DNA from: Alphaproteobacteria bacterium
GTDB lineage: Bacteria > Pseudomonadota > Alphaproteobacteria > Rhodobacterales > Rhodobacteraceae
Length of the DNA stretch: 64,000 nucleotides
Assembly (NCBI GenBank): GCA_030428355.1
Contig: JAUIBL010000002.1
Location: 1 to 64,000 of the forward strand
Reading direction: 5' to 3'
Within the stretch, counting starts at the first letter, position 1; each line of letters starts with the position of its first letter. The notes beneath the pieces are model-generated. The model was not told the origin of the DNA, made no database searches, and saw only the letters and a list, made by a program, of their open reading frames with translations. Below, one piece after another: positions 1 to 64,000 of this stretch. The position numbers and the translations under genes are program-made.

Positions 1-73
1 TCTCTCGAAACATCCGAACACCGCGTTCGCGAAGCTCGGCTGGATAGGCGGGGGTGAATCTCTGCTTTGTCAT
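1..73 (-). CDS. IS3-family transposase OrfA, N-terminal fragment (continues beyond window)
   Basis: ATG at 73 on the minus strand, open to the window edge; N-terminus MTKQRFTPAYPAELRERGVRMFR. Absent from the ORF track because it runs off the end. Confidence 0.75.
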   Translation of the reverse strand, partial: MTKQRFTPAYPAELRERGVRMFRE

Positions 74-123
74 AGGGCTCATCCTTTGAGTATTTTACTC
101 TCCGGTAAACCCGGGGCGGTTCA
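1..123 (-). mobile_element. Left end of an IS3-family insertion sequence, truncated by the window edge
   Basis: Minus-strand translation from 73 reads MTKQRFTPAYPAELRERGVRMFR, typical of IS3-family OrfA N-termini. The terminal sequence TGAACCGCCCCGGGTTTACCGGAGAGT (complement of about 97-123) resembles an IS3-type terminal inverted repeat. Confidence 0.8.
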
Positions 124-611
124 GTATCCCCCGTTGGGGTCAGTTCGACGAGCGTACCGTTGACCATCACGGCGATGATGTCGTTGTAGCCCCCATTGAC
201 ATATTCAAGGTATTCTTCCGACGAAAAGACGAACTGCATCGTCAGGAAGTCATTGTCCGGGATGAACACGGCTTCGAAGACAACGGCGTCGAATGTCTGA
301 ACACCCGATGTCGCTGTCAGGTCCGCATCACCCGCGCCATTATGGATGGTCGTCGTTCCAGCTTGCGTGTTGGTATCGGTCGTCCCGGTCGAATTGGTGA
401 AATCCGCCACGTTGCCGGTCGAGAAGATGACACCGCTGTCGCTGGGCACAACGCTCGGCGATGTCGTCAACCCGTTGCTGTAGATCCCGGTCTGACCGGC
501 CGAACCGCTTAGTGTCGATGAAACAACAGTAATGCCCGGTCCGAAGATCGTCTCGGCGACCAGAGACGCATCCGTTGTCTGCGCAATGGAAAGCTCGGTT
601 GCGATGGCCAT
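124..611 (-). pseudogene. Choice-of-anchor-L-like protein, N-terminal part, interrupted by the IS element
   Basis: Minus-strand translation from 611: MAIATELSIAQTTDASLVAETIFGPGITVVSSTLSGSAGQTGIYSNG...GVIFSTGNV...VFEAVFIPDNDFLTMQFVFSSEEYLEYVNGGYNDIIAVMVNG, characteristic of choice-of-anchor-L domains. Homology stops at the IS end near 123. Confidence 0.75.
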
Positions 612-666
612 GAGGGTTCTATTTCCAGCGCCGAGGGTGTTCAGCGGTTGCGGGTTATGACGGACC

Positions 667-694
667 ACCCGTCAGCTTGCCGATACTGACGGGT
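667..694. promoter_or_regulatory. Perfect 9-bp inverted repeat ACCCGTCAG-N10-CTGACGGGT upstream of the anchor-L gene
   Basis: Read directly: arms 667-675 and 686-694, 56 bp upstream of the start codon at 611. Confidence 0.5.
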
Positions 695-864
695 TAAGAG
701 CCAGGTGAGGTGTTCGGACAAAGGACGGGGCAGCGTGTTCCTGTTCGTGCAAAGATCTGCACACACTGAAACGGCCAGATCGCGCCGCGCTTTAGGCCAG
801 TGCAAGAGTCCTCAGACAGTTTGTTGTCCGAGGCTCACAAATCGACATGCCGGTCAGAAGGCTG

Positions 865-1896
865 TCAGACCGACTCGGGCAGATAGATCTGTGGCTCGAA
901 CACCGTCGTGCGGTGCCGCACGGTGCCATCGCCAAGCGCTGCGTCGGTCATTGTCTCCACCAAGGCCGCGCACAAAGCCTGCAGCGGTGTCGCGATCACC
1001 ATGGTCACATAGCGATCCGCCAGTGCCGCACGGCTGTCTTCCGTCAATTCATTGACGATCAAGGCCACTTTGCCCGGTGGACGCGCCTCGCGCAGCGCCG
1101 CGATCGCGCCTTCCATGCCGCCACCGGCCACGTAGATCCCGGCAAGGTCGCCGTGGCGCTGCAACAGATCGAGCGTCGCCTCATAGGTGACCTGCCGGGT
1201 CTCCAGGTTGACGCTCGTATCGGTCACGCTGATCTGAGGTCCATGCTCGCGCAGCGCCGTGCGAAAACCGGTCTCGCGCAGCCCCTGACCGTGCCACCGG
1301 GCACCCCCCACCATCACCGCAACGCGGCAGGGACGCTGCAACTGCGTGGCCATCATCCACCCGGCCAGCCGTCCGACCTTTATGTTGTCGAGCCCGAAAT
1401 AGCCTGCACCTGCGCGGCCCGCAAAATCATTGAGCAGAGAAAAGACCGGGACACCCTGACCGGCAAGCTCGTCCACCAGTCGGGTCATCATCGGATGGTT
1501 GATGGCCGTCGCCGCGACAGCCTTGCCCGTGGCCGCTGCGGACCGGATGACTGTGGCGAAATCGTCTGGCGCTTGCGACGACGAGAACTCTATGTGCGGC
1601 GTGATGGCTGCCCTGGTCTGGGCATCACAGGCGCGCCTGATTTCGATGTCGAACTGCTGGTAGAACGCTTGTGACGGTTTGTGGAGCACAAAGCCAAGCG
1701 CCAGTTTGGGCTTGCCCGTCACCTCATGTTCCCAAGCGTGATCGGGCAGGGGATACCCAAGATGCCGCGCCGCCTCCAGAACACGTGCGATGCTGCGTTG
1801 CGAGACATTGGCGCGCCTGTTCACCACGCGATCCACGGTAGCCACGCCAACACCAGCGGCCAAGGCCAGATCCTGAAGTGTCGGGCGTTGTGCCAT
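865..1896 (-). CDS. LacI-type transcriptional regulator
   Basis: N-terminal HTH MAQRPTLQDLALAAGVGVATVDRVVNRRANVSQRSIARVLEAA; sugar-binding-type C-terminal domain. Confidence 0.9.
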   Translation of the reverse strand: MAQRPTLQDLALAAGVGVATVDRVVNRRANVSQRSIARVLEAARHLGYPLPDHAWEHEVTGKPKLALGFVLHKPSQAFYQQFDIEIRRACDAQTRAAITPHIEFSSSQAPDDFATVIRSAAATGKAVAATAINHPMMTRLVDELAGQGVPVFSLLNDFAGRAGAGYFGLDNIKVGRLAGWMMATQLQRPCRVAVMVGGARWHGQGLRETGFRTALREHGPQISVTDTSVNLETRQVTYEATLDLLQRHGDLAGIYVAGGGMEGAIAALREARPPGKVALIVNELTEDSRAALADRYVTMVIATPLQALCAALVETMTDAALGDGTVRHRTTVFEPQIYLPESV

Positions 1897-1911
1897 GATG
1901 TGAATCCATCA
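1896..1911. promoter_or_regulatory. Operator-like inverted repeat TGATG-N6-CATCA
   Basis: TGATGTGAATCCATCA overlaps the start of the 865-1896 regulator, in the divergent region with mocD. Same architecture as 12829-12844. Confidence 0.45.
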
Positions 1912-2025
1912 GTTCTGTGCTCGGACTTGATGTAAACTGATGGCTTTTTCTTTGCAAAACCTTTGCTGTGTCGCGGTCGCCCGATAGCCTCGGCGCAGAG
2001 CCACCCGAAATCGGATCAGAGGATC

Positions 2026-3105
2026 ATGGCAAAACGCGATTATTCCCTGCTGGGGCCAAACTCCCGTCAAGCCGTCGAAACCGGCCTTGCGGCGGCCGAA
2101 TGGTATCACACGGACATCCCGCGCAAGCAGATGAAAGAGCTGATGCAGCGCTCGGATCAACCGGCGATCCGCGACACGGTCATCCTCTTCGCCTGCATGG
2201 TGCTGTTCGCCGCCATCGGCATCGCCATCTGGCCGTCATGGTGGAGCACGCCGTTCTGGCTGGCCTACGGCGTGCTCTACGGATCCGCGATGGACTCGCG
2301 CTGGCACGAATGTTCGCACGGCACGGCGTTCAAGACGCGCCGTTACAACGACTGGCTCTACCAGATCGCCAGCTTCTGCATGGTGCGCAATCCGGTCTCA
2401 TGGCGTTGGAGCCATGCGCGCCACCACACCGACACAATCATCGTCGGGCGGGATCCCGAGATCGTCGCCATGCGCCCGCCTGCGCTCTTCCGCATCGTCA
2501 TGAATTTCTTTGGGATTTTCGACGCCTATGACGGCTGGAAGCGCATGCTCCTGAACGCGTCCGGTCGCATTCACCCGGAAGAGGCCAGCTACATCCCCGA
2601 ACAGGAACAGCCCAAAGTGATCCGCGCCGCCCGCATCTGGGTGGCAATCTATGGCGCGACCATCGTGCTGGCGCTGGCAATGGGGTCGATCCTGCCGCTC
2701 ATGGTGATCGGGCTGCCCCGGCTGTACGGCGCTTGGCACCACGTCCTGACCGGTGTGATGCAGCACGCAGGTCTGGCTGACAATGTCACCGACCATCGGC
2801 TGAATTCGCGCACCGTCTATATCAACCCGGTCTCGCGCTTCATCTACTGGAACATGAACTACCACGTCGAACACCACATGTTCCCGATGGTGCCCTATCA
2901 CCGGCTCCCCGACCTGCACGCGGCGATCATACACGATCTGCCAGCCGCCAACACCTCCATGTGGCAGGCCTACGGGGAAATCCTGCCCATACTGCGCCGC
3001 CAATTGGCCTATGAGGACGTTTTTCTAAAACGCGATCTGCCCCCCACCGCGAAACCCTATCGCGAGGACTTCCACGCAGCCGCCCTTGGCACTGCCGCCG
3101 AATGA
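2026..3105 (+). CDS. mocD: Fatty-acid desaturase/hydrocarbon oxygenase family protein, MocD-like
   Basis: Histidine motifs HECSH, HARHH and HVEHH with TM segments; followed directly by a MocE-like Rieske protein. ATG at 2026. Confidence 0.8.
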   Translation: MAKRDYSLLGPNSRQAVETGLAAAEWYHTDIPRKQMKELMQRSDQPAIRDTVILFACMVLFAAIGIAIWPSWWSTPFWLAYGVLYGSAMDSRWHECSHGTAFKTRRYNDWLYQIASFCMVRNPVSWRWSHARHHTDTIIVGRDPEIVAMRPPALFRIVMNFFGIFDAYDGWKRMLLNASGRIHPEEASYIPEQEQPKVIRAARIWVAIYGATIVLALAMGSILPLMVIGLPRLYGAWHHVLTGVMQHAGLADNVTDHRLNSRTVYINPVSRFIYWNMNYHVEHHMFPMVPYHRLPDLHAAIIHDLPAANTSMWQAYGEILPILRRQLAYEDVFLKRDLPPTAKPYREDFHAAALGTAAE

Positions 3106-3130
3106 TTTGAGAAACAAGCGAGGACACGAT

Positions 3131-3439
3131 ATGCCCTGGATCGACGCCTGTGCGACCGATGACATCGACGAAGAAGACCTGATCCGCTTCGATCACGAAG
3201 ACCGCACCTATGCCATCTACCACAGCCCCGACGGTGACTACTTCTGCACCGACGGCCTCTGCACGCACGAGCAGGTGCATCTCGAAGACGGGCTGGTGAT
3301 GGAATATGAGATCGAGTGCCCAAAGCACAACGCCACCTTCGATTACCGCACCGGAGAGGCCAAACGCGCCCCCGCTTGCGTGAACCTCAAGACCTACAAA
3401 ACCAAGGTCGAAGGCGGCCGTGTCTTGATCGAGGTGTGA
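3131..3439 (+). CDS. mocE: Rieske 2Fe-2S ferredoxin, MocE-like
   Basis: CTHEQVHLEDGLVMEYEIECPKHNATFDYRTGEAKRAPA contains the Rieske CxH...CxxH motif; small stand-alone ferredoxin after mocD. Confidence 0.85.
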   Translation: MPWIDACATDDIDEEDLIRFDHEDRTYAIYHSPDGDYFCTDGLCTHEQVHLEDGLVMEYEIECPKHNATFDYRTGEAKRAPACVNLKTYKTKVEGGRVLIEV

Positions 3440-3441
3440 CC

Positions 3442-4245
3442 GTGGGTCTTTATCACAACCGCCCCACGGTCGCTGACCTGCGTGCGCGCAAGGCGCGGGG
3501 CGAAAAGCTGACGATGCTCTTTGTCGAAACGCCGGATGCAGCCCGCGCTGCGGCCGCTGCCGGGATCGATATGCTGTCGATCATCGCGCCACTCTGGACG
3601 CCCGACATGCGCGCGGCGGCGGGGGACTGTTTTGTGCAGGTCGGCTTGCTCTACGGTGCGCTTTGCACTGGCGAAGACTACCTGCGCGCTGCCCACGCCG
3701 CGATGCAGACCGGAGGCGATTGCGTCTATTGCTCGGCCTCTCTTGATATCCAGAAACTGCTTTGTGACAACGGCATTCCCGTCGTTGCGCATGTTGGGCT
3801 GATCCCGTCGCAATGCACGTGGACGGGTGGGTTCAAGGCGGTGGGCAAGACGGCTGACAGCGCCAAGGCGGTTTGGGATCATGTCAAACGGCTGGAAGAG
3901 ATCGGCTGTTTCGGCGCCGAGCTTGAAGTGGTGCCGGATCGCGTGGCCGAAATGATCGCACGCAATTCGCCGCTTTTGATGCTGGGCATGGGCGCCGGCG
4001 CACATGCCGATGCGCAATACCTTTTTGCCGAGGATGTGCTGGGCCATGGGGCCAACAAACAGCCCCGCCATGCCAAACGCTACCGTGATTTCGCGGCAGA
4101 ATTCGCACGTCTGCAAGAAGAACGCATCGCGGCCTTCGGAGAGTTTGTCGAAGATGTAAAAACCGGCGCATATCCCGCGCCCGAGCATTGCGTACCGATC
4201 TCCGACAGCGAATTCGATGCCTTCTGTGCAGCGGTAAAGGGCTGA
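3442..4245 (+). CDS. Divergent 3-methyl-2-oxobutanoate hydroxymethyltransferase (PanB)-superfamily TIM-barrel protein
   Basis: GTG start 2 nt after the mocE stop. VVAHVGLIPSQCTWTGGFKAVGKT, ELEVVP, LMLGMGAGAHADAQYLFAEDVLG and FVEDVKTGAYPAPEH match the PanB layout. N-terminal metal-ligand motifs differ. Confidence 0.7.
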   Translation: MGLYHNRPTVADLRARKARGEKLTMLFVETPDAARAAAAAGIDMLSIIAPLWTPDMRAAAGDCFVQVGLLYGALCTGEDYLRAAHAAMQTGGDCVYCSASLDIQKLLCDNGIPVVAHVGLIPSQCTWTGGFKAVGKTADSAKAVWDHVKRLEEIGCFGAELEVVPDRVAEMIARNSPLLMLGMGAGAHADAQYLFAEDVLGHGANKQPRHAKRYRDFAAEFARLQEERIAAFGEFVEDVKTGAYPAPEHCVPISDSEFDAFCAAVKG

Positions 4246-4263
4246 CGCCGGTGTTGACCGGCC

Positions 4264-4680
4264 TCAGTCGTCCCGGCTGGGATCGTTCGGATTGCTTGAA
4301 AACAGCGCGATCTTGTTGCCCTGCGGGTCGCGCAGGTAGCTCACGTAAAAGCGCGGACCGTAAGAGGCGCGAAACCCCGGTTGGCCTTCATCCGACCCAC
4401 CTGCCGCCAGAGCGGCGGCGTGCAGATGGCGGACCTGCGCCTGATCGGCGGCCTCGAACGCCACCATCGTCCCGTTCCCGGCCGAGGCGGGCTGCCCGTT
4501 GAACGTCGGTTTGACGTAGAAATCCGGGTAAACGGGCGATTGGCCCGGCGGCACCGGTAGAGCAAAGCTCAGCCCCTCGGAGCCTTGAGTCATGCTATAG
4601 CCAAGGGCAGGCAGGAACGCCGAATAGAACCGCTTGGCCTGTTCGATGTCATCTGCGCCAACGGTGACATAGGCGATCAT
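4264..4680 (-). CDS. VOC (glyoxalase/bleomycin resistance) family protein
   Basis: MIAYVTVGADDIEQAKRFYSAFLPALGYSM...FYVSYLRDPQGNKIALF. Confidence 0.85.
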   Translation of the reverse strand: MIAYVTVGADDIEQAKRFYSAFLPALGYSMTQGSEGLSFALPVPPGQSPVYPDFYVKPTFNGQPASAGNGTMVAFEAADQAQVRHLHAAALAAGGSDEGQPGFRASYGPRFYVSYLRDPQGNKIALFSSNPNDPSRDD

Positions 4681-4714
4681 GAGGGCGGTCCTTCATGGCA
4701 GGGTTTGCGTAGGC

Positions 4715-5539
4715 TTACCGCAATCCCCGGATCACCTCACGCGCTTTCGCTGTCAACGGTTCCTCCACCGCTGACAAGATTGCGATCCGATCAAACACAT
4801 CCGGCCGTGCCGCCAAAGTTCCGCGCAAAGCTCCGCCGAAATTCATCCGCAACTCCGTCCCGATGTTGAACTTGCAGATCGCACTGCTCCGGGCGAGGTC
4901 TTGGCGGAGGTCATGCGGCAAGCCGGAGCCGCCATGGATCACCAAGGGAACATCGGTAATAGCCTCGATCCGGGCCAGCCTGTCGCGGTCGATCTGCGCC
5001 ACCTGATCCGTTTGCAGATGCACATTCCCGATAGACACCGCCATCGCATCGACGCCAGTCTCCGTCGCAAAGCGGGCTGCGTCTTCGGGATCGGTGCCTT
5101 CGGACGCAACCCCGTCCGCGTAGCCCACAAACCCGATCTCGCCTTCGCAGGACACACCCGCCGCATGCGCCATCTCCGCGATGGCCCGCGTCTGCGCGAT
5201 GTTTTCCTCCAACGGCAAACGCGAGCCGTCGAACATCACCGACGTAAACCCCAGCGCAATCGCCTCTGCGCATTCTGCAACGCTTGTTCCGTGGTCCAGA
5301 TGGGACACCACCGGCACCGAGGCGCCATCCGCCAAGGCGTGAAACATCGAAGCCCAGACGGGCAGGGGCATGTGCGCCCGCGCGCCCGGTCCGGCCTGAA
5401 GGATTACCGGCGCGCCTTCGGCTTCCGCGGCGGCGACATAGGCGCGGGCATCTTCCCAGCCAAGGCAGACCAGCCCCGCCACCGCGTATTCGTCCCGCAG
5501 GGCGGGCTGCAACACCTCGGCCAACGTCGCTCGGGTCAT
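4715..5539 (-). CDS. iolJ: Class II fructose-bisphosphate aldolase family, 5-dehydro-2-deoxyphosphogluconate aldolase-like
   Basis: VSHLDHGTSVAECAEAIALGFTSVMFDGSRLPLEENI...CEGEIGFVG...HGGSGLP...KFNIGTELR; followed by iolB and iolC on the same strand. Confidence 0.8.
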   Translation of the reverse strand: MTRATLAEVLQPALRDEYAVAGLVCLGWEDARAYVAAAEAEGAPVILQAGPGARAHMPLPVWASMFHALADGASVPVVSHLDHGTSVAECAEAIALGFTSVMFDGSRLPLEENIAQTRAIAEMAHAAGVSCEGEIGFVGYADGVASEGTDPEDAARFATETGVDAMAVSIGNVHLQTDQVAQIDRDRLARIEAITDVPLVIHGGSGLPHDLRQDLARSSAICKFNIGTELRMNFGGALRGTLAARPDVFDRIAILSAVEEPLTAKAREVIRGLR

Positions 5540-6375
5540 TTGAACTTGGCCACCATGTCCATGATGCCGGGGATCGTGTGCAGTTGCTCGGCATGGGTCG
5601 GCTGGAAATACTGCTTGAGCGACCGCTGCGACAGCCCGCCAAGGATGGTGAAGTAATACATCTCGTATCCCGGCAGCGCGCAGCAGGGGTGATAGCCCTT
5701 GTCGATCAGCACGGTGGACCCATCCATAATGTGATACGCATCCCCCGGCTCATTATCGACGCGCTGAAGCATCTGAAGGCCCGAGCCGTAGTTGGGCTTG
5801 AAGCGGAAATTGTATGTCTCGTCATGCCGGGTCTCGTCCGGAAGGCGATCCGTGTCATGCTTGTGCGACGGGAAGCCAGACCAGCCGCCCGCGCCGACGG
5901 TGAACAACTCAGACACCAACAACCGCCCGACACGATCATGGTGGTTCGCGCCAAGGATGTGCTTGATCTTGCGATGGGTCTTGGTGTCGTCGCTGCCGTA
6001 TTGCACGAGGTCCAAATCGTTCTTGCGGACTGCAAAGGGTTGCAAGGTCGTTGCAAATTTTGCACCGGCGATGAACACCTCTGTCTCTGTCCGTGCGGTA
6101 ATCCGGGCACCTGATCCGGTCGGCACATAAACGCCTTCGGGATCACCATCCCACACGTCCGCGCCGCGATGACCAATATCGGCAAAGGTCTCACCCGCCG
6201 TTTCCACGGTTACGGTCCCGGTCGCGGGCACGATGCAGGTTTCGTACGCTTCAAGCCGATATTCGTACGTTTCGCCCGGCTTCAGCTTCACGATGTTGAA
6301 ATAGTTGAGCGGCACCAGCGGGTGATCGACATCGACAATCGGTTTGTTGCCGTTGTCATGGGGGGGGATGTGCAT
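5536..6375 (-). CDS. iolB: 5-deoxy-glucuronate isomerase (copy 1)
   Basis: IolB layout with FPSHKHDTDRLPDETRHDETYNFRFKP and DKGYHPCCALPGYEMYYFTILGG; adjacent iolC and iolJ. Confidence 0.88.
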   Translation of the reverse strand: MHIPPHDNGNKPIVDVDHPLVPLNYFNIVKLKPGETYEYRLEAYETCIVPATGTVTVETAGETFADIGHRGADVWDGDPEGVYVPTGSGARITARTETEVFIAGAKFATTLQPFAVRKNDLDLVQYGSDDTKTHRKIKHILGANHHDRVGRLLVSELFTVGAGGWSGFPSHKHDTDRLPDETRHDETYNFRFKPNYGSGLQMLQRVDNEPGDAYHIMDGSTVLIDKGYHPCCALPGYEMYYFTILGGLSQRSLKQYFQPTHAEQLHTIPGIMDMVAKFK

Positions 6376-6386
6376 AGAGCCTCCTC

Positions 6387-7364
6387 TCAGGCAGGGCGCA
6401 GGGTCGCCCGCGCCATGAAGTCGGTGAGTTCGTCCGGGGTCGGCATGGCAGGCGCGCAGCCCACCCGTGATACCACGATGGCGGCGGCGGCCGAGCCTTG
6501 GCGGACCGCGTCCGCGACGCTCCGGCCGTCGGCCAGAGCGGCGAGGAACCCGGCAAGAAAACTGTCGCCCGCGCCCGTGGGTTTCAGGGCCTCGGTTTCG
6601 AAAATCCAGGTCCGGGTCTCGCCCTCGGGTGTGATGGTGATCGCGCCCAATTCGCCCATCTTGTAGACGACGATCTGCGCGCCGTCGCCGATCAAAGACC
6701 GCGCCTTTTCAAGCCCTTGGCCTCTGCCTCCGGCCATGAAGTCGAATTCCACATCATTGCCGATGACGATATCGCAGAGTGCCGCCGCGCGGGAATAAAC
6801 GTCCGATGCCTCCTGCGCCGAAGCCCAGGAATAGGGCCGGTAATCCACGTCGAAAATCACCGGCACCCCGGCGGCATTGGCGCGCTCGAACGCGTGGAAC
6901 GTGGCGCTGCGCGACGGCTCTGCCGCCAGCACCGTGCCTGTGGTGATGAGCGCCGAGAACCCGGCATAGGGCAGGGCCTCGACATCCTGCATCGTCATCG
7001 CGAAATCGGCGGCGTTGTTGCGGTAGATGACTGATTGCGTGTTCTCAATCCGTGTTTCCACCACCGCCAGCGAATTGCGCGCCTCGCCTCCGACCGACCG
7101 GACATAGCGGCGGTCGATCCCGTAATTGTCCAGTTGTTTCAGACAGTAACGCCCAATGGCATCGTCCGACACGCATGTCACCAAAGCCGAATCGCATCCC
7201 AAACGGCACAGACCGGCGGCGATATTGGCGGAGGATCCCCCCAATGCTGCGGTGAACTGCACCGCGTCCTCAAGTCGGGTTCCGGGCGGGTCGGCGTAGA
7301 AGTCCATCCCCGCGCGTCCGATGACGAGGAAGCCTTTGCCGTTCAGTCGGGCCAGATCTTTCAT
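6387..7364 (-). CDS. iolC: PfkB-family 5-dehydro-2-deoxygluconokinase, stand-alone (copy 1)
   Basis: GGSSANIAAGLCRLGCDSALVTCVSDDAIGRY...KPTGAGDSFLAGFLAAL; ATG at 7364 preferred over the upstream ORF start. Confidence 0.85.
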   Translation of the reverse strand: MKDLARLNGKGFLVIGRAGMDFYADPPGTRLEDAVQFTAALGGSSANIAAGLCRLGCDSALVTCVSDDAIGRYCLKQLDNYGIDRRYVRSVGGEARNSLAVVETRIENTQSVIYRNNAADFAMTMQDVEALPYAGFSALITTGTVLAAEPSRSATFHAFERANAAGVPVIFDVDYRPYSWASAQEASDVYSRAAALCDIVIGNDVEFDFMAGGRGQGLEKARSLIGDGAQIVVYKMGELGAITITPEGETRTWIFETEALKPTGAGDSFLAGFLAALADGRSVADAVRQGSAAAAIVVSRVGCAPAMPTPDELTDFMARATLRPA

Positions 7365-7413
7365 GGTCTCACGCAATTTGAGTTGCACCGGTTTCGCGCT
7401 GACGATACAGATT

Positions 7414-7429
7414 TTGCAACCGGTTGCAA
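7414..7429. promoter_or_regulatory. Perfect 16-bp palindrome TTGCAACCGGTTGCAA (LacI-type operator candidate)
   Basis: Read directly, in the divergent iolC / Gfo-Idh-MocA intergenic region. A similar site lies at 11699-11718. Confidence 0.7.
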
Positions 7430-7446
7430 GGCGCAGGGAGGAAGCC

Positions 7447-8565
7447 ATGTCCGAGATCGGAATCGGCATCATCGGCGGGGGCTATATGGGCAAGGCGCAT
7501 GCCGTGGCCATGGCGTCTGTTGGCGCGGTTTTCGACACGCCTTTGCGCCCCCGGCTGGAGATGGTCGCGGCCTCGACACCCGAAAGTGCCGAACGCTACC
7601 GCGCCGCCTTTGGCTTCAATCGCGCGGCCCCGGATTGGCAGGCGCTGGTCTCTGATCCCAAGGTGGACGCCGTGGTGATCGCCTCCCCGCAGGACACGCA
7701 CCGCGCCATCGCCGAAGCGGCTATCGCGCTGGGCAAACCGGTACTCTGCGAAAAGCCCTTGGCCGACACGCTTGAGGACTCCGGCGCGATGGTCCGCGCG
7801 GCCGAGGCGGCAGGCGTGCCGAACATGATCGGCTTCAACTACATCCGCACGCCCGCCAGCCAGTTCGTGCGCCAGCTTCTGGCCGAAGGCACAATCGGCG
7901 ATGTCACATGGTTCCGCTGCGAACATACCGAGGATTTTCTGTCCGACCCGACAACCCCGTTCAACTGGCGCTGCACCGGCCTTGCCAATGGCAATATGGG
8001 CGACCTTGCCCCGCATCCGATCAACGCCGCGCTGGCGCTGATGGGGCCGGTGGCCAAGGTCTGCGCCGATCTTGAAACCGTGCACGGCACCCGCCCCGGT
8101 GGCACCGTCGACAATGACGATCACGCTCAGATCATGGTGCGGTTTGCGTCGGGTGTGATGGGCCACATCTATTCCAGCCGCATCGCGACGGGCCGAAAGA
8201 TGGGCTATGCCTATGAAATCACGGGCACAAAGGGCGCGATCCGCTTTGATCAGGAAGACCAGAACGCGGTTTGGCTCTATCTGGCCGAAGGGCCGGAGGC
8301 GACGCGCGGGTTCCGCAAGATCCTGACCGGACCTGCCCATCCCGACTATCTGCCGTTCTGCCTCGGGCCGGGGCATGGCACCGGCTATCAGGACCAGATC
8401 ATCATTGAAGCCCGCGATTTCCTTTCCGCCATCCACACCGGAGACCCCGTCTGGCCCACTTTCCGCGATGGGCTTGCGGTCGCCGAGGTGATCGAAGCCA
8501 TTCACGCCTCGGCCGCATCAGGCGCATGGACCAATGTCAGCGACTTTCAGGAGACCCCAGAATGA
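7447..8565 (+). CDS. Gfo/Idh/MocA family oxidoreductase
   Basis: MSEIGIGIIGGGYMGKAHAVAM...CEKPLADTLEDSGAMVRAAE; NAD-binding GxGxxG and EKP motif. Confidence 0.88.
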   Translation: MSEIGIGIIGGGYMGKAHAVAMASVGAVFDTPLRPRLEMVAASTPESAERYRAAFGFNRAAPDWQALVSDPKVDAVVIASPQDTHRAIAEAAIALGKPVLCEKPLADTLEDSGAMVRAAEAAGVPNMIGFNYIRTPASQFVRQLLAEGTIGDVTWFRCEHTEDFLSDPTTPFNWRCTGLANGNMGDLAPHPINAALALMGPVAKVCADLETVHGTRPGGTVDNDDHAQIMVRFASGVMGHIYSSRIATGRKMGYAYEITGTKGAIRFDQEDQNAVWLYLAEGPEATRGFRKILTGPAHPDYLPFCLGPGHGTGYQDQIIIEARDFLSAIHTGDPVWPTFRDGLAVAEVIEAIHASAASGAWTNVSDFQETPE

Positions 8566-9452
8566 CCATCAGCATCGGCAATGCCCCCTGTTCCTGGGGT
8601 GTCGAATTCGCAGGCGATCCGCGCAACCCGCCCTGGCGGCAGGTGCTGAGCGACTGCGCAGAGGCGGGATATACCGGCATCGAATTGGGGCCGGTCGGCT
8701 TCATGCCCGAAGACCCGGTGGAGCTGGGCGAGGCGCTGGCCGAGCATGGGATGGAGCTGATCGGCGGCGTGGTGTTCCGCCCGTTCCACGACGCTGACAA
8801 ATGGGACGACGTGCTGGATGGTGTGAACCGCACGGCCAAGGCGCTTGCCGCGCATGGGGCGCAGCACTTCGTTCTGATCGACTCGATCTCGCCGCGTCGC
8901 GCGCCCACCGCTGGCCGGGCGGACGAGGCCGAGCAGATGGGCGCGGATGAATGGCGTGCCTTTGTGCAGCGCATTGAAACGGCTGCCAAAATCGGGGCCG
9001 AGGAGTATGGCCTGATCCCGTCGATCCATGCCCATGCCGGTGGCTTCATCGACTTCGAGCCGGAGCTCGAACGGCTGCTGGACGAGGTTGATGAGAGCCT
9101 GCTCAAGATCTGTTTCGACACCGGGCACCACTCTTATGCCGGGTTCGATCCGGTGGCGTTCATGCAGCGCCATATCGGCCGGATTTCCTACATGCATTTC
9201 AAGGACATCGACCCGATGGTGAAGGCGGATGTCGTCACCAATCGCACCGATTTCTACAAGGCCTGCGGGCAGGGCATCTTCTGCAACCTTGGGCGAGGGG
9301 ATGTCGATTTTCCCGCAGTGCGCCGCGTGCTGCTGGATGCGGGATTCGATGGCTGGTGCACGGTCGAACAGGACTGTGATCCGACGCTCGACGTGCGGCC
9401 CATCGACGATGCGCGGGCGAACCGCGAGTACCTCACCTCTATCGGCTTCTGA
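8562..9452 (+). CDS. TIM-barrel sugar isomerase/dehydratase (IolE/MocC-like)
   Basis: MTISIGNAPCSWGVEFAGDPRNPPWRQVLSDCAEAGYTGIELGPVGFMP...CFDTGHHSYAGFDP...YMHFKDIDP. Confidence 0.8.
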   Translation: MTISIGNAPCSWGVEFAGDPRNPPWRQVLSDCAEAGYTGIELGPVGFMPEDPVELGEALAEHGMELIGGVVFRPFHDADKWDDVLDGVNRTAKALAAHGAQHFVLIDSISPRRAPTAGRADEAEQMGADEWRAFVQRIETAAKIGAEEYGLIPSIHAHAGGFIDFEPELERLLDEVDESLLKICFDTGHHSYAGFDPVAFMQRHIGRISYMHFKDIDPMVKADVVTNRTDFYKACGQGIFCNLGRGDVDFPAVRRVLLDAGFDGWCTVEQDCDPTLDVRPIDDARANREYLTSIGF

Positions 9453-9494
9453 TCCCGGCACAGGGTCAGGGCGTTTCACGAAAGGACGAACAGG

Positions 9495-10655
9495 ATGGCA
9501 AAGCTTCGGTGGGGCATGATCGGTGGCGGCGAAGGCAGCCAGATCGGCCCGGCGCATCGCTTGGGCGCGGGGCTTGATGGGCATTTCGAATTCATGGCAG
9601 GTGCGCTGGATCACCGGCCCGATGCCGGGCGCGACTACGGCAAGCGGCTGGGTCTGGCCGAGGACCGCGCCTATGGTGATTGGCGCGAGATGCTGGCGGG
9701 CGAAAAGGGGCGTGACGACCGCGTTGATCTGGTGACGGTCGCCACCCCAAATGCTACCCATTTTGAGATCACCAAGGCCTTCCTTGAAGCCGGATTTCAT
9801 GTGCTCTGCGAAAAGCCCATGACCATGACGGTGGAAGAGGGCGAAGAAATCGTGCACCTGTCGCACTCCACCGGGCGCATCTGCGCGGTGAATTATGGCT
9901 ACACGGGCTACAGCCTTGTCCGGCACATGCGCGCGATGGTGGCGCGGGGTGATCTGGGGCGCATCCGTCTGGTGAAGGCCGAGTTTGCACACGGCCATCA
10001 CGCCAATGCCGCCGATGCCGACAATCCGCGTGTGCGGTGGCGGTACGATTCGGCACAGGCCGGTGTCAGCGCGCAGTTTGCCGATTGCGGCATCCACGCG
10101 CTGCATATGGCGTCCTTCGTCATCGGGCAGGAGGTCGACCGGCTGAGCGCCGACACGGTAAGTTGCATTGAAAGCCGGGTGCTTGAAGATGACGCGATGC
10201 TGAACCTGCGTTTCGATGGCGGGACGGTGGGGCGGCTTTGGACTTCGTCCATCGCTCTGGGCAATCAGCATGGTCTGTCGATCCAGGTCTTCGGCGAAAA
10301 GGGCGGGTTGCGCTGGGCACAGGAACAGCCGAACCAGCTTTACTACATGCCGCTTGGCCAGCGCCTGCAGGTGATCGAACGTGGCGAGGCGAACCTGTCG
10401 CCCGAGGCCGACCGCACCAGCCGTGTGACCATCGGCCATGCCGAAGGCATGCCGCTCGCCTTTGCCAACATCTATGCCGATCTGGCCGAAGCGATCCGGG
10501 CCGAGAAAGAGGGCCGTCCGATGGACCCGGCAGCGAACCTCTATCCCCGCGCGGAAGACGGCTTGCGGTCGATGGCGGCGGTGTTCGCGGTGGCGGAAAG
10601 CGGCAAGGCACAGGGGGCGTGGGTCGACGCCCGCCCGCCGATGTTCCGAAGCTAG
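9495..10655 (+). CDS. Gfo/Idh/MocA family oxidoreductase (second of the block)
   Basis: MAKLRWGMIGGGEGSQIGPAHRLGAGLDGHFEFMAGALD...LCEKPMTMTVEEGEEIV. Confidence 0.87.
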   Translation: MAKLRWGMIGGGEGSQIGPAHRLGAGLDGHFEFMAGALDHRPDAGRDYGKRLGLAEDRAYGDWREMLAGEKGRDDRVDLVTVATPNATHFEITKAFLEAGFHVLCEKPMTMTVEEGEEIVHLSHSTGRICAVNYGYTGYSLVRHMRAMVARGDLGRIRLVKAEFAHGHHANAADADNPRVRWRYDSAQAGVSAQFADCGIHALHMASFVIGQEVDRLSADTVSCIESRVLEDDAMLNLRFDGGTVGRLWTSSIALGNQHGLSIQVFGEKGGLRWAQEQPNQLYYMPLGQRLQVIERGEANLSPEADRTSRVTIGHAEGMPLAFANIYADLAEAIRAEKEGRPMDPAANLYPRAEDGLRSMAAVFAVAESGKAQGAWVDARPPMFRS

Positions 10656-11650
10656 GGTCTGGCGCGCAGGGTGCCGCGCTCGACCAGTGTGCAGGGCAAC
10701 AGCACCCGCTGCGGTGGCGTCGCCGGATCGGCGATGCCCTTGCGGATCAGATCGACCGAGGCCGCCACGATCTGAGGCGCGGGCTGACGGATCGTCGTCA
10801 GCCCGACGCGATCCCACCCCGCCATGCGCATGTCATTGAGGCCGATCAGCCCAAGGTCCTGCGGAATAGCCCGCCCCAAGGCGCGTGCGGCATCCATCGC
10901 GCCGATGGCGATCACGTCGTCGCCGCAGAACCATGCCTCGACTGTCGGGGCGGATTCGAGCGCGCGGGCCATTGCGACGCGCCCGGCATCGTAGGAATAG
11001 GCGGTGGCGAACTGGATCTCGGGCGCAATCCCATGTGTGGCAAGCTCGACGCGAAAGCCGTCCAGCCGGTCTGACGTGGTGGCGGCACTTTGTGGACCAC
11101 CCAGAAAGCCGACCTGCCTGTACCCCCGTTCGATCAGCGTGACGGCGGCAAGGTGCCCGGCCTCGGTGTTGTCGATGCTCACACGGCCCGTTTCCGGCGT
11201 GTCCGAGGACCAGCCAAAGGCATGCACCACCGGTATGCCCGCATCGTGAAACACCTTGGCAAACTCGGGCGGCAGGGTCGAGGATGCGACGATCACCCCA
11301 TCCACGTTGTATTGCCGCAGCATCGACAGCGACCGGCTCGCGTCTTCTTCGGCGCTCAGATTGATGAGCAGGGGGCGCAGCTCGGCTTCCTGCAGCGCGC
11401 GGGTGAAGAGGTCGAAGATTTCGAGGAAGTAGGGGTTGGTGAAATTGTTGGAGATCAGCCCGACCAACGCCGTGCGCCCGGTCGTCAGGCTAGAGGCCAG
11501 CACGTTCGGCGTATAGCCTAACTCGCGCGCGGCCGCCTCGACCTTGGCGCGGGTTTTGGCCGACACGGACGCGCCGGGGGTAAAGGTGCGCGACACCGCC
11601 GATTTCGACACACCCGCGCGGGCGGCGACGTCCTGAAGGGTGATGGGCAT
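10652..11650 (-). CDS. LacI family transcriptional regulator
   Basis: MPITLQDVAARAGVSKSAVSRTFTPGASVSAKTRAKVEAAARELGYTPN...GLISNNFTNPYFLEI. Confidence 0.92.
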   Translation of the reverse strand: MPITLQDVAARAGVSKSAVSRTFTPGASVSAKTRAKVEAAARELGYTPNVLASSLTTGRTALVGLISNNFTNPYFLEIFDLFTRALQEAELRPLLINLSAEEDASRSLSMLRQYNVDGVIVASSTLPPEFAKVFHDAGIPVVHAFGWSSDTPETGRVSIDNTEAGHLAAVTLIERGYRQVGFLGGPQSAATTSDRLDGFRVELATHGIAPEIQFATAYSYDAGRVAMARALESAPTVEAWFCGDDVIAIGAMDAARALGRAIPQDLGLIGLNDMRMAGWDRVGLTTIRQPAPQIVAASVDLIRKGIADPATPPQRVLLPCTLVERGTLRARP

Positions 11651-11698
11651 GGCTCAGGTTCCTTTTGCGTTGCAGCAGTTTGCAAGCGCGTTGCAGGA

Positions 11699-11718
11699 TT
11701 TTGCAACAGGTTGCAAAA
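11699..11718. promoter_or_regulatory. Near-perfect palindrome TTTTGCAACAGGTTGCAAAA (LacI-type operator candidate)
   Basis: Read directly between the divergent regulators; matches the 7414-7429 site except in the centre. Confidence 0.65.
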
Positions 11719-11799
11719 ATCCGGCCCGAAAAATTGCCCTCTTGCCGAAAAGACATCATTCGTGATTCAATGAGGACTTTCATGGCAAAGGGACACCGC

Positions 11800-12828
11800 A
11801 TGGCACGCAGAGCAACGATCAAGGACATCGCCCGCGTGTCGGGGCTTAGCACCGCGACCATTGATCGGGCGCTGAACGGGCGCTCCAAGGTGCGCGAGGA
11901 AACCCTGCGCCGCATCGCAGACGCCGCGCGCGAGGTGGGCTATCACGCGCGTGGGCTGCTGGATCACCGGTTGGATGCAACAGTGCCCGAACTGCGGATC
12001 GGGGTTGTCCTGCTGAAAGAGAAACAGGCCTTCTATCAGGCGTTCCGCGCCCAGATCGAAAAGGCGATCTCGGAACGGACCGACATCCGCGGCAAGGCCA
12101 TGATCCGCTTTTCCAACTCGCAATCGCCGTCCGAATTTGCCGACCTGTTGCAGAAGCTCGGGCAGGAATGTGATGCCGTTGCAGCCGTCGCCGTCAACCA
12201 TCAGAGCCTTGACAAGGTGGTGTCTGATCTCGAGGCTCGGGATGTGCCGGTGTTTTCTCTTCTGAACGACTTTGCACAGGGAATACGACGCAGTTACATA
12301 GGGTTGAACAACATGAAGGTGGGGCGTCAGGCGGCCTGGATGCTCACCCAGACGGCCACGCCGGGGCGCGTGGCGATCTTTGTCGGCGGCAATAGATGGC
12401 ACGGTCACGATCTGCGAGAGGTGGGGTTCCGCGCCTTCATGCGGGAAAACGCGCCCAGTTTCGAAACGCTTGAAACGCTGGTCAATCTCGAGACCCGGCA
12501 ACTGACCTACGAGGCCACGCTGAGCCTTTTGGAGCGGCATCCCGACCTGCGTGGTATCTATGTGGCGGGTGGCGGCATGGAGGGCGCGATTGCCGCCCTG
12601 CACGAGGTGCGCCCCCCCGGAAAGGTGCGGCTTGTGGTGAACGAGGTGACCCCGGAAAGCCGTGCCGGGCTTTTGGACGGGTATGTGCAGATGGCGATTT
12701 CCACCCCCCTTGGTGAGGTCTGCCAGAGCCTGATCGACCTCGCGATCAAGGCCTGTTCCGATCCGCATTCCACCTCGGTCGAACAGCACTTTTTAGACCC
12801 GAGGATCATCCTGCCTGAGATCCTGTGA
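11800..12828 (+). CDS. LacI-type transcriptional regulator, paralogous to the 865-1896 regulator
   Basis: MARRATIKDIARVSGLSTATIDRALNGRSKVREETLRRIADAAREVGY. C-terminal YVAGGGMEGAIAALHEVRPPGKVRLVVNEVT closely matches YVAGGGMEGAIAALREARPPGKVALIVNELT. An alternative ATG is at 11782. Confidence 0.9.
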   Translation: MARRATIKDIARVSGLSTATIDRALNGRSKVREETLRRIADAAREVGYHARGLLDHRLDATVPELRIGVVLLKEKQAFYQAFRAQIEKAISERTDIRGKAMIRFSNSQSPSEFADLLQKLGQECDAVAAVAVNHQSLDKVVSDLEARDVPVFSLLNDFAQGIRRSYIGLNNMKVGRQAAWMLTQTATPGRVAIFVGGNRWHGHDLREVGFRAFMRENAPSFETLETLVNLETRQLTYEATLSLLERHPDLRGIYVAGGGMEGAIAALHEVRPPGKVRLVVNEVTPESRAGLLDGYVQMAISTPLGEVCQSLIDLAIKACSDPHSTSVEQHFLDPRIILPEIL

Positions 12829-12844
12829 TGATGTAAAAACATCA
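12829..12844. promoter_or_regulatory. Operator-like inverted repeat TGATG-N6-CATCA
   Basis: Within ATGATGTAAAAACATCAT (12828-12845) upstream of iolH. A second palindrome, CATCA-TGTG-TGATG, lies at 12864-12877. Confidence 0.55.
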
Positions 12845-12963
12845 TTTTGCAGCCGCAGAAATCCATCATGTGTGATGCAAAGCGACCTGCTGAGCGTTGA
12901 CGGAATCGCCACAGCTTCGCACTGCTAACGCCACGTCAGACTGGCCGAAGCATTTGGGAGGAT

Positions 12964-13788
12964 GTGATCGACATGAAGCGTGCGCTCAATCACATGACGG
13001 TTCCGCATCTTGGCTTCGCGCCCTTTCTGACCCTTGCCTCGGCGCTCGACTGTATCGGGGTCGAGGTCCGCAACGACCTTGATCGCCCTCTGTTCGACGG
13101 GATCGATGCGGTCACGGCAGGTCAGATGGTACGTAACAGCGGCCTGCGCCTTGTCGGGCTGAGCCAGGTCTACCCTTTCAACAGTTGGTCCGCCGACATC
13201 GAGGCCAAGGTCCGCGATCTGATCGGCATCGCCACGGCCTGCGGTGCGGAAACGATCAGCCTGATCCCGCGCAATGACGGCACCGAATGCGGCAATGGCG
13301 AACGCCATGCAAACCTGCGCATCGCGCTCAAGAACATCAAGCCGATGGTCGAAGAGGCCGGGCTGATCGCGCTGGTCGAGCCCTTGGGTTTTCCGCGCTC
13401 GTCGCTGCGGTCAAAACAGGATTTGGTCGACACGATCGAGTCGCTGGATGCGTCGCATGTGTTCCGGATCGTCCATGACACGTTCCACCATACGTTGGCC
13501 GGGGGCGGGCCGATCTTTCCCGCCCAGACCGGTATCGTTCACATCTCGGGCGTCGTCGATCCATCGCTTGGGCTGGACCAGATGGAGGACGCGCATCGCG
13601 TTCTGGTCGATGCGAAGGACCGGCTTGGCAATGTGGCGCAGATCCGGGCGCTGTTGCAGGCCGGGTATGACGGCCCGGTGTCCTATGAATGTTTCTCTCC
13701 GGAGACCCATGCGCTGCCTGATCCGGAGCGCGCGCTCCGTCAGTCGTTCGAATTCATTTCTTCGCAACTCGCGGTGGAGGCCGCCTGA
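12964..13788 (+). CDS. iolH: Sugar isomerase/epimerase TIM-barrel protein, IolH-like
   Basis: NHMTVPHLGFAPFLTLASALDCIGVEVRND...VEPLGFPRSSLRSKQDLVDTI...SYECFSPETHALPDPERAL; first gene of the second inositol operon. GTG start. Confidence 0.75.
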   Translation: MIDMKRALNHMTVPHLGFAPFLTLASALDCIGVEVRNDLDRPLFDGIDAVTAGQMVRNSGLRLVGLSQVYPFNSWSADIEAKVRDLIGIATACGAETISLIPRNDGTECGNGERHANLRIALKNIKPMVEEAGLIALVEPLGFPRSSLRSKQDLVDTIESLDASHVFRIVHDTFHHTLAGGGPIFPAQTGIVHISGVVDPSLGLDQMEDAHRVLVDAKDRLGNVAQIRALLQAGYDGPVSYECFSPETHALPDPERALRQSFEFISSQLAVEAA

Positions 13789-13801
13789 GTGAAGACAAAC
13801 C

Positions 13802-13815
13802 GCCCCTAACGGGGC
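13802..13815 (+). promoter_or_regulatory. Stem-loop GCCCC-TAAC-GGGGC in the iolH / binding-protein intergenic region
   Basis: Perfect 5-bp stem with 4-nt loop, followed by GTGCCGGCAC self-complementary sequence. Confidence 0.35.
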
Positions 13816-13864
13816 ACCGGCGTGTAGAGTGGTGTGCCGGCACCAAATTGGGAGGACTAAACTG

Positions 13865-14809
13865 ATGAAGAAAACCCTTATCGCCGCAGGCCTTGCTGCC
13901 CTGATGTCGACCACCGCGATGGCCGAAATCATCGGCGCGTCGATTGCTCGGTTCGACGACAACTTCCTGACCGTCATGCGCAACGGCATGGTGGATTACG
14001 CGGCGAGCATCGACGGTGTCGAATTGCAGGTCGAGGACGCACAGGACGACGTGGCGCGCCAGCTTGACCAGATCAACAACTTCATCGCCGCCGGAGTCGA
14101 CGCCATCATCGTGAACGCGGTGGACACCTCTGCGACCGAAGCCATGTCGCAGGCTGCTGCGAATGCCGGCATCCCGCTGGTTTACGTCAACCGCCAGCCG
14201 ATTAACGTGGACAGCCTGCCCGACAATCAGGCATTCGTGGCATCGAACGAGATCGAATCCGGCACCCTGGCCGCGTTCGAGGCCTGCAAACTGCTGCGCG
14301 GCATGGGGTATGCGGGCGGTGCCAAGGGCTATCTGATGATGGGCCAGCTTTCGAACCAGGCCGCCGTGCAGCGGACCAAGGATGTCGACGACATCATCGG
14401 GATCGACATGTGCAACTTCATTTCGATCATCGACCGTCAGACCGCCAACTGGTCGCGCGACGAAGCGCAGGACCTCATGACCAATTGGCTGTCCTCGGGT
14501 GAGGAATTCCAGGTCGTCTTCGCCAACAACGACGAAATGGCCATCGGTGCGATCCAGGCGATGAAGGCCGCCGGGATTTCGATGGAGGATGTGGTTGTGG
14601 TTGGCGTCGACGCGACACAGGACGCGCTGGTCGCCATGCAGGCCGGCGATCTGGACGCGACCGTGTTCCAGGACGCGTTCGGTCAGGGTGAAGGTTCGGT
14701 CGATGCGGCGCTGGCGCTGGCCCGTGGCGAAGACGTTGACCAGAAGGTCTACATCCCGTTCCAGCTTGTGACCCCGGCAAATGTCGAAGACTTCCTGAGC
14801 AAGAACTGA
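13865..14809 (+). CDS. Inositol-type sugar ABC transporter periplasmic binding protein (IbpA/MocB-like)
   Basis: Signal peptide MKKTLIAAGLAALMSTTAMA; type I periplasmic-binding fold DQINNFIAAGVDAIIVNAVDTSAT; followed by permease and ATPase. Confidence 0.87.
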   Translation: MKKTLIAAGLAALMSTTAMAEIIGASIARFDDNFLTVMRNGMVDYAASIDGVELQVEDAQDDVARQLDQINNFIAAGVDAIIVNAVDTSATEAMSQAAANAGIPLVYVNRQPINVDSLPDNQAFVASNEIESGTLAAFEACKLLRGMGYAGGAKGYLMMGQLSNQAAVQRTKDVDDIIGIDMCNFISIIDRQTANWSRDEAQDLMTNWLSSGEEFQVVFANNDEMAIGAIQAMKAAGISMEDVVVVGVDATQDALVAMQAGDLDATVFQDAFGQGEGSVDAALALARGEDVDQKVYIPFQLVTPANVEDFLSKN

Positions 14810-14828
14810 TCTTCGCGCAGAGTGACTG

Positions 14829-14853
14829 GGCAGGGCGCATCCGACGCCCTGCC
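14829..14853 (+). promoter_or_regulatory. Intercistronic stem-loop GGCAGGGCG-N7-CGCCCTGCC 3' of the binding-protein gene
   Basis: Perfect 9-bp arms read directly, 19 nt after the stop codon. Confidence 0.7.
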
Positions 14854-14912
14854 TCCCTTCGAGCATTGAGGCCCGTTTCGGGCGCAGAGCAAATCCATCG
14901 GGAGTGCCATCC

Positions 14913-15995
14913 ATGGCGGAGACCACGCACGGGACAGGCGGGCTGAAATACGACAGTTCCAAGCGCAGCTGGCCCAATGAAATCAACATCTTCATCGCGC
15001 TTGTGATCATTGTCGCGATCTTCGAACTGCTGGGGCAGGTGCTGCCCTACATGAACGGCCAGAGTTTCCTGTTCGACACGAATGACCGGTTCGATTCCAT
15101 CTTCAACGAAGCCCGTCTGCAGATCATCATCCTGCAAGTCGCGATCATCGGGATCATCTCGCTCGGGGTGACGCAGGTGATCATTTCGGGTGGGATCGAC
15201 CTGTCCTCCGGCCCTCTGGTAGCCGCGACCGCGATGATCGTGATGTCCTTTGCCCAGACCGAGTTGGTCAACGGCAATCCCAACCCCAAGGCGGTGTTCG
15301 GGCCGTGGGCGTTCGATCTTCCGGTTCTCATTCCGATCATTGTCGGCCTTGCCTTCGGCGCCTTCATCGGCGCGATCAACGGCAGCCTGATCGCCTTCAC
15401 CCGCATCCCGCCCTTCATCGCAACTCTGGGCATGTTCCTGATCTGCCGCGGCATCGCGCAGTGGTGGACAAGGGGTCAACCGGTGTCCTTCCCGACCGAC
15501 AGCTATGCCGCGCTGGGTGCGGGCATGATGCCGGTCCTGTGGTTCGTATTGCTGGCGATACTGTGCCACGTTCTGCTGCGCTACACGGTTTATGGCAAGC
15601 ACACCTATGCCATCGGATCGAACGAAGACGCGGCGCGCATGTCGGGCATCAACGTCAAGCGGCACAAGGTCATGGTCTACATGATCGCGTCGATGCTGGC
15701 AGCCTTTGCGGCCATCGTTTTGAGCTCCAAGAACCTCACGGCGCAATCCGGGATGGGCCTGTTCTACGAACTTTACGCCATCGCCATGGCGGTGATCGGC
15801 GGTGTCAGCCTGACCGGCGGGCGCGGATCCATCATCGGCACGGTTTTGGGCGCGATGGTGTTCGGGGTGATCCAGTCCGGCTTCACCTACATCAAGCTCG
15901 ACGCGTATTTTCAGATCATGGCCATGGGCGCGATCATCATCGGCGCGGTCGTTCTCGACAAGTGGCGGCAGCAACGCTCCAGCATGCGGATTTAG
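14913..15995 (+). CDS. Sugar (inositol) ABC transporter permease
   Basis: Multi-TM protein with SGGIDLSSGPLVAATAMIV and GSNEDAARMSGINVKRHKVMVYMI, typical of ribose-type permeases. Confidence 0.88.
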   Translation: MAETTHGTGGLKYDSSKRSWPNEINIFIALVIIVAIFELLGQVLPYMNGQSFLFDTNDRFDSIFNEARLQIIILQVAIIGIISLGVTQVIISGGIDLSSGPLVAATAMIVMSFAQTELVNGNPNPKAVFGPWAFDLPVLIPIIVGLAFGAFIGAINGSLIAFTRIPPFIATLGMFLICRGIAQWWTRGQPVSFPTDSYAALGAGMMPVLWFVLLAILCHVLLRYTVYGKHTYAIGSNEDAARMSGINVKRHKVMVYMIASMLAAFAAIVLSSKNLTAQSGMGLFYELYAIAMAVIGGVSLTGGRGSIIGTVLGAMVFGVIQSGFTYIKLDAYFQIMAMGAIIIGAVVLDKWRQQRSSMRI

Positions 15996-16006
15996 GGAGA
16001 AGACTC

Positions 16007-16786
16007 ATGTCAGACATCATCCTCGAGACCCGCAACCTGACCAAGCATTACGGCGGTGTGCATGCCTTGCAGGACGCGAACTTCACCCTGCGCAAAGGCG
16101 AACACGTGGCCATCATGGGCGACAACGGAGCCGGGAAATCGACCTTCGTGCGCCAGATCACCGGGGTCGAACAACCCACGCGCGGCGAGATCCATTTCGA
16201 CGGCAAGCCGGTTCATTTTGCCGGGCCGCTGGATGCTCGCGAGGCCGGGATCGAAGCGGTGTTCCAGACGCTGGCTCTGGCCGATGATCTTGACGTGTCG
16301 GACAACCTGTTTCTGGGGCGCGAGAAGACCAGGTTCGATTGGCTCGGTCCGTTCCGGTTTCTCGACTACAAGGCGATGCGCGACGACACGCTGGCTGCAC
16401 TCGACAAGACGGGGGTCAAGATCCCCAACATCCGCAACACGATCCAGAACATGTCGGGTGGTCAGCGTCAGTGTGTGGCGATTGCCCGAACAGCGACGTT
16501 TCATTCCAAGCTGACCATCATGGACGAACCGACGGCGGCCTTGGGGGTGCAGGAAACCGCGCAGGTGGAGAACATCATCCGCACGTTGAAAGAGCAGGGC
16601 GAGCCGCTCATCCTCATCAGCCACAATATGCGGCAGGTGATGGACCTGGTGGACCGCATCGTTGTGTTCCGCCGTGGCCGGATCTGCGCGAACCTGCGCA
16701 AGGAAGACACCGACGGGCAGGACGTGGTGGCCTATATCACCGGTGCCAAGACGCAGCCGGAATACGAGGTGGCCGAGGCGCTTTGA
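16007..16786 (+). CDS. Sugar (inositol) ABC transporter ATP-binding protein, single NBD
   Basis: MSDIILETRNLTKHYGGVHALQDANFTLRKGEHVAIMGDNGAGKSTFVRQI; signature NMSGGQRQCVAIAR. Confidence 0.9.
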   Translation: MSDIILETRNLTKHYGGVHALQDANFTLRKGEHVAIMGDNGAGKSTFVRQITGVEQPTRGEIHFDGKPVHFAGPLDAREAGIEAVFQTLALADDLDVSDNLFLGREKTRFDWLGPFRFLDYKAMRDDTLAALDKTGVKIPNIRNTIQNMSGGQRQCVAIARTATFHSKLTIMDEPTAALGVQETAQVENIIRTLKEQGEPLILISHNMRQVMDLVDRIVVFRRGRICANLRKEDTDGQDVVAYITGAKTQPEYEVAEAL

Positions 16787-16819
16787 CCGCGCTTCTACGC
16801 CTAAGGGGCTTTGATGCGC

Positions 16820-16849
16820 GGGCGTGCTACGCGTAAGTCTGGCACGCCC
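16820..16849 (+). promoter_or_regulatory. Intercistronic stem-loop GGGCGTGC-N14-GCACGCCC between ATPase and iolG
   Basis: Perfect 8-bp arms read directly. Confidence 0.45.
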
Positions 16850-16951
16850 AAGACTCGCCGGATGCCGCTGTCAGGCATGTGGCTGCGGTGCTGGTGCAAC
16901 GAGAACAAGAACGTCCCAAGCGAAAGGCTTTGGGAGGATAAAGGAAGACCC

Positions 16952-17956
16952 ATGACTGTCAGATTCGCGATCCTTGGTGCAGGCCGTATCGGCCAGGTCC
17001 ATGCCAAGGCTGTCACCGCCACCCCAGGTGCCACATTGGTTGCCATCGCCGACCCCGTGGCAGACGCGGCGAAGGCGGTGGCCGACCGCTATGGCTGCGA
17101 CATCCGCACCATCGACGAGATCGCGGCGTCGGGTGACGTGGACGCGGTGGCGATCTGCACCCCGACCAACACCCATGCGGACCTGATCGAGCAGTTCGCA
17201 AAGGCGGGCAAGGCGATGTTCTGCGAAAAACCCGTGGACCTGAGTCTCAAGCGGGTGCAGGACTGCCTTGCCACCGCCTCGGCGGAAGGGGCGACCCTGA
17301 TGGTCGGCTTCAACCGCCGCTTCGATCCCGACTTCATGGCGGTCAAGGCGGCCATCGACGCAGGCCGCATTGGCAAGGTCGAGATGGTCACGATCACCTC
17401 GCGCGATCCCGGCGCACCGCCGGTCGAGTATATCAAGGTGTCCGGCGGCATCTTCCGCGACATGACCATCCACGACTTGGACATGGCCCGCTGGCTCTTG
17501 GGGGAAGAGGTCGAAACCGTGATGGCGCAGGCCTCGGTCCTGACCGATCCCAAGATCGGCGCGGCGGGGGATTTCGACAGCGTCAACGTCATGCTGCGCA
17601 CCGCATCCGGGAAACAGGCGATCATCACCAATTCCCGCCGCGCCACCTATGGCTATGACCAGCGGATCGAGGTGCTGGGTTCCGAAGGCATGGTCAGCGC
17701 AAAGAACATGGCCGAGGCGAATATCGAACTGGCCAACGGCTCTGGCTTCGGCACGCCGCCGCTGCTCAATTTCTTCATGACGCGCTACGTCGCAGCCTAC
17801 GAAAACGAAATCGCAGCCTTTGTCGCCTCGGTCGCCGAGGGTGCACCAACGCCCACCACCGGGCAAGACGGGCTGATGGCGCTGGCACTGGCCGACGCGG
17901 CGGTGCTGTCTGTCAAGGAAGGCCGCGCGGTCAAAGTTTCCGAGATCACGGGCTGA
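16952..17956 (+). CDS. iolG: Inositol 2-dehydrogenase
   Basis: MTVRFAILGAGRIGQVHAKAVTATPGATLVAIADP...CEKPVDLSLKRVQDCL...GFNRRFDPDF...DMTIHDLDMARWL; located between the transporter and iolCDE. Confidence 0.9.
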   Translation: MTVRFAILGAGRIGQVHAKAVTATPGATLVAIADPVADAAKAVADRYGCDIRTIDEIAASGDVDAVAICTPTNTHADLIEQFAKAGKAMFCEKPVDLSLKRVQDCLATASAEGATLMVGFNRRFDPDFMAVKAAIDAGRIGKVEMVTITSRDPGAPPVEYIKVSGGIFRDMTIHDLDMARWLLGEEVETVMAQASVLTDPKIGAAGDFDSVNVMLRTASGKQAIITNSRRATYGYDQRIEVLGSEGMVSAKNMAEANIELANGSGFGTPPLLNFFMTRYVAAYENEIAAFVASVAEGAPTPTTGQDGLMALALADAAVLSVKEGRAVKVSEITG

Positions 17957-17959
17957 GCC

Positions 17960-19873
17960 ATGACCAAGACACTCGACCTCATCACCATCGGCCGATCATC
18001 TGTGGACCTTTACGGGGCACAGGTGGGTGGCCGGCTCGAGGATATGGGGTCGTTCGACAAGTATATCGGTGGCTCGCCCACGAATATCGCCTGCGGGACG
18101 GCGCGGTTGGGTATGAAGTCGGCGGTGATCACCGGAGTCGGCGATGAACATATGGGCCGCTTCATCCGCGAGCAGTTGGAGAAAGAGGGCGTGGACACGA
18201 CCGGGGTCAAGACCGACCCCGACCGCCTGACCGCGCTGGTGCTGCTGGGCATCCGCGATCAGGAGCAGTTTCCGCTGATCTTCTACCGCGAGAATTGCGC
18301 CGATATGGGGCTGACGGTTGAGGACATCGACCCGGAGTTCATCCGCCGGGCACGAGCCGTGGTCGCCACCGGCACCCATCTCAGCCATCCCCGGGTGGAG
18401 GCCGCGACGCTCAAGGCGCTGCAGATCGCGCGGGATGCGGGCATGCAGACGGCGCTCGACATCGACTATCGCCCGAACCTTTGGGGTGTGGCGGGCCATG
18501 GCGACGGGGAAAGCCGCTTTGTCGAAAGCGCCGCCGTGACGGCCAAGCTGCAGTCGACGCTGCACTATTTCGACCTGATCGTCGGGACCGAAGAAGAGTT
18601 CCACATTGCGGGCGGCAGTACGGATACGATTGAAGCCCTGCGCGCCGTGCGGGCGGTATCTGGCGCGACTTTGGTCTGCAAACGCGGGGCCGCAGGTGCA
18701 GTGGCGTTTGAGGGCGACATCCCGGACTCTCTGGACGACGGCCAGACCGGACCGGGCTTTCCCATCGAAGTGTTCAACGTCTTGGGCGCGGGCGACGGGT
18801 TCATGTCCGGCCTGCTGAAAGGCTGGCTGGACGGCGAGGATTGGCCCACCGCTCTTAAATACGCCAATGCCTGCGGAGCGTTCGCAGTCAGCCGCCACGG
18901 CTGCACCCCGGCTTACCCAAGCTGGGACGAGCTGCAATTCTTCTTCAAGCGGGGCATCAAGCGGCCCGACCTGCGCAACGATGCGGAGCTTGAACAGGTC
19001 CATTGGGCCACAAACCGCAAGGGAGACTGGTCCACCCTGCGCACCTTCGCCTTCGACCACCGGTCACAACTGGAAGAGATGGGGGGCTACACACCCGAGA
19101 AGGGTGCGGCGTTCAAGGAGCTGTGCCTCGACGCGGCGCTCAAGGTGGCGAACGGGCAGGGGGGCTATGGCATTCTCTGCGACAACCGGATCGGTCGCAG
19201 CGCGCTGCACCGGGCCAGCGGCACCGGCCTCTGGATCGGACGACCCACCGAACTGCCTGGGTCGCGGCCCATCGAGTTTGAGCCGGAACTGGGCGACGAC
19301 CTCGGCGGTTTGCGCGAATGGGCGCGCGAGAACGTGGTCAAACTGCTGGTCTTCTGCCACCCCGACGATGACGACAAGACCGCCAAGATGCAGGTCGCCC
19401 GGGTCAAGCGGCTGTTCACCGCCGCACGGCGCAACGGGTTGGAATTCCTGCTCGAAGTGATCCCGTCCAAGGTCGGCCCGGTGGACGACATGACAACTGC
19501 GACCTTGATCCAAACTTTCTACGACGCGGGCGTCTACCCTGACTGGTGGAAGCTGGAGCCGTTCAAGACGGACGCAGCTTGGACCAACGCCGTCGACGCG
19601 ATCACCCGCAACGATCCCCGCACACGCGGGATCGTGGTGCTGGGCCTCGATGCGCCCGAAGACGAACTGGCGGCCAGCTTTGCACTGGCGGCGAAACAAC
19701 CGCTCGTCAAAGGCTTTGCCGTAGGTCGCACGATCTTTGGCGATGCCGCGCGAGGATGGATGCAAGGCCAGATGAGCGACACCGAAGCCGTAACACAGAT
19801 GGCCGACCGCTACACCCGGCTCTGCCGGATATGGGACGACGCCCGAAGAGGCGCGAAGGAGGACGCAGCATGA
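17960..19873 (+). CDS. iolC: Bifunctional 5-dehydro-2-deoxygluconokinase / DUF2090 (aldolase-type) fusion (copy 2 of iolC)
   Basis: N-terminal PfkB kinase (GGSPTNIACGTARLG...NVLGAGDGFMSGLL) fused to a long C-terminal domain beginning KRPDLRNDAELEQVHWATNRKGDWSTLRTFAFDHRSQLEEMG; 637 aa. Confidence 0.92.
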   Translation: MTKTLDLITIGRSSVDLYGAQVGGRLEDMGSFDKYIGGSPTNIACGTARLGMKSAVITGVGDEHMGRFIREQLEKEGVDTTGVKTDPDRLTALVLLGIRDQEQFPLIFYRENCADMGLTVEDIDPEFIRRARAVVATGTHLSHPRVEAATLKALQIARDAGMQTALDIDYRPNLWGVAGHGDGESRFVESAAVTAKLQSTLHYFDLIVGTEEEFHIAGGSTDTIEALRAVRAVSGATLVCKRGAAGAVAFEGDIPDSLDDGQTGPGFPIEVFNVLGAGDGFMSGLLKGWLDGEDWPTALKYANACGAFAVSRHGCTPAYPSWDELQFFFKRGIKRPDLRNDAELEQVHWATNRKGDWSTLRTFAFDHRSQLEEMGGYTPEKGAAFKELCLDAALKVANGQGGYGILCDNRIGRSALHRASGTGLWIGRPTELPGSRPIEFEPELGDDLGGLREWARENVVKLLVFCHPDDDDKTAKMQVARVKRLFTAARRNGLEFLLEVIPSKVGPVDDMTTATLIQTFYDAGVYPDWWKLEPFKTDAAWTNAVDAITRNDPRTRGIVVLGLDAPEDELAASFALAAKQPLVKGFAVGRTIFGDAARGWMQGQMSDTEAVTQMADRYTRLCRIWDDARRGAKEDAA

Positions 19874-21699
19874 GCAAGACCATCAGACTGACCGCCGCAC
19901 AGGCGCTGGTGCGCTACCTGACCGCACAGCTGAACGAGGACGGCAACACCTTCATCGCAGGCTGCTGGGCGATTTTCGGCCATGGCAATGTCGCGGGGCT
20001 GGGTGAGGCGCTCTATACTGTGCGCGACACGATCCCGACCTATCGCGGGCACAACGAACAGACGATGGCGCACACGGCCATTGCCTACGCCAAACAACTG
20101 CGCCGCACCCGTGCGATGGCGGTCACCTCGTCGATCGGGCCGGGGGCCATGAACATGGTCACCGCCGCTGCGCTTGCGCATGTGAACCGCTTGCCGGTGC
20201 TTTTGCTGCCCGGCGATGTCTTCGCCAATCGCGGTCCCGATCCGGTGCTGCAACAGCCCGAAGTCTTCAGCGATGGCACGGTCAGCGCAAACGACTGCTT
20301 CCGCCCGGTGAGCCGCTATTTCGACCGCATCACCCGGCCCGAGCACATCCTCACCGCCCTGCCGCGCGCCTTCCGCACCATGACCGATCCGGCAGAGTGC
20401 GGTCCGGTCACATTGGCCTTCTGTCAGGATGTGCAGGCCGAGGCCTATGACTATCCCGAAAGCTTTTTCGAACCCCGCATCTGGCACCGCCGCCGCATCC
20501 ATCCCGACCCGCACGAACTGCACCGCGCGGTCGAGGTGATCCGCGCTGCCAAGCGCCCGGTGATCGTCGCCGGGGGAGGGGTGCATTATTCGGACGCGAC
20601 AGCCGACCTCAAAACCTTTGCCGAGGCGCACAACATTCCCGTGGTCGAAACGCAGGCGGGTAAGTCCGCGCTGCCTTGGGATCACCCACTAAACCTTGGC
20701 CCCATCGGCGTAACGGGGGGTGAGCCCGCGAATGCGGTCTGTGCCGAGGCGGATGTGGTGATCGGCATCGGTACACGGTTTCAGGACTTCACCACCGGGT
20801 CTTGGGGCCTCTTCGCCAACCCGAACCGCACGCTGATCAGCCTCAACGTGCAGGCCTATGACGCGATGAAACACAGCGCGATGCCCATTCAGGCCGATGC
20901 CAAGGCAGGTCTGACCGAGCTGTCCATCGAACTGGCAGGCTATGCGCCTGACGCGCCTGCCGCTACGCTGAAGGAGAGCTGGTTCGCCAAGGTTGATCCG
21001 CTCACCGACGCTCCAGAGGGCAACCAGCTACCAACCGACATGCAGGTGGTCGGCGCCGTCCAACGCGCCGCCGCCGAAAACACGGTTGTCATGTGTGCCG
21101 CGGGCACCATGCCGGGCGAATTGCACAAGCTCTGGAAGGCGGGCAAGCCGGGCAGCTATCACATGGAATACGGCTTTTCCTGCATGGGCTACGAGATCGC
21201 CGGCGCGATGGGCATCAAGATGGCCCAACCCGAGGCGGACGTGATCTGCTTCACCGGCGACGGCACCTACATGATGGCGAACTCCGAAATGGCGACCGCC
21301 GCGATGATGGGCATCCCGTTCACCGTCGTGGTCACCGACAACCGGGGCTTTGGCTGCATCAACCGGCTGCAGATGGGCACCGGCGGGGCCGAGTTCAACA
21401 ACCTGCTGGACCATGCCGTCCACGCCAATCCCAGCGCCATCGACTTTGCCAAACATGCCGAAGCGATGGGCGCGGTCAGCGTCAAGGTCGGCTCCATCGC
21501 TGAACTGGAAGAGGCGCTGGCCAAGCGGCACGACAAGACCGTGCCTTATGTCGTCGTGATCGACACCGACCCGTACCCGTCGACCGAACATGGCGGCACA
21601 TGGTGGGAAGTTGGCGTGCCCGAAGTGTCCGACCGCGCCGAAGTGCGCGCGGCGCATGAGAAATACGTGAGCAACAAGAAACTGCAAAGGGCCGATTGA
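19870..21699 (+). CDS. iolD: 3D-(3,5/4)-trihydroxycyclohexane-1,2-dione acylhydrolase (ThDP-dependent)
   Basis: ThDP enzyme with GHNEQTMAHTAIAYAKQ and GDGTYMMANSEMATAAMMGIPFTVVVTDNRGFGCINRLQ; overlaps iolC by 4 nt. Confidence 0.95.
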   Translation: MSKTIRLTAAQALVRYLTAQLNEDGNTFIAGCWAIFGHGNVAGLGEALYTVRDTIPTYRGHNEQTMAHTAIAYAKQLRRTRAMAVTSSIGPGAMNMVTAAALAHVNRLPVLLLPGDVFANRGPDPVLQQPEVFSDGTVSANDCFRPVSRYFDRITRPEHILTALPRAFRTMTDPAECGPVTLAFCQDVQAEAYDYPESFFEPRIWHRRRIHPDPHELHRAVEVIRAAKRPVIVAGGGVHYSDATADLKTFAEAHNIPVVETQAGKSALPWDHPLNLGPIGVTGGEPANAVCAEADVVIGIGTRFQDFTTGSWGLFANPNRTLISLNVQAYDAMKHSAMPIQADAKAGLTELSIELAGYAPDAPAATLKESWFAKVDPLTDAPEGNQLPTDMQVVGAVQRAAAENTVVMCAAGTMPGELHKLWKAGKPGSYHMEYGFSCMGYEIAGAMGIKMAQPEADVICFTGDGTYMMANSEMATAAMMGIPFTVVVTDNRGFGCINRLQMGTGGAEFNNLLDHAVHANPSAIDFAKHAEAMGAVSVKVGSIAELEEALAKRHDKTVPYVVVIDTDPYPSTEHGGTWWEVGVPEVSDRAEVRAAHEKYVSNKKLQRAD

Positions 21700-22604
21700 T
21701 GGCTGTGAAACTGGGGATCTCCCTCATCGCGTGGCAGAATGACGACCTGCCGGACCTCACCGCTGCCTTTACCACCGAAGGCGCGATGGAGGATGCGGGT
21801 CGCATCGGCTATCAGGGTGTCGAGCGTGGACGGCGCATGCCCGCCGACACCGAAGGGCTGCGCGCCTATCTCGACCGCTACGGCGTCGTGCTCTGCGGGG
21901 GCTGGTGTTCCGGCAACCTCATGGTCAACGATCTGGCCACCGAACAGGCCGCGATCCGTCAGCAGGTCGAGCAATTCGCTGCCCTGAACGCGCCCTGCAT
22001 CGTCTATGCCGAGTGCTCCAACACCATTCAGGGCGACATTCACCGCCCGGTCAGCCAGCGCCCCAAACTCAGCCGTGACGAGGTTATGGGCTATGGCGCA
22101 AAGCTGTCTGAATTGGCCAAGTGGTCCGCCGATCAAGGGTGTGTCCTGTCATACCATCACCACATGGGGGCGATGGTGCAGGATGCCGAGGACATCGACT
22201 GGCTGATGGAAGGCTCGACCGAGGACCTCACGCTGCTCTATGACACCGGCCACCTGCACTTCGCCGGGGCTGATCCGCTCGCAGTGCTGGATAAATGGGG
22301 CCACCGTGTCCACCACGTGCATTTCAAGGACGTGCGCCAGCCGGTTCTGGATTGGGTTCGCGCCGAGGATCGCAGCTTTCTCGATGGCGTCGCCGCTGGT
22401 GTCTATTCTGTCCCGGGCGATCCTGAAGGCTGCATCGACTTTCAGGCCATAACCGACCGGCTCAAGGCGATGAACTATGCCGGCTGGATCGTGGTCGAGG
22501 CCGAACAGGACCCTGCCAAAGCGCCACCCTACGCGTATTCGAAAATGGGCTACGACCACATCCGCGCGATTGCCGCCGCCTCCGGTCTGGAGATCACGCC
22601 TTAA
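21699..22604 (+). CDS. iolE: Myo-inosose-2 dehydratase
   Basis: KLGISLIAWQNDDLPDLTAAFTTEGAMEDAGRIGYQGVERGRRMP...LLYDTGHLHFAGADP...HVHFKDVR; overlaps the iolD stop. Confidence 0.92.
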   Translation: MAVKLGISLIAWQNDDLPDLTAAFTTEGAMEDAGRIGYQGVERGRRMPADTEGLRAYLDRYGVVLCGGWCSGNLMVNDLATEQAAIRQQVEQFAALNAPCIVYAECSNTIQGDIHRPVSQRPKLSRDEVMGYGAKLSELAKWSADQGCVLSYHHHMGAMVQDAEDIDWLMEGSTEDLTLLYDTGHLHFAGADPLAVLDKWGHRVHHVHFKDVRQPVLDWVRAEDRSFLDGVAAGVYSVPGDPEGCIDFQAITDRLKAMNYAGWIVVEAEQDPAKAPPYAYSKMGYDHIRAIAAASGLEITP

Positions 22605-22661
22605 GGTTTCACCGGTCCCGGTTCGGGGCCAGCACCGCATGCCATGCAACAGGAGGACGAC

Positions 22662-23843
22662 ATGGTACATCAGACATTCGGATATATCGGCTATTTCGAC
22701 CGGGAATCCTGCGATCTGGATGAATTCAAGGTGCTGACCTCGCAACAGCTTGAGGCGGCGGATGTGCCCCATGCCGCCGCCATAGAGAAGAACGTGCCGC
22801 TTTATGACATGGCGGCGCTGCGTCCGGCGTTGGACGACCCGGACACGCGCCGCGCGCTGATGGCGGAATGGGCACAGGTGCTACGCTGCTCTGCCGGGGT
22901 GATTGCGCTCAAACACGCCTATTCCGACACATCGGTGATCGACCGCGCGTCTGACGTGTTCAACGCCATCATTGCCGATGAAAAGGCCGGGGCTGCGGGC
23001 AAGGGCGATCACTTCGCCGCCTCAGGCGCAAATGACCGGGTCTGGAATTCGCTGCAGAAGCAATGCCTGCGTGACCCTGAAGGCTTTGCGCTCTACTACG
23101 GCAATACGTCCATCGCGGCGGCCTGTGAGGCGTGGCTGGGGCCGAACTACCAGATGACCGCGCAGGTCAATCAGGTCCGGCCCGGGGGCAAGGCGCAATC
23201 GGCGCATCGGGATTACCATCTGGGCTTCATGGCGGCCGACCAGTCGGCGCGTTATCCGGCGCACGCGCATGAAGTGACGGCCACCCTGACGCTTCAGGGC
23301 GCTGTGGCCCATTGCGACATGCCGATCGAAAGCGGGCCGACAAAACTCCTGCCGTTCTCGCAGCTTTATCCGGCGGGGTATCTCGGGTTCCACGAGGCAG
23401 ACCACCGCGCCCATTTCGAAGAGGCGCATGTTCAGGTTGCACTCGAAAAAGGCGATGCGGTGTTCTTCAACCCCGCACTTTTCCACGCGGCGGGTGAAAA
23501 CCGAAGTGCCGACATCAACCGGATGGTGAACCTGCTTCAGGTGTCCTCGGCCTTTGGTCGGGCGATGGAGGCGATCGACCGGCGCGCGATGACAGCGGCC
23601 CTGTTCCCGGCGCTGGTGGCGTTGAAACAGGGCGGGCGGTTGACCGGACCGGAGCTCGATGCGGCGATAGCCGCCTGTGCCGAGGGCTACAGTTTTCCGA
23701 CCAACCTCGACACAGACCCGCCGGTGGGCGGTCTTGCGCCGGAAAGCCAGGCCGATCTCCTGCGCCGCGCGGTGTCGGAGGGGTGGACGACGGATCACCT
23801 CAACGACGCCCTCGGTCAGATGTCCGCCCGTCAGGCGGCCTGA
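22662..23843 (+). CDS. Phytanoyl-CoA dioxygenase (PhyH)-family Fe(II)/2-oxoglutarate oxygenase
   Basis: SAHRDYHLGFM (HxD) and NPALFHAAGENRS (distal H...R) facial-triad and 2OG-binding features; lies between iolE and iolB. Confidence 0.75.
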   Translation: MVHQTFGYIGYFDRESCDLDEFKVLTSQQLEAADVPHAAAIEKNVPLYDMAALRPALDDPDTRRALMAEWAQVLRCSAGVIALKHAYSDTSVIDRASDVFNAIIADEKAGAAGKGDHFAASGANDRVWNSLQKQCLRDPEGFALYYGNTSIAAACEAWLGPNYQMTAQVNQVRPGGKAQSAHRDYHLGFMAADQSARYPAHAHEVTATLTLQGAVAHCDMPIESGPTKLLPFSQLYPAGYLGFHEADHRAHFEEAHVQVALEKGDAVFFNPALFHAAGENRSADINRMVNLLQVSSAFGRAMEAIDRRAMTAALFPALVALKQGGRLTGPELDAAIAACAEGYSFPTNLDTDPPVGGLAPESQADLLRRAVSEGWTTDHLNDALGQMSARQAA

Positions 23844-23858
23844 GCCAGTAACCTCCCT

Positions 23859-23889
23859 GCCTCGGGGCGTCGAACCGGCGTCCCGAGGC
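23859..23889 (+). promoter_or_regulatory. Intercistronic stem-loop between the PhyH gene and iolB copy 2
   Basis: GCCTCGGGGCG-N9-CGTCCCGAGGC, paired over 11 positions with one G-U wobble. Confidence 0.5.
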
Positions 23890-23906
23890 TCCAAAAGGAC
23901 GAGACT

Positions 23907-24713
23907 ATGCCCGATCTTCTGCGCAAACCCTTTGGCACCCACGGAAAGGTCCACGAGATCACACCTGCCTCTGCCGGTTGGCGCTTTGCGGGCTTCTCGC
24001 TCTATCGCCTGCGCGAAGGCGAAACCGTGAGCGAGGCCACGGGCGACCGCGAGGTGATCCTTGTCATGGTCGAGGGGAAAGCCAACATCACCGGGGCCGG
24101 GCAGGATTGGGGGGTGCTGGGCGAGCGCATGGATGTGTTCGAGAAAACCCCGCCGCATTGCCTCTATCTGCCCAACGGAACGGACTGGACGGCGACCGCC
24201 GTAACCGCGTGTACGGTTGCGGTTTGCTCCGCCCCCGGAAAAGGCGGGCACGCGGCGCGGCGGATCGGGCCGGATGGCATCACGCTCACCGAACGCGGCA
24301 AGGGGGTGAACACCCGCTACATCAACAACATCGCGATGGAGAACGAGGACTACGCGGACAGTCTGCTTGTCACCGAAGTGTTCACGCCGAACGGCCACTG
24401 GTCGAGCTATCCAAGCCACCGGCATGACGAAGACGATTTCCCGCGCATCACCTATCTGGAAGAGACCTATTACCACCGCCTCAACCCCGGCAACGGGTTC
24501 GGCATCCAGCGGGTCTACACCGATGACGGGCAGCTTGACGAGACCATGGCGGTGAGCGACGGCGACGTGGTGCTGGTCCCGCGCGGGCACCACCCTTGCG
24601 GGGCGCCTTATGGGTTCGAGATGTATTACCTCAATGTCATGGCCGGCCCCTTGCGCAAATGGCGGTTCGTGCCCGCACCAGAGGTGGAATGGATCATGAA
24701 ACGGGATGCATAA
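23907..24713 (+). CDS. iolB: 5-deoxy-glucuronate isomerase (copy 2)
   Basis: SSYPSHRHDEDDFPRITYLEETYYHRLNPGNGFGIQRVYTDDGQLDETMAVSDGDVVLVPRGHHPCGAPYGFEMYYLNVMAGP. Confidence 0.93.
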   Translation: MPDLLRKPFGTHGKVHEITPASAGWRFAGFSLYRLREGETVSEATGDREVILVMVEGKANITGAGQDWGVLGERMDVFEKTPPHCLYLPNGTDWTATAVTACTVAVCSAPGKGGHAARRIGPDGITLTERGKGVNTRYINNIAMENEDYADSLLVTEVFTPNGHWSSYPSHRHDEDDFPRITYLEETYYHRLNPGNGFGIQRVYTDDGQLDETMAVSDGDVVLVPRGHHPCGAPYGFEMYYLNVMAGPLRKWRFVPAPEVEWIMKRDA

Positions 24714-24722
24714 GGCCGGGCA

Positions 24723-25646
24723 TCAGCCTGCCAGGTCGTGTCCCAGCACAGCCTCTTCAACCAATGCGCCGCGATATGTCACGACGCGCGCCGCCAGCCT
24801 GGCCCCTGCAGCGATGGCCTGACCCAATGGCGCTCCGGCGATGTGGCTGGCCAGAAACCCGGCGTTGAAGGAATCCCCGGCGGCGGTGGTGTCGATCACG
24901 GCGCTCACCTTCTCGGGTTGGTGGCGCGAGGAACCATCACCGCTGTGCACGACCATTTCCCCCGGTCCGTTTTTGACCACGACGATCTCCGCGCCTTGCT
25001 GAGCGTAGCGTCGGGCGGTGTCTTCGAGGGATTGGTCCCCGAACCATGTCGCCTCATCCTCGTGTGAGGGCAGAACGATGTCGCTCAATCTGGCGGCGTC
25101 CACGATGGCTTGGGTCATGTCCTGAGGGTCGGCCCAGAGTTTGGGGCGCAGGTTCGGGTCGAACACCACGGTGCCGCCTGCGGAGCGGAAGACCTCAAGC
25201 GCCCGGCTCAGAGTGGCGCGGTCTTCGGACGGCAGAATGGCAAGCGTGATCCCCGAGAAATAGGCGATCCCCGCACCGGCCAGGGCGGTGGAAATATCGT
25301 CGCCCGATTGCGCCAGCGTCCGTGCCGCGCTGTGGCTGCGCCAATAGCTGAAACTGCGTTCGCCGTCCTGGAGCTGGATCATGTAAAGCCCCAGCGTCCG
25401 GTCGGCGCGGCGCAGGATGGACGCGGTGTCGATCCCTGCAGACCCAAGAAACCCCAGCATCTGATCCGACACGCTGTCGGTGCCAACGGCGGTGAAATAC
25501 CCAACCTGTGCGCGGTCGCCCAACAGCCGCGCCAGATACCAGGCGGTGTTGAGCGTGTCGCCTGCAAAGCCCATCCGGTAAGTGGCCGCGCTGTCAAGCG
25601 GGGCCATTTCGACCATACATTCCCCGATGCAGACGATGCGCGTCAT
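24723..25646 (-). CDS. kdgK: PfkB-family sugar kinase, 2-dehydro-3-deoxygluconokinase-like
   Basis: MTRIVCIGECMVEMAPL...GFAGDTLNTAWYLARLLG...DTTAAGDSFNAGFLASH; adjacent hexuronate genes. Confidence 0.85.
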   Translation of the reverse strand: MTRIVCIGECMVEMAPLDSAATYRMGFAGDTLNTAWYLARLLGDRAQVGYFTAVGTDSVSDQMLGFLGSAGIDTASILRRADRTLGLYMIQLQDGERSFSYWRSHSAARTLAQSGDDISTALAGAGIAYFSGITLAILPSEDRATLSRALEVFRSAGGTVVFDPNLRPKLWADPQDMTQAIVDAARLSDIVLPSHEDEATWFGDQSLEDTARRYAQQGAEIVVVKNGPGEMVVHSGDGSSRHQPEKVSAVIDTTAAGDSFNAGFLASHIAGAPLGQAIAAGARLAARVVTYRGALVEEAVLGHDLAG

Positions 25647-26368
25647 TGGGACAAATCCGTAAACCAGTTGTGGTTCTCGGCCTTGATCTGTTCGATCTGC
25701 ACCAGAATGCGCGACAGATGCTTGTCGATGGCCTCTGCTGCAGCGTCCGCGTCTCTGGCGGTCACGGCGTCCAGAATGGCGATGTGTTCATTCAGCGCAT
25801 AGTTCTGCGAGGACGTGTCCAGGGTCAGCATCCGCACACGGTCCATATGGCCCTTGTTTTCGCTGATCACGTCCCAGACATACCCGACGCCCGACTGAAT
25901 GCAGATCTCGCGGTGAAAGGCATCGTCGAGCGCATGGAAGAGAGTGCGGTTCCTGTCTGCGATCGCCTGTTTCTGCTGGTCGATGAGTGCCGACAGGGCA
26001 CGCAGCCCGTCGTCGGAAATGACACCGCACGCCGTCCGGCAGGTCTGCAACTCCAAAGCAAGGCGGATGAAGCGCGCGCGCAGGACGGCTTCTTCGGAAA
26101 TCAGGCTGACGGTGGTGCCGCTTTGCGGGCGGATCTGCAGGAAGCCAAGATTGGCCAGACGGCGAAACGCCTCGCGCACCGGTTGGCGGGACACGCCCAT
26201 CTTCGCCGCGACTTCGGCTTCGGAAATCTTGGTTTCCGGTGGCAGTTCAAGCGACAGGATGCGGTCGTGCAGGACCTTGAAGACCTGATCGGCAATCGAC
26301 GGCTGAACCGGCTGGCGCAGTTGGGGCAGGGGCAGTGGTGCGGCGGTTTTCTGAACGGGTGTCCCCAT
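25643..26368 (-). CDS. GntR-family (FadR/FCD subgroup) transcriptional regulator
   Basis: IADQVFKVLHDRILSLELPPETKISEAEVAAKMGVSRQPVREAFRRLANLGFLQIRPQSGTTV plus FCD-like C-terminal domain. Confidence 0.9.
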   Translation of the reverse strand: MGTPVQKTAAPLPLPQLRQPVQPSIADQVFKVLHDRILSLELPPETKISEAEVAAKMGVSRQPVREAFRRLANLGFLQIRPQSGTTVSLISEEAVLRARFIRLALELQTCRTACGVISDDGLRALSALIDQQKQAIADRNRTLFHALDDAFHREICIQSGVGYVWDVISENKGHMDRVRMLTLDTSSQNYALNEHIAILDAVTARDADAAAEAIDKHLSRILVQIEQIKAENHNWFTDLSQ

Positions 26369-26434
26369 AGATCGAGCCCTCCTGATGCGATTGGCCGTAG
26401 TCCCTACATAGCACAATCCCCCCATGGCTTTGCA

Positions 26435-26448
26435 ACTAGGATATTAGT
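26435..26448. promoter_or_regulatory. Repeated operator-like element ACTAGGATATTAGT, copy 1
   Basis: Imperfect palindrome (ACTA-N6-TAGT) in the GntR / uxaC divergent region; identical copy at 26469-26482. Confidence 0.7.
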
Positions 26449-26468
26449 TGACGGGCAAAAATTGCCAA

Positions 26469-26482
26469 ACTAGGATATTAGT
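26469..26482. promoter_or_regulatory. Repeated operator-like element ACTAGGATATTAGT, copy 2
   Basis: Identical 14-mer to 26435-26448, start-to-start distance 34 bp. Confidence 0.7.
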
Positions 26483-26534
26483 CATCAGCGGTCGGTCAAA
26501 CGCCATGCGCCGTTGGAGAAAAACGGGAGGAATC

Positions 26535-27941
26535 ATGGCGCTACTGGATGAGAATCGGCTGTTTTCGCCCGACCCGGTTTTGCGCCGGTTGTCCCGTGAC
26601 CTGTATGAAACGGTCCGCGATCTGCCGATCATCAGCCCGCACGGCCATACCGACCCGCAATGGTACGCTGAAAACGCCGCGTTCCCCGATCCGGCGCGGT
26701 TGTTCGTGACGCCCGATCACTACGTGTTCCGCATGCTGCATTCGCAGGGTGTTCCGCTTGAGGCGCTGGGCGTGCCCCGTGTCGATGGCGGCGAGACCGA
26801 ACGGGACCCGCGCAAAATCTGGCGGCTCTTTTCGTCGCACTATCATCTGTTCCGAGGCACCCCTTCGCGGCTCTGGATCGATCACGCGCTGCAAGAGGTG
26901 TTCGGCGTGGATCAGCGTCTGTCGTCCGAGACGGCGGACGCGATCTATGACCAGATCGGCGATTGCCTGAAGCAGGAGGCGTTCCGCCCGCGTGCTTTGT
27001 TCGAGCGGTTCAATATCGAGGCGATCTCGACCACCGAAAGCGCCATCGACGATCTGAAATGGCACCGCAAGATCCGTGACAGCGGGTGGGGTGGAAAGGT
27101 CATCACCGCCTATCGCCCGGACGCGGTGGTGGACCCGGAGTTTCAGAACTTTGCCGCCAACGTGGAGCAGTTCGGCGAGATGGCGGGTGAGGATGCCACG
27201 ACATGGCAGGGCTACCTTGCCGCGCATCGCAACCGGCGCGCCTATTTCAAGGAATTCGGCGCGACATCCTCGGATCACGGCCATGCCACGGCGCGCACCG
27301 AAGACCTGCCGCAGGACGTTGCGGCGGCGCTGTTCGACAAGGCGCTGCGTGGAGTTTGCTCCGAAGACGAGGCGGATGCGTTCCGGGGTCACATGCTGAC
27401 CGAGATGGCGCGGATGAGCCTCGACGACGGGCTGGTGTTGCAAATCCACCCCGGATCGGCGCGCAACCATTCCGACGCGATCATGGGGCGGTTCGGGCGC
27501 GACAAGGGGTATGACATTCCCACCCGTACTGATTACGTCCATGCGCTGCGCCCGCTGGTGAACGCGGTCGGCGAAAGGTCCGATCTGACGATCATCCTCT
27601 TCACGCTGGACGAGACATCCTATGCCCGCGAATTGGCACCGCTCGCGGGTGTCTATCCGGCGCTGAAACTCGGACCTCCGTGGTGGTTCCATGACAGCTT
27701 TGAAGGGATGATGCGGTTCCGCGAAATGGCGACGGAAACCGCCGGGTTCTACAACACGGTCGGGTTCAACGACGACACCCGTGCCTTCTGTTCCATCCCC
27801 GCGCGTCACGACGTGGCGCGGCGGGTCGATTGCGCGTTCCTTGCCAATCTGATCGCCACAGGGCGGCTGGCAGAGGACGAAGCATTCGAGGTCGCACATG
27901 ACCTCGCGTACCGGCTTGCAAAGCAGGCTTACCGGCTCTGA
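26535..27941 (+). CDS. uxaC: Glucuronate (uronate) isomerase
   Basis: [44 protein letters not shown]...[10 protein letters not shown]...YRPDAVVDP...[19 protein letters not shown]. Confidence 0.95.
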
Positions 27942-27964
27942 GAGCCATTTTCTGGGAGGAAACC

Positions 27965-28945
27965 ATGAATTACGTCAAAAAACTTGGGGCGGCCCTGCTG
28001 GCCAGCGTCGCCTTTGTCTCGGCCGCATCAGCCTGCGAAGTCACGCTTCGGTCGTCGGACACCCACCCCGAAGGCTACCCGACCGTCGTCGCGGTGCAGA
28101 AGATGGGCGAGATGCTCGAAGAGCGCACGGGCGGCAAACTCTGCATCGAAGTTTTCCATTCGGCCCAGTTGGGGCAGGAGAAGGACACAATCGAACAGAC
28201 CCAGTTCGGCGTGATCGATATGAACCGTGTCTCGCTCGGGCCGTTCAACAACATCATCGAAGAAACCCAGGTGCCGTCGCTGCCCTTCATCTTCCGCTCG
28301 ACCGATCACATGCACCGCGTGATGGATGGCCCTGTCGGTCAGCAGATCCTCGATGCGTTCAGCGATCATGACCTTGTCGGTCTGGCGTTCTACGACGGTG
28401 GCTCGCGCAGCTTCTACAACTCGCAAAAGCCGATCCGGTCGATTGAAGACCTCGCAGGCATGAAGTTCCGCGTGATGCAGTCCGACATTTTCGTCGACAT
28501 GGTTGCCGCCCTTGGCGCCAACGCGACCCCGATGCCCTATGGCGAGGTCTATTCCTCGATCCAGACCGGTGTGATCGACGGGGCCGAGAACAACTGGCCG
28601 TCCTATGACAGCTCGGGCCATTTCGAGGTGGCCAAGTATTACACCCTGAACCAGCACCTGATCGTGCCGGAAGTTCTGGTGATGTCCAAGACCAGCTTCG
28701 ACAAGCTGTCCGCCGAAGAGCAGGAGATCGTCCGTCAGGCGGCCCGAGATTCCGTTCCGCTGATGCGCGAGCTGTGGCAGGAGCGCGAAAAGGTGTCCGA
28801 GCAGCGCGTGCGGGATGCGGGTGTCGAGATCATCACCGATATTGACAAGACGCCCTTCATCGAAGCGATGGTGCCGGTCTACCAGAAATACGTGACCTCG
28901 CCCAAGCTTCAGCAGATGGTCGCTGACATTCAGGCCACCGAATAA
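27965..28945 (+). CDS. dctP: TRAP transporter substrate-binding protein (DctP family)
   Basis: Signal peptide; [62 protein letters not shown]...[44 protein letters not shown]. Confidence 0.93.
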
Positions 28946-28951
28946 TCCAAG

Positions 28952-28983
28952 GCCCGCCCCAAGGCTGCGGTTTTGGGGCGGGC
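28952..28983 (+). promoter_or_regulatory. Intercistronic stem-loop GCCCGCCCCAA-N10-TTGGGGCGGGC 3' of dctP
   Basis: Perfect 11-bp arms read directly, beginning 7 nt after the stop codon. Confidence 0.75.
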
Positions 28984-29010
28984 ATTCCGAGCAGGGTGGG
29001 CAGGCCTGAC

Positions 29011-29523
29011 ATGATGAAAACGATTGCGCTTTTGACCGGGCGTTTGGCGCGTGTTGCCTTGTGGGTCGCCGGGATCGGGCTTGTCCTGATGACCGTGCTG
29101 ATCGCGGCGCAGGTGTTCTGGCGCTATGTGCTGAACGACAGCATCATCTGGACCGAACCCGCGTCGGTCATGATCATGGGCTGGTTCATCTTTCTGGGCG
29201 CTGCCGTCGGTATCCGTGAAGGGTATCACCTGTCCTTTGACGTGCTTCTGTATGTCGTCCCGCATCGTATCAAGATGGTGTTGCATTCGATCTCGGACCT
29301 GGCCGTCAGCGGCTTTGGCATCGGGATGATCTGGTACGGCTGGCAACTGGCGGAAAAGACCGCCGGGAACAAACTGCCGGGCCTCGGAATTTCCGGCGCG
29401 TTCGACTTCGCGCCCATCGTCGCGGGCGGCGTTCTGATCGTGCTCTTTTCGGTCGAGCGCATCGCGCGCCGCGCTGCGGGTCTGCCGACCGCGCGGTTCG
29501 GTGAAGAGGCGGAGATCGACTGA
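29011..29523 (+). CDS. dctQ: TRAP transporter small permease (DctQ family)
   Basis: Short 4-TM protein with NDSIIWTEPASVMIMGWFIFLGAAVGIREGYHL, between dctP and dctM. Confidence 0.88.
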   Translation: MMKTIALLTGRLARVALWVAGIGLVLMTVLIAAQVFWRYVLNDSIIWTEPASVMIMGWFIFLGAAVGIREGYHLSFDVLLYVVPHRIKMVLHSISDLAVSGFGIGMIWYGWQLAEKTAGNKLPGLGISGAFDFAPIVAGGVLIVLFSVERIARRAAGLPTARFGEEAEID

Positions 29524-30803
29524 TGGAACTCTACGTCCTTTTCGGAACCTTCACCTTTCTGCTGCTGATCGGCACACCTGTCGCCTTCTGCCTTGGCGTG
29601 TCCAGCTTTGCGACCATCGCCTATCTGGGCCTGCCGCCCGTCGTCGTGTTCCAGCGCCTCAATTCCGGCGTGTCGGTGTTCGCGCTGATGGCGATCCCGT
29701 TCTTCATCTACGCGGGCGATCTGATGGTGCGGGGCGACATTGCCCGCCGTCTGGTGGCGCTGGCCGGAGGGTTTGTCGGCCATCTGCGCGGCGGGTTGGG
29801 GCAGGTGAACGTGTTGTCCTCGGTCATGTTCGGCGGTGTGTCCGGGTCGGCGGCTGCCGATGCCAGTGCGGTCGGTGGCCTGATGGTGCCGCAGATGAAA
29901 GAGCGCGGTTATGACACGGATTACGCGGTCAATATCACCGTGGTGAGTTCGATCATCGCGCTGCTGCTGCCGCCGTCGCACAACATGATCATCTATTCCA
30001 TTGCCGCCGGGGGAAAGATCTCGATTGCCGATCTCTTCACCGCCGGGATCATACCGGGCTTCCTGCTGGCCGGTCTGCTGATGCTGGCGGCGTGGTGGAT
30101 GGCGGTGCGCAAGGGCTATCCGACGCAGCCGTTTCAGGGCGTGCGGATGCTGGGCACGCTGTTCGTGTCCGCCGCACCGGGTCTGATCCTTGTCGCGATC
30201 ATCTTCGGCGGGGTGCGGTCGGGCATCTTCACCGCGTCCGAGTCCTCGAACATCGCGGTGGTCTATGCGCTTCTGGTGACGTTCTTCGTCTATCGCAGCC
30301 TGAGCTGGCACGATTTTATCGAGGCGACCTTTGCCGCCGTGCGCACCACCGCGATGGTGCTGATGGTCATCGGCTGCGCTGCGGCCTTTGGCTGGCTCCT
30401 GGCCTACACGCGGGTGCCCGCGTCGATGGTGGCGTTGTTGCAAGGGGTGTCGGACAATCCGATCATCATTCTGCTGCTTTTGAACCTCGTGCTGCTGATC
30501 CTTGGCACCTTCATGGACATGTCGCCGCTCATTGTCATCACCACGCCGATCTTCCTGCCGGTGGCGACCGCCTTTGGCGTCGATCCGGTGCATTTCGGGG
30601 TCATTCTGATCCTCAACCTTGGCATCGGGCTCTGCACGCCACCTGTGGGCGCGGTGCTGTTTGTCGGCTGTGCGGTGGGTCGTATCCCGGTCTGGGACGC
30701 GGTGCGCACGATCTGGCCGTTCTACGGCGCGGCCTTCGCGACGCTGATGCTTGTCACCTACATTCCGGCGCTGTCGCTCTGGCTGCCGTCGCTTTTCAGA
30801 TGA
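29523..30803 (+). CDS. dctM: TRAP transporter large permease (DctM family)
   Basis: FFIYAGDLMVRGDIARRLVALAGGFVGHLRGGLGQVNVLSSVMFGGVSGSAAADASAVGGLMVPQM. Confidence 0.95.
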   Translation: MELYVLFGTFTFLLLIGTPVAFCLGVSSFATIAYLGLPPVVVFQRLNSGVSVFALMAIPFFIYAGDLMVRGDIARRLVALAGGFVGHLRGGLGQVNVLSSVMFGGVSGSAAADASAVGGLMVPQMKERGYDTDYAVNITVVSSIIALLLPPSHNMIIYSIAAGGKISIADLFTAGIIPGFLLAGLLMLAAWWMAVRKGYPTQPFQGVRMLGTLFVSAAPGLILVAIIFGGVRSGIFTASESSNIAVVYALLVTFFVYRSLSWHDFIEATFAAVRTTAMVLMVIGCAAAFGWLLAYTRVPASMVALLQGVSDNPIIILLLLNLVLLILGTFMDMSPLIVITTPIFLPVATAFGVDPVHFGVILILNLGIGLCTPPVGAVLFVGCAVGRIPVWDAVRTIWPFYGAAFATLMLVTYIPALSLWLPSLFR

Positions 30804-30810
30804 GGCTGCC

Positions 30811-31116
30811 ATGACCTATCCCGTTGTTCCGACCGATCCGGGTGTGACCCGTCAGGTGCTGGCCGAAAACCCGGATCTGATGGTGGTGGTGTTTCGGTTC
30901 CAAGACGGGGCCGAGGGCAAGCTGCATGACCATCCGCATGTGCAATCCACCTATGTCGAATCCGGTCGGTTCACGTTTTTTGTCGGCGACACCGAACACG
31001 ATCTTGGCCCCGGCGACAGTGTCGTGATCCCGTCCGGCGTCCGCCATGGCTGCACATGCCGCGCGGCGGGCACACTGATCGACACATTCACCCCGCGCCG
31101 CGACGATTTTCTCTGA
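30811..31116 (+). CDS. Cupin-domain protein, KdgF-like
   Basis: GKLHDHPHVQSTYVESGRFTFFVGDTEHDLGPGDSVVIPSGVRHGC; next to kduI and kduD. Confidence 0.8.
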   Translation: MTYPVVPTDPGVTRQVLAENPDLMVVVFRFQDGAEGKLHDHPHVQSTYVESGRFTFFVGDTEHDLGPGDSVVIPSGVRHGCTCRAAGTLIDTFTPRRDDFL

Positions 31117-31134
31117 CCCGAAAGGCCTGACACC

Positions 31135-31959
31135 ATGCTCAAGACCCAAACCCGCTACGCGATTGATCCGGCCACCGCCAAGACGCTGGACACCGATCAG
31201 CTGCGGGCGCAGTTCCATGTCGGTGGCCTGTTCGCAGAGGGCGAGATCAACCTTGTCTATTCTCACTATGATCGTCTGATCCTTGGCTCTGCGGTGCCTG
31301 CCGGGGGAGAATTGACGCTGGATCAGGTCAAGGAAGCAGGCACCGCGTCGATCCTCGACCGGCGCGAGATGGGCGTTCTGAACATCGGCGATGCCGGAAC
31401 GGTTGCCGTGGCTGGCACAACCTACGATGTCGGGTCCGGCGAAGTGCTCTATATCGGTATGGCGTCCGGCCCGGTGACCTTTGGCGGCAATGGTCGGTTC
31501 TATGTCCTGTCTGCCCCGGCCCATCAGACCTACCCGACGCGCCTGATCACGCTGGCCGATGCACGGCGCGTCGAGTTGGGTGCGCGCGAAACGGCGAATG
31601 AGCGGGTCATCATCCAGTTCCTGCACCCCGAAGTCTGTCCAAGCTGCCAGCTTCTCATGGGCTACACGCAATTCGCGGAAGGGTCGGTCTGGAACACCAT
31701 GCCGGCCCATCTGCATGACCGGCGGATGGAGGCGTATCTCTATTTCAAGCTGCCCGAAAACCAGCGCGTGTTCCACCTGATGGGTGAGCCGTCGCAGACC
31801 CGGCACATCGTCATGGCCAATGAAGAGGCGGTGATCTCGCCGCCCTGGTCGATCCATGCGGGCGCTGGCACGGCGTCCTACACCTTCTGCTGGGCGATGG
31901 CGGGCGATAATGTCGATTTCACCGATATGGATGTGGTGGCGATGGGGGATTTGCGGTGA
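31135..31959 (+). CDS. kduI: 5-dehydro-4-deoxy-D-glucuronate isomerase
   Basis: RAQFHVGGLFAEGEINLVYSHYDRLILGSAVP...LDRREMGVLNIG...HLHDRRMEAYLYFKLPENQRVFHLMGEPSQTRHIVMANEEAVISPPWSIHAGAGT. Confidence 0.95.
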   Translation: MLKTQTRYAIDPATAKTLDTDQLRAQFHVGGLFAEGEINLVYSHYDRLILGSAVPAGGELTLDQVKEAGTASILDRREMGVLNIGDAGTVAVAGTTYDVGSGEVLYIGMASGPVTFGGNGRFYVLSAPAHQTYPTRLITLADARRVELGARETANERVIIQFLHPEVCPSCQLLMGYTQFAEGSVWNTMPAHLHDRRMEAYLYFKLPENQRVFHLMGEPSQTRHIVMANEEAVISPPWSIHAGAGTASYTFCWAMAGDNVDFTDMDVVAMGDLR

Positions 31960-32696
31960 AGGCCTTTTCTCTGAAAGGACGCCGCGCGCTTGTGACCGGA
32001 GCAAATACCGGCATTGGTCAGGCGATTGCCGTCGGTCTGGCCGAGGCCGGCGCCGAGGTGATCTGTGCCAGCCGCCGTGCCTGTGACGAGACTGTCGCTG
32101 CGATCACGGCAGGGGGTGGGACTGCGTCGTCGGTACTGGTCGATTTCGCCGATCCGATGGCCGGGAAGGGGTTGTTCGACGATCAGCCCATTGACCTGCT
32201 CATCAACAACGCAGGCATCATCCGCCGCGCCGATGCGGTGGAGTTTTCCGAGGCCGATTGGGACGATGTGATGGACGTCAATCTAAAGGCGCTGTTCTTC
32301 ACCACGCAAGCCTTTGCCAAGGCCGTGCTGGCGCGGGGCGGGACCGGGGCAGTGGTGAACATCGCCTCATTGCTGTCGTTTCAGGGGGGCATCCGGGTGC
32401 CGTCCTATACCGCGTCGAAACACGGGGTGGCGGGGCTGACCAAGCTCTTGGCGAACGAATGGGCGGCTAAGGGCATCAACGTGAATGCGGTCGCCCCCGG
32501 TTATATCGAGACCAACAACACCGAAGCGCTGCGCAACGATCCCGACCGCAATCAGGCGATCCTTGACCGCATCCCGGCGGGTCGCTGGGGGCAGGCCGAG
32601 GACATCGCCGGAGCCGCCGTCTATCTGTGTACGCCAGCGGCGCGGTACGTGCATGGCGCAGTTCTGAATGTGGATGGAGGCTGGCTTGCCCGGTGA
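31956..32696 (+). CDS. kduD: 2-dehydro-3-deoxy-D-gluconate 5-dehydrogenase (SDR)
   Basis: SDR motifs TGANTGIGQAIAVGLAEAGA, NNAG, YTASK; immediately after kduI. Confidence 0.88.
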   Translation: MKAFSLKGRRALVTGANTGIGQAIAVGLAEAGAEVICASRRACDETVAAITAGGGTASSVLVDFADPMAGKGLFDDQPIDLLINNAGIIRRADAVEFSEADWDDVMDVNLKALFFTTQAFAKAVLARGGTGAVVNIASLLSFQGGIRVPSYTASKHGVAGLTKLLANEWAAKGINVNAVAPGYIETNNTEALRNDPDRNQAILDRIPAGRWGQAEDIAGAAVYLCTPAARYVHGAVLNVDGGWLAR

Positions 32697-34098
32697 TCTG
32701 TCGTATCGACCCAAGACAGGAATTGTGCATCTGGGTCTTGGCGCGTTCTTTCGCGCCTTTGGATGTGTGTTCATTCAGGATGCGATGGCGGCGTCCGGGG
32801 GCGACTGGGGCATCGTGGGCGTATCCCTGCGCAGCCCGGACACGCGCGATGCGCTGCGGGGGCAGGACTGGGGCTATACCTCTGTCACTTTGGCGCCCGA
32901 GGGTGAAAAGACACGTTGGATCACCGTTCTGAATGACGTGCTTGTCGCGCCCGAAGACCCCGAGTCGGTGTTGTCGGCGATGGCGCAACCGGAGGTCCGG
33001 ATCGTAACGCTGACCGTTACGGAGAAGGGGTATTGCCACAACCCGGCGACCGGTGCGCTGAACGTCGATCATCCCGACATTCAGCGCGATCTGACCCAAG
33101 ATGTGCCAGTGTCCGCGATTGGGTTTCTGGTCCGCGCGTTGCAGCGTCGTCGCGCGGCGGGTACGGCACCCTTTACCGTCCTGACCTGTGACAACCTTCC
33201 CGAGAACGGACGGCTTGTGCGCGGTCTGGTGATGGACTTTGCACGTCGGCTGGACCCGGCACTGGCGGACTGGATCGAGGCCGAGGGCAAGTTCCCCTGC
33301 ACGATGGTCGACCGGATCACACCTGCCACCACATCGGCTGACTTGGTCCGCGTTGCCGAGTTGACTGGACGTCCCGACGCCGCCCCGGTTGTGCACGAAC
33401 CCTTTGTGCAATGGGTGATCGAAGACGATTTCGTCGGTGGCGCGCGTCCGGATTTCGCTGCTGCGGGTGCCGAGATGGTACGGGATGTCACGGCGCATGA
33501 ACATATGAAGCTGCGCATGTTGAACGGCACGCATTCAGCGCTGGCCTATACCGGCTATCTGGCCGGGCACGAGACTATCGCGGACACGGTGGGCGACCCG
33601 GTCTTTGCCGCCTATGTGCGGCGGCTCTGGTCCGAGATCATTCCGGCTGTGCAGGCCCCCGAGGGCGTGAGCCTGACGGAGTATGCCGACGCGCTGTTCG
33701 ACCGCTATGCCAATCCCCGGATCCGCCACCGGACATGGCAGATCGCGATGGATGGCAGCCAGAAACTGCCGCAGCGCATCCTGGGCACTCTTGCGACAAA
33801 CCTGTCTGCCGGGCGGGGGGCGCCTGCGCTTTGCCTCGCTGTGGCGGCGTGGATGCGGTATGTCGGCGGGGTGAATGAACAGGGGCAGGAGATTGACGTG
33901 CGCGATCCTCTGGCAGCGCGACTGCGGGATGCGTCGGAAAGTGCGGAAACCCCCGAGGGCAAGGTTGCGGCCTTGCTGGCCATCCGCGATGTGTTTCCGG
34001 CGGATGTGGCAGAGCGGTTGTCAGACCCCGTGACCCAAGCCGCGATCCGGCTTTGGAGCAACGGCACCCGCGCCGCGGTCGAGGAGGTCGCGCGATGA
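32674..34098 (+). CDS. uxuB: Mannitol dehydrogenase-family oxidoreductase, fructuronate reductase-like
   Basis: IVHLGLGAFFRAFGCVFIQDA...GVSLRSPDTRDAL...CDNLPENGRL...DRITPAT...LRMLNGTHSALAY; overlaps the kduD 3' end. Alternative ATG at 32668. Confidence 0.88.
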   Translation: MEAGLPGDLSYRPKTGIVHLGLGAFFRAFGCVFIQDAMAASGGDWGIVGVSLRSPDTRDALRGQDWGYTSVTLAPEGEKTRWITVLNDVLVAPEDPESVLSAMAQPEVRIVTLTVTEKGYCHNPATGALNVDHPDIQRDLTQDVPVSAIGFLVRALQRRRAAGTAPFTVLTCDNLPENGRLVRGLVMDFARRLDPALADWIEAEGKFPCTMVDRITPATTSADLVRVAELTGRPDAAPVVHEPFVQWVIEDDFVGGARPDFAAAGAEMVRDVTAHEHMKLRMLNGTHSALAYTGYLAGHETIADTVGDPVFAAYVRRLWSEIIPAVQAPEGVSLTEYADALFDRYANPRIRHRTWQIAMDGSQKLPQRILGTLATNLSAGRGAPALCLAVAAWMRYVGGVNEQGQEIDVRDPLAARLRDASESAETPEGKVAALLAIRDVFPADVAERLSDPVTQAAIRLWSNGTRAAVEEVAR

Positions 34099-35267
34099 TC
34101 GAGACATGGCGCTGGTACGGAGAGTTCGATCCGATCACGCTGGCCGAGGTGGCGCAGACGGGGGCCTCCGGCATCGTGAGCGCGCTGCACGCCATCCCCT
34201 ATGGCGAGGTCTGGCCGCGTGAGGCCATCGCCGACCGCAAGCGCGCCATCGAAGAGGCGGGGTTCGTCTGGTCCGTGGTCGAAAGCCTGCCGGTGCATGA
34301 GCGGATCAAGAAAGGCGAGGGCGACCTGTCGGCGCTTTTCGCCAATTACCGCCAGTCGATGGCCCATCTGGCGGAAGAGGGCGTGCGCACGATCTGCTAC
34401 AACTTCATGCCGCTCTTGGATTGGACACGGACGGATCTTGCCGCCCCGGTCGCGGGCGGTGCGACCTGCCTGCGGTTCGAGGCGACCCATATGGCGGCGT
34501 TCGAGATCCACATGCTCGGGCGGCAGGCCGCCGAGGACGATTACAGCGATGATGTGCGCGTCCGCGCCGCCGCGTGGTATCAGCAGGCCAGCGAGGCGGA
34601 GCGGGACAAACTGCTCAGGTCGATCATGGCAGGAATGCCGGGGGCTTTCGACCGCTACGACATTCCGGGATTGCGCACGGCGCTGGCCGCCTATGACGGG
34701 ATCGACCGGGAGGCTTTACGCGCAAACTACGCCCGGTTCCTGGCTGAGGTTGTCCCGACCGCCGAAGACCTTGGCATTCGGCTTTGCGTTCATCCCGACG
34801 ATCCGCCGCGCGACATTCTTGGCCTGCCGCGCATTGTATCGACGGGCGACGATCTGGAATGGATACTGGCAACGCAGGACAGCCCGGCCAATGGCGTGAC
34901 GCTCTGCTCCGGCTCGCTTGGCGCGCATCCGGGGAATGACGTTCCTGCCATTGCCGCACGTGCGGCCGACCGCATCCATTTTGCGCATCTGCGCAATGTG
35001 CGCAAAGAGGCGGATGGGTCTTTTGAAGAGGCGGCACATCTGGACGGTGATACGGATATGGTGCTGCTTCTGCGGGTGCTCTTGCGCGAAGAGGCGCGGC
35101 GCCGGGCCGAGGGGCGCACGGATCACGTCATCCCGTTCCGCCCGGACCATGGTCATCACATGCTGAGCGATCACGACCGGGATTTCGTGCCGGGCTATCC
35201 GCTGATCGGACGGTTGCGCGGGCTTGCGGAATTGCGCGGTGTGATCCGGGGGATCGGTCATGTCTGA
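34095..35267 (+). CDS. uxuA: Mannonate dehydratase
   Basis: ETWRWYGEFDPITLAEVAQTGASGIVSALHAIPYGEVWP...CYNFMPLLDWTRTDL...CVHPDDPPRDILGLPRIVST...CSGSLGAHPGND. Confidence 0.95.
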   Translation: MIETWRWYGEFDPITLAEVAQTGASGIVSALHAIPYGEVWPREAIADRKRAIEEAGFVWSVVESLPVHERIKKGEGDLSALFANYRQSMAHLAEEGVRTICYNFMPLLDWTRTDLAAPVAGGATCLRFEATHMAAFEIHMLGRQAAEDDYSDDVRVRAAAWYQQASEAERDKLLRSIMAGMPGAFDRYDIPGLRTALAAYDGIDREALRANYARFLAEVVPTAEDLGIRLCVHPDDPPRDILGLPRIVSTGDDLEWILATQDSPANGVTLCSGSLGAHPGNDVPAIAARAADRIHFAHLRNVRKEADGSFEEAAHLDGDTDMVLLLRVLLREEARRRAEGRTDHVIPFRPDHGHHMLSDHDRDFVPGYPLIGRLRGLAELRGVIRGIGHV

Positions 35268-36783
35268 ACCGCTGATCCTGCATCCGTCGGACAACGTGGC
35301 GGTTCTGACGGTGCGTGTTCAGGCGGGTGACGATCCCTTGGGGCTTGGGACACCGCTTCCGACGTCCCTGTCGGCAGGGCACAAGATCGCGCGTCACGAC
35401 ATCGGAACGGGCGACGCTGTGGTCAAGTTCGGTCATTTCATCGGCAAGGCGACCCGCGCCATTGCCGCCGGGGAGCATGTTCACACGGACAATTGCGTGT
35501 TCGACAACCCCGAGCAGGCCTATGACATCGGGGTCGATCTGGCGACGGCAGAGGCCGCGATCCCTCAATGCGATCCTTTGACATTCCAAGGCTATCTTCG
35601 CCCAGACGGGCGTGTTGGCACGCGCAACTTCATCGCGCTTCTCGCGACGGTGAACTGTTCCGCCACGGTGATCCGCCGCGCCGCCACCGAGATCGAGGAC
35701 GGCGGTCTGCTCGATCGCTATCCGAATATCGATGGGATTGTCGCGCTGGCCCATGGCACGGGCTGCGGCATGGCGGGCAGCGGGCCGGGGTTCGAGATCC
35801 TTGACCGCGTGCTCTGGGGGCATGCCACCCATCCGAATGTGGGTGCTGCGGTGTTTGTGGGACTGGGCTGCGAAGTCATGCAGATCGCACGGATGCAATC
35901 GCATTTCGGGGCCGAGGGCACATCGCATTTTCATGGGCTGACCATTCAGGACACAGGCGGCACGCGCGCCACGATCGATGCGATCAAGGATCATGTGGTC
36001 GGGCTTTTGCCGCAGGTGAACGACGTGTCCCGCAGCGCGCAGCCGATGTCCGCGCTGCGGGTGGCGTTGCAATGCGGCGGGTCGGACGGGTTTTCCGGCA
36101 TCACAGCGAACCCGGCGCTGGGTGTGGCGAGTGATCTGCTTGTCGCGCAGGGCGGCACCGCGATCCTGTCGGAAACGCCCGAGATTTACGGGGCCGAGCA
36201 ACTGCTGCTGCGCCGCGCCGCATCTGACGCGGTGGCGCAAAAGCTGATCCGGCAGATCAAATGGTGGGAAGATTACACGGCGCTGAACGGCGGATCGCTC
36301 GACAACAATCCGAGCCCCGGCAACAAGCAGGGCGGGATCACCACGATCCTCGAAAAATCGCTGGGTGCGGCGGCCAAGGGCGGGTCCACGCCGTTGACGG
36401 CGGTCTATGACTACGCCGAACAGGTCAGCAGCCCCGGTCTCGTGTTCATGGACACGCCCGGGTATGACCCTGTCTCCGTCACAGGGCAAATCGCGGGTGG
36501 GGCGCAGATCGTGGTCTTCACCACCGGGCGCGGATCGGCTTTCGGGTCAAAGCCTGCACCGACGATCAAGCTGGCGACCTCGGACCGGCTGTTTCAACAG
36601 ATGCCTGATGACATGGACCTGAACACCGGGGATGTTCTTTCTGCAGGTGTCAGCATTGCCGACAAAGGGCGCGAGATTTTCGATCTGATCCGCGCCACAG
36701 CCTCGGGGCAGGCCACCAAATCGGAACGTCTGGGTCTTGGCGATCACGAATTCGTCCCCTGGCAGATCGGCGCGGTGATGTAG
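35260..36783 (+). CDS. uxaA: UxaA-family altronate dehydratase
   Basis: N-terminal SAF-like domain, then GYLRPDGRVGTRNFIALLATVNCSATV, GTGCGM, ALQCGGSDGFSGITANPALG. Confidence 0.9.
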   Translation: MSEPLILHPSDNVAVLTVRVQAGDDPLGLGTPLPTSLSAGHKIARHDIGTGDAVVKFGHFIGKATRAIAAGEHVHTDNCVFDNPEQAYDIGVDLATAEAAIPQCDPLTFQGYLRPDGRVGTRNFIALLATVNCSATVIRRAATEIEDGGLLDRYPNIDGIVALAHGTGCGMAGSGPGFEILDRVLWGHATHPNVGAAVFVGLGCEVMQIARMQSHFGAEGTSHFHGLTIQDTGGTRATIDAIKDHVVGLLPQVNDVSRSAQPMSALRVALQCGGSDGFSGITANPALGVASDLLVAQGGTAILSETPEIYGAEQLLLRRAASDAVAQKLIRQIKWWEDYTALNGGSLDNNPSPGNKQGGITTILEKSLGAAAKGGSTPLTAVYDYAEQVSSPGLVFMDTPGYDPVSVTGQIAGGAQIVVFTTGRGSAFGSKPAPTIKLATSDRLFQQMPDDMDLNTGDVLSAGVSIADKGREIFDLIRATASGQATKSERLGLGDHEFVPWQIGAVM

Positions 36784-36833
36784 GCGCGCGGGCGCGGCTT
36801 GTCTCGGCCTGCAATTCGACGCATCTTCGCGTC

Positions 36834-38702
36834 ATGACGAATTCCGTTGAAAAGGCGCACATGCACGGCAAACGGCACTGGGCCATCGGGTTGATCCTGG
36901 GTGGTGTGGCTGTGCTTTTGGGCACACTTGTCCTGCTGTTGCCCGCGCTGGAACGCGTCTATCTCGACCAGCTTGGCAAACGCGAAGCGCCGACCCTGAC
37001 GCTGGCTGTCGAGGGCCTGACCGGTTCGCTGCGCCGGTTCGAAGCCTTGCCGGGGCTGATCGCCGAACGGCCGGATCTGGCCCGCGCGCTGCGCGATCCT
37101 TCGGATCAGGCGCTGATCAGACGGGTCAATGACGACCTCGACCGCACCGCCGAAGGGGTGGGACTGTCCGACATCTTCCTTATCGACCCCACGGGTTTGA
37201 CCATCGCGGCCAGCAACCATTGGAAAGAGCTGTCCTTCGTCGGTCAGAACTTTGCCTACCGGCCATATTTCACCCTTGCGCTGGCCGGAGCGCAGGGGCG
37301 GTTTTTCGCACTTGGGACAACATCTGGCGAACGCGGGTATTTCTTTGCCGAAGCCGTCCGCGACGGAGCCGAGATTGTCGGAGTGCTTGCGGTCAAGTTC
37401 ACGGTCGATGCGTTCGAAGATGCGTGGCGCAACGGGGCGAACAAGATCATCGTTCTGGATGACGCGGGCGTGATCTTTATGGCCAGCCGCCCGGAATGGC
37501 ATTTCCGGTCCTTGGGTCCACTCAGCCCCGACGCGCTTGCCGCCATCGAGGACACCAAAAAGTATCCGATGGACCAGCTTGTGCCGCTACAGGCGACGCA
37601 AGAGCCGTTTGATGCGCGGTTTCGCAAGGTCTCGATCACCAATGACGATGGCAGCGTGGAACGCTACCTTGCTCAAGGCAGGTTGATCCCCGAGGCCGGC
37701 TGGGAGGTCGTCTTGCTGACGCCCAGCGAGCAGGCGTGGACACGCGCCATCGGCACGGTCGCGATCACCGCGCTTCTGTTGTTGCTGGTCGGGTTGATCG
37801 CCACCGTTGTGATCCAGCGTCGCCTACAGTTGCAAGAGCGGATCCGGGCAGCCCTGTCGATGCAGGAAGAGCTGGAATTGCGGGTGACACAGCGCACGGC
37901 AGAGCTTGAAACGGCGAACCGCCTGATCACACAAGAGGTCGAGGAACGCCGCGCGGCAGAGACCCTGCTGCGCCAGACCCAGACCGAACTGATTCAGGCC
38001 GGCAAACTGGCGGCGCTGGGCCAGATGGCGGCGGCGCTCAGCCATGAATTCAACCAGCCGCTGGCGGCGGTGAAATCCTTTGCGCGCAATGCCGGGGCCT
38101 ATCTCGATCGCGGAGAGCCCGACAAGGTGCGCCAGAATGTCGGCATGATCGACGATATGGTCGACCGCCTTGCCGCTATTTCGACCCATCTGCGGAACTT
38201 CGCACGGCGTCCCGGCGAAAAGACCGAACCCGTGCTGCTGAACCGGGCGCTGGACACGGCGCTTGTCATTCTCGAACCCAAGATGCGTGGGGCGGGTTGC
38301 CGGGTGACGCGCGATGATCTCTTGCCCGAGATCTGGGTCATGGGCGGGCAGGTGCGTTTGCAACAGGTGTTCGTCAACCTGCTCAGCAACGCGGTCGATG
38401 CAATGGCCGATCAGCCCGACCCGGTGGTCGATCTGTCGCTCGACATGGACGGCAGCCGCGTTCATGTCCGGGTCAGGGACCGGGGCACGGGCATGACGGA
38501 TGCCGAAATCGCGCAATTGTTCGATCCGTTCTTCACCACGAAAGAGCCCGGCAAGGGCATGGGGCTTGGCCTTTCGATTTCCTACAACATCGTCCGCGAC
38601 TTCGGTGGCACGCTGGAAGGGCGCAACCATCCGGAGGGCGGGGCAGAGTTCAGCGTGACGCTCAAACTGGCCGAAGCGCCGTCACTTGCGGCTGCCGAAT
38701 GA
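36834..38702 (+). CDS. dctB: DctB-like sensor histidine kinase
   Basis: Periplasmic double-sensor region, then QMAAALSHEFNQPLAAVKSFARNAGAYLDRG and ATPase boxes DRGTGMTDAEIAQLFDPFFTTKEPGKGMGLGLS. Confidence 0.87.
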   Translation: MTNSVEKAHMHGKRHWAIGLILGGVAVLLGTLVLLLPALERVYLDQLGKREAPTLTLAVEGLTGSLRRFEALPGLIAERPDLARALRDPSDQALIRRVNDDLDRTAEGVGLSDIFLIDPTGLTIAASNHWKELSFVGQNFAYRPYFTLALAGAQGRFFALGTTSGERGYFFAEAVRDGAEIVGVLAVKFTVDAFEDAWRNGANKIIVLDDAGVIFMASRPEWHFRSLGPLSPDALAAIEDTKKYPMDQLVPLQATQEPFDARFRKVSITNDDGSVERYLAQGRLIPEAGWEVVLLTPSEQAWTRAIGTVAITALLLLLVGLIATVVIQRRLQLQERIRAALSMQEELELRVTQRTAELETANRLITQEVEERRAAETLLRQTQTELIQAGKLAALGQMAAALSHEFNQPLAAVKSFARNAGAYLDRGEPDKVRQNVGMIDDMVDRLAAISTHLRNFARRPGEKTEPVLLNRALDTALVILEPKMRGAGCRVTRDDLLPEIWVMGGQVRLQQVFVNLLSNAVDAMADQPDPVVDLSLDMDGSRVHVRVRDRGTGMTDAEIAQLFDPFFTTKEPGKGMGLGLSISYNIVRDFGGTLEGRNHPEGGAEFSVTLKLAEAPSLAAAE

Positions 38703-40042
38703 CCGTGCCGGGAACAGTGCTTTTCGTCGACGACGAAGAACCGCTGCGCATTGCCGCACAGCAGACGCTGGAGTTGGCAAACCTGGATTGCGCCTGTTTT
38801 GACCGCGCCGCGCATGTTCTGCCAAGGATCACAACCGAGTTTCCGGGCATTCTGGTCACGGACATACGTATGCCGGGCATGGACGGCACCGAGCTTCTGC
38901 GCGCCGCCCTGCAGAAAGACCCCGAGTTTCCGGTCATCCTTGTCACCGGGCATGGCGATCTTGAACTGGCCGTGGGCATGATGCGCGACGGCGCGTATGA
39001 CTTCATCGAAAAGCCCTATGCGCCCGAACGTCTGGTCGATGCGGTGCGCCGTGCGCTGGAGATGCGCCGCTTGACGCTCGAGAACCGCCGTCTGCGGTCT
39101 CAGGTTGCGCCGTTGATCGGCGCGATGGACAGCCTGCGCGGGTTCAGCCCCGAGATGGAGACCGTGCGCCGCCAGATCCGCACCGTGGCCAAAAGCGACG
39201 CCGATGTGCTGATCGTGGGCGATACCGGCACAGGTAAGGGGCTGGCCGCGCAAGCGCTGCATGCGGCCAGCAAGCGGGCGGACCGGCCCTTCGTGTCGAT
39301 CAACTGCGCGGCCCTTCCTGCCGATCTCATCGAAAGCGAGCTGTTCGGCCACGAACCCGGCGCGTTCGCCGGGGCCACGCGGGCGCGGGCGGGCAAGTTC
39401 GAACACGCGCGGTGGGGCACGGTGTTTCTTGACGAGATCGACAGCCTGCCGCTTGCCCTGCAGGCCAAGCTTTTGCACGCAGTGGAAACACGCTCGATCA
39501 GCCGGTTGGGCTCACATGACCGGATCGATCTGGATGTCCGGTTCGTGGCCGCGTCGAAATCCGATCTCGAAGCGGCGGCAGCGCAGGGGCTGTTCCGCAG
39601 CGATCTGCTGTATCGGTTGAACGTGGTGACGCTCCGCATGCCGTCCCTCGCGGCGCGGCGTCAGGACATTCCGATGCTCTTTCTGACTTTCGTGGCTCAG
39701 ATGGCGGGGCGGTATGGTCAACCGGTGCCGCAGGTGCCGGGTGCCGTTCTGGACGCAATTGCAGCCCGCGACTGGCCCGGAAACGCCCGCGAGTTGCGCA
39801 ACGCGGCGGAACGCTATGTGCTCGGGCTTCCCGAAGGCGGTGAACAGGCGTCCCCGGTGGTCGGCACTCTTGCCGACCGCATGGCCGAGCACGAACGCGC
39901 CTTGATTGCCGCCAGTCTTGCGGCCAATGCAGGGCGGCTCAAGGATACCTACGAGGCGTTGGGAATCTCCCGAAAGGCGCTCTACGAAAAGATGCAGCGC
40001 TATGGTCTGGACCGCGAGTCCTTTGCCGACACCGACGGCTGA
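38699..40042 (+). CDS. dctD: DctD-like sigma-54-associated response regulator
   Basis: Receiver (LFVDDEEPLRIAAQQTL...VTDIRMPGMDG), AAA+ domain (GDTGTGKGLAAQALH, FLDEIDSLPLALQAKLLHAVE), C-terminal HTH. The loop motif reads GAFAGA. Confidence 0.9.
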   Translation: MTVPGTVLFVDDEEPLRIAAQQTLELANLDCACFDRAAHVLPRITTEFPGILVTDIRMPGMDGTELLRAALQKDPEFPVILVTGHGDLELAVGMMRDGAYDFIEKPYAPERLVDAVRRALEMRRLTLENRRLRSQVAPLIGAMDSLRGFSPEMETVRRQIRTVAKSDADVLIVGDTGTGKGLAAQALHAASKRADRPFVSINCAALPADLIESELFGHEPGAFAGATRARAGKFEHARWGTVFLDEIDSLPLALQAKLLHAVETRSISRLGSHDRIDLDVRFVAASKSDLEAAAAQGLFRSDLLYRLNVVTLRMPSLAARRQDIPMLFLTFVAQMAGRYGQPVPQVPGAVLDAIAARDWPGNARELRNAAERYVLGLPEGGEQASPVVGTLADRMAEHERALIAASLAANAGRLKDTYEALGISRKALYEKMQRYGLDRESFADTDG

Positions 40043-40143
40043 CGGGACCCGTTCACCGCCTGCACAGAGGGTATGTGTCGGATGCCACCCATCAAATCGG
40101 CGTTTTGTCCCCTCATCTACCCATTGCCCGGAAAAGTTGCGGT

Positions 40144-40159
40144 TTGGCAAGACTGTTGG
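40144..40159 (+). promoter_or_regulatory. Sigma-54 promoter-like element TTGGCAAGACTGTTGG
   Basis: Resembles TTGGCACG-N4-TTGC with the -12 GC replaced by GG; upstream of the TAXI gene and just downstream of a sigma-54-type activator. Confidence 0.4.
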
Positions 40160-40267
40160 CGTTAACGGTGCTATGCGTCGTACCATGCCGCATGGTTGCT
40201 AAGCGGCGACCCGGCGGGACGATACAAGCCGGGCAAAACCATCAATGTATGCGTTTGGGAGGAACCA

Positions 40268-41257
40268 ATGCAGAAGATCACAGCACTTACACTTGCCGTC
40301 ACCTGTGCGATGACGGGGCAGGCGATGGCCGACGGCCACGGCGACCGCACCGGCTGGCCGGAAAGCTTTACAGTGGGCACCGCGTCGCAGGGCGGCACAT
40401 TCTTTGCCTATGGTTCGGGCTGGGCAAACCTTGTCGCGGAAGAGCTGGGCATTTCCGGCGGTGCAGAAGTCACCGGCGGCCCGATGCAGAACATGGCGCT
40501 GGTTCACACCGGCGATGCGCAGTTCGGCATGACGACAATGGGTCCGGCGGCGGAATCGCTGGCAGGCACCAACCCGATCGCGCCCGGTCTGCAGATGACC
40601 AATGCCTGCGCGATGTTCCCGATGTATCAGACCCCGTTCTCGGTGACGGCGCTGTCCTCGTCCGGCATCACGTCGATCTCGGAAATCCCGGATGGCGCTC
40701 GCATCGGCTTTGGCCCCGCTGGCTCCACCTCGGACACCTACTTCCCGCTGATGATGGAAGAGCTGGGTGTGAATTTCGAACGCCGCAACGGCGGCTGGTC
40801 CGACCTCGGCGGTCAGCTTCAGGACGGTCTTCTGGACGTAATCGCCTTTGCGGCGGGTGTTCCGGTGCCTGCCGTGTCGCAGCTTGAAGTGCAGACCGAC
40901 GTGAACATCATCGAGTTCACCGAAGAAGAGCAGGCCAAGATCATCGAAGCCTTCCCGGTCTCTGCCTTCGAAATCGCGGCGGAAACCTACACAACTCTGG
41001 AAGCCCCGGCGCGGTCGGTGTCGATGTGGAACTTCGCGATTGCCAACTGCGACCTGCCGGCAAGCTTTGTGAACGCGGCGGTTGACGTCGTCATGTCCGA
41101 CAACGAGCGCATGGTGAACATCCACCGCGCGGCCACCGCCACGCTACCGGAAAACTGGGACAAGAACACCGTCATGAAATGGCATCCCGGTGCGGCCCAG
41201 TGGTTCAAGGACAACGCGGGCGCTGACATTCCCGACAGCATGATCCACGGCATGTAA
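40268..41257 (+). CDS. TAXI-family TRAP transporter solute receptor
   Basis: Signal peptide; FTVGTASQGGTFFAYGSGWANLVAEELGI...GPAGSTSDTYFPLMMEELGV. Confidence 0.88.
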   Translation: MQKITALTLAVTCAMTGQAMADGHGDRTGWPESFTVGTASQGGTFFAYGSGWANLVAEELGISGGAEVTGGPMQNMALVHTGDAQFGMTTMGPAAESLAGTNPIAPGLQMTNACAMFPMYQTPFSVTALSSSGITSISEIPDGARIGFGPAGSTSDTYFPLMMEELGVNFERRNGGWSDLGGQLQDGLLDVIAFAAGVPVPAVSQLEVQTDVNIIEFTEEEQAKIIEAFPVSAFEIAAETYTTLEAPARSVSMWNFAIANCDLPASFVNAAVDVVMSDNERMVNIHRAATATLPENWDKNTVMKWHPGAAQWFKDNAGADIPDSMIHGM

Positions 41258-41266
41258 GCCGTCTTG

Positions 41267-41299
41267 CGGCGGCGCTGCACCGACAGCGCCGCCGTTTTT
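41267..41299 (+). terminator. Strong terminator/attenuator-like stem-loop between the TAXI receptor and its permease
   Basis: CGGCGGCGCTG-CACCGA-CAGCGCCGCCG-TTTTT: perfect 11-bp arms plus T-tract, 10 nt after the stop codon. Confidence 0.8.
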
Positions 41300-41401
41300 C
41301 CAGGCATCCCGTGCGACACAGATCGCGCTCAAGCGGATGCCCTTTTTGCAGAATCGAAGCGCCGACGCAGACGCCTAGGCGACTTTGCCAGGGAGGTGGC
41401 A

Positions 41402-43669
41402 ATGGTTCAGGAATCCACAAAGGCCGAGGACGGGCTGATCGCCGACGGGGTCGATGAAGAACCGATCGAGGGCAACCGTCGCATTTTCTCGGGATGGCGC
41501 ATGCAGGTCGTGGCAGGCTTTGCCGCGCTCTATGCCCTGTTCCACATGGCAGCCCTGAACGGTGTGTCGATCTCGGCCTATACCGGGATCACCGTGCCGC
41601 TCTTGCCGCAATTTCCCATGGAAACCTGGAACTTCCGCATCGTCCACATCGCAGGAGCCCTCGCCTTGGGGTTCGTCGTCTACAATGCGATGCTGTTTTC
41701 TGAAAAGGACGACGCCCCGCAAAGCGGCCTCTGGGACAAGATCGCCTATGTGCTGTTTTTGCCCGCGTTGCTGGCCCTTGGCACAAGCCTCTGGTTTGCT
41801 CAGACAATCGCGTCCGGCACTTTGCCCGAAATGGGTGGCCTGACGACCTGGCCCGCCTTTGCAGGCACGCCGATCTACAGCCAGGAAGTCTGGTATTTCG
41901 GCATTCCGCTTCTGGTCGCGACAGGCGGCGGGATCGTGATCGGCTGGTTCGAAAAAGCTCCGAGGGATCGCTTTCGTGTGTCTGACGTGTTGCTGGCCCT
42001 GTGTGGCATCGCCGTTGCGGCTTATCTGATCACGATCTACGGCACCGCAGCCCGAAACGCGGTCGGCACGCCCTTCGTTCCCGTCGGGGTGGCTTTTGCA
42101 GCGACCGCCGGGTCTGCGATGATCCTTGAATTGACGCGCCGTGTGGCGGGCCTTGCGCTGGTCATCATCACCGCTGTGTTCCTTGTCTACACCTTCGTTG
42201 CGCATCTTCTGCCCGGTATCCTGGCCGTGCAGAGCGCCTATAGCTGGCAGCGTTTCTTCGGGCATGTGTACTCGGACGCCGGGATCATCGGGCCGACCAC
42301 GGCGGTGTCTTCGACGTATATCATCCTTTTCATCATCTTCGCGGCCTTCCTGCAGGCGTCAAAGGTGGGCGACTATTTCGTCAACTTCGCCTTTGCGGCC
42401 GCCGGTCGCGCACGGGGTGGTCCTGCCAAGGTGGCGATCTTCGCCTCGGGCCTGATGGGCATGATCAACGGTACATCGGCAGGCAACGTGGTGGCGACCG
42501 GGTCGCTGACCATTCCGCTGATGAAGAAGGTGGGCTATCGCCCCACCACGGCTGGCGCAGTTGAAGCCGCAGCTTCCACCGGCGGACAGATCATGCCGCC
42601 GATCATGGGGGCGGGTGCCTTCATCATGGCCGAGATCACCGGCATTCCGTACCAGGAGATCGCCATCGCGGCGATCATTCCGGCGGTGCTCTACTTCGTG
42701 TCGGTCTATTTCATGGTCGATTTCGAAGCGGCCAAGCTGGGCATGCGTGGCATGCGCGAGGATGAACTGCCGAAGCTCGCCAAGATGGTGCGGCAGGTTT
42801 ACCTCTTCATCCCGATCATCATCCTGATCGCCGCGCTGTTCATGGGGTATTCGGTGATCCGGGCCGGGACGTTGGCCACGATTGCGGCCGCCGTGGTAAG
42901 TTGGCTGACCCCGTTCCCGATGACCTTTCGGGGTATCGCCAAGGCGTTTGAACTGGCAGGGGTCATGTCGATCCAGATCATCGCGGTCTGTGCCTGTGCA
43001 GGCATCATTGTCGGCGTGATTAGCTTGACAGGCGTCGGCGCGCGGTTCTCGGCGGTGCTGCTTGATCTGGCCGGTGTGAGCCAGCTTCTCGCGCTGTTCT
43101 TCGCCATGTGCATCGCGATCCTGCTGGGCATGGGCATGCCGACAACGGCGGCCTATGCTGTTGCGGCCTCGGTTGTGGCACCGGGCCTCGTGCAGTTGGG
43201 TATCCCGCAACTGACCGCGCATTTCTTCGTGTTCTACTTTGCGGTGCTTTCGGCCATCACGCCCCCGGTAGCACTGGCCAGTTATGCGGCGGCGGGCATT
43301 TCCGGCGCGAACCCGATGGAGACCAGCGTTGTCAGCTTCAAGATCGGCATCGCGGCCTTCATCGTGCCGTTCATGTTCTTCTACAACAGCGCCTTGCTGA
43401 TGGACGGCACATGGTTCGAAGTCATCCGCGCTGGCATCACGGCCACGTTCGGCGTGTTCCTCCTCTCCGGTGGGGTGCAGGGCTGGTTCGTCGGACAGCG
43501 GGCGGCGTGGTTCATCCGCCTTGGGCTGATCGTTGCGGCGCTGTTCATGATCGAGGGCGGGTTGATCACCGACCTGATCGGGATCGGAGCAACAGCGGCC
43601 GCATGGCTGGTGCAACGGTTCCTACATCCCGACCCCAATGCGCCCATCCCGGTGCGCGGGGCAGACTGA
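41402..43669 (+). CDS. TRAP transporter fused permease (TAXI-associated)
   Basis: About 755-aa polytopic protein; FASGLMGMINGTSAGNVVATGSLTIPLMKKVGYRPTTAGAVEAAASTGGQIMPPIMGAGAFIMAEITGIPY. Confidence 0.92.
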   Translation: MVQESTKAEDGLIADGVDEEPIEGNRRIFSGWRMQVVAGFAALYALFHMAALNGVSISAYTGITVPLLPQFPMETWNFRIVHIAGALALGFVVYNAMLFSEKDDAPQSGLWDKIAYVLFLPALLALGTSLWFAQTIASGTLPEMGGLTTWPAFAGTPIYSQEVWYFGIPLLVATGGGIVIGWFEKAPRDRFRVSDVLLALCGIAVAAYLITIYGTAARNAVGTPFVPVGVAFAATAGSAMILELTRRVAGLALVIITAVFLVYTFVAHLLPGILAVQSAYSWQRFFGHVYSDAGIIGPTTAVSSTYIILFIIFAAFLQASKVGDYFVNFAFAAAGRARGGPAKVAIFASGLMGMINGTSAGNVVATGSLTIPLMKKVGYRPTTAGAVEAAASTGGQIMPPIMGAGAFIMAEITGIPYQEIAIAAIIPAVLYFVSVYFMVDFEAAKLGMRGMREDELPKLAKMVRQVYLFIPIIILIAALFMGYSVIRAGTLATIAAAVVSWLTPFPMTFRGIAKAFELAGVMSIQIIAVCACAGIIVGVISLTGVGARFSAVLLDLAGVSQLLALFFAMCIAILLGMGMPTTAAYAVAASVVAPGLVQLGIPQLTAHFFVFYFAVLSAITPPVALASYAAAGISGANPMETSVVSFKIGIAAFIVPFMFFYNSALLMDGTWFEVIRAGITATFGVFLLSGGVQGWFVGQRAAWFIRLGLIVAALFMIEGGLITDLIGIGATAAAWLVQRFLHPDPNAPIPVRGAD

Positions 43670-43675
43670 AAAAGC

Positions 43676-43704
43676 AAAGGGCCGCCCCATCGGGCGGCCC
43701 TTTT
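43676..43704. terminator. Bidirectional-type intrinsic terminator between convergent genes
   Basis: AAAGGGCCGCCC-CATC-GGGCGGCCCTTTT, just after the permease stop and before the convergent mutarotase gene. Confidence 0.85.
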
Positions 43705-43730
43705 CGATTGGTGCGGCGGGTGTGATCCGA

Positions 43731-44174
43731 TCAGAACACGACGCCCTTGCGCAGGATGAAGCAGCCGAACGGGCGGTCTTCGGTGCATTGCACCACCGCA
43801 AAACAGGTCGCCGCATGTCTGTAGAACGCTTGCCGTTCGATGCTGGACAGAACGCCACTTTCGGGAAGGCGCGGTTGTAGCAGATCCCACACGGCTTGAT
43901 GCACCTCGGACAGCGTGTCGGGTGCGTTGTCGATCTCCATCCGCAGCGCCGAATAGCTATGGAAACTGTCAAGCGGCATCACCTGTGTGATGAGGTCGGC
44001 CAGTGTCGGCGCGTCATGTCCGGGATAGTGGATCACGTCCTTGACCAAACATCCCGCCGCTGATGTGGCAGAGGGGTAGTTGCGGTCGGTTAAAACGATC
44101 TCGTCGCCATGCCCCATCCGGGCCAGTGTATAGAGAAGCTCGGGCGTCAGGCGCGGATCCAGTCCGATCAACAT
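43731..44174 (-). CDS. RbsD/FucU-family sugar mutarotase
   Basis: MLIGLDPRLTPELLYTLARMGHGDEIVLTDRNYPSATSA...SFHSYSALRMEIDNAP...ERQAFYRHAATCFAVVQCTEDRPFGCFILRKGVV. Confidence 0.88.
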   Translation of the reverse strand: MLIGLDPRLTPELLYTLARMGHGDEIVLTDRNYPSATSAAGCLVKDVIHYPGHDAPTLADLITQVMPLDSFHSYSALRMEIDNAPDTLSEVHQAVWDLLQPRLPESGVLSSIERQAFYRHAATCFAVVQCTEDRPFGCFILRKGVVF

Positions 44175-44200
44175 GGGCAGCTCCGGTCGTGGAGGGTAAG

Positions 44201-44229
44201 GCCTGACCCGACGCGGGGCCGGGTCAGGC
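44201..44229 (-). promoter_or_regulatory. Intercistronic stem-loop GCCTGACCCG-N9-CGGGTCAGGC 3' of the binding-protein gene
   Basis: Perfect 10-bp arms between the substrate-binding protein and the mutarotase gene. Confidence 0.7.
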
Positions 44230-44238
44230 GGGTCATGT

Positions 44239-45279
44239 TCAACGCGGGGGCAGGGGCATCCAGTCGGCCATCGCCACATCCGCGTGCTGGAACTGGGGCA
44301 TCTTCGCGCCGAGGTCTTCCATGTTGCGGATGTCGTTGTCGTTGAGGAACGCCTGCGTGATGAGGGTCGGCGGCACGATGACCGACGCGCCGGGGTTCTC
44401 GCCTGTCAGCATCAGCGCCAGCGCCCGGACGGACACCTCACCAACAACCGCCGGGTTGGTGGCGACGGTCGCCTTCCAGCCGCTGCCCGCCTCGCGCATG
44501 AGCGCGATGTCGGCGGTCGAGATGTCGGCGGAATAGATGCTCAGATCACCGCCGATGCCCAGCTCGTCGGCGGCGATCTTCACGCCTTTGGCGAACTCGT
44601 TATAGGGCGCGAAGAAGACCGAGATGTTGGGGTTCGCCTGCAGGGCCGCCCGTGCCTGATTGGCGTTCGCGTTGGCAATCGGGTTGTCGAGCGTGCCGAT
44701 GCGGGCCGCTTCGGTGATGCCGGAATTGGCGGCCTTCACCTCTTCCCACGCGACATGGCGACGGTCCAGCGGCGCGATGCCTGGCACGTACACGTAGCCG
44801 GCGGCAAAGCTGTTGCCGTTGTCGGTGATCGCCTGTTCCAGCGCAAGCTTGCCCAGCAGGTAGTCCGACTGTTCGATCTGCGGGATCGCCTCGTTCTCGA
44901 CGTTCACGTCGAAAGCGACAACCTTGATCCCCGCATCCACGGCCCGCTGTGCCGCGTCGCGCATGGATTCGGTCAGGCCGTGCTGGATGATGATCCCATC
45001 GACGCCAAGCGCGATGGCCTGATCCACCATGTCGGCCTGCAGCGCGGCGTCCTGACGGCTGTCGAACACCCGCAGGTTCACGCCAAGGGCGGCTGCCTGG
45101 GATTCAACGCCCGACAGATACGCCTGGAAGAAGTCGCCGGTGGACAGGTAGCGCACCAGCGCGATAGTCACGTCGCCGGGTTTGTCCAGCGGGGCGGGGG
45201 CGCTCTGCGCCGTGGCGGCACCCGCACCGAGGGCGAGGCTGGCCGCGCTCGCAAGGGCCATGAAGTGACGTCTCAGCAT
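44239..45279 (-). CDS. Sugar ABC transporter substrate-binding protein
   Basis: Signal peptide MLRRHFMALASAASLALGAGAATAQ; DMVDQAIALGVDGIIIQHGLTESMRDAAQRAVDAGIKVVAFDV. Confidence 0.88.
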   Translation of the reverse strand: MLRRHFMALASAASLALGAGAATAQSAPAPLDKPGDVTIALVRYLSTGDFFQAYLSGVESQAAALGVNLRVFDSRQDAALQADMVDQAIALGVDGIIIQHGLTESMRDAAQRAVDAGIKVVAFDVNVENEAIPQIEQSDYLLGKLALEQAITDNGNSFAAGYVYVPGIAPLDRRHVAWEEVKAANSGITEAARIGTLDNPIANANANQARAALQANPNISVFFAPYNEFAKGVKIAADELGIGGDLSIYSADISTADIALMREAGSGWKATVATNPAVVGEVSVRALALMLTGENPGASVIVPPTLITQAFLNDNDIRNMEDLGAKMPQFQHADVAMADWMPLPPR

Positions 45280-45304
45280 GATGATTCCTCCCTATCGCTG
45301 ATTG

Positions 45305-46315
45305 TCAGTGTCCTGTGCCGCTGCGACGCGACGACAGGTAGAATGTGAACACAAGGGCCGCGACCAGAACCGCGCCCTTGACGAAATCCTGCGTGTAGTA
45401 GGGCGCGTTCATCATCGTCATGCCTTGCAGCAGGATGCCGACGAACAACGCGCCGATGGCGGTGCCAAAGGCGTTGGGGCGGGCCGCGCCGAGCACGGCA
45501 AAGCCGATGAGTGCGGCGGCGACGGAGTCCAGAAGCAGGTTGTTGCCGCTGGCGATGTCGCCGCGCCCCAAACGGGCGGCGAGCAGGATGCCTCCGATGG
45601 ACGCGGTCACGCCCGAGATCATGTAGGCGGCCACCTTGTAGCGGTTGACGGGTGTGCCCACGAGCGCCGCTGCCCGTTCGTTCGACCCGATAGCGTACAT
45701 CAGCCGCCCGTGCCTTGTGAAGCCAAGGAACAGCCAGATCAGGACGGCGATGCCGATGAAAATCACAACCGGCATGGGCAGCAGGCGGTCTATCACCAGA
45801 TCGAACCGATGGCGGCCCAGCCACAGGAATGCCGCCGAAAAGGTGCCTTCGGCCACCGTACCATCGGCCAGCGTCATTCCGGTGGCAATGGAATTGCCCT
45901 GCGTCGGGATGCGCTGCAGACCGATCAGTAGGAACATCATGCCCAAGGTCGCCAGCAGGTCGGGCACGCGGAATTTCACGATCAGGATGCCGTTGATGAA
46001 GCCGACCAGCGCACCCATCGCCAGACAGAGGAACACCGCCACAATGGTCGGGTGTTCGAGGATCACCATGGAGTAGGCCGACAGCATCAGCGCCGATGTG
46101 GCGACCGCCCCGATGGACAGATCGAACCCACCCACGACCAACGTGCAGGTCACGCCAAGCGCCAGAATCCCGGTGATCGCCACGGATTGCAGCACAAAGG
46201 CGGCCGACAGCGGGCCGAAGAAGCCGGGTGCCGCGAGGCTGAAATAAACGATCAGCCCGGCCAGCAGGATCAGAAAGCCGTAACGGATGGCAAAGTCGAG
46301 AAGTCGGTCGTTCAT
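45305..46315 (-). CDS. Sugar ABC transporter permease
   Basis: LALGVTCTLVVGGFDLSIGAVATSALMLSAYS...GSNERAAALVGTPVNRYKVAAYMISG. Confidence 0.88.
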   Translation of the reverse strand: MNDRLLDFAIRYGFLILLAGLIVYFSLAAPGFFGPLSAAFVLQSVAITGILALGVTCTLVVGGFDLSIGAVATSALMLSAYSMVILEHPTIVAVFLCLAMGALVGFINGILIVKFRVPDLLATLGMMFLLIGLQRIPTQGNSIATGMTLADGTVAEGTFSAAFLWLGRHRFDLVIDRLLPMPVVIFIGIAVLIWLFLGFTRHGRLMYAIGSNERAAALVGTPVNRYKVAAYMISGVTASIGGILLAARLGRGDIASGNNLLLDSVAAALIGFAVLGAARPNAFGTAIGALFVGILLQGMTMMNAPYYTQDFVKGAVLVAALVFTFYLSSRRSGTGH

Positions 46316-47829
46316 GGATGTGCGCCTGTTTCTGTCGATTGCGCCCCCGAGATGTCCGCAACAAGGGCTCCGAGGTCGACATTCTGGTTCTTGTGTTCGC
46401 CGACGATGGCACCTTCGTGCATCACGACGATCCGGTCCGCGATCTCGAGCGCCTCGTCGATTTCCGCAAGGAAAACGAGCGTCGCCCGACCTTTGGCGGT
46501 GGCACGGATGTGCCGCCCGATGTCGCGCCGCGCACCAATGTCGACGCCCTGAAACGGCTCGTCCAGCAGAAGCACCTTTGCCGGTTCCAGAAGCCAGCGG
46601 GCGATCATCACCTTCTGCTGGTTGCCCCCTGAGAGCGTGCCGATACCGTCACCCACCGATTGGCAGACGATGCCAAGCTGGCTGACCATCTCCTGTGCGC
46701 GGGTTTTCTGGCGGTTTGCCTTGAGAAACGACCCGACGCTCAGTCCCTTGAGAAAGGGCAGGGTCATGTTGTCGGCGATGTCGAAGGCCGGGATCACAGC
46801 GTTGGTGCCCCGGTCCTTGGGGGACATGAACACGCCCTCTGCCACCGCGTCTTCGACCGAGTTTGGCGCGTAGTCCGTGCCGGTGATGCGGATCGCTCCG
46901 CTGGCCGGGCGGGCCATACCATAGAGGATTTCGGCCAAGCGGCTCTTGCCGCTGCCCAGAAGGCCGACCAGCGCCACCACTTCGCCATCGCGGGCCTGCA
47001 GGTTGATCGGTGCCGCCCCGTGGAAAAGCCGCAGGTCTGCAAGCTCCAGAACAGGGGCGGTGCCGCTTTGCACAGCCACATCCACCTCGGTCATGCGGTG
47101 GCCCAGCATGGCTGTGACGGCGGCTTCGTAGTCCAAAGGTTCGGTCTCGAACGTGCCGGAAATCGCTCCGTCGCGCATGACGATGATCCGATCCGCGATG
47201 CGCCGGATGTCGGACATGCGGTGCGAGATGTAGAGGATGGCAACGCCCTGCGCGCGCAGCCGGTCGATCAGGGCGAACAATCTGTCCGCCTCGGTCGCCG
47301 AAAGCGAGGATGTTGGCTCGTCGAGGATCAGGACCTTGGGCGCGCGGGCCATGGCGCGGGCGATGGCGATCATCTGGCGATCCGCAACCGACAGGTCGGA
47401 CACGCGGGCGCGCAGGTTCACGTCGATCCCCATGGCGGCGGCGACCTTGGCCGCCTCGGCGCGCAAGTGGCGTTCGCGCACGAAGAGTCCATGGCTGCGT
47501 TCCACGAGCCGGTCCAGCATCAGGTTGTTGGCGACGTCCAGATCGGGAATCACACCGTCGTCGATGGACTGGTGAACCGTGACGACACCCTGCCGGATCG
47601 CGTCGGCGGCACCCACGGGATCAAACGCCTGACCGGCCAGCATCATGTTGCCGCCGTCGGCGCGGTGATGGCCACATATCACCTTGACCAGCGTGGATTT
47701 GCCGGCACCGTTCGCGCCCATGAGAACGGTGACGGACCCCGGTTCCAAGGTCACATCAATCCCACGCAATACATAGTTTTTTCCGAACGATTTTTGCAAA
47801 CCGTTCACTTTGAGCGCATGAACAGCCAC
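46312..47829 (-). CDS. Sugar ABC transporter ATP-binding protein, tandem NBD (RbsA-type)
   Basis: LMGANGAGKSTLVKVICGHHRADGG...LSVADRQMIAIARAMARAPKVLILDEPTSSLS...GLLGSGKSRLAEILYGM...LSGGNQQKVMIARWLL. Confidence 0.92.
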   Translation of the reverse strand: MAVHALKVNGLQKSFGKNYVLRGIDVTLEPGSVTVLMGANGAGKSTLVKVICGHHRADGGNMMLAGQAFDPVGAADAIRQGVVTVHQSIDDGVIPDLDVANNLMLDRLVERSHGLFVRERHLRAEAAKVAAAMGIDVNLRARVSDLSVADRQMIAIARAMARAPKVLILDEPTSSLSATEADRLFALIDRLRAQGVAILYISHRMSDIRRIADRIIVMRDGAISGTFETEPLDYEAAVTAMLGHRMTEVDVAVQSGTAPVLELADLRLFHGAAPINLQARDGEVVALVGLLGSGKSRLAEILYGMARPASGAIRITGTDYAPNSVEDAVAEGVFMSPKDRGTNAVIPAFDIADNMTLPFLKGLSVGSFLKANRQKTRAQEMVSQLGIVCQSVGDGIGTLSGGNQQKVMIARWLLEPAKVLLLDEPFQGVDIGARRDIGRHIRATAKGRATLVFLAEIDEALEIADRIVVMHEGAIVGEHKNQNVDLGALVADISGAQSTETGAHP

Positions 47830-47876
47830 TCGGTACCTCCCCTGATGGGGCGAAGGTAGGCGGGTGCAAATACATT

Positions 47877-47893
47877 TGTCAAATGATTTGACA
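47877..47893. promoter_or_regulatory. Perfect palindrome TGTCAAAT-G-ATTTGACA in the divergent ABC / mtnK intergenic region
   Basis: 8-bp perfect arms around one central base, read directly. Confidence 0.75.
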
Positions 47894-47955
47894 TAAGTGT
47901 AAATTGAAGGCTACGCACAGGGAGAGGGCGCATAGGAGAAACGGGGAGGTCACCG

Positions 47956-49215
47956 ATGAGCGCAGGCACAACCTATGAAGCGCTGAGCGTCGAGACACTG
48001 CCGGACCGTCTGAAGGACGTGGCTGACTTGGCGTCGCAGGTGGGCGCGGATCATGCGACGTGGCAGGTGCAAGAGGTCGGGGACGGGAACCTGAACCTTG
48101 TCTTTATTGTGACCGGACCCAAGGGCAAGGCGGTGGTGAAGCAGGCGCTGCCCTATGTGCGACTGGTGGGGGACAGTTGGCCGCTGCCTCTCTACCGCGC
48201 ATACTACGAATACCATGCGCTGACCCGCCAGGCGGCGCGCGATCCGGGATCGGTGCCCGAGATTTACCATTTCGATGAAGGGCAGGCGCTGATCGTGATG
48301 GAGTATCTCTCGCCCCATGTGATCCTGCGCCGCAAGTTGATCGCGGGGGAACGGGTTGACGGCCTCGCCGATTTCCTTGGCAAGTTCTGCGCCCGCACCG
48401 CGTTTCGCGGGTCGGAGCTGTCGATGAAGAGCGGCGACAAGAAAGCCGATGTCGGGTTGTTCGCGGGCAATGTGGATATTCCGGCCATCACCGAGGCGTT
48501 GGTTTTCACCGATCCCTATTATTCAGCCGAGATGAACCACCACACCGAGGGTCTGGACCCGGTCGTCAAACGCCTCCGGTCTGATGTTGCGCTCAAGGTG
48601 AAGGTGCAGCAGGCGTTGCAGCGGTTCGTGTCCAACACCGAAACCATGGTGCATGGCGACCTGCATTCCGGCTCGATCATGTCGACGGACCGTGAAAGCC
48701 GGGTGATCGACCCGGAATTCGCCCAATACGGGCCGATGGGGTTCGATATTGGCATGCTCTGCGCGAATTTCCTGATGGCTTATTTCAGCCAGCCCGCGCA
48801 TCGCGGCGATGATCTGGATGCCTATCAGGAGTGGATTTTGGGCGTGATCGAAGAGATCTGCACGACCTTCGAGGCCGAGTTCCGCCATCTCTGGAGAACC
48901 GAACGGACGGGCATTCTCTACCCAGCGTGCCTGTTCGAGGATCAGGGCCACGACAGCACCCCCGCCTGTGATGCGGTACTTGCGGGCATCTGGCGCGATG
49001 CGTGGGCGGTCTGTGGTATCGAGATGCACCGCCGCTGCCTGTCGCTGGCCCACAATGCCGATTTCGAAGACATCGCTGACCCGGCGGTTCGGGCACCCTT
49101 GGAAGCGCGCAACCTGCTCATGGGCGCGGAACTGATCCACGAGGCCGACAGGCTGACCGATGCACGCGCCGTCTGCGCCATCGCGCGGGACTTCAACGGA
49201 AAGGACCTCCTATGA
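47956..49215 (+). CDS. mtnK: S-methyl-5-thioribose kinase
   Basis: [49 protein letters not shown]...[18 protein letters not shown]...[12 protein letters not shown]...[17 protein letters not shown]. Confidence 0.95.
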
Positions 49216-50315
49216 AGATCGACGGAACCCATTATCGCTCGCTGTGGTGGAACCACGACAAGGACGTTCTCGAGATCATCGACCAACGCTGGTTGCCGCA
49301 TGATTTCCGGGTGATCCCGGTGACGACGATGCAGGACTACGCCGATGCCATCTACGAGATGCGCGTGCGCGGCGCGCCGTTGATCGGGGCCACGGCAGCT
49401 TACGGTATGGCGCTTGCGATGGCGGAAAACCCGTCAGATGCAAACATGGATGCGGCGTGGACGTTCCTTGAGAAAACGCGCCCCACGGCAATCAACCTGC
49501 GCTGGGCGCTTGACCGCTGCCGTGCCGCCTTGCGACCCTTGCCGGAGGCCGATCGTGCTGCTGCGGCTTTGGCTCTGGCGCACGAGATTGCGGATGAGGA
49601 TGTTGAGATCAACCGCCGGATCGGGGAAAACGGATTGGCCATCATCCGCGAGATCGCGGCAAAGAAGCCAGCCGGAGAACCGGTGCGTCTGCTGACCCAT
49701 TGCAACGCGGGATGGCTGGCAACGGTGGACTGGGGCACAGCCACAAGCCCGATGTATCAGGCGCATGATGCGGGCATCGCCCTGCATGTCTGGGTGGACG
49801 AAACCCGCCCCCGCAATCAGGGGGCGCTGACCTCGTGGGAGTTGGGCAAACACGGCGTGCCGCACACCTATATCACCGACAACGCGGGCGGGCACCTGAT
49901 GCAGCACGGCATGGTGGACATGGTGATCACCGGCACCGACCGGACAACGCGGCAGGGCGATGTGTGCAACAAGATCGGCACCTATCTCAAGGCGCTGGCC
50001 GCCCATGACAATGGCGTGCCGTTCTATGTGGCGCTGCCCTCACCGACCATCGACTGGAGCGTGACGGATGGTGTCGCCGAGATTCCCATCGAAGAGCGCA
50101 ATGCACACGAGGTGACCCATGTCCAGGGTGTTCTGGACGCCGGTGGGATCGGCACGGTGCAGGTCACTCCTGAAGGCACTCCGGGCGGCAACCCGGCCTT
50201 TGACGTGACACCGAACCGTCTGGTCACCGGCCTGATCACCGAACGCGGGGTTTGCGAGGCGTCGGAAGTGGGGCTTGCAGGCCTGTTTCCCGAATTCGCC
50301 CGCGCGGCGGAATAG
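49212..50315 (+). CDS. mtnA: S-methyl-5-thioribose-1-phosphate isomerase
   Basis: [47 protein letters not shown]...[19 protein letters not shown]...[16 protein letters not shown]. Confidence 0.95.
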
Positions 50316-50324
50316 GTCACAGCG

Positions 50325-51323
50325 ATGCCGCTGTCGTCCGGGACCAAAGCCCGCAGCTCCGATCCGATGCGCCTCTCGGTCCGCGATGACACATCCCATA
50401 TCGAAGCGGCGTGGCTCTATTACCATGACGGGCTGAACCAGAACGACATCGCCGAACGTATGTGCATCAGCCGTGCGTCCGTGGTCAATTACCTGAACGA
50501 AGCGCGCAACCGGGGGTGGGTCCGCGTCCATATGGACAGTGAGGTGTTCAAGGGGCACCGGCTGGCCGAAGAACTCTGCGCGGCCTATGGCCTGACCGAA
50601 GCGATGGTGGTGCCCGACGATCCGGTCGCGCCGGATGGCACGGCGGCCAGTGTCGCGCGGGTGACGCGGGCGGCGGCCGATTGGCTGCCGCGTCTGTTGG
50701 AGCCGGGTGACCGGCTGGGTGTGTCCTGGGGGGCGACGGTCTACCAGATGGCGCAGCAGGTGCCGAACGCGCCGATCCCGGACCTGACGGTGATTCAGCT
50801 TCTGGGCTCGCGCCCGGCCGCGCTGGGCTTTGCCGCCGAAGCCTGCACCGCAATGCTTGCGCAACGGCTTGCCGCCGAATGTATCAATTTTCACGCCCCG
50901 CTGGTTCTGTCGAACAAGGCGCTCCGAGATGCGCTGTGCAACGAACCCGTGGTGCGCGACCAGCTTGCGGCGCTGGCCACCTGCAACAAGACGGTTCTGG
51001 CCTGCGGCACCTGCGATGCAGATGCCCATGTGGTGCGCAGCGGGATCGTCACTCCGCAGGAGATTGCCAACTATCGCGCCCGAGGGGCCGTCGGCGTGAT
51101 CTGCGGACGCCTCATCGACGAGGAAGGGCAGCCTGTGGTGGCCGATGTCGAGGACCGGATGATCGGTGTTTCGCTTGACCAGATGCGGAACAAGGACATG
51201 GCGCTTCTGGTTGCGGCTGGACAAGGGCGGGCCCATCCGGCGCGCGCGGCGATGAAGGGCGGGTTCGTGACCCACCTCGCAACCAGTACACGTGTTGCCG
51301 AAGAGCTTTTGGAGATGACGTGA
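50325..51323 (+). CDS. SorC/DeoR-type sugar-binding transcriptional regulator
   Basis: AWLYYHDGLNQNDIAERMCISRASVVNYLNEARNRGWVRV plus sugar-binding-type effector domain. Confidence 0.87.
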   Translation: MPLSSGTKARSSDPMRLSVRDDTSHIEAAWLYYHDGLNQNDIAERMCISRASVVNYLNEARNRGWVRVHMDSEVFKGHRLAEELCAAYGLTEAMVVPDDPVAPDGTAASVARVTRAAADWLPRLLEPGDRLGVSWGATVYQMAQQVPNAPIPDLTVIQLLGSRPAALGFAAEACTAMLAQRLAAECINFHAPLVLSNKALRDALCNEPVVRDQLAALATCNKTVLACGTCDADAHVVRSGIVTPQEIANYRARGAVGVICGRLIDEEGQPVVADVEDRMIGVSLDQMRNKDMALLVAAGQGRAHPARAAMKGGFVTHLATSTRVAEELLEMT

Positions 51324-52003
51324 TGACCCCGGCCAAACCGCTGCCCGACGCCATGGAAACCCGGCAGGCGCTGATTGATGCGTGTCTGTGGATGAACGAA
51401 CGGCATCTCAATCAGGGCACATCGGGCAATATCTCGGCGCGGACCGAGGCGGGTATCCTGATCACGCCGTCGGGGGTGCCTTACGAAGAACTGACGCCGG
51501 ATCAGATGGTGACGATCCCGTTCGACGGACTGCCCGACGGAACGGGGCTGAAGCCGTCTTCGGAATGGCAGTTTCACCAGGGTCTGCATCAGGCGCGCCC
51601 GGACATGCCGGTCGTCCTGCACGCCCATCCACCCTATTGCAGCATTCTTGCGGTGCAGCGCCGCGCCATCCCGGCCTGCCATTACATGATCGCGGCGTTT
51701 GGAGGCAACAACGTGCCTCTGGCCGACTACGCGTTGTTCGGCAGCCCCGAGCTTTGCGCGAACATGGCCGAGATCATGTCGGACCGGCACGGGTGTCTCA
51801 TGGCCAACCACGGCGCAACGGTGCTGGGAGAAAGCGTTGCGAAAGCGCGCTGGCGGTTGGAAGAGCTTGAGACATTAGCACGGACCTATCTGTTCAGCAG
51901 CATCGGAGGGACACCGCACATCCTGTCGGATGCCGAGATTGCCGAGGTGCTTGACGCGTTCCAGTCCTATGGGCCCCGTCCCGTTGGCGACGCCGCGGTC
52001 TGA
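51323..52003 (+). CDS. Class II aldolase/adducin-family aldolase (predicted 5-(methylthio)ribulose-1-P / 5-deoxyribulose-1-P aldolase)
   Basis: GTSGNISARTEAGILITPSGVPYEELTPDQMV...HAHPPYCSILAVQRRAIPACHYMIAAFGG...MANHGATVLGESVAKARWRLEELE; follows mtnK-mtnA. Confidence 0.88.
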   Translation: MTPAKPLPDAMETRQALIDACLWMNERHLNQGTSGNISARTEAGILITPSGVPYEELTPDQMVTIPFDGLPDGTGLKPSSEWQFHQGLHQARPDMPVVLHAHPPYCSILAVQRRAIPACHYMIAAFGGNNVPLADYALFGSPELCANMAEIMSDRHGCLMANHGATVLGESVAKARWRLEELETLARTYLFSSIGGTPHILSDAEIAEVLDAFQSYGPRPVGDAAV

Positions 52004-52180
52004 CGGGGATGCGCCGGGTGTGATCCATTGGCGGGGTTTCGCTATCCGTCGCAGGTGATGGCGCTTTTATCCACATTTCCGCACTTGTGTCGGCGTCCAA
52101 GCGCCCGAATGCCGCGCCAAACCGCTGTTTGAACGTCGCCTGTGTGCTTTGGTGCAGTGGGCAAGTCGGGAAATTCGTCT

Positions 52181-52194
52181 AAGGTGCGCACCTT
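52181..52194. promoter_or_regulatory. Perfect 14-bp palindrome AAGGTGCGCACCTT upstream of the FIST gene
   Basis: Self-complementary sequence read directly, about 30-50 bp upstream of the start codon. Confidence 0.6.
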
Positions 52195-52220
52195 GAGGAT
52201 TCGTGGAATAAAGGTGGCCG

Positions 52221-53411
52221 ATGCACTTCATGTCTGTACAGTCGAACTCTGTGAATGTCGCAGACGGCATCGACGAGATTTCAGCCGAGCTTGAAACGCA
52301 AGGTCGCGGTGTCCCCGATTTTGTGGCGCTGCATTTTGGCGTCGGCCACGACGCCGCAGAGCTGCATGTCGCGGCCCAATCCGGTCTTGCGGCGGGGGCT
52401 TTGCATGGTGGGTCGTCGGCGCTTGGTATCATGGGGGCCGACGGGCTGGACATCGGGGGGTCAGGTCTGGGGGCTTTCGCCATCTGGGATGCGGCAGGCA
52501 GTTACGGCACCAGTTCCGCCGATCTGGGTGTTGATGCAGAACGCGCCGCGCATGACGCCGCAGTGGCCGCGCTCGAGAATGCTGGACGTCCCGGCGAGAT
52601 TCCCGAGCTGGTCTGGCTGACCGTCGCGCCAGGCCGTGAAGAAGAAGTGATCGCGGGATTGCGTGCGGTTGTCGGTGCCGAGACGCTGATCGTCGGTGGC
52701 ACATCCGCGGACAATGATGTCAGCGGTCAATGGGCCCAGTTCGGACCGGACGCGCTCCATTCGGACGGTGTGGTGGTGACGGTGCTGTTTCCGTCCGCCC
52801 CGGTGACTTCGGTGTATCAAAGCGGCTACGCCCCGACCGGTGACAGCGGGATTGTCACGCGAGTCGAAGGCCGTCGGGTGTTCGAGATCGACCACCGGCC
52901 CGCAGCCCAAGTCCTTCAGGATTGGAGCGGCGGTGCTGTGCACTCGGTAGTTGATGAAACACGCTCGATCCTTGCAGAAGCGACCCTTTGGCCGCTTGGG
53001 CGCGAGACCCGACAGGTTGCAGGCGTTCCATTTCATCTGTTGGCGCATCCTGCTGTTGCGCATCCGGATGGGGCCGTTGATCTTTTTGCAGCGGTGTCGG
53101 AAGGGGATCGACTCTGGCAGATGGCCGGGTCTGCCGACAGTCTGGTGGCACGTGCCGGGCGCGTTGCGGCGCAAGCCCGGCAGAATGCCGGAGACAGCAT
53201 ATCGGCCGCCTTGGTCGTGTATTGTGGCGGCTGCATGTTTGCCGTGCGCGACCGTATGGACGAGGTCACAGCAGGCATCCAACAGGAATTGGGTGATATT
53301 CCCTGGCTTGGCCTTTTCTCGTTCGGAGAGCAGGGGGCACCGGCAGGAGATGTTTCGAAACACGGAAACCTGATGGTTTCGTGTACGGTGTTCAGCGGGA
53401 AAGTTGTGTGA
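52221..53411 (+). CDS. FIST-domain protein (FIST_N/FIST_C), NosP-like
   Basis: HFGVGHDAAELHVAAQ...GALHGGSSALGIMG...VGGTSADNDVSGQWAQF...GYAPTG...ALVVYCGGCMFAVRDRMDEVTAGIQQELGDIPWLGLFSFGEQG; next to a hybrid histidine kinase. Confidence 0.85.
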   Translation: MHFMSVQSNSVNVADGIDEISAELETQGRGVPDFVALHFGVGHDAAELHVAAQSGLAAGALHGGSSALGIMGADGLDIGGSGLGAFAIWDAAGSYGTSSADLGVDAERAAHDAAVAALENAGRPGEIPELVWLTVAPGREEEVIAGLRAVVGAETLIVGGTSADNDVSGQWAQFGPDALHSDGVVVTVLFPSAPVTSVYQSGYAPTGDSGIVTRVEGRRVFEIDHRPAAQVLQDWSGGAVHSVVDETRSILAEATLWPLGRETRQVAGVPFHLLAHPAVAHPDGAVDLFAAVSEGDRLWQMAGSADSLVARAGRVAAQARQNAGDSISAALVVYCGGCMFAVRDRMDEVTAGIQQELGDIPWLGLFSFGEQGAPAGDVSKHGNLMVSCTVFSGKVV

Positions 53412-53552
53412 TAAGGAAGATGCGCAGCGCGCTTCGGGGGCTTGTGGGGCGCGCCCGCTGTGTGATTGGGGCGGTTTTGCCGGTCTGATGTGGTTGTGTT
53501 CAGTGGGGCAGTTGAGAAAGGCAATTGACGCGGTGGAAAACGGACCCCGGCG

Positions 53553-56500
53553 ATGAACGGTGAAACTAAAGACCTGAAGACCCTCCAACGCCTGTACGAG
53601 CAAGAAAAGACAGCCCGGCTTGACGCAGAGCGTCTCTTGGACGCCAAGAACCAGGAAATCACGGACATGAACCACCGTCTGATGGCCGAGGCCGAGGCGG
53701 TGCGATTTGCGCTTGCGGACATGGAAACCGTTCGACTGCGCGAGGCGAAAACGCTCAAGGAACGGCTGATCCTGTCGGAATCGCTGAAGGCGTTGAATGG
53801 CAAGGTCGGAGCCGACGAGGCCCTGCAGGCCCTGCTTGACGTGCTCAAACGGGACATCGGCGGGCGTGACTGCTTTTTCGTCCAAGCCGATGGCGCACAT
53901 ACGGTTGTTTCGGTTTGTGCTGACCGGAAACATGTGGGCCATGCCCTGCCTTTGCCGTCGGCGCTGATTGACCGTCCGCGACGGATTGCCCGGATTCCGA
54001 ACGTGATCGAGGGCCTGACCTGGCCCAGTGGTGCCGAGCTGCCCGCGTCGATGATGATCGTTCCGCTTGAGCTGCCTGACGAAAAACCCGGTGCGATCCT
54101 TCTGGGCTGCCCGTTGCCCGAGCGCTATTCCGCTGGCGAATTCAGAACGCTTGAACAGGTGGCGAAACTGGCTGCGCAGTCGCTGCTGGCGTTGCGCGAG
54201 GCGCGCCGAAATGAACTGCTTCTTGCGTTGATCGAAGGCAAACCGGTCGAGCATTCCGAGTCCGTGCTCGATGCGCCTCTGGAAACGGTTCACAACGCCT
54301 TTGCCCGCCTGACCGAAATGCAGGGTCAAGTTGTCGGAATTCTTGACGATCTGCTTGGCGCATCCCTGCAGGACGTCGATGCGGCCATCGACAAGGCGCT
54401 GGCGCACATGGGGGCCCTGACCGATACGGACCGGGTCTATGTGTTCCGGCTCAGGAATGATGGCGGTTTCATCGACAACACCCACGAATGGTGCGCCGCC
54501 GGAATCGAGCCTGCGATCGAGATGCTTCAGGACATTCCCGCTGACATGATCGATCATTGGCGTGCGACCTTCGAGGCCGGTCAGAATGTGCTGATCCCGG
54601 ATGTGTCGGCCCTGCCGGACGATGCTGCAGAGAAAGAGCTGCTGACGGCGCAGGGTATCCGGTCGCTACTGACGGTGCCGATGGTGGAAAACGACCAGTT
54701 CCGCGGGTTCGTCGGTTTTGATGCAGTGCGGTCCCTGCGGACATTTCTGCCGGGCGAAGTCTATCTGATCCGGTCCGTGGCCAAGGTGATCGTGTCGGTG
54801 CTGGCACGTCGCGATGCCGAGGAAAAACTGGTGCGGGCACATGCGGAGACGGTCTCGCAGCGCGCCCGGCTCGAGGCCGTTCTGTCGGCGATGCCCGACC
54901 TGATCGTCGAAATGGACCGCGAAGGCCGGTTCGTTTCCTGGCATTCCGGGACGATCATGATCCCACCCGCTCTTTTTGAGAAACTCCAGAACCGGACACC
55001 CGAAGAGAAATTGGACCCCGACCTGGCGCAAAGCCTGCGCGCGAAGCTTGACGAACTGAATGCAGGCGCGCGCGTGGTTGACCACACGTTCCAGGGCAAA
55101 CCCGGAGATTTTCTTGAGGGCTGGTGGCAATTGACCGCGTCCTCGATCGAAGATCAGGGCTATCTTCTGGCGCTGCGGGACATCACGCAGGAACGGAAAA
55201 AGACCGCCGAAATCGTGCGCCTGTCCGAGATTGTCCGACGCACGACGAACCTTGTTGTTCTGACCGACGCACAGAGACGCATCCAATGGGTCAACCACGC
55301 CTTCGAAAAGACCACGGGCTATCTCTTGCAGGACGTCATCGGGTTGAAGCCCGGCGACTTTCTGCAATCGGAACGCACCGACGCAGCGACTGTGGCCAAG
55401 ATGCGGGCCGCCCTGGCAAAACCAGAGCCGGTTCATGTCGAGATCCTGAACACGGCACGTGATGGGCGCGATTACTGGCTGTCGATCGACATCCAACCCC
55501 TGCATGACGAGACCGGGCAGCTTGAGGGCTTCCTTGCGGTCGAGGTCGACATCACCGAACGCCGCGCACAGGCCGAAACGCTTTGGCGCTCTGCCGCCGA
55601 GGCGGCCGCAGCGCGTGCCAATCTCGAAAAGGCGGTCGAGGCCCTGCCGGATGGGTTCGTGCTGTACGATGCCGACGACAGGCTGGTGATCTGCAACAGC
55701 CGCTTTCGTCACATCTATGCCTTGTCCGCCCCGGCTCTGGTCGCCGGAGCCAGTTTCGAGAGCATCATGCGGTATGGGCTTGGGGTGGGCCAATTTCCGG
55801 ACGCTGTCGGCCGCGAGGAGGCATGGCTGGCCGAACGTCTTGCGCAACACAGTGAACCGGACCGTGAATTCGAACAGTTGCTGCCCGATGGGACATGGCT
55901 GCGCGTGTTCGAAAAGGCCATGCCCGACGGTGGCCGGGTCGAACTGCGCGTCGACATCACCGAACTCAAACTGTCCGAGCAGCGCGCTCTGGCCGACCGG
56001 GCCGCGGCCATGGAAGCAAGCCTCGACGGCATTGCGATCACTGACCCCGATGGGGTGTTCCTCTATACCAACCGCGCGCATCTCGAGATGTTCGGCTATA
56101 CCGAGGAAAGCGATCTGGTCGGGCATCATTGGTCCAAACTCTATCGGCCTGACGAAGTCGCATGGATGCAGAGCAATGCCATGCCTGCGCTGATGCGCGA
56201 CGGCGGCTGGTCCGGGGAGGTCACGGGGCTTGCCAAGGATGGAAGCGTTGTCGATCAGGACGTGTCGCTGACGCGGAACGCGGATGGCGGATTGCTGTGC
56301 ATCACGCGTGACATCTCTGCAAGACGTCGGGAACGCGCGGAACGGGAACGTCTACTCAACGAATTGCAACTGGCGCAGCGTCGCGAAATGATCGGCCAGA
56401 TGGCGGCCGGACTGGCGCATGATTTCAACAACCTTCTCGCCATCATCTCGGGGGGCGCATCGCTCATACTCGAAGCGACGGATGCCCAGAGTCCGACGGC

Positions 56501-57515
56501 CATCGGGGCCTCGCGTGTGCTGGCCGCGTCGGATCAGGCGGCGGGATTGGTCAAGCGCCTTCTGACCCTTGGAGCACGGCAGTCCGAACGGGTGAACCTT
56601 GACCTGCGCCGCCCGGTTCAGGAAGCCGCAGAGCTGGTGCGCTCCAGTCTGCGCGCGCCGGTGCGCTTATCGCTGGACTTGCCGGACACTCCGGTCGAGG
56701 CGATTGCCGATCCCACCGATGTGCTGCAGCTCTTGCTCAATCTTGCGATCAATGCGCGCGACGCGCTGGGGGACAGGCACGGGAAGATCTCGATCCGTCT
56801 CACACCGCCGCACTGTGTTCAGACCGCACGCCACATGACGGTCGGTCGCATCGATCCGGCGCGTCGCTATGCCTGTCTGACAGTCGAGGATGATGGCCCG
56901 GGGATGCCGCCGCATGTCGCGACGCGCATCCTCACACCGTATTTCACCACAAAGGGCGACATGGGAACGGGGCTGGGCCTTGCCGTGGTCTCGTCGGTGA
57001 TCGAAGACAATGGCGGCGCGCTGTTTCTCAGAACGGCCGAGGGCATCGGCACGACATTCGATGTCTACTGGCCGGTCGATGCTGTCGAGGTGGTCTCTGC
57101 GTCGATCACTTCGGTCGAGGGAACAACCGGGCGTCTGGACGGGCGGATGGTGCTGGTCGTCGATGACCAGCCCGAAGTGTTGGACGTGATTACCGCCTAT
57201 CTCGAAGCCGCCGGGGCCGAGGTCGCGGCGTCGACCGATCCGCGGGACATCCTGGATGCTCTGCGGGACGATCCGTCGACTTGGGATCTGCTGGTGACCG
57301 ATTTCGACATGCCGGGGATCAACGGCGCACAATTGGCAGAAGCTGCAAAAACCGTCGCCCCTGGTTTGCCGATTGTTCTTGTCACGGCCCTTGCAGGTGA
57401 GGCCGGTCGGTCTGGCGCGCTTTTTGCCGCTGTTCTGTCAAAACCGATTGACCGTCAGTCGCTTGTACTTCAGGCGGAACTGGCCCTTTTGTCCAAAGTT
57501 GATCAGACCGGGTGA
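53553..57515 (+). CDS. Large hybrid sensor histidine kinase (coiled coil, GAF-like and multiple PAS domains, HisKA/HATPase, receiver), NahK-like
   Basis: H-box GQMAAGLAHDFNNLLAIISGG, ATPase TVEDDGPGMPPHVATRILTPYFTTKGDMGTGLGLAVV, receiver VLVVDDQPEVLDVITAYLEAAGAEV; several PAS-like segments. Confidence 0.9.
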   Translation: MNGETKDLKTLQRLYEQEKTARLDAERLLDAKNQEITDMNHRLMAEAEAVRFALADMETVRLREAKTLKERLILSESLKALNGKVGADEALQALLDVLKRDIGGRDCFFVQADGAHTVVSVCADRKHVGHALPLPSALIDRPRRIARIPNVIEGLTWPSGAELPASMMIVPLELPDEKPGAILLGCPLPERYSAGEFRTLEQVAKLAAQSLLALREARRNELLLALIEGKPVEHSESVLDAPLETVHNAFARLTEMQGQVVGILDDLLGASLQDVDAAIDKALAHMGALTDTDRVYVFRLRNDGGFIDNTHEWCAAGIEPAIEMLQDIPADMIDHWRATFEAGQNVLIPDVSALPDDAAEKELLTAQGIRSLLTVPMVENDQFRGFVGFDAVRSLRTFLPGEVYLIRSVAKVIVSVLARRDAEEKLVRAHAETVSQRARLEAVLSAMPDLIVEMDREGRFVSWHSGTIMIPPALFEKLQNRTPEEKLDPDLAQSLRAKLDELNAGARVVDHTFQGKPGDFLEGWWQLTASSIEDQGYLLALRDITQERKKTAEIVRLSEIVRRTTNLVVLTDAQRRIQWVNHAFEKTTGYLLQDVIGLKPGDFLQSERTDAATVAKMRAALAKPEPVHVEILNTARDGRDYWLSIDIQPLHDETGQLEGFLAVEVDITERRAQAETLWRSAAEAAAARANLEKAVEALPDGFVLYDADDRLVICNSRFRHIYALSAPALVAGASFESIMRYGLGVGQFPDAVGREEAWLAERLAQHSEPDREFEQLLPDGTWLRVFEKAMPDGGRVELRVDITELKLSEQRALADRAAAMEASLDGIAITDPDGVFLYTNRAHLEMFGYTEESDLVGHHWSKLYRPDEVAWMQSNAMPALMRDGGWSGEVTGLAKDGSVVDQDVSLTRNADGGLLCITRDISARRRERAERERLLNELQLAQRREMIGQMAAGLAHDFNNLLAIISGGASLILEATDAQSPTAIGASRVLAASDQAAGLVKRLLTLGARQSERVNLDLRRPVQEAAELVRSSLRAPVRLSLDLPDTPVEAIADPTDVLQLLLNLAINARDALGDRHGKISIRLTPPHCVQTARHMTVGRIDPARRYACLTVEDDGPGMPPHVATRILTPYFTTKGDMGTGLGLAVVSSVIEDNGGALFLRTAEGIGTTFDVYWPVDAVEVVSASITSVEGTTGRLDGRMVLVVDDQPEVLDVITAYLEAAGAEVAASTDPRDILDALRDDPSTWDLLVTDFDMPGINGAQLAEAAKTVAPGLPIVLVTALAGEAGRSGALFAAVLSKPIDRQSLVLQAELALLSKVDQTG

Positions 57516-57518
57516 AGA

Positions 57519-58133
57519 ATGCGTGTCCTTGTAGCCGATGATCAGGAAATGTTGCGCGAACTGTTCGACGCGATGCTGTCCCGCGACGGGATCACGGTGT
57601 CCTTGGCCGAGGATCTCGATTCCGCCCTGGTCAAGGTGGCAGCATCAGACCCGTTCGACCTGATCCTTCTCGATTATCATATGCCGGGCATGGACGGTAT
57701 CGACGGCATCCGCCGGGCCATTGCAGCGGCGAAAGGTGCGCCTGTCGCGCTGATGTCCGGCAATTTGCCCAATCACGTGATCCGCGATGCGCTTGCGATG
57801 GGCGCGGCCGGGTTTCTGCCGAAAAAGCTGGCTTCGAACAGCTATGTTCAGGCGGTCCGCGCGATGGCCTCGGGGCAGATCGTCAACCTGCATGATGATG
57901 GGACACAGCCTCGTTTGTCACCGGTCGCGGCTCCGCAGGGGCTTCAGTTGACCAACCGCGAATTGGCGGTTCTCAAGCATCTCGATACAGGCAAGAACCT
58001 GTCTGACATCGCGATGGCGCTTGGGCTGAAAGACGTTACGGTCGGCTTTGTCGTCAAGACCCTGTGCCGCAAGTTCGACGCGACAGAACCGGGTGAGGCC
58101 GTGATCCATGCCCGGAACGCTGGTTTGCTGTGA
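57519..58133 (+). CDS. LuxR/NarL-type response regulator
   Basis: VLVADDQEMLRELFDAMLSRDG...DLILLDYHMPGMDG; C-terminal HTH LTNRELAVLKHLDTGKNLSDIAMALGLKDVTVGFVVKTLCRKF. Confidence 0.87.
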   Translation: MRVLVADDQEMLRELFDAMLSRDGITVSLAEDLDSALVKVAASDPFDLILLDYHMPGMDGIDGIRRAIAAAKGAPVALMSGNLPNHVIRDALAMGAAGFLPKKLASNSYVQAVRAMASGQIVNLHDDGTQPRLSPVAAPQGLQLTNRELAVLKHLDTGKNLSDIAMALGLKDVTVGFVVKTLCRKFDATEPGEAVIHARNAGLL

Positions 58134-58152
58134 CGACGGGAGCGATCCCGGG

Positions 58153-58653
58153 TCAGGCCGGGGTTGCAGGGGCAGGGCGCAGGTCCATTGCCGTGCGTGG
58201 CTTGGCTTCAGGATCATCATCCAACACGGTATGGATGTGGTCCATCACCCGGAAGAACGTCGCAAGGTCCTCTGGGCTGACAGCTTTGACCAGATGCCGT
58301 TCGATCTGCTTGGCAGCGGGAATGATGTCGGCCAAGGCGCGGTAACCCGCATCGGTCAATGAAATCGCAACCAGTCGCCCATCGCCTTCACCTTGCGTTT
58401 TCTGCACCAGGCCTTCCGCTTCGAGCCGCGACACGGCCCGGCTGACGCGGGGCTTTTCGAGATTGACGCAATTGTGGATGTCCCGGACCGACACCGCGCC
58501 ACAGCGCAGCAGATGCACCAGCACACGCCATTCCGCGACGACCAGACCGTGCGTCCGCCCGTATTCCACCGACAGCCGCCGACTGACCCGTTCGGACAGC
58601 ACGGCAAGGCGGTAGGGCAGGAAAGACGACAGGTGAAAGGTGTCGGGCGTCAT
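58153..58653 (-). CDS. MarR-family transcriptional regulator
   Basis: PYRLAVLSERVSRRLSVEYGRTHGLVVAEWRVLVHLLRCGAVSVRDIHNCVNLEKPRVSRAVSRLEAEGLVQKTQGEGDGRLVAISLTDAG; ATG at 58653. Confidence 0.9.
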   Translation of the reverse strand: MTPDTFHLSSFLPYRLAVLSERVSRRLSVEYGRTHGLVVAEWRVLVHLLRCGAVSVRDIHNCVNLEKPRVSRAVSRLEAEGLVQKTQGEGDGRLVAISLTDAGYRALADIIPAAKQIERHLVKAVSPEDLATFFRVMDHIHTVLDDDPEAKPRTAMDLRPAPATPA

Positions 58654-58695
58654 GGCGGCTCCAAACTCGTTGCAAATGAAATGATATTGACTTTT

Positions 58696-58709
58696 GTTGC
58701 TTTTGCAAC
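58696..58709. promoter_or_regulatory. Inverted repeat GTTGC-TTTT-GCAAC in the MarR / MBL divergent region
   Basis: Perfect 5-bp arms read directly. Confidence 0.4.
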
Positions 58710-58763
58710 GACCAAGGTTGCGCAGCAGACTGCACCGCACAAATCAGGGAGAGACACGCAACA

Positions 58764-59708
58764 ATGGCCTTTGCATCGCAGGGTGACACCGCAGAAAAGC
58801 AGATTTCCTTCACCGAGATTGGCGATGGCCTCTATGCCTTCACCGCCGAGGGAGACCCGAATTCCGGTGTGATCATCGGCGATGACAGCGTGATGATCGT
58901 CGAAGCACAGGCCACACCCCGTCTGGCGCAAAAGGTCATCGACTGTGTGCGTAGCGTGACCGACAAGCCGATTTCCCACGTGGTGCTGACCCATTACCAC
59001 GCGGTGCGGGTGCTCGGGGCGAGCGCCTTCAACGCCGACCAGATCATCATGTCCGACGCCGCGCGCGGCATGGTGGTCGAACGCGGGCAGGAGGATTGGG
59101 ACAGCGAATTCCAGCGCTTTCCGCGTCTTTTTGAAGGCCACGAAAGCATCCCCGGCCTGACATGGCCCACCACCACCTTCAGCGACAGCATGACGGTCTA
59201 TCTGGGCAAGCGGAAGGTCGAGATCAAACAGATCGGCCGCGCGCATACCGCAGGGGACAGCGTGATCTGGGTGCCTGACAGCCAGACCATGTTCACCGGG
59301 GACATCGTGGAGTACCACTCGGCCTGCTATTGTGGCGATGGACATTTCGAGGAGTGGGGCGCGACACTGGATGCGGTCAAAGCCTATGACCCGCAGAGCA
59401 TCGCGCCCGGACGCGGTGACGCGCTGGTCGGCCGTGAAATGGTGGATGCAGCCCTAGCCAATACCCGCGATTTCGTCGACAGCACCTATAATGCGGTCAA
59501 ACCGATTGCTGCCAAGGGCGGAAGCCTCAAGGATGCGTGGGACGCGGTGCGGGATGCTTGCGATCCCAAGTTCAAGGATTACGCGATCTACGAACACTGC
59601 CTGCCGTTCAACGTCGCCCGCGCCTATGACGAGGCGCGCGGGATCGTGCATCCGCGCATCTGGACGGCGGAACGTGACCTCGAGATGTGGGCGCAACTGC
59701 AAGGCTGA
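58764..59708 (+). CDS. MBL-fold metallo-hydrolase-like protein with altered HxHxDH motif
   Basis: GDGLYAFTAEGDPNSGVIIGDDSVMIVEAQ...HVVLTHYHAVRVLGAS...GRAHTAGDSVIWVPDSQTMFTGDIVEY. Confidence 0.85.
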   Translation: MAFASQGDTAEKQISFTEIGDGLYAFTAEGDPNSGVIIGDDSVMIVEAQATPRLAQKVIDCVRSVTDKPISHVVLTHYHAVRVLGASAFNADQIIMSDAARGMVVERGQEDWDSEFQRFPRLFEGHESIPGLTWPTTTFSDSMTVYLGKRKVEIKQIGRAHTAGDSVIWVPDSQTMFTGDIVEYHSACYCGDGHFEEWGATLDAVKAYDPQSIAPGRGDALVGREMVDAALANTRDFVDSTYNAVKPIAAKGGSLKDAWDAVRDACDPKFKDYAIYEHCLPFNVARAYDEARGIVHPRIWTAERDLEMWAQLQG

Positions 59709-59737
59709 AGGCTGACTGAAGGGGGAGGAGACCCATC

Positions 59738-61351
59738 ATGCCGCTCGATGACCGTTATCAACTGGCGTTCAAGCTGTATCCCTACGCGCGCAGCACCGAT
59801 CAGGATGCGGCAGCACCCGTGCGCCATCCGGTGGTTGTGCTGGGGGGCGGGCCGATTGGCGTGGCCACGGCGCTTGATTTGGGCTTGCAGGGCATTCCGG
59901 TGGTCCTGCTCGATGATCACGAAGGCGTCGGGCAGGGGTCCCGCGCCATCTGCTTTGCGAAACGGACGCTTGAGATCGCCCATCGGTACGGGTGCGCGCA
60001 GCCGATGCTGGACAAAGGTGTGGTCTGGAACCTTGGCAAGGTGTTCCATGACGACCGGCAGGTTTACGAGTTCAACCTGCTCCCCGAAGAGGGCCACCGC
60101 TTCCCCGCCTTCATCAACCTGCAACAGCCCTATTTCGAACGCTTCCTTGTCGAACGCGTCCGCGAGGCGCAGACGGCGGGCGCGCCGATCGATCTGCGCG
60201 GAAAGAACCGGGTGGATGCGGTGGAGGTGCAGGACGATCACGTCATCCTCGACATCACCACGCCGGATGGCCCTTACCAGATCACTGCCGACTGGTTGAT
60301 CGGCTGTGACGGTGCCTCCAGCCCGCTCCGCAAGATGATGGGGCTCGATTTCGAAGGCCGGGTGTTCGAGGACAATTTCCTGATCGCCGACATCACGATG
60401 AAGGCGGATTTCCCCACCGAACGCTGGTTCTGGTTCGAGCCGCATTTCAAATCCGGCGACTCGGCACTTCTGCACAAGCAGCCCGATGGTGTCTGGCGGA
60501 TCGACTTCCAGCTTGGGTGGGACATCGACCGCAAGGAAGAACTAAAAGAAGAAAACATCCGCCGCCGTCTGGATGCGATGCTGGGGCCGGATGTGGAGTA
60601 TGAGCTGGTCTGGACCTCGATCTACACCTTCCAATGCCGCCGGATGAAAAAGTTCCGCCACGGTCGGGTGATCTTTGCCGGCGATGCCGCGCATCAGGTC
60701 TCGCCCTTCGGCGCGCGCGGCGCCAATTCCGGCATTCAGGATGTGGACAATCTGGGGTGGAAGCTGGGGCTTGTTCTAAACGAAAAAGCGCCTGAAAGCC
60801 TGCTGGACACATACGATCTCGAGAGGCGGTACGGGGCGGACGAGAACATCCTCAACTCCTCGCGCTCGACCGATTTCATCACGCCGAAATCGAAGATCAG
60901 CCATGTCTTCCGCAACGCGGTGCTCGATCTTGCCGAACATCACGCCTTTGCGCGTCCGCTGGTCAATTCCGGTCGGCTGTCGGTGCCATGCGTCTATGAC
61001 GGCCTGCCTCTGAACACGGACGATGCGCTGGCGGATGGCCCGGCCCGCACGCGCCCCGGTGCGCCGTGCCCGGATGCGCCATTGAGACAGGGGTATCTGC
61101 TGGATCACCTTGGCGGAGACTTCGTTCTGCTGGGCGTTGGTGTGGACGTGCCCGACACGCTGGAGGTCGAAGGGCTGACCGTCCGTTGTCTGTCCGTGCC
61201 TGCCGAGGGGGAGATCAAAGACCGGTATCTGGGCGATGCGCCCGCTGCCGTCTACCTGATCCGCCCCGACCAGCATGTCGCCGCGCGCTGGCCTGCCTAT
61301 GACGAAGCGATGGTCCGCGCCGCCCTGCGCCGCGCCATCGGAAAGGACTGA
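59738..61351 (+). CDS. FAD-dependent aromatic monooxygenase/oxidoreductase
   Basis: VVVLGGGPIGVATALDLGLQGIPVVLLDDHEGVGQGSRAICFAKRTLEI...GCDGASSPLRKMMGL...RVIFAGDAAHQVSPFGARGANSGIQDVDNLGWKL. Confidence 0.9.
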   Translation: MPLDDRYQLAFKLYPYARSTDQDAAAPVRHPVVVLGGGPIGVATALDLGLQGIPVVLLDDHEGVGQGSRAICFAKRTLEIAHRYGCAQPMLDKGVVWNLGKVFHDDRQVYEFNLLPEEGHRFPAFINLQQPYFERFLVERVREAQTAGAPIDLRGKNRVDAVEVQDDHVILDITTPDGPYQITADWLIGCDGASSPLRKMMGLDFEGRVFEDNFLIADITMKADFPTERWFWFEPHFKSGDSALLHKQPDGVWRIDFQLGWDIDRKEELKEENIRRRLDAMLGPDVEYELVWTSIYTFQCRRMKKFRHGRVIFAGDAAHQVSPFGARGANSGIQDVDNLGWKLGLVLNEKAPESLLDTYDLERRYGADENILNSSRSTDFITPKSKISHVFRNAVLDLAEHHAFARPLVNSGRLSVPCVYDGLPLNTDDALADGPARTRPGAPCPDAPLRQGYLLDHLGGDFVLLGVGVDVPDTLEVEGLTVRCLSVPAEGEIKDRYLGDAPAAVYLIRPDQHVAARWPAYDEAMVRAALRRAIGKD

Positions 61352-61355
61352 CGCG

Positions 61356-61553
61356 ATGGCTTTGAACACCGCCCCCAACATTTCCGATCCGGACGGTTTC
61401 TACGCCGAATTGCTGGCCACACATGAGGGTTTGAGCGACGATGACAGCATCGCGCTGAACGCCCGTCTGATCCTGATCCTTGCCAACCATATCGGCGACC
61501 GCACGGTGCTGACCGAAGCGCTGGCCGCTGCATCGAAAGGAGACAAGTCATGA
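61356..61553 (+). CDS. DUF2783-like small protein (65 aa)
   Basis: [65 protein letters not shown], between the FAD enzyme and hmgA. Confidence 0.78.
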
Positions 61554-62899
61554 ATGCTCCGCACACATCCGGCCTGATCCAGGCCAAAGGCACGCTGACC
61601 GAGCCGGGATACATGCCCGGCTGGGCCAATGACTTCGAGACCGAGGCTTTGCCCGACGCCCTGCCGCGTGGCATGAACAGCCCGCAGAAGTGCAACTACG
61701 GCCTTTATGGTGAACAGCTTTCCGGCACCGCCTTCACCGCCAACCCGCCCGAACGCACATGGTGCTACCGAATCCGGCCCTCGGTCAAACATTCGGCCCG
61801 CTACGCTCGGGTTGATCTGCCTTACTGGAAAAGCGCGCCGCACATCCCCGAAGGCGTGACAAGCCTTGGCCAGTACCGCTGGGATCCGGTCCCGCACAGC
61901 GACGAACCGCTCACATGGCTGACGGGCATGCGCACCATGACCACGGCGGGGGATGTGAACACGCAGGTCGGCATGGCAAGCCACATCTACCTTGTCACCG
62001 AAAGCATGAAGGACGCCTATTTCTTCAGCGCTGACAGCGAGTTGCTTGTCGTTCCTCAGGAGGGACGCCTGCGCTTTGCCACCGAGCTTGGCATCATCGA
62101 CATCGAACCCAAGGAGATCGCGATCCTCCCGCGGGGTCTGGTTTACAGGGTCGAGGTTCTCGACGGTCCCTGCCGGGGCTTTGTCTGCGAAAACTACGGC
62201 CAGAAATTCGAACTGCCCGGGCGTGGCCCCATCGGGGCCAACTGCATGGCCAACCCGCGCGATTTCAAAGCACCGGTCGCAGCCTTCGAGGACCGCGAGG
62301 TTCCGTCGACCCTGACCGTCAAATGGTGCGGGCAGTTCCACGAGACAAAAATCGGACAAAGCCCGCTCGACGTGGTGGCCTGGCATGGCAATTACGCGCC
62401 CTACAAGTATGATTTGCAGACCTATTGTCCGGTCGGCGCGATCCTCTTCGACCATCCCGACCCGTCGATCTTTACCGTCCTCACCGCGCCTTCGGGTGTG
62501 CCGGGCACTGCGAATATCGACTTCGTTCTCTTCCGCGAACGCTGGATGGTGGCTGAAAACACCTTCCGCCCGCCGTGGTATCACAAGAACATCATGTCCG
62601 AGCTGATGGGCAACATCTACGGCCAGTACGATGCGAAACCGCAGGGATTCGTCCCCGGCGGCATGAGCCTGCACAACATGATGCTGCCCCACGGTCCGGA
62701 CCGCGAGGCATTCGAGAAAGCGTCGAACGCCAACCTTGGTCCCGACAAACTGGACCGCACCATGTCCTTCATGTTCGAAACGAGGTTCCCGCAGCATCTT
62801 ACTGAATTTGCGGGAAAAGAAGCGCCCTTGCAGGACGATTACATCGACTGCTGGGGAAGCCTTGAAAAGAAGTTCGACGGCACGCCGGGGAAGAAATAA
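61550..62899 (+). CDS. hmgA: Homogentisate 1,2-dioxygenase
   Basis: [42 protein letters not shown]...YRIRPSVKH...[20 protein letters not shown]. Confidence 0.97.
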
Positions 62900-62902
62900 C
62901 CG

Positions 62903-64000
62903 ATGGGTCTGTGCAGGTCCTGGCTCGAGAGCGCCAACGCGCCGGAGTGTGAGTTCCCGCTGAACAACTTGCCCTATGGCGTGTTCTCGGTGGGCGACGG
63001 TGACCTGCGCTGCGGTGTGGCGATTGGCGACCGGATCGTCGATGCGACCGGGCTGGAGGCGGCAGGTATCCTGCGCGCCGATCCCGACGCCGATGTGCTG
63101 GACGCGCCCTGCTGGAACGACTTCATGGAACTGGGCCGCGAGGCGTGGTCGCAATACCGCTCGGCGCTGACTGCCTTGTTGGCCGACGGTGCGGACGAGG
63201 CGGTGCAGGACGCGATCATCACGCATTCCGTCCCGATGGCCGAGGCGGTGTTGCACATGCCGTTCCGTGTGAGCGAGTTTACCGATTTCTACTCGAGCCT
63301 TCACCACGCAACCAATGTCGGCACCATGTTCCGGGGGGCGGAACACGCGCTGCCGCCGAACTGGCTGCACATCCCGATTGGTTACAATGGCCGCGCGTCC
63401 TCGGTTGTGGTCTCCGGCACGCCGGTCACGCGGCCTCATGGTCAGATTAAGGGACCGGACGACGCCATACCGCGCTTTGCGCCGTCCGCCCGGTTCGACA
63501 TCGAGCTTGAAATGGGCGCAATCGTGGGGCAGGCGTCAGACGGCCCGATCACCGTGGCCGAGGCGTTCGACAACATCTTCGGCTACGTCATCCTGAACGA
63601 CTGGTCGGCGCGGGACATTCAGGCGTGGGAATACCATCCGCTTGGCCCCTTTCAGTCCAAGGCCACCGCCACGACCATCAGCCCGTGGATCGTGACCGCC
63701 GAAGCCTTGGCGCCCTTCCGCACCAGCACACCTACGCGGGAAAAACCGCTGCTGGACTATCTCTCGGAACCCGGTCCGATGCTCTACGACATCGCGCTCG
63801 AGGTCGGTCTGACACCGGAGGCGGGGACAGAAACCGTGATCGCGCGCACCAACTACCGCGAAATGTACTATTCCGCCGCCCAGCAACTGGCCCATCACAC
63901 CAGTTCGGGCTGTCCGATGCGGGTGGGTGATCTGCTTGGGTCAGGCACGATCTCGGGGCCGGAGAGGCACAGTCGCGGCGCTTTGCTGGAGCTGAGCTGG
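62903..64000 (+). CDS. fahA: Fumarylacetoacetase, truncated by the window end
   Basis: Translation from ATG 62903 reads MGLCRSWLESANAPECEFPLNNLPYGVFSVGDGDLRCGVAIGDRIVDATGLEAA...FTDFYSSLHHATNVGTMFRG...GYNGRASSVV...NDWSARDIQAWEYHPLGPFQSK. Absent from the ORF track because it runs off the end. Confidence 0.95.
   Translation, partial: MGLCRSWLESANAPECEFPLNNLPYGVFSVGDGDLRCGVAIGDRIVDATGLEAAGILRADPDADVLDAPCWNDFMELGREAWSQYRSALTALLADGADEAVQDAIITHSVPMAEAVLHMPFRVSEFTDFYSSLHHATNVGTMFRGAEHALPPNWLHIPIGYNGRASSVVVSGTPVTRPHGQIKGPDDAIPRFAPSARFDIELEMGAIVGQASDGPITVAEAFDNIFGYVILNDWSARDIQAWEYHPLGPFQSKATATTISPWIVTAEALAPFRTSTPTREKPLLDYLSEPGPMLYDIALEVGLTPEAGTETVIARTNYREMYYSAAQQLAHHTSSGCPMRVGDLLGSGTISGPERHSRGALLELSW

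Follow-up and report, generated by a model that had tools for sequence, protein, structure and literature searches.

A predicted locus for the uptake and catabolism of 5-methylthioribose and 5-deoxyribose in a marine Marivita

Gene content and organization of the locus

The window analysed, a stretch of 64,000 nucleotides from a marine bacterium, a Marivita, carries at 43731-52003 eight genes, all intact, organized as two divergent operons. The minus-strand operon encodes an RbsD/FucU mutarotase, a binding protein, a permease and an ATPase, and the plus-strand operon comprises mtnK, mtnA and the genes of a SorC/DeoR-type regulator and a FucA-like class II aldolase. The gene list of the original prediction, with its families and positions, was confirmed by Pfam and TIGRFAM profile scores, as given below.

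43731..44174, minus strand: RbsD/FucU-family mutarotase (PF05025, 100 bits), predicted to interconvert the anomers of the imported sugar
44239..45279, minus strand: periplasmic binding protein with signal peptide (PF13407), predicted 5-methylthioribose/5-deoxyribose binder
45305..46315, minus strand: ABC permease, ribose-type (BPD_transp_2; PF02653, 132 bits)
46312..47829, minus strand: ABC ATPase with two nucleotide-binding domains (PF00005, ABC_tran, two stretches; Walker A and signature motifs found)
47877..47893, no strand: 17-bp perfect palindrome TGTCAAATGATTTGACA, candidate operator, inside the 126-bp divergent gap
47956..49215, plus strand: mtnK, predicted 5-methylthioribose (and 5-deoxyribose) kinase (TIGR01767, 457 bits)
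49212..50315, plus strand: mtnA, predicted 5-methylthioribose-1-phosphate isomerase (TIGR00512, 438 bits)
50325..51323, plus strand: SorC/DeoR-family regulator, probable repressor (PF04198, 191 bits)
51320..52003, plus strand: FucA-like class II aldolase (PF00596, 183 bits), predicted Ald2 activity

Overlaps of 4 bp between the ATPase and permease genes, between mtnK and mtnA and between the regulator and aldolase genes suggest translational coupling, and the start of the mutarotase is probably at 44174.

The binding protein and its closest solved relative

Comparison of the binding protein profile with proteins of known structure gave 261 bits for 4ry8, 159 for 5ulb and at most 64 for ribose binders. 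When a structure model of the protein (pLDDT 88) was submitted to Foldseek, the top match was again 4RY8 (E 1e-30, 37% identity), the E. coli ribose-binding protein being recovered at E 2e-17. Fold and full-length homology are thus shared with 4RY8 (39% identity over 318 residues; 37-39% across comparisons), which ranks first by both sequence and structure. This entry is Thermotoga TLET_1677, the ligand of which is taken from the entry title ("5-methylthioribose transporter solute binding protein"), and it is to a crystallised methylthioribose binder so named that the Marivita protein is related by sequence. Its ligand is accordingly predicted to be 5-methylthioribose or 5-deoxyribose. In the literature available for searching, no report named 4RY8 or used the phrase 'methylthioribose transporter', and ligand screens of binding proteins yielded nothing concerning methylthioribose.

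The permease, ATPase and mutarotase belong to generic ribose/fucose families and the aldolase is FucA-like, as could be expected if the transporter and mutarotase served some common sugar, for instance ribose or fucose, while mtnK, mtnA and the aldolase merely salvaged the cell's own MTA or 5'-deoxyadenosine. Such a division of labour is unlikely, the binding protein being far nearer to 4RY8 than to ribose binders, and further observations against it are given below. The mutarotase itself is nearer to FucU than to RbsD (61 vs 26 bits), with FucU homologues as its PDB matches. Among the 59 related loci with complete flanks, it occurs in just 17, which makes it an optional part of the system.

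Enzymes of the plus-strand operon

MtnK exceeds the cut-off of the TIGR01767 equivalog (457 vs 275 bits), which identifies it at the sequence level as the kinase of a DHAP shunt; its HGDLH and DPEF motifs are intact and its PDB matches are the methylthioribose kinase 2olc and a homologue of it, 2pyw. Likewise, MtnA scores above the TIGR00512 cut-off (438 vs 279 bits) as expected of the shunt isomerase, is 61% identical to the MtnA of the E. coli DHAP shunt and keeps the Cys164 and Asp243 motifs. The aldolase retains the metal and catalytic positions of FucA (Glu82, His101, His103 and His164) and is predicted to cleave a ketose 1-phosphate into DHAP and an aldehyde. Among the NCBIfam matches listed, it lies under every cut-off; its profile score is about 185 bits for FucA vs 102 for the characterised 5-deoxyribulose-1-P aldolase DrdA, and with E. 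coli Ald2 it shares only 39% identity, so that homology does not settle its substrate. The activities given here for all three enzymes are predictions from sequence.

Conservation of the linkage between transporter and mtnK

In 199 genomes of the same family, the locus occurs in about one in nine (22/199), and the binding protein was never found without mtnK (22 of 22 carriers). The unit of ATPase, permease and binding protein is divergent from mtnK-mtnA in 21 of these carriers, the remaining one having mtnK on a separate contig, and in named genomes mtnK adjoins the transporter in 76 of 80 loci, the other four ending at contig edges. Recurrence on this scale indicates that the gene arrangement is not due to chance. 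The locus is found in many marine bacteria of the Roseobacter group and in rhizobia, with a close relative on pSymB of Sinorhizobium meliloti. The strict co-occurrence with mtnK within the family argues against a common-sugar transporter and, together with 4RY8 as best solved relative, supports the substrate class originally predicted, 5-methylthioribose or 5-deoxyribose.

The same distribution bears on the proposal, made for Bacillus thuringiensis, that such a locus chiefly detoxifies 5-deoxyribose leaked from radical SAM reactions, the transporter here recapturing the leakage. In its favour, B. thuringiensis strains lacking the kinase, isomerase or aldolase show slower growth with 5-deoxyribose, according to the summary of that work (PMC6079011) in PMC10986504. 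An importer with a binding protein, however, would draw the toxic sugar in rather than exclude it. Moreover, radical SAM enzymes are near-universal, yet the locus is present in just 22 of the 199 family genomes. Detoxification as the main role is very improbable.

The palindrome and the co-encoded regulator

The palindrome at 47877-47893 is the sole exact TGTCAA-N5-TTGACA in the 3.56-Mb genome and overlaps the -35 element (TTGACA) of both predicted divergent promoters; an inverted repeat at this place was found by a second search too. With at most one mismatch and a spacing of 3-7 allowed, it is present in 85 of 97 related gaps vs 9 of 1911 control segments. The regulator, the gene of which sits in the mtnK-mtnA operon, matches E. 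coli YjhU at 35% identity along almost the full length (319 residues); YjhU is MtnR, which represses the DHAP shunt (PMC12632272). The palindrome is thus likely to be the operator of the co-encoded regulator, which would probably repress both operons; operator binding and the effector of the regulator are likewise predictions. A single palindrome between the two operons also speaks against a transporter for a common sugar. Since a scan of 43500-52300 gave no Rfam match, SAM riboswitches included, riboswitch control of the locus was rejected.

A shunt rather than full methionine salvage

The absence of other mtn genes, noted originally for the window, extends beyond it for mtnD and MtnB: mtnD (ARD) was not found in the Marivita genome or in 11 relatives (12 genomes of the group searched), and MtnB is not among the genome's own class II aldolases, the only others being a rhamnulose-1-P aldolase/dehydrogenase and a PRK07490-type protein. 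The mtnD result in 12 genomes sustains the view of a shunt rather than the full methionine salvage pathway. It also weighs against a mainly sulfur-directed island, in which imported methylthioribose would give up its methylthio group for recovery as methanethiol or methionine. Rhodopseudomonas-type recovery offers a precedent, as R. palustris gets sulfur back from MTA via Ald2 (PMC5893883), but E. coli with the shunt recovers no significant sulfur (PMC10986504). Here the locus is without sulfur-salvage genes, its regulator is of the sugar-catabolism SorC/DeoR type and not a methionine regulator, and the SAM riboswitch or other Rfam element is lacking as above, so that a mainly sulfur-directed role has little probability.

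No MTA nucleosidase or phosphorylase was found in the genome itself, the assembly of which is 87% complete, and each of nine sister Marivita genomes has a third gene of the nucleoside-phosphorylase family that would fit MTAP. The absence is probably an assembly gap, and the notion of a genome dependent on outside sugar by want of this enzyme was dropped. MTA phosphorylase is present in most cluster-bearing relatives and already yields the 1-phosphate, so the kinase is needed just for the free sugar. As relatives with the phosphorylase need no kinase for internal MTA, the presence of a kinase in them speaks against mere internal salvage beside a common-sugar transporter and favours the uptake of exogenous sugar, as had been proposed.

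Proposed mechanism

The locus is best read, with a probability of roughly 0.8, as an uptake and catabolism island for 5-deoxyriboses with or without the methylthio group. The binding protein would catch 5-methylthioribose or 5-deoxyribose in the periplasm, the ABC transporter would bring the sugar in and the mutarotase would provide the anomer that the kinase uses. MtnK would then form the 1-phosphate and MtnA convert it to the ribulose 1-phosphate, from which the class II aldolase would release DHAP, which belongs to glycolysis, and methylthioacetaldehyde or acetaldehyde. The regulator, bound to the palindrome, would shut both divergent operons until the build-up of a pathway sugar phosphate releases it. 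E. coli uses the same three enzymes to grow on 5'-deoxynucleosides and 5-deoxypentoses (PMC10986504).

Counting against this scheme, among 59 related loci five that carry this type of transporter show no recognised downstream enzyme nearby, and the transporter is therefore not always paired with this aldolase.

Variants in relatives and significance

In relatives, a fusion of aldolase and dehydrogenase often takes the place of the aldolase, or else a RuBisCO-like protein (RLP) and a split transketolase accompany it. In many of them, the transporter-mtnK-mtnA unit occurs with the RLP and a split transketolase/DXS-like pair, and in a few such loci no aldolase was found; Mariluticola (NZ_CP090961) has mtnK-mtnA-TK-TK-RLP in a single gene run. 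We tentatively raise the possibility of an undescribed branch in these relatives, in which the RLP may isomerise 5-deoxyribulose-1-P to 1-deoxyxylulose-5-P, or the methylthio form of one to that of the other, and the transketolase pair may then yield glyceraldehyde-3-P and a two-carbon unit, replacing aldol cleavage. For the genome studied here such a branch was rejected, no RLP being found there or in nine sister genomes.

The use of S-adenosylmethionine, a universal cofactor, leaves methylthioribose and 5-deoxyribose as by-products, which some organisms excrete. The locus provides a concrete predicted importer for them and, if the prediction is true, S-adenosylmethionine waste sugars pass between organisms as food. 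S. meliloti, with its pSymB relative, is a tractable model, and the conserved candidate operator and the swapping of downstream enzymes among relatives are entry points to regulation and alternative routes.

Comparison with known systems

A pathway of this kind is already on record, with published descriptions of the DHAP shunt, of gene clusters that include sugar transporters and a homologue of fucose mutarotase, and of the related repressor MtnR/YjhU. The E. coli shunt (mtnK-mtnA-ald2; PMC10986504, PMC12632272) likewise has MtnK, MtnA and a class II aldolase in one operon, with a putative sugar transporter and a SorC/DeoR-type repressor gene alongside. Unlike in E. coli, where the transporter is a single permease, an ABC transporter with binding protein is present here, together with a mutarotase and a regulator within the operon, and the kinase, aldolase and regulator are just 35-39% identical.

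Beaudoin et al. 2018 (PMC6079011) described 5-deoxyribose clusters that include sugar transporters, and proposed that 5-deoxyribose is taken up from outside the cell. Their drdK-drdI-drdA clusters share the kinase, isomerase and class II aldolase, with transporters in some, and the Denitrovibrio cluster shares a fucose-mutarotase homologue; the present aldolase, in contrast, resembles FucA more than DrdA, and the transporter operon is divergent with a shared palindrome.

MtrABC of the MetJ/S-box regulon (PMC3228920), a predicted methylthioribose transporter, is likewise an ABC transporter of the sugar type with a link to mtnK and mtnA; its binding protein may be Yersinia 5ULB, which ranks second among the solved relatives of the Marivita protein. 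MtrABC, however, accompanies the complete set of methionine salvage genes, controlled by MetJ or by a SAM riboswitch, whereas the searches here gave no mtnD and no riboswitch. What is new in relation to these systems is the candidate operator and the survey of locus variants in relatives.

Gene content of the locus

The eight genes claimed for 43731-52003 by the original prediction were all found there, intact, in two divergent operons:

43731-44174, minus strand: RbsD/FucU mutarotase
44239-45279, minus strand: binding protein
45305-46315, minus strand: permease
46312-47829, minus strand: ATPase
47956-49215, plus strand: mtnK
49212-50315, plus strand: mtnA
50325-51323, plus strand: SorC/DeoR regulator
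51320-52003, plus strand: class II aldolase

A TRAP transporter flanks one end; at the other lie a FIST protein and a PAS histidine kinase. Because these flanks vary among relatives, they were excluded from the island. The TRAP transporter is of TAXI type (binding protein and DctM-type permease, 40196-43669) and lies directly past the mutarotase, as in most Marivita loci. Among named genomes the closest matches come from Marivita, with binding proteins of 95-100% identity, so the host is a marine Rhodobacterales bacterium.

Predicted substrate and its origin

When the binding-protein family profile was searched against all PDB sequences, the solved Thermotoga protein 4RY8 (TLET_1677) came first with 261 bits, followed by Yersinia 5ulb (159), with ribose binders at 64 or below. 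A Foldseek search with the AlphaFold model (pLDDT 88) agreed with this ranking, and the family consensus was 39% identical to 4RY8 over 318 residues, sharing stretches such as IALVR, APLD-R, DEFAKG and IEQ-D. Uptake of methylthioribose or 5-deoxyribose, as predicted, is thus backed by the top relative in both sequence and fold, whose ligand was assigned from the entry title given in the Foldseek result, "5-methylthioribose transporter solute binding protein". This match is the strongest single evidence for the predicted substrate class and does not separate the two sugars.

MTA phosphorylase scored above cut-off in 172 of 199 same-family genomes, among them 15 of the 22 bearing the cluster. 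As this enzyme yields the 1-phosphate directly, cells possessing it need no MtnK for their own MTA, and a kinase adjoining an importer would therefore point to free sugar of outside origin. Neither MTA phosphorylase nor nucleosidase was found in this assembly (87% complete), which is probably an assembly gap, since each of nine sister Marivita genomes carries one extra gene of the phosphorylase family.

Conservation of the linkage

Of the 199 genomes, 22 encode a close relative of the binding protein, defined by an identity of 75% or more; mtnK was above cut-off in all 22, versus 6 of the 177 others, and the transporter was adjacent to and divergent from mtnK-mtnA in 21. In named genomes, a set overlapping the first, mtnK adjoined the transporter in 76 of 80 loci, the other four being short or at contig ends. 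The unit extends over Rhodobacterales, Hyphomicrobiales (Roseibium, Hoeflea, Sinorhizobium meliloti pSymB) and some gammaproteobacterial bins (Granulosicoccaceae). On pSymB (NC_003078 1639435-1640373) and in relatives (L060/L061), the binding protein is 76% identical and divergent from mtnK-mtnA, and no aldolase was found within ~9 kb; this locus offers a tractable model for the transporter. A second binding-protein type, 38% identical, was seen in genomes G091 (L053) and G014 (L054), with mtnK ~9 kb away in L053.

Enzymes and predicted end point of the route

MtnK and MtnA exceeded their equivalog cut-offs, and by alignment the aldolase retains Glu82, His101, His103 and His164, the counterparts of the metal and catalytic residues 73, 92, 94 and 155 in FucA. 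It is nearer to FucA than to DrdA, the aldolase of the known 5-deoxyribose salvage clusters, and is 39% identical to E. coli Ald2, likewise FucA-like (PMC3228920). The Bacillus kinase DrdK, an MtnK homologue, accepts methylthioribose and 5-deoxyribose, not ribose (PMC6079011). Searches of this genome and 11 relatives turned up no mtnD, nor is there an MtnB among this genome's class II aldolases, in agreement with the shunt expected instead of full methionine salvage; from these absences we infer that the route would end at DHAP and an aldehyde.

Downstream variants in relatives

Genes found in addition to the transporter, mtnK and mtnA (59 loci whose flanks are complete)
Stand-alone aldolase: 26
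Stand-alone aldolase, split transketolase and RuBisCO-like protein: 6
Aldolase-dehydrogenase fusion: 9
Fusion, transketolase and RuBisCO-like protein: 9
Fusion and RuBisCO-like protein: 2
Transketolase and RuBisCO-like protein only: 2
No aldolase, fusion, transketolase or RuBisCO-like protein: 5

The fusion, a class II aldolase with a short-chain dehydrogenase (680 residues), stands in place of the aldolase (L035 1483-3516, L037, L041, L042, L044, L046-L049, L051, L076, L114, L118, L120 and others), which suggests that it oxidises or reduces the aldehyde product itself. It resembles the rhamnose enzyme type but is distinct from the copy in this genome (32% identity). An aldo/keto reductase gene immediately after the aldolase (L032 16896-17975) is a candidate for aldehyde handling, and a DeoC/LacD-family aldolase adjoins the transporter operon in L043, L049 and L050 (11496-12371).

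The RuBisCO-like protein of relatives is nearest to 3qfw, a Rhodopseudomonas palustris RLP, and the split pair is similar to transketolase and DXS. In R. palustris, RLP1 acts as a methylthioribulose-1-P 1,3-isomerase (PMC5893883). The RuBisCO-like protein and the split pair accompany the cluster on Mariluticola halotolerans plasmid NZ_CP090961 (L062, 510-4665), and lie beside or inside it in L036, L038, L040-L042, L044-L048, L084, L086-L088, L091-L093, L095, L102, L104, L109, L115, L117, L119, L122, L130, L133, L134, L136, L138 and L143. In L040, L086, L092 and L117 they were the only candidate downstream enzymes found. Across these loci they may form an undescribed branch from 5-deoxyribulose-1-P; no report of the combination with the cluster was found in the literature searched. 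The combination belongs to relatives and is absent from the window; a search for a RuBisCO-like protein in this genome and the nine sister Marivita genomes found none.

Putative operator

The 126-bp gap between the operons holds a perfect 17-bp palindrome, TGTCAAATGATTTGACA (47877-47893), whose exact form TGTCAA-N5-TTGACA is unique to this site in the 3.56 Mb genome. With spacings of 3-7 permitted, 51 of 97 related gaps carried the exact site and another 34 a version with one mismatch; some genomes contribute twice to this set. Among 1911 control segments taken within these loci, 9 had such a site. In Marivita and its close relatives the halves double as -35 boxes (TTGACA): promoters are predicted in both directions, and on either side a CTAC-like -10 box lies at a distance of 17 bp. 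Since the palindrome overlaps both -35 boxes, a bound repressor would block both promoters; its conservation may be partly owed to the promoters. The window regulator, predicted to bind this palindrome, matches E. coli YjhU with 35% identity along almost its full length; YjhU has been shown to repress the E. coli DHAP shunt and was renamed MtnR (PMC12632272).

Comparison with known systems

Each element was already known on its own: the pathway, its association with sugar transporters and with a homologue of fucose mutarotase, the proposal that exogenous sugar is salvaged, the type of repressor, and the structure of the binding protein. To these are added here the predicted operator and the survey of variants, the window locus being a well-formed example of an already known kind of cluster.
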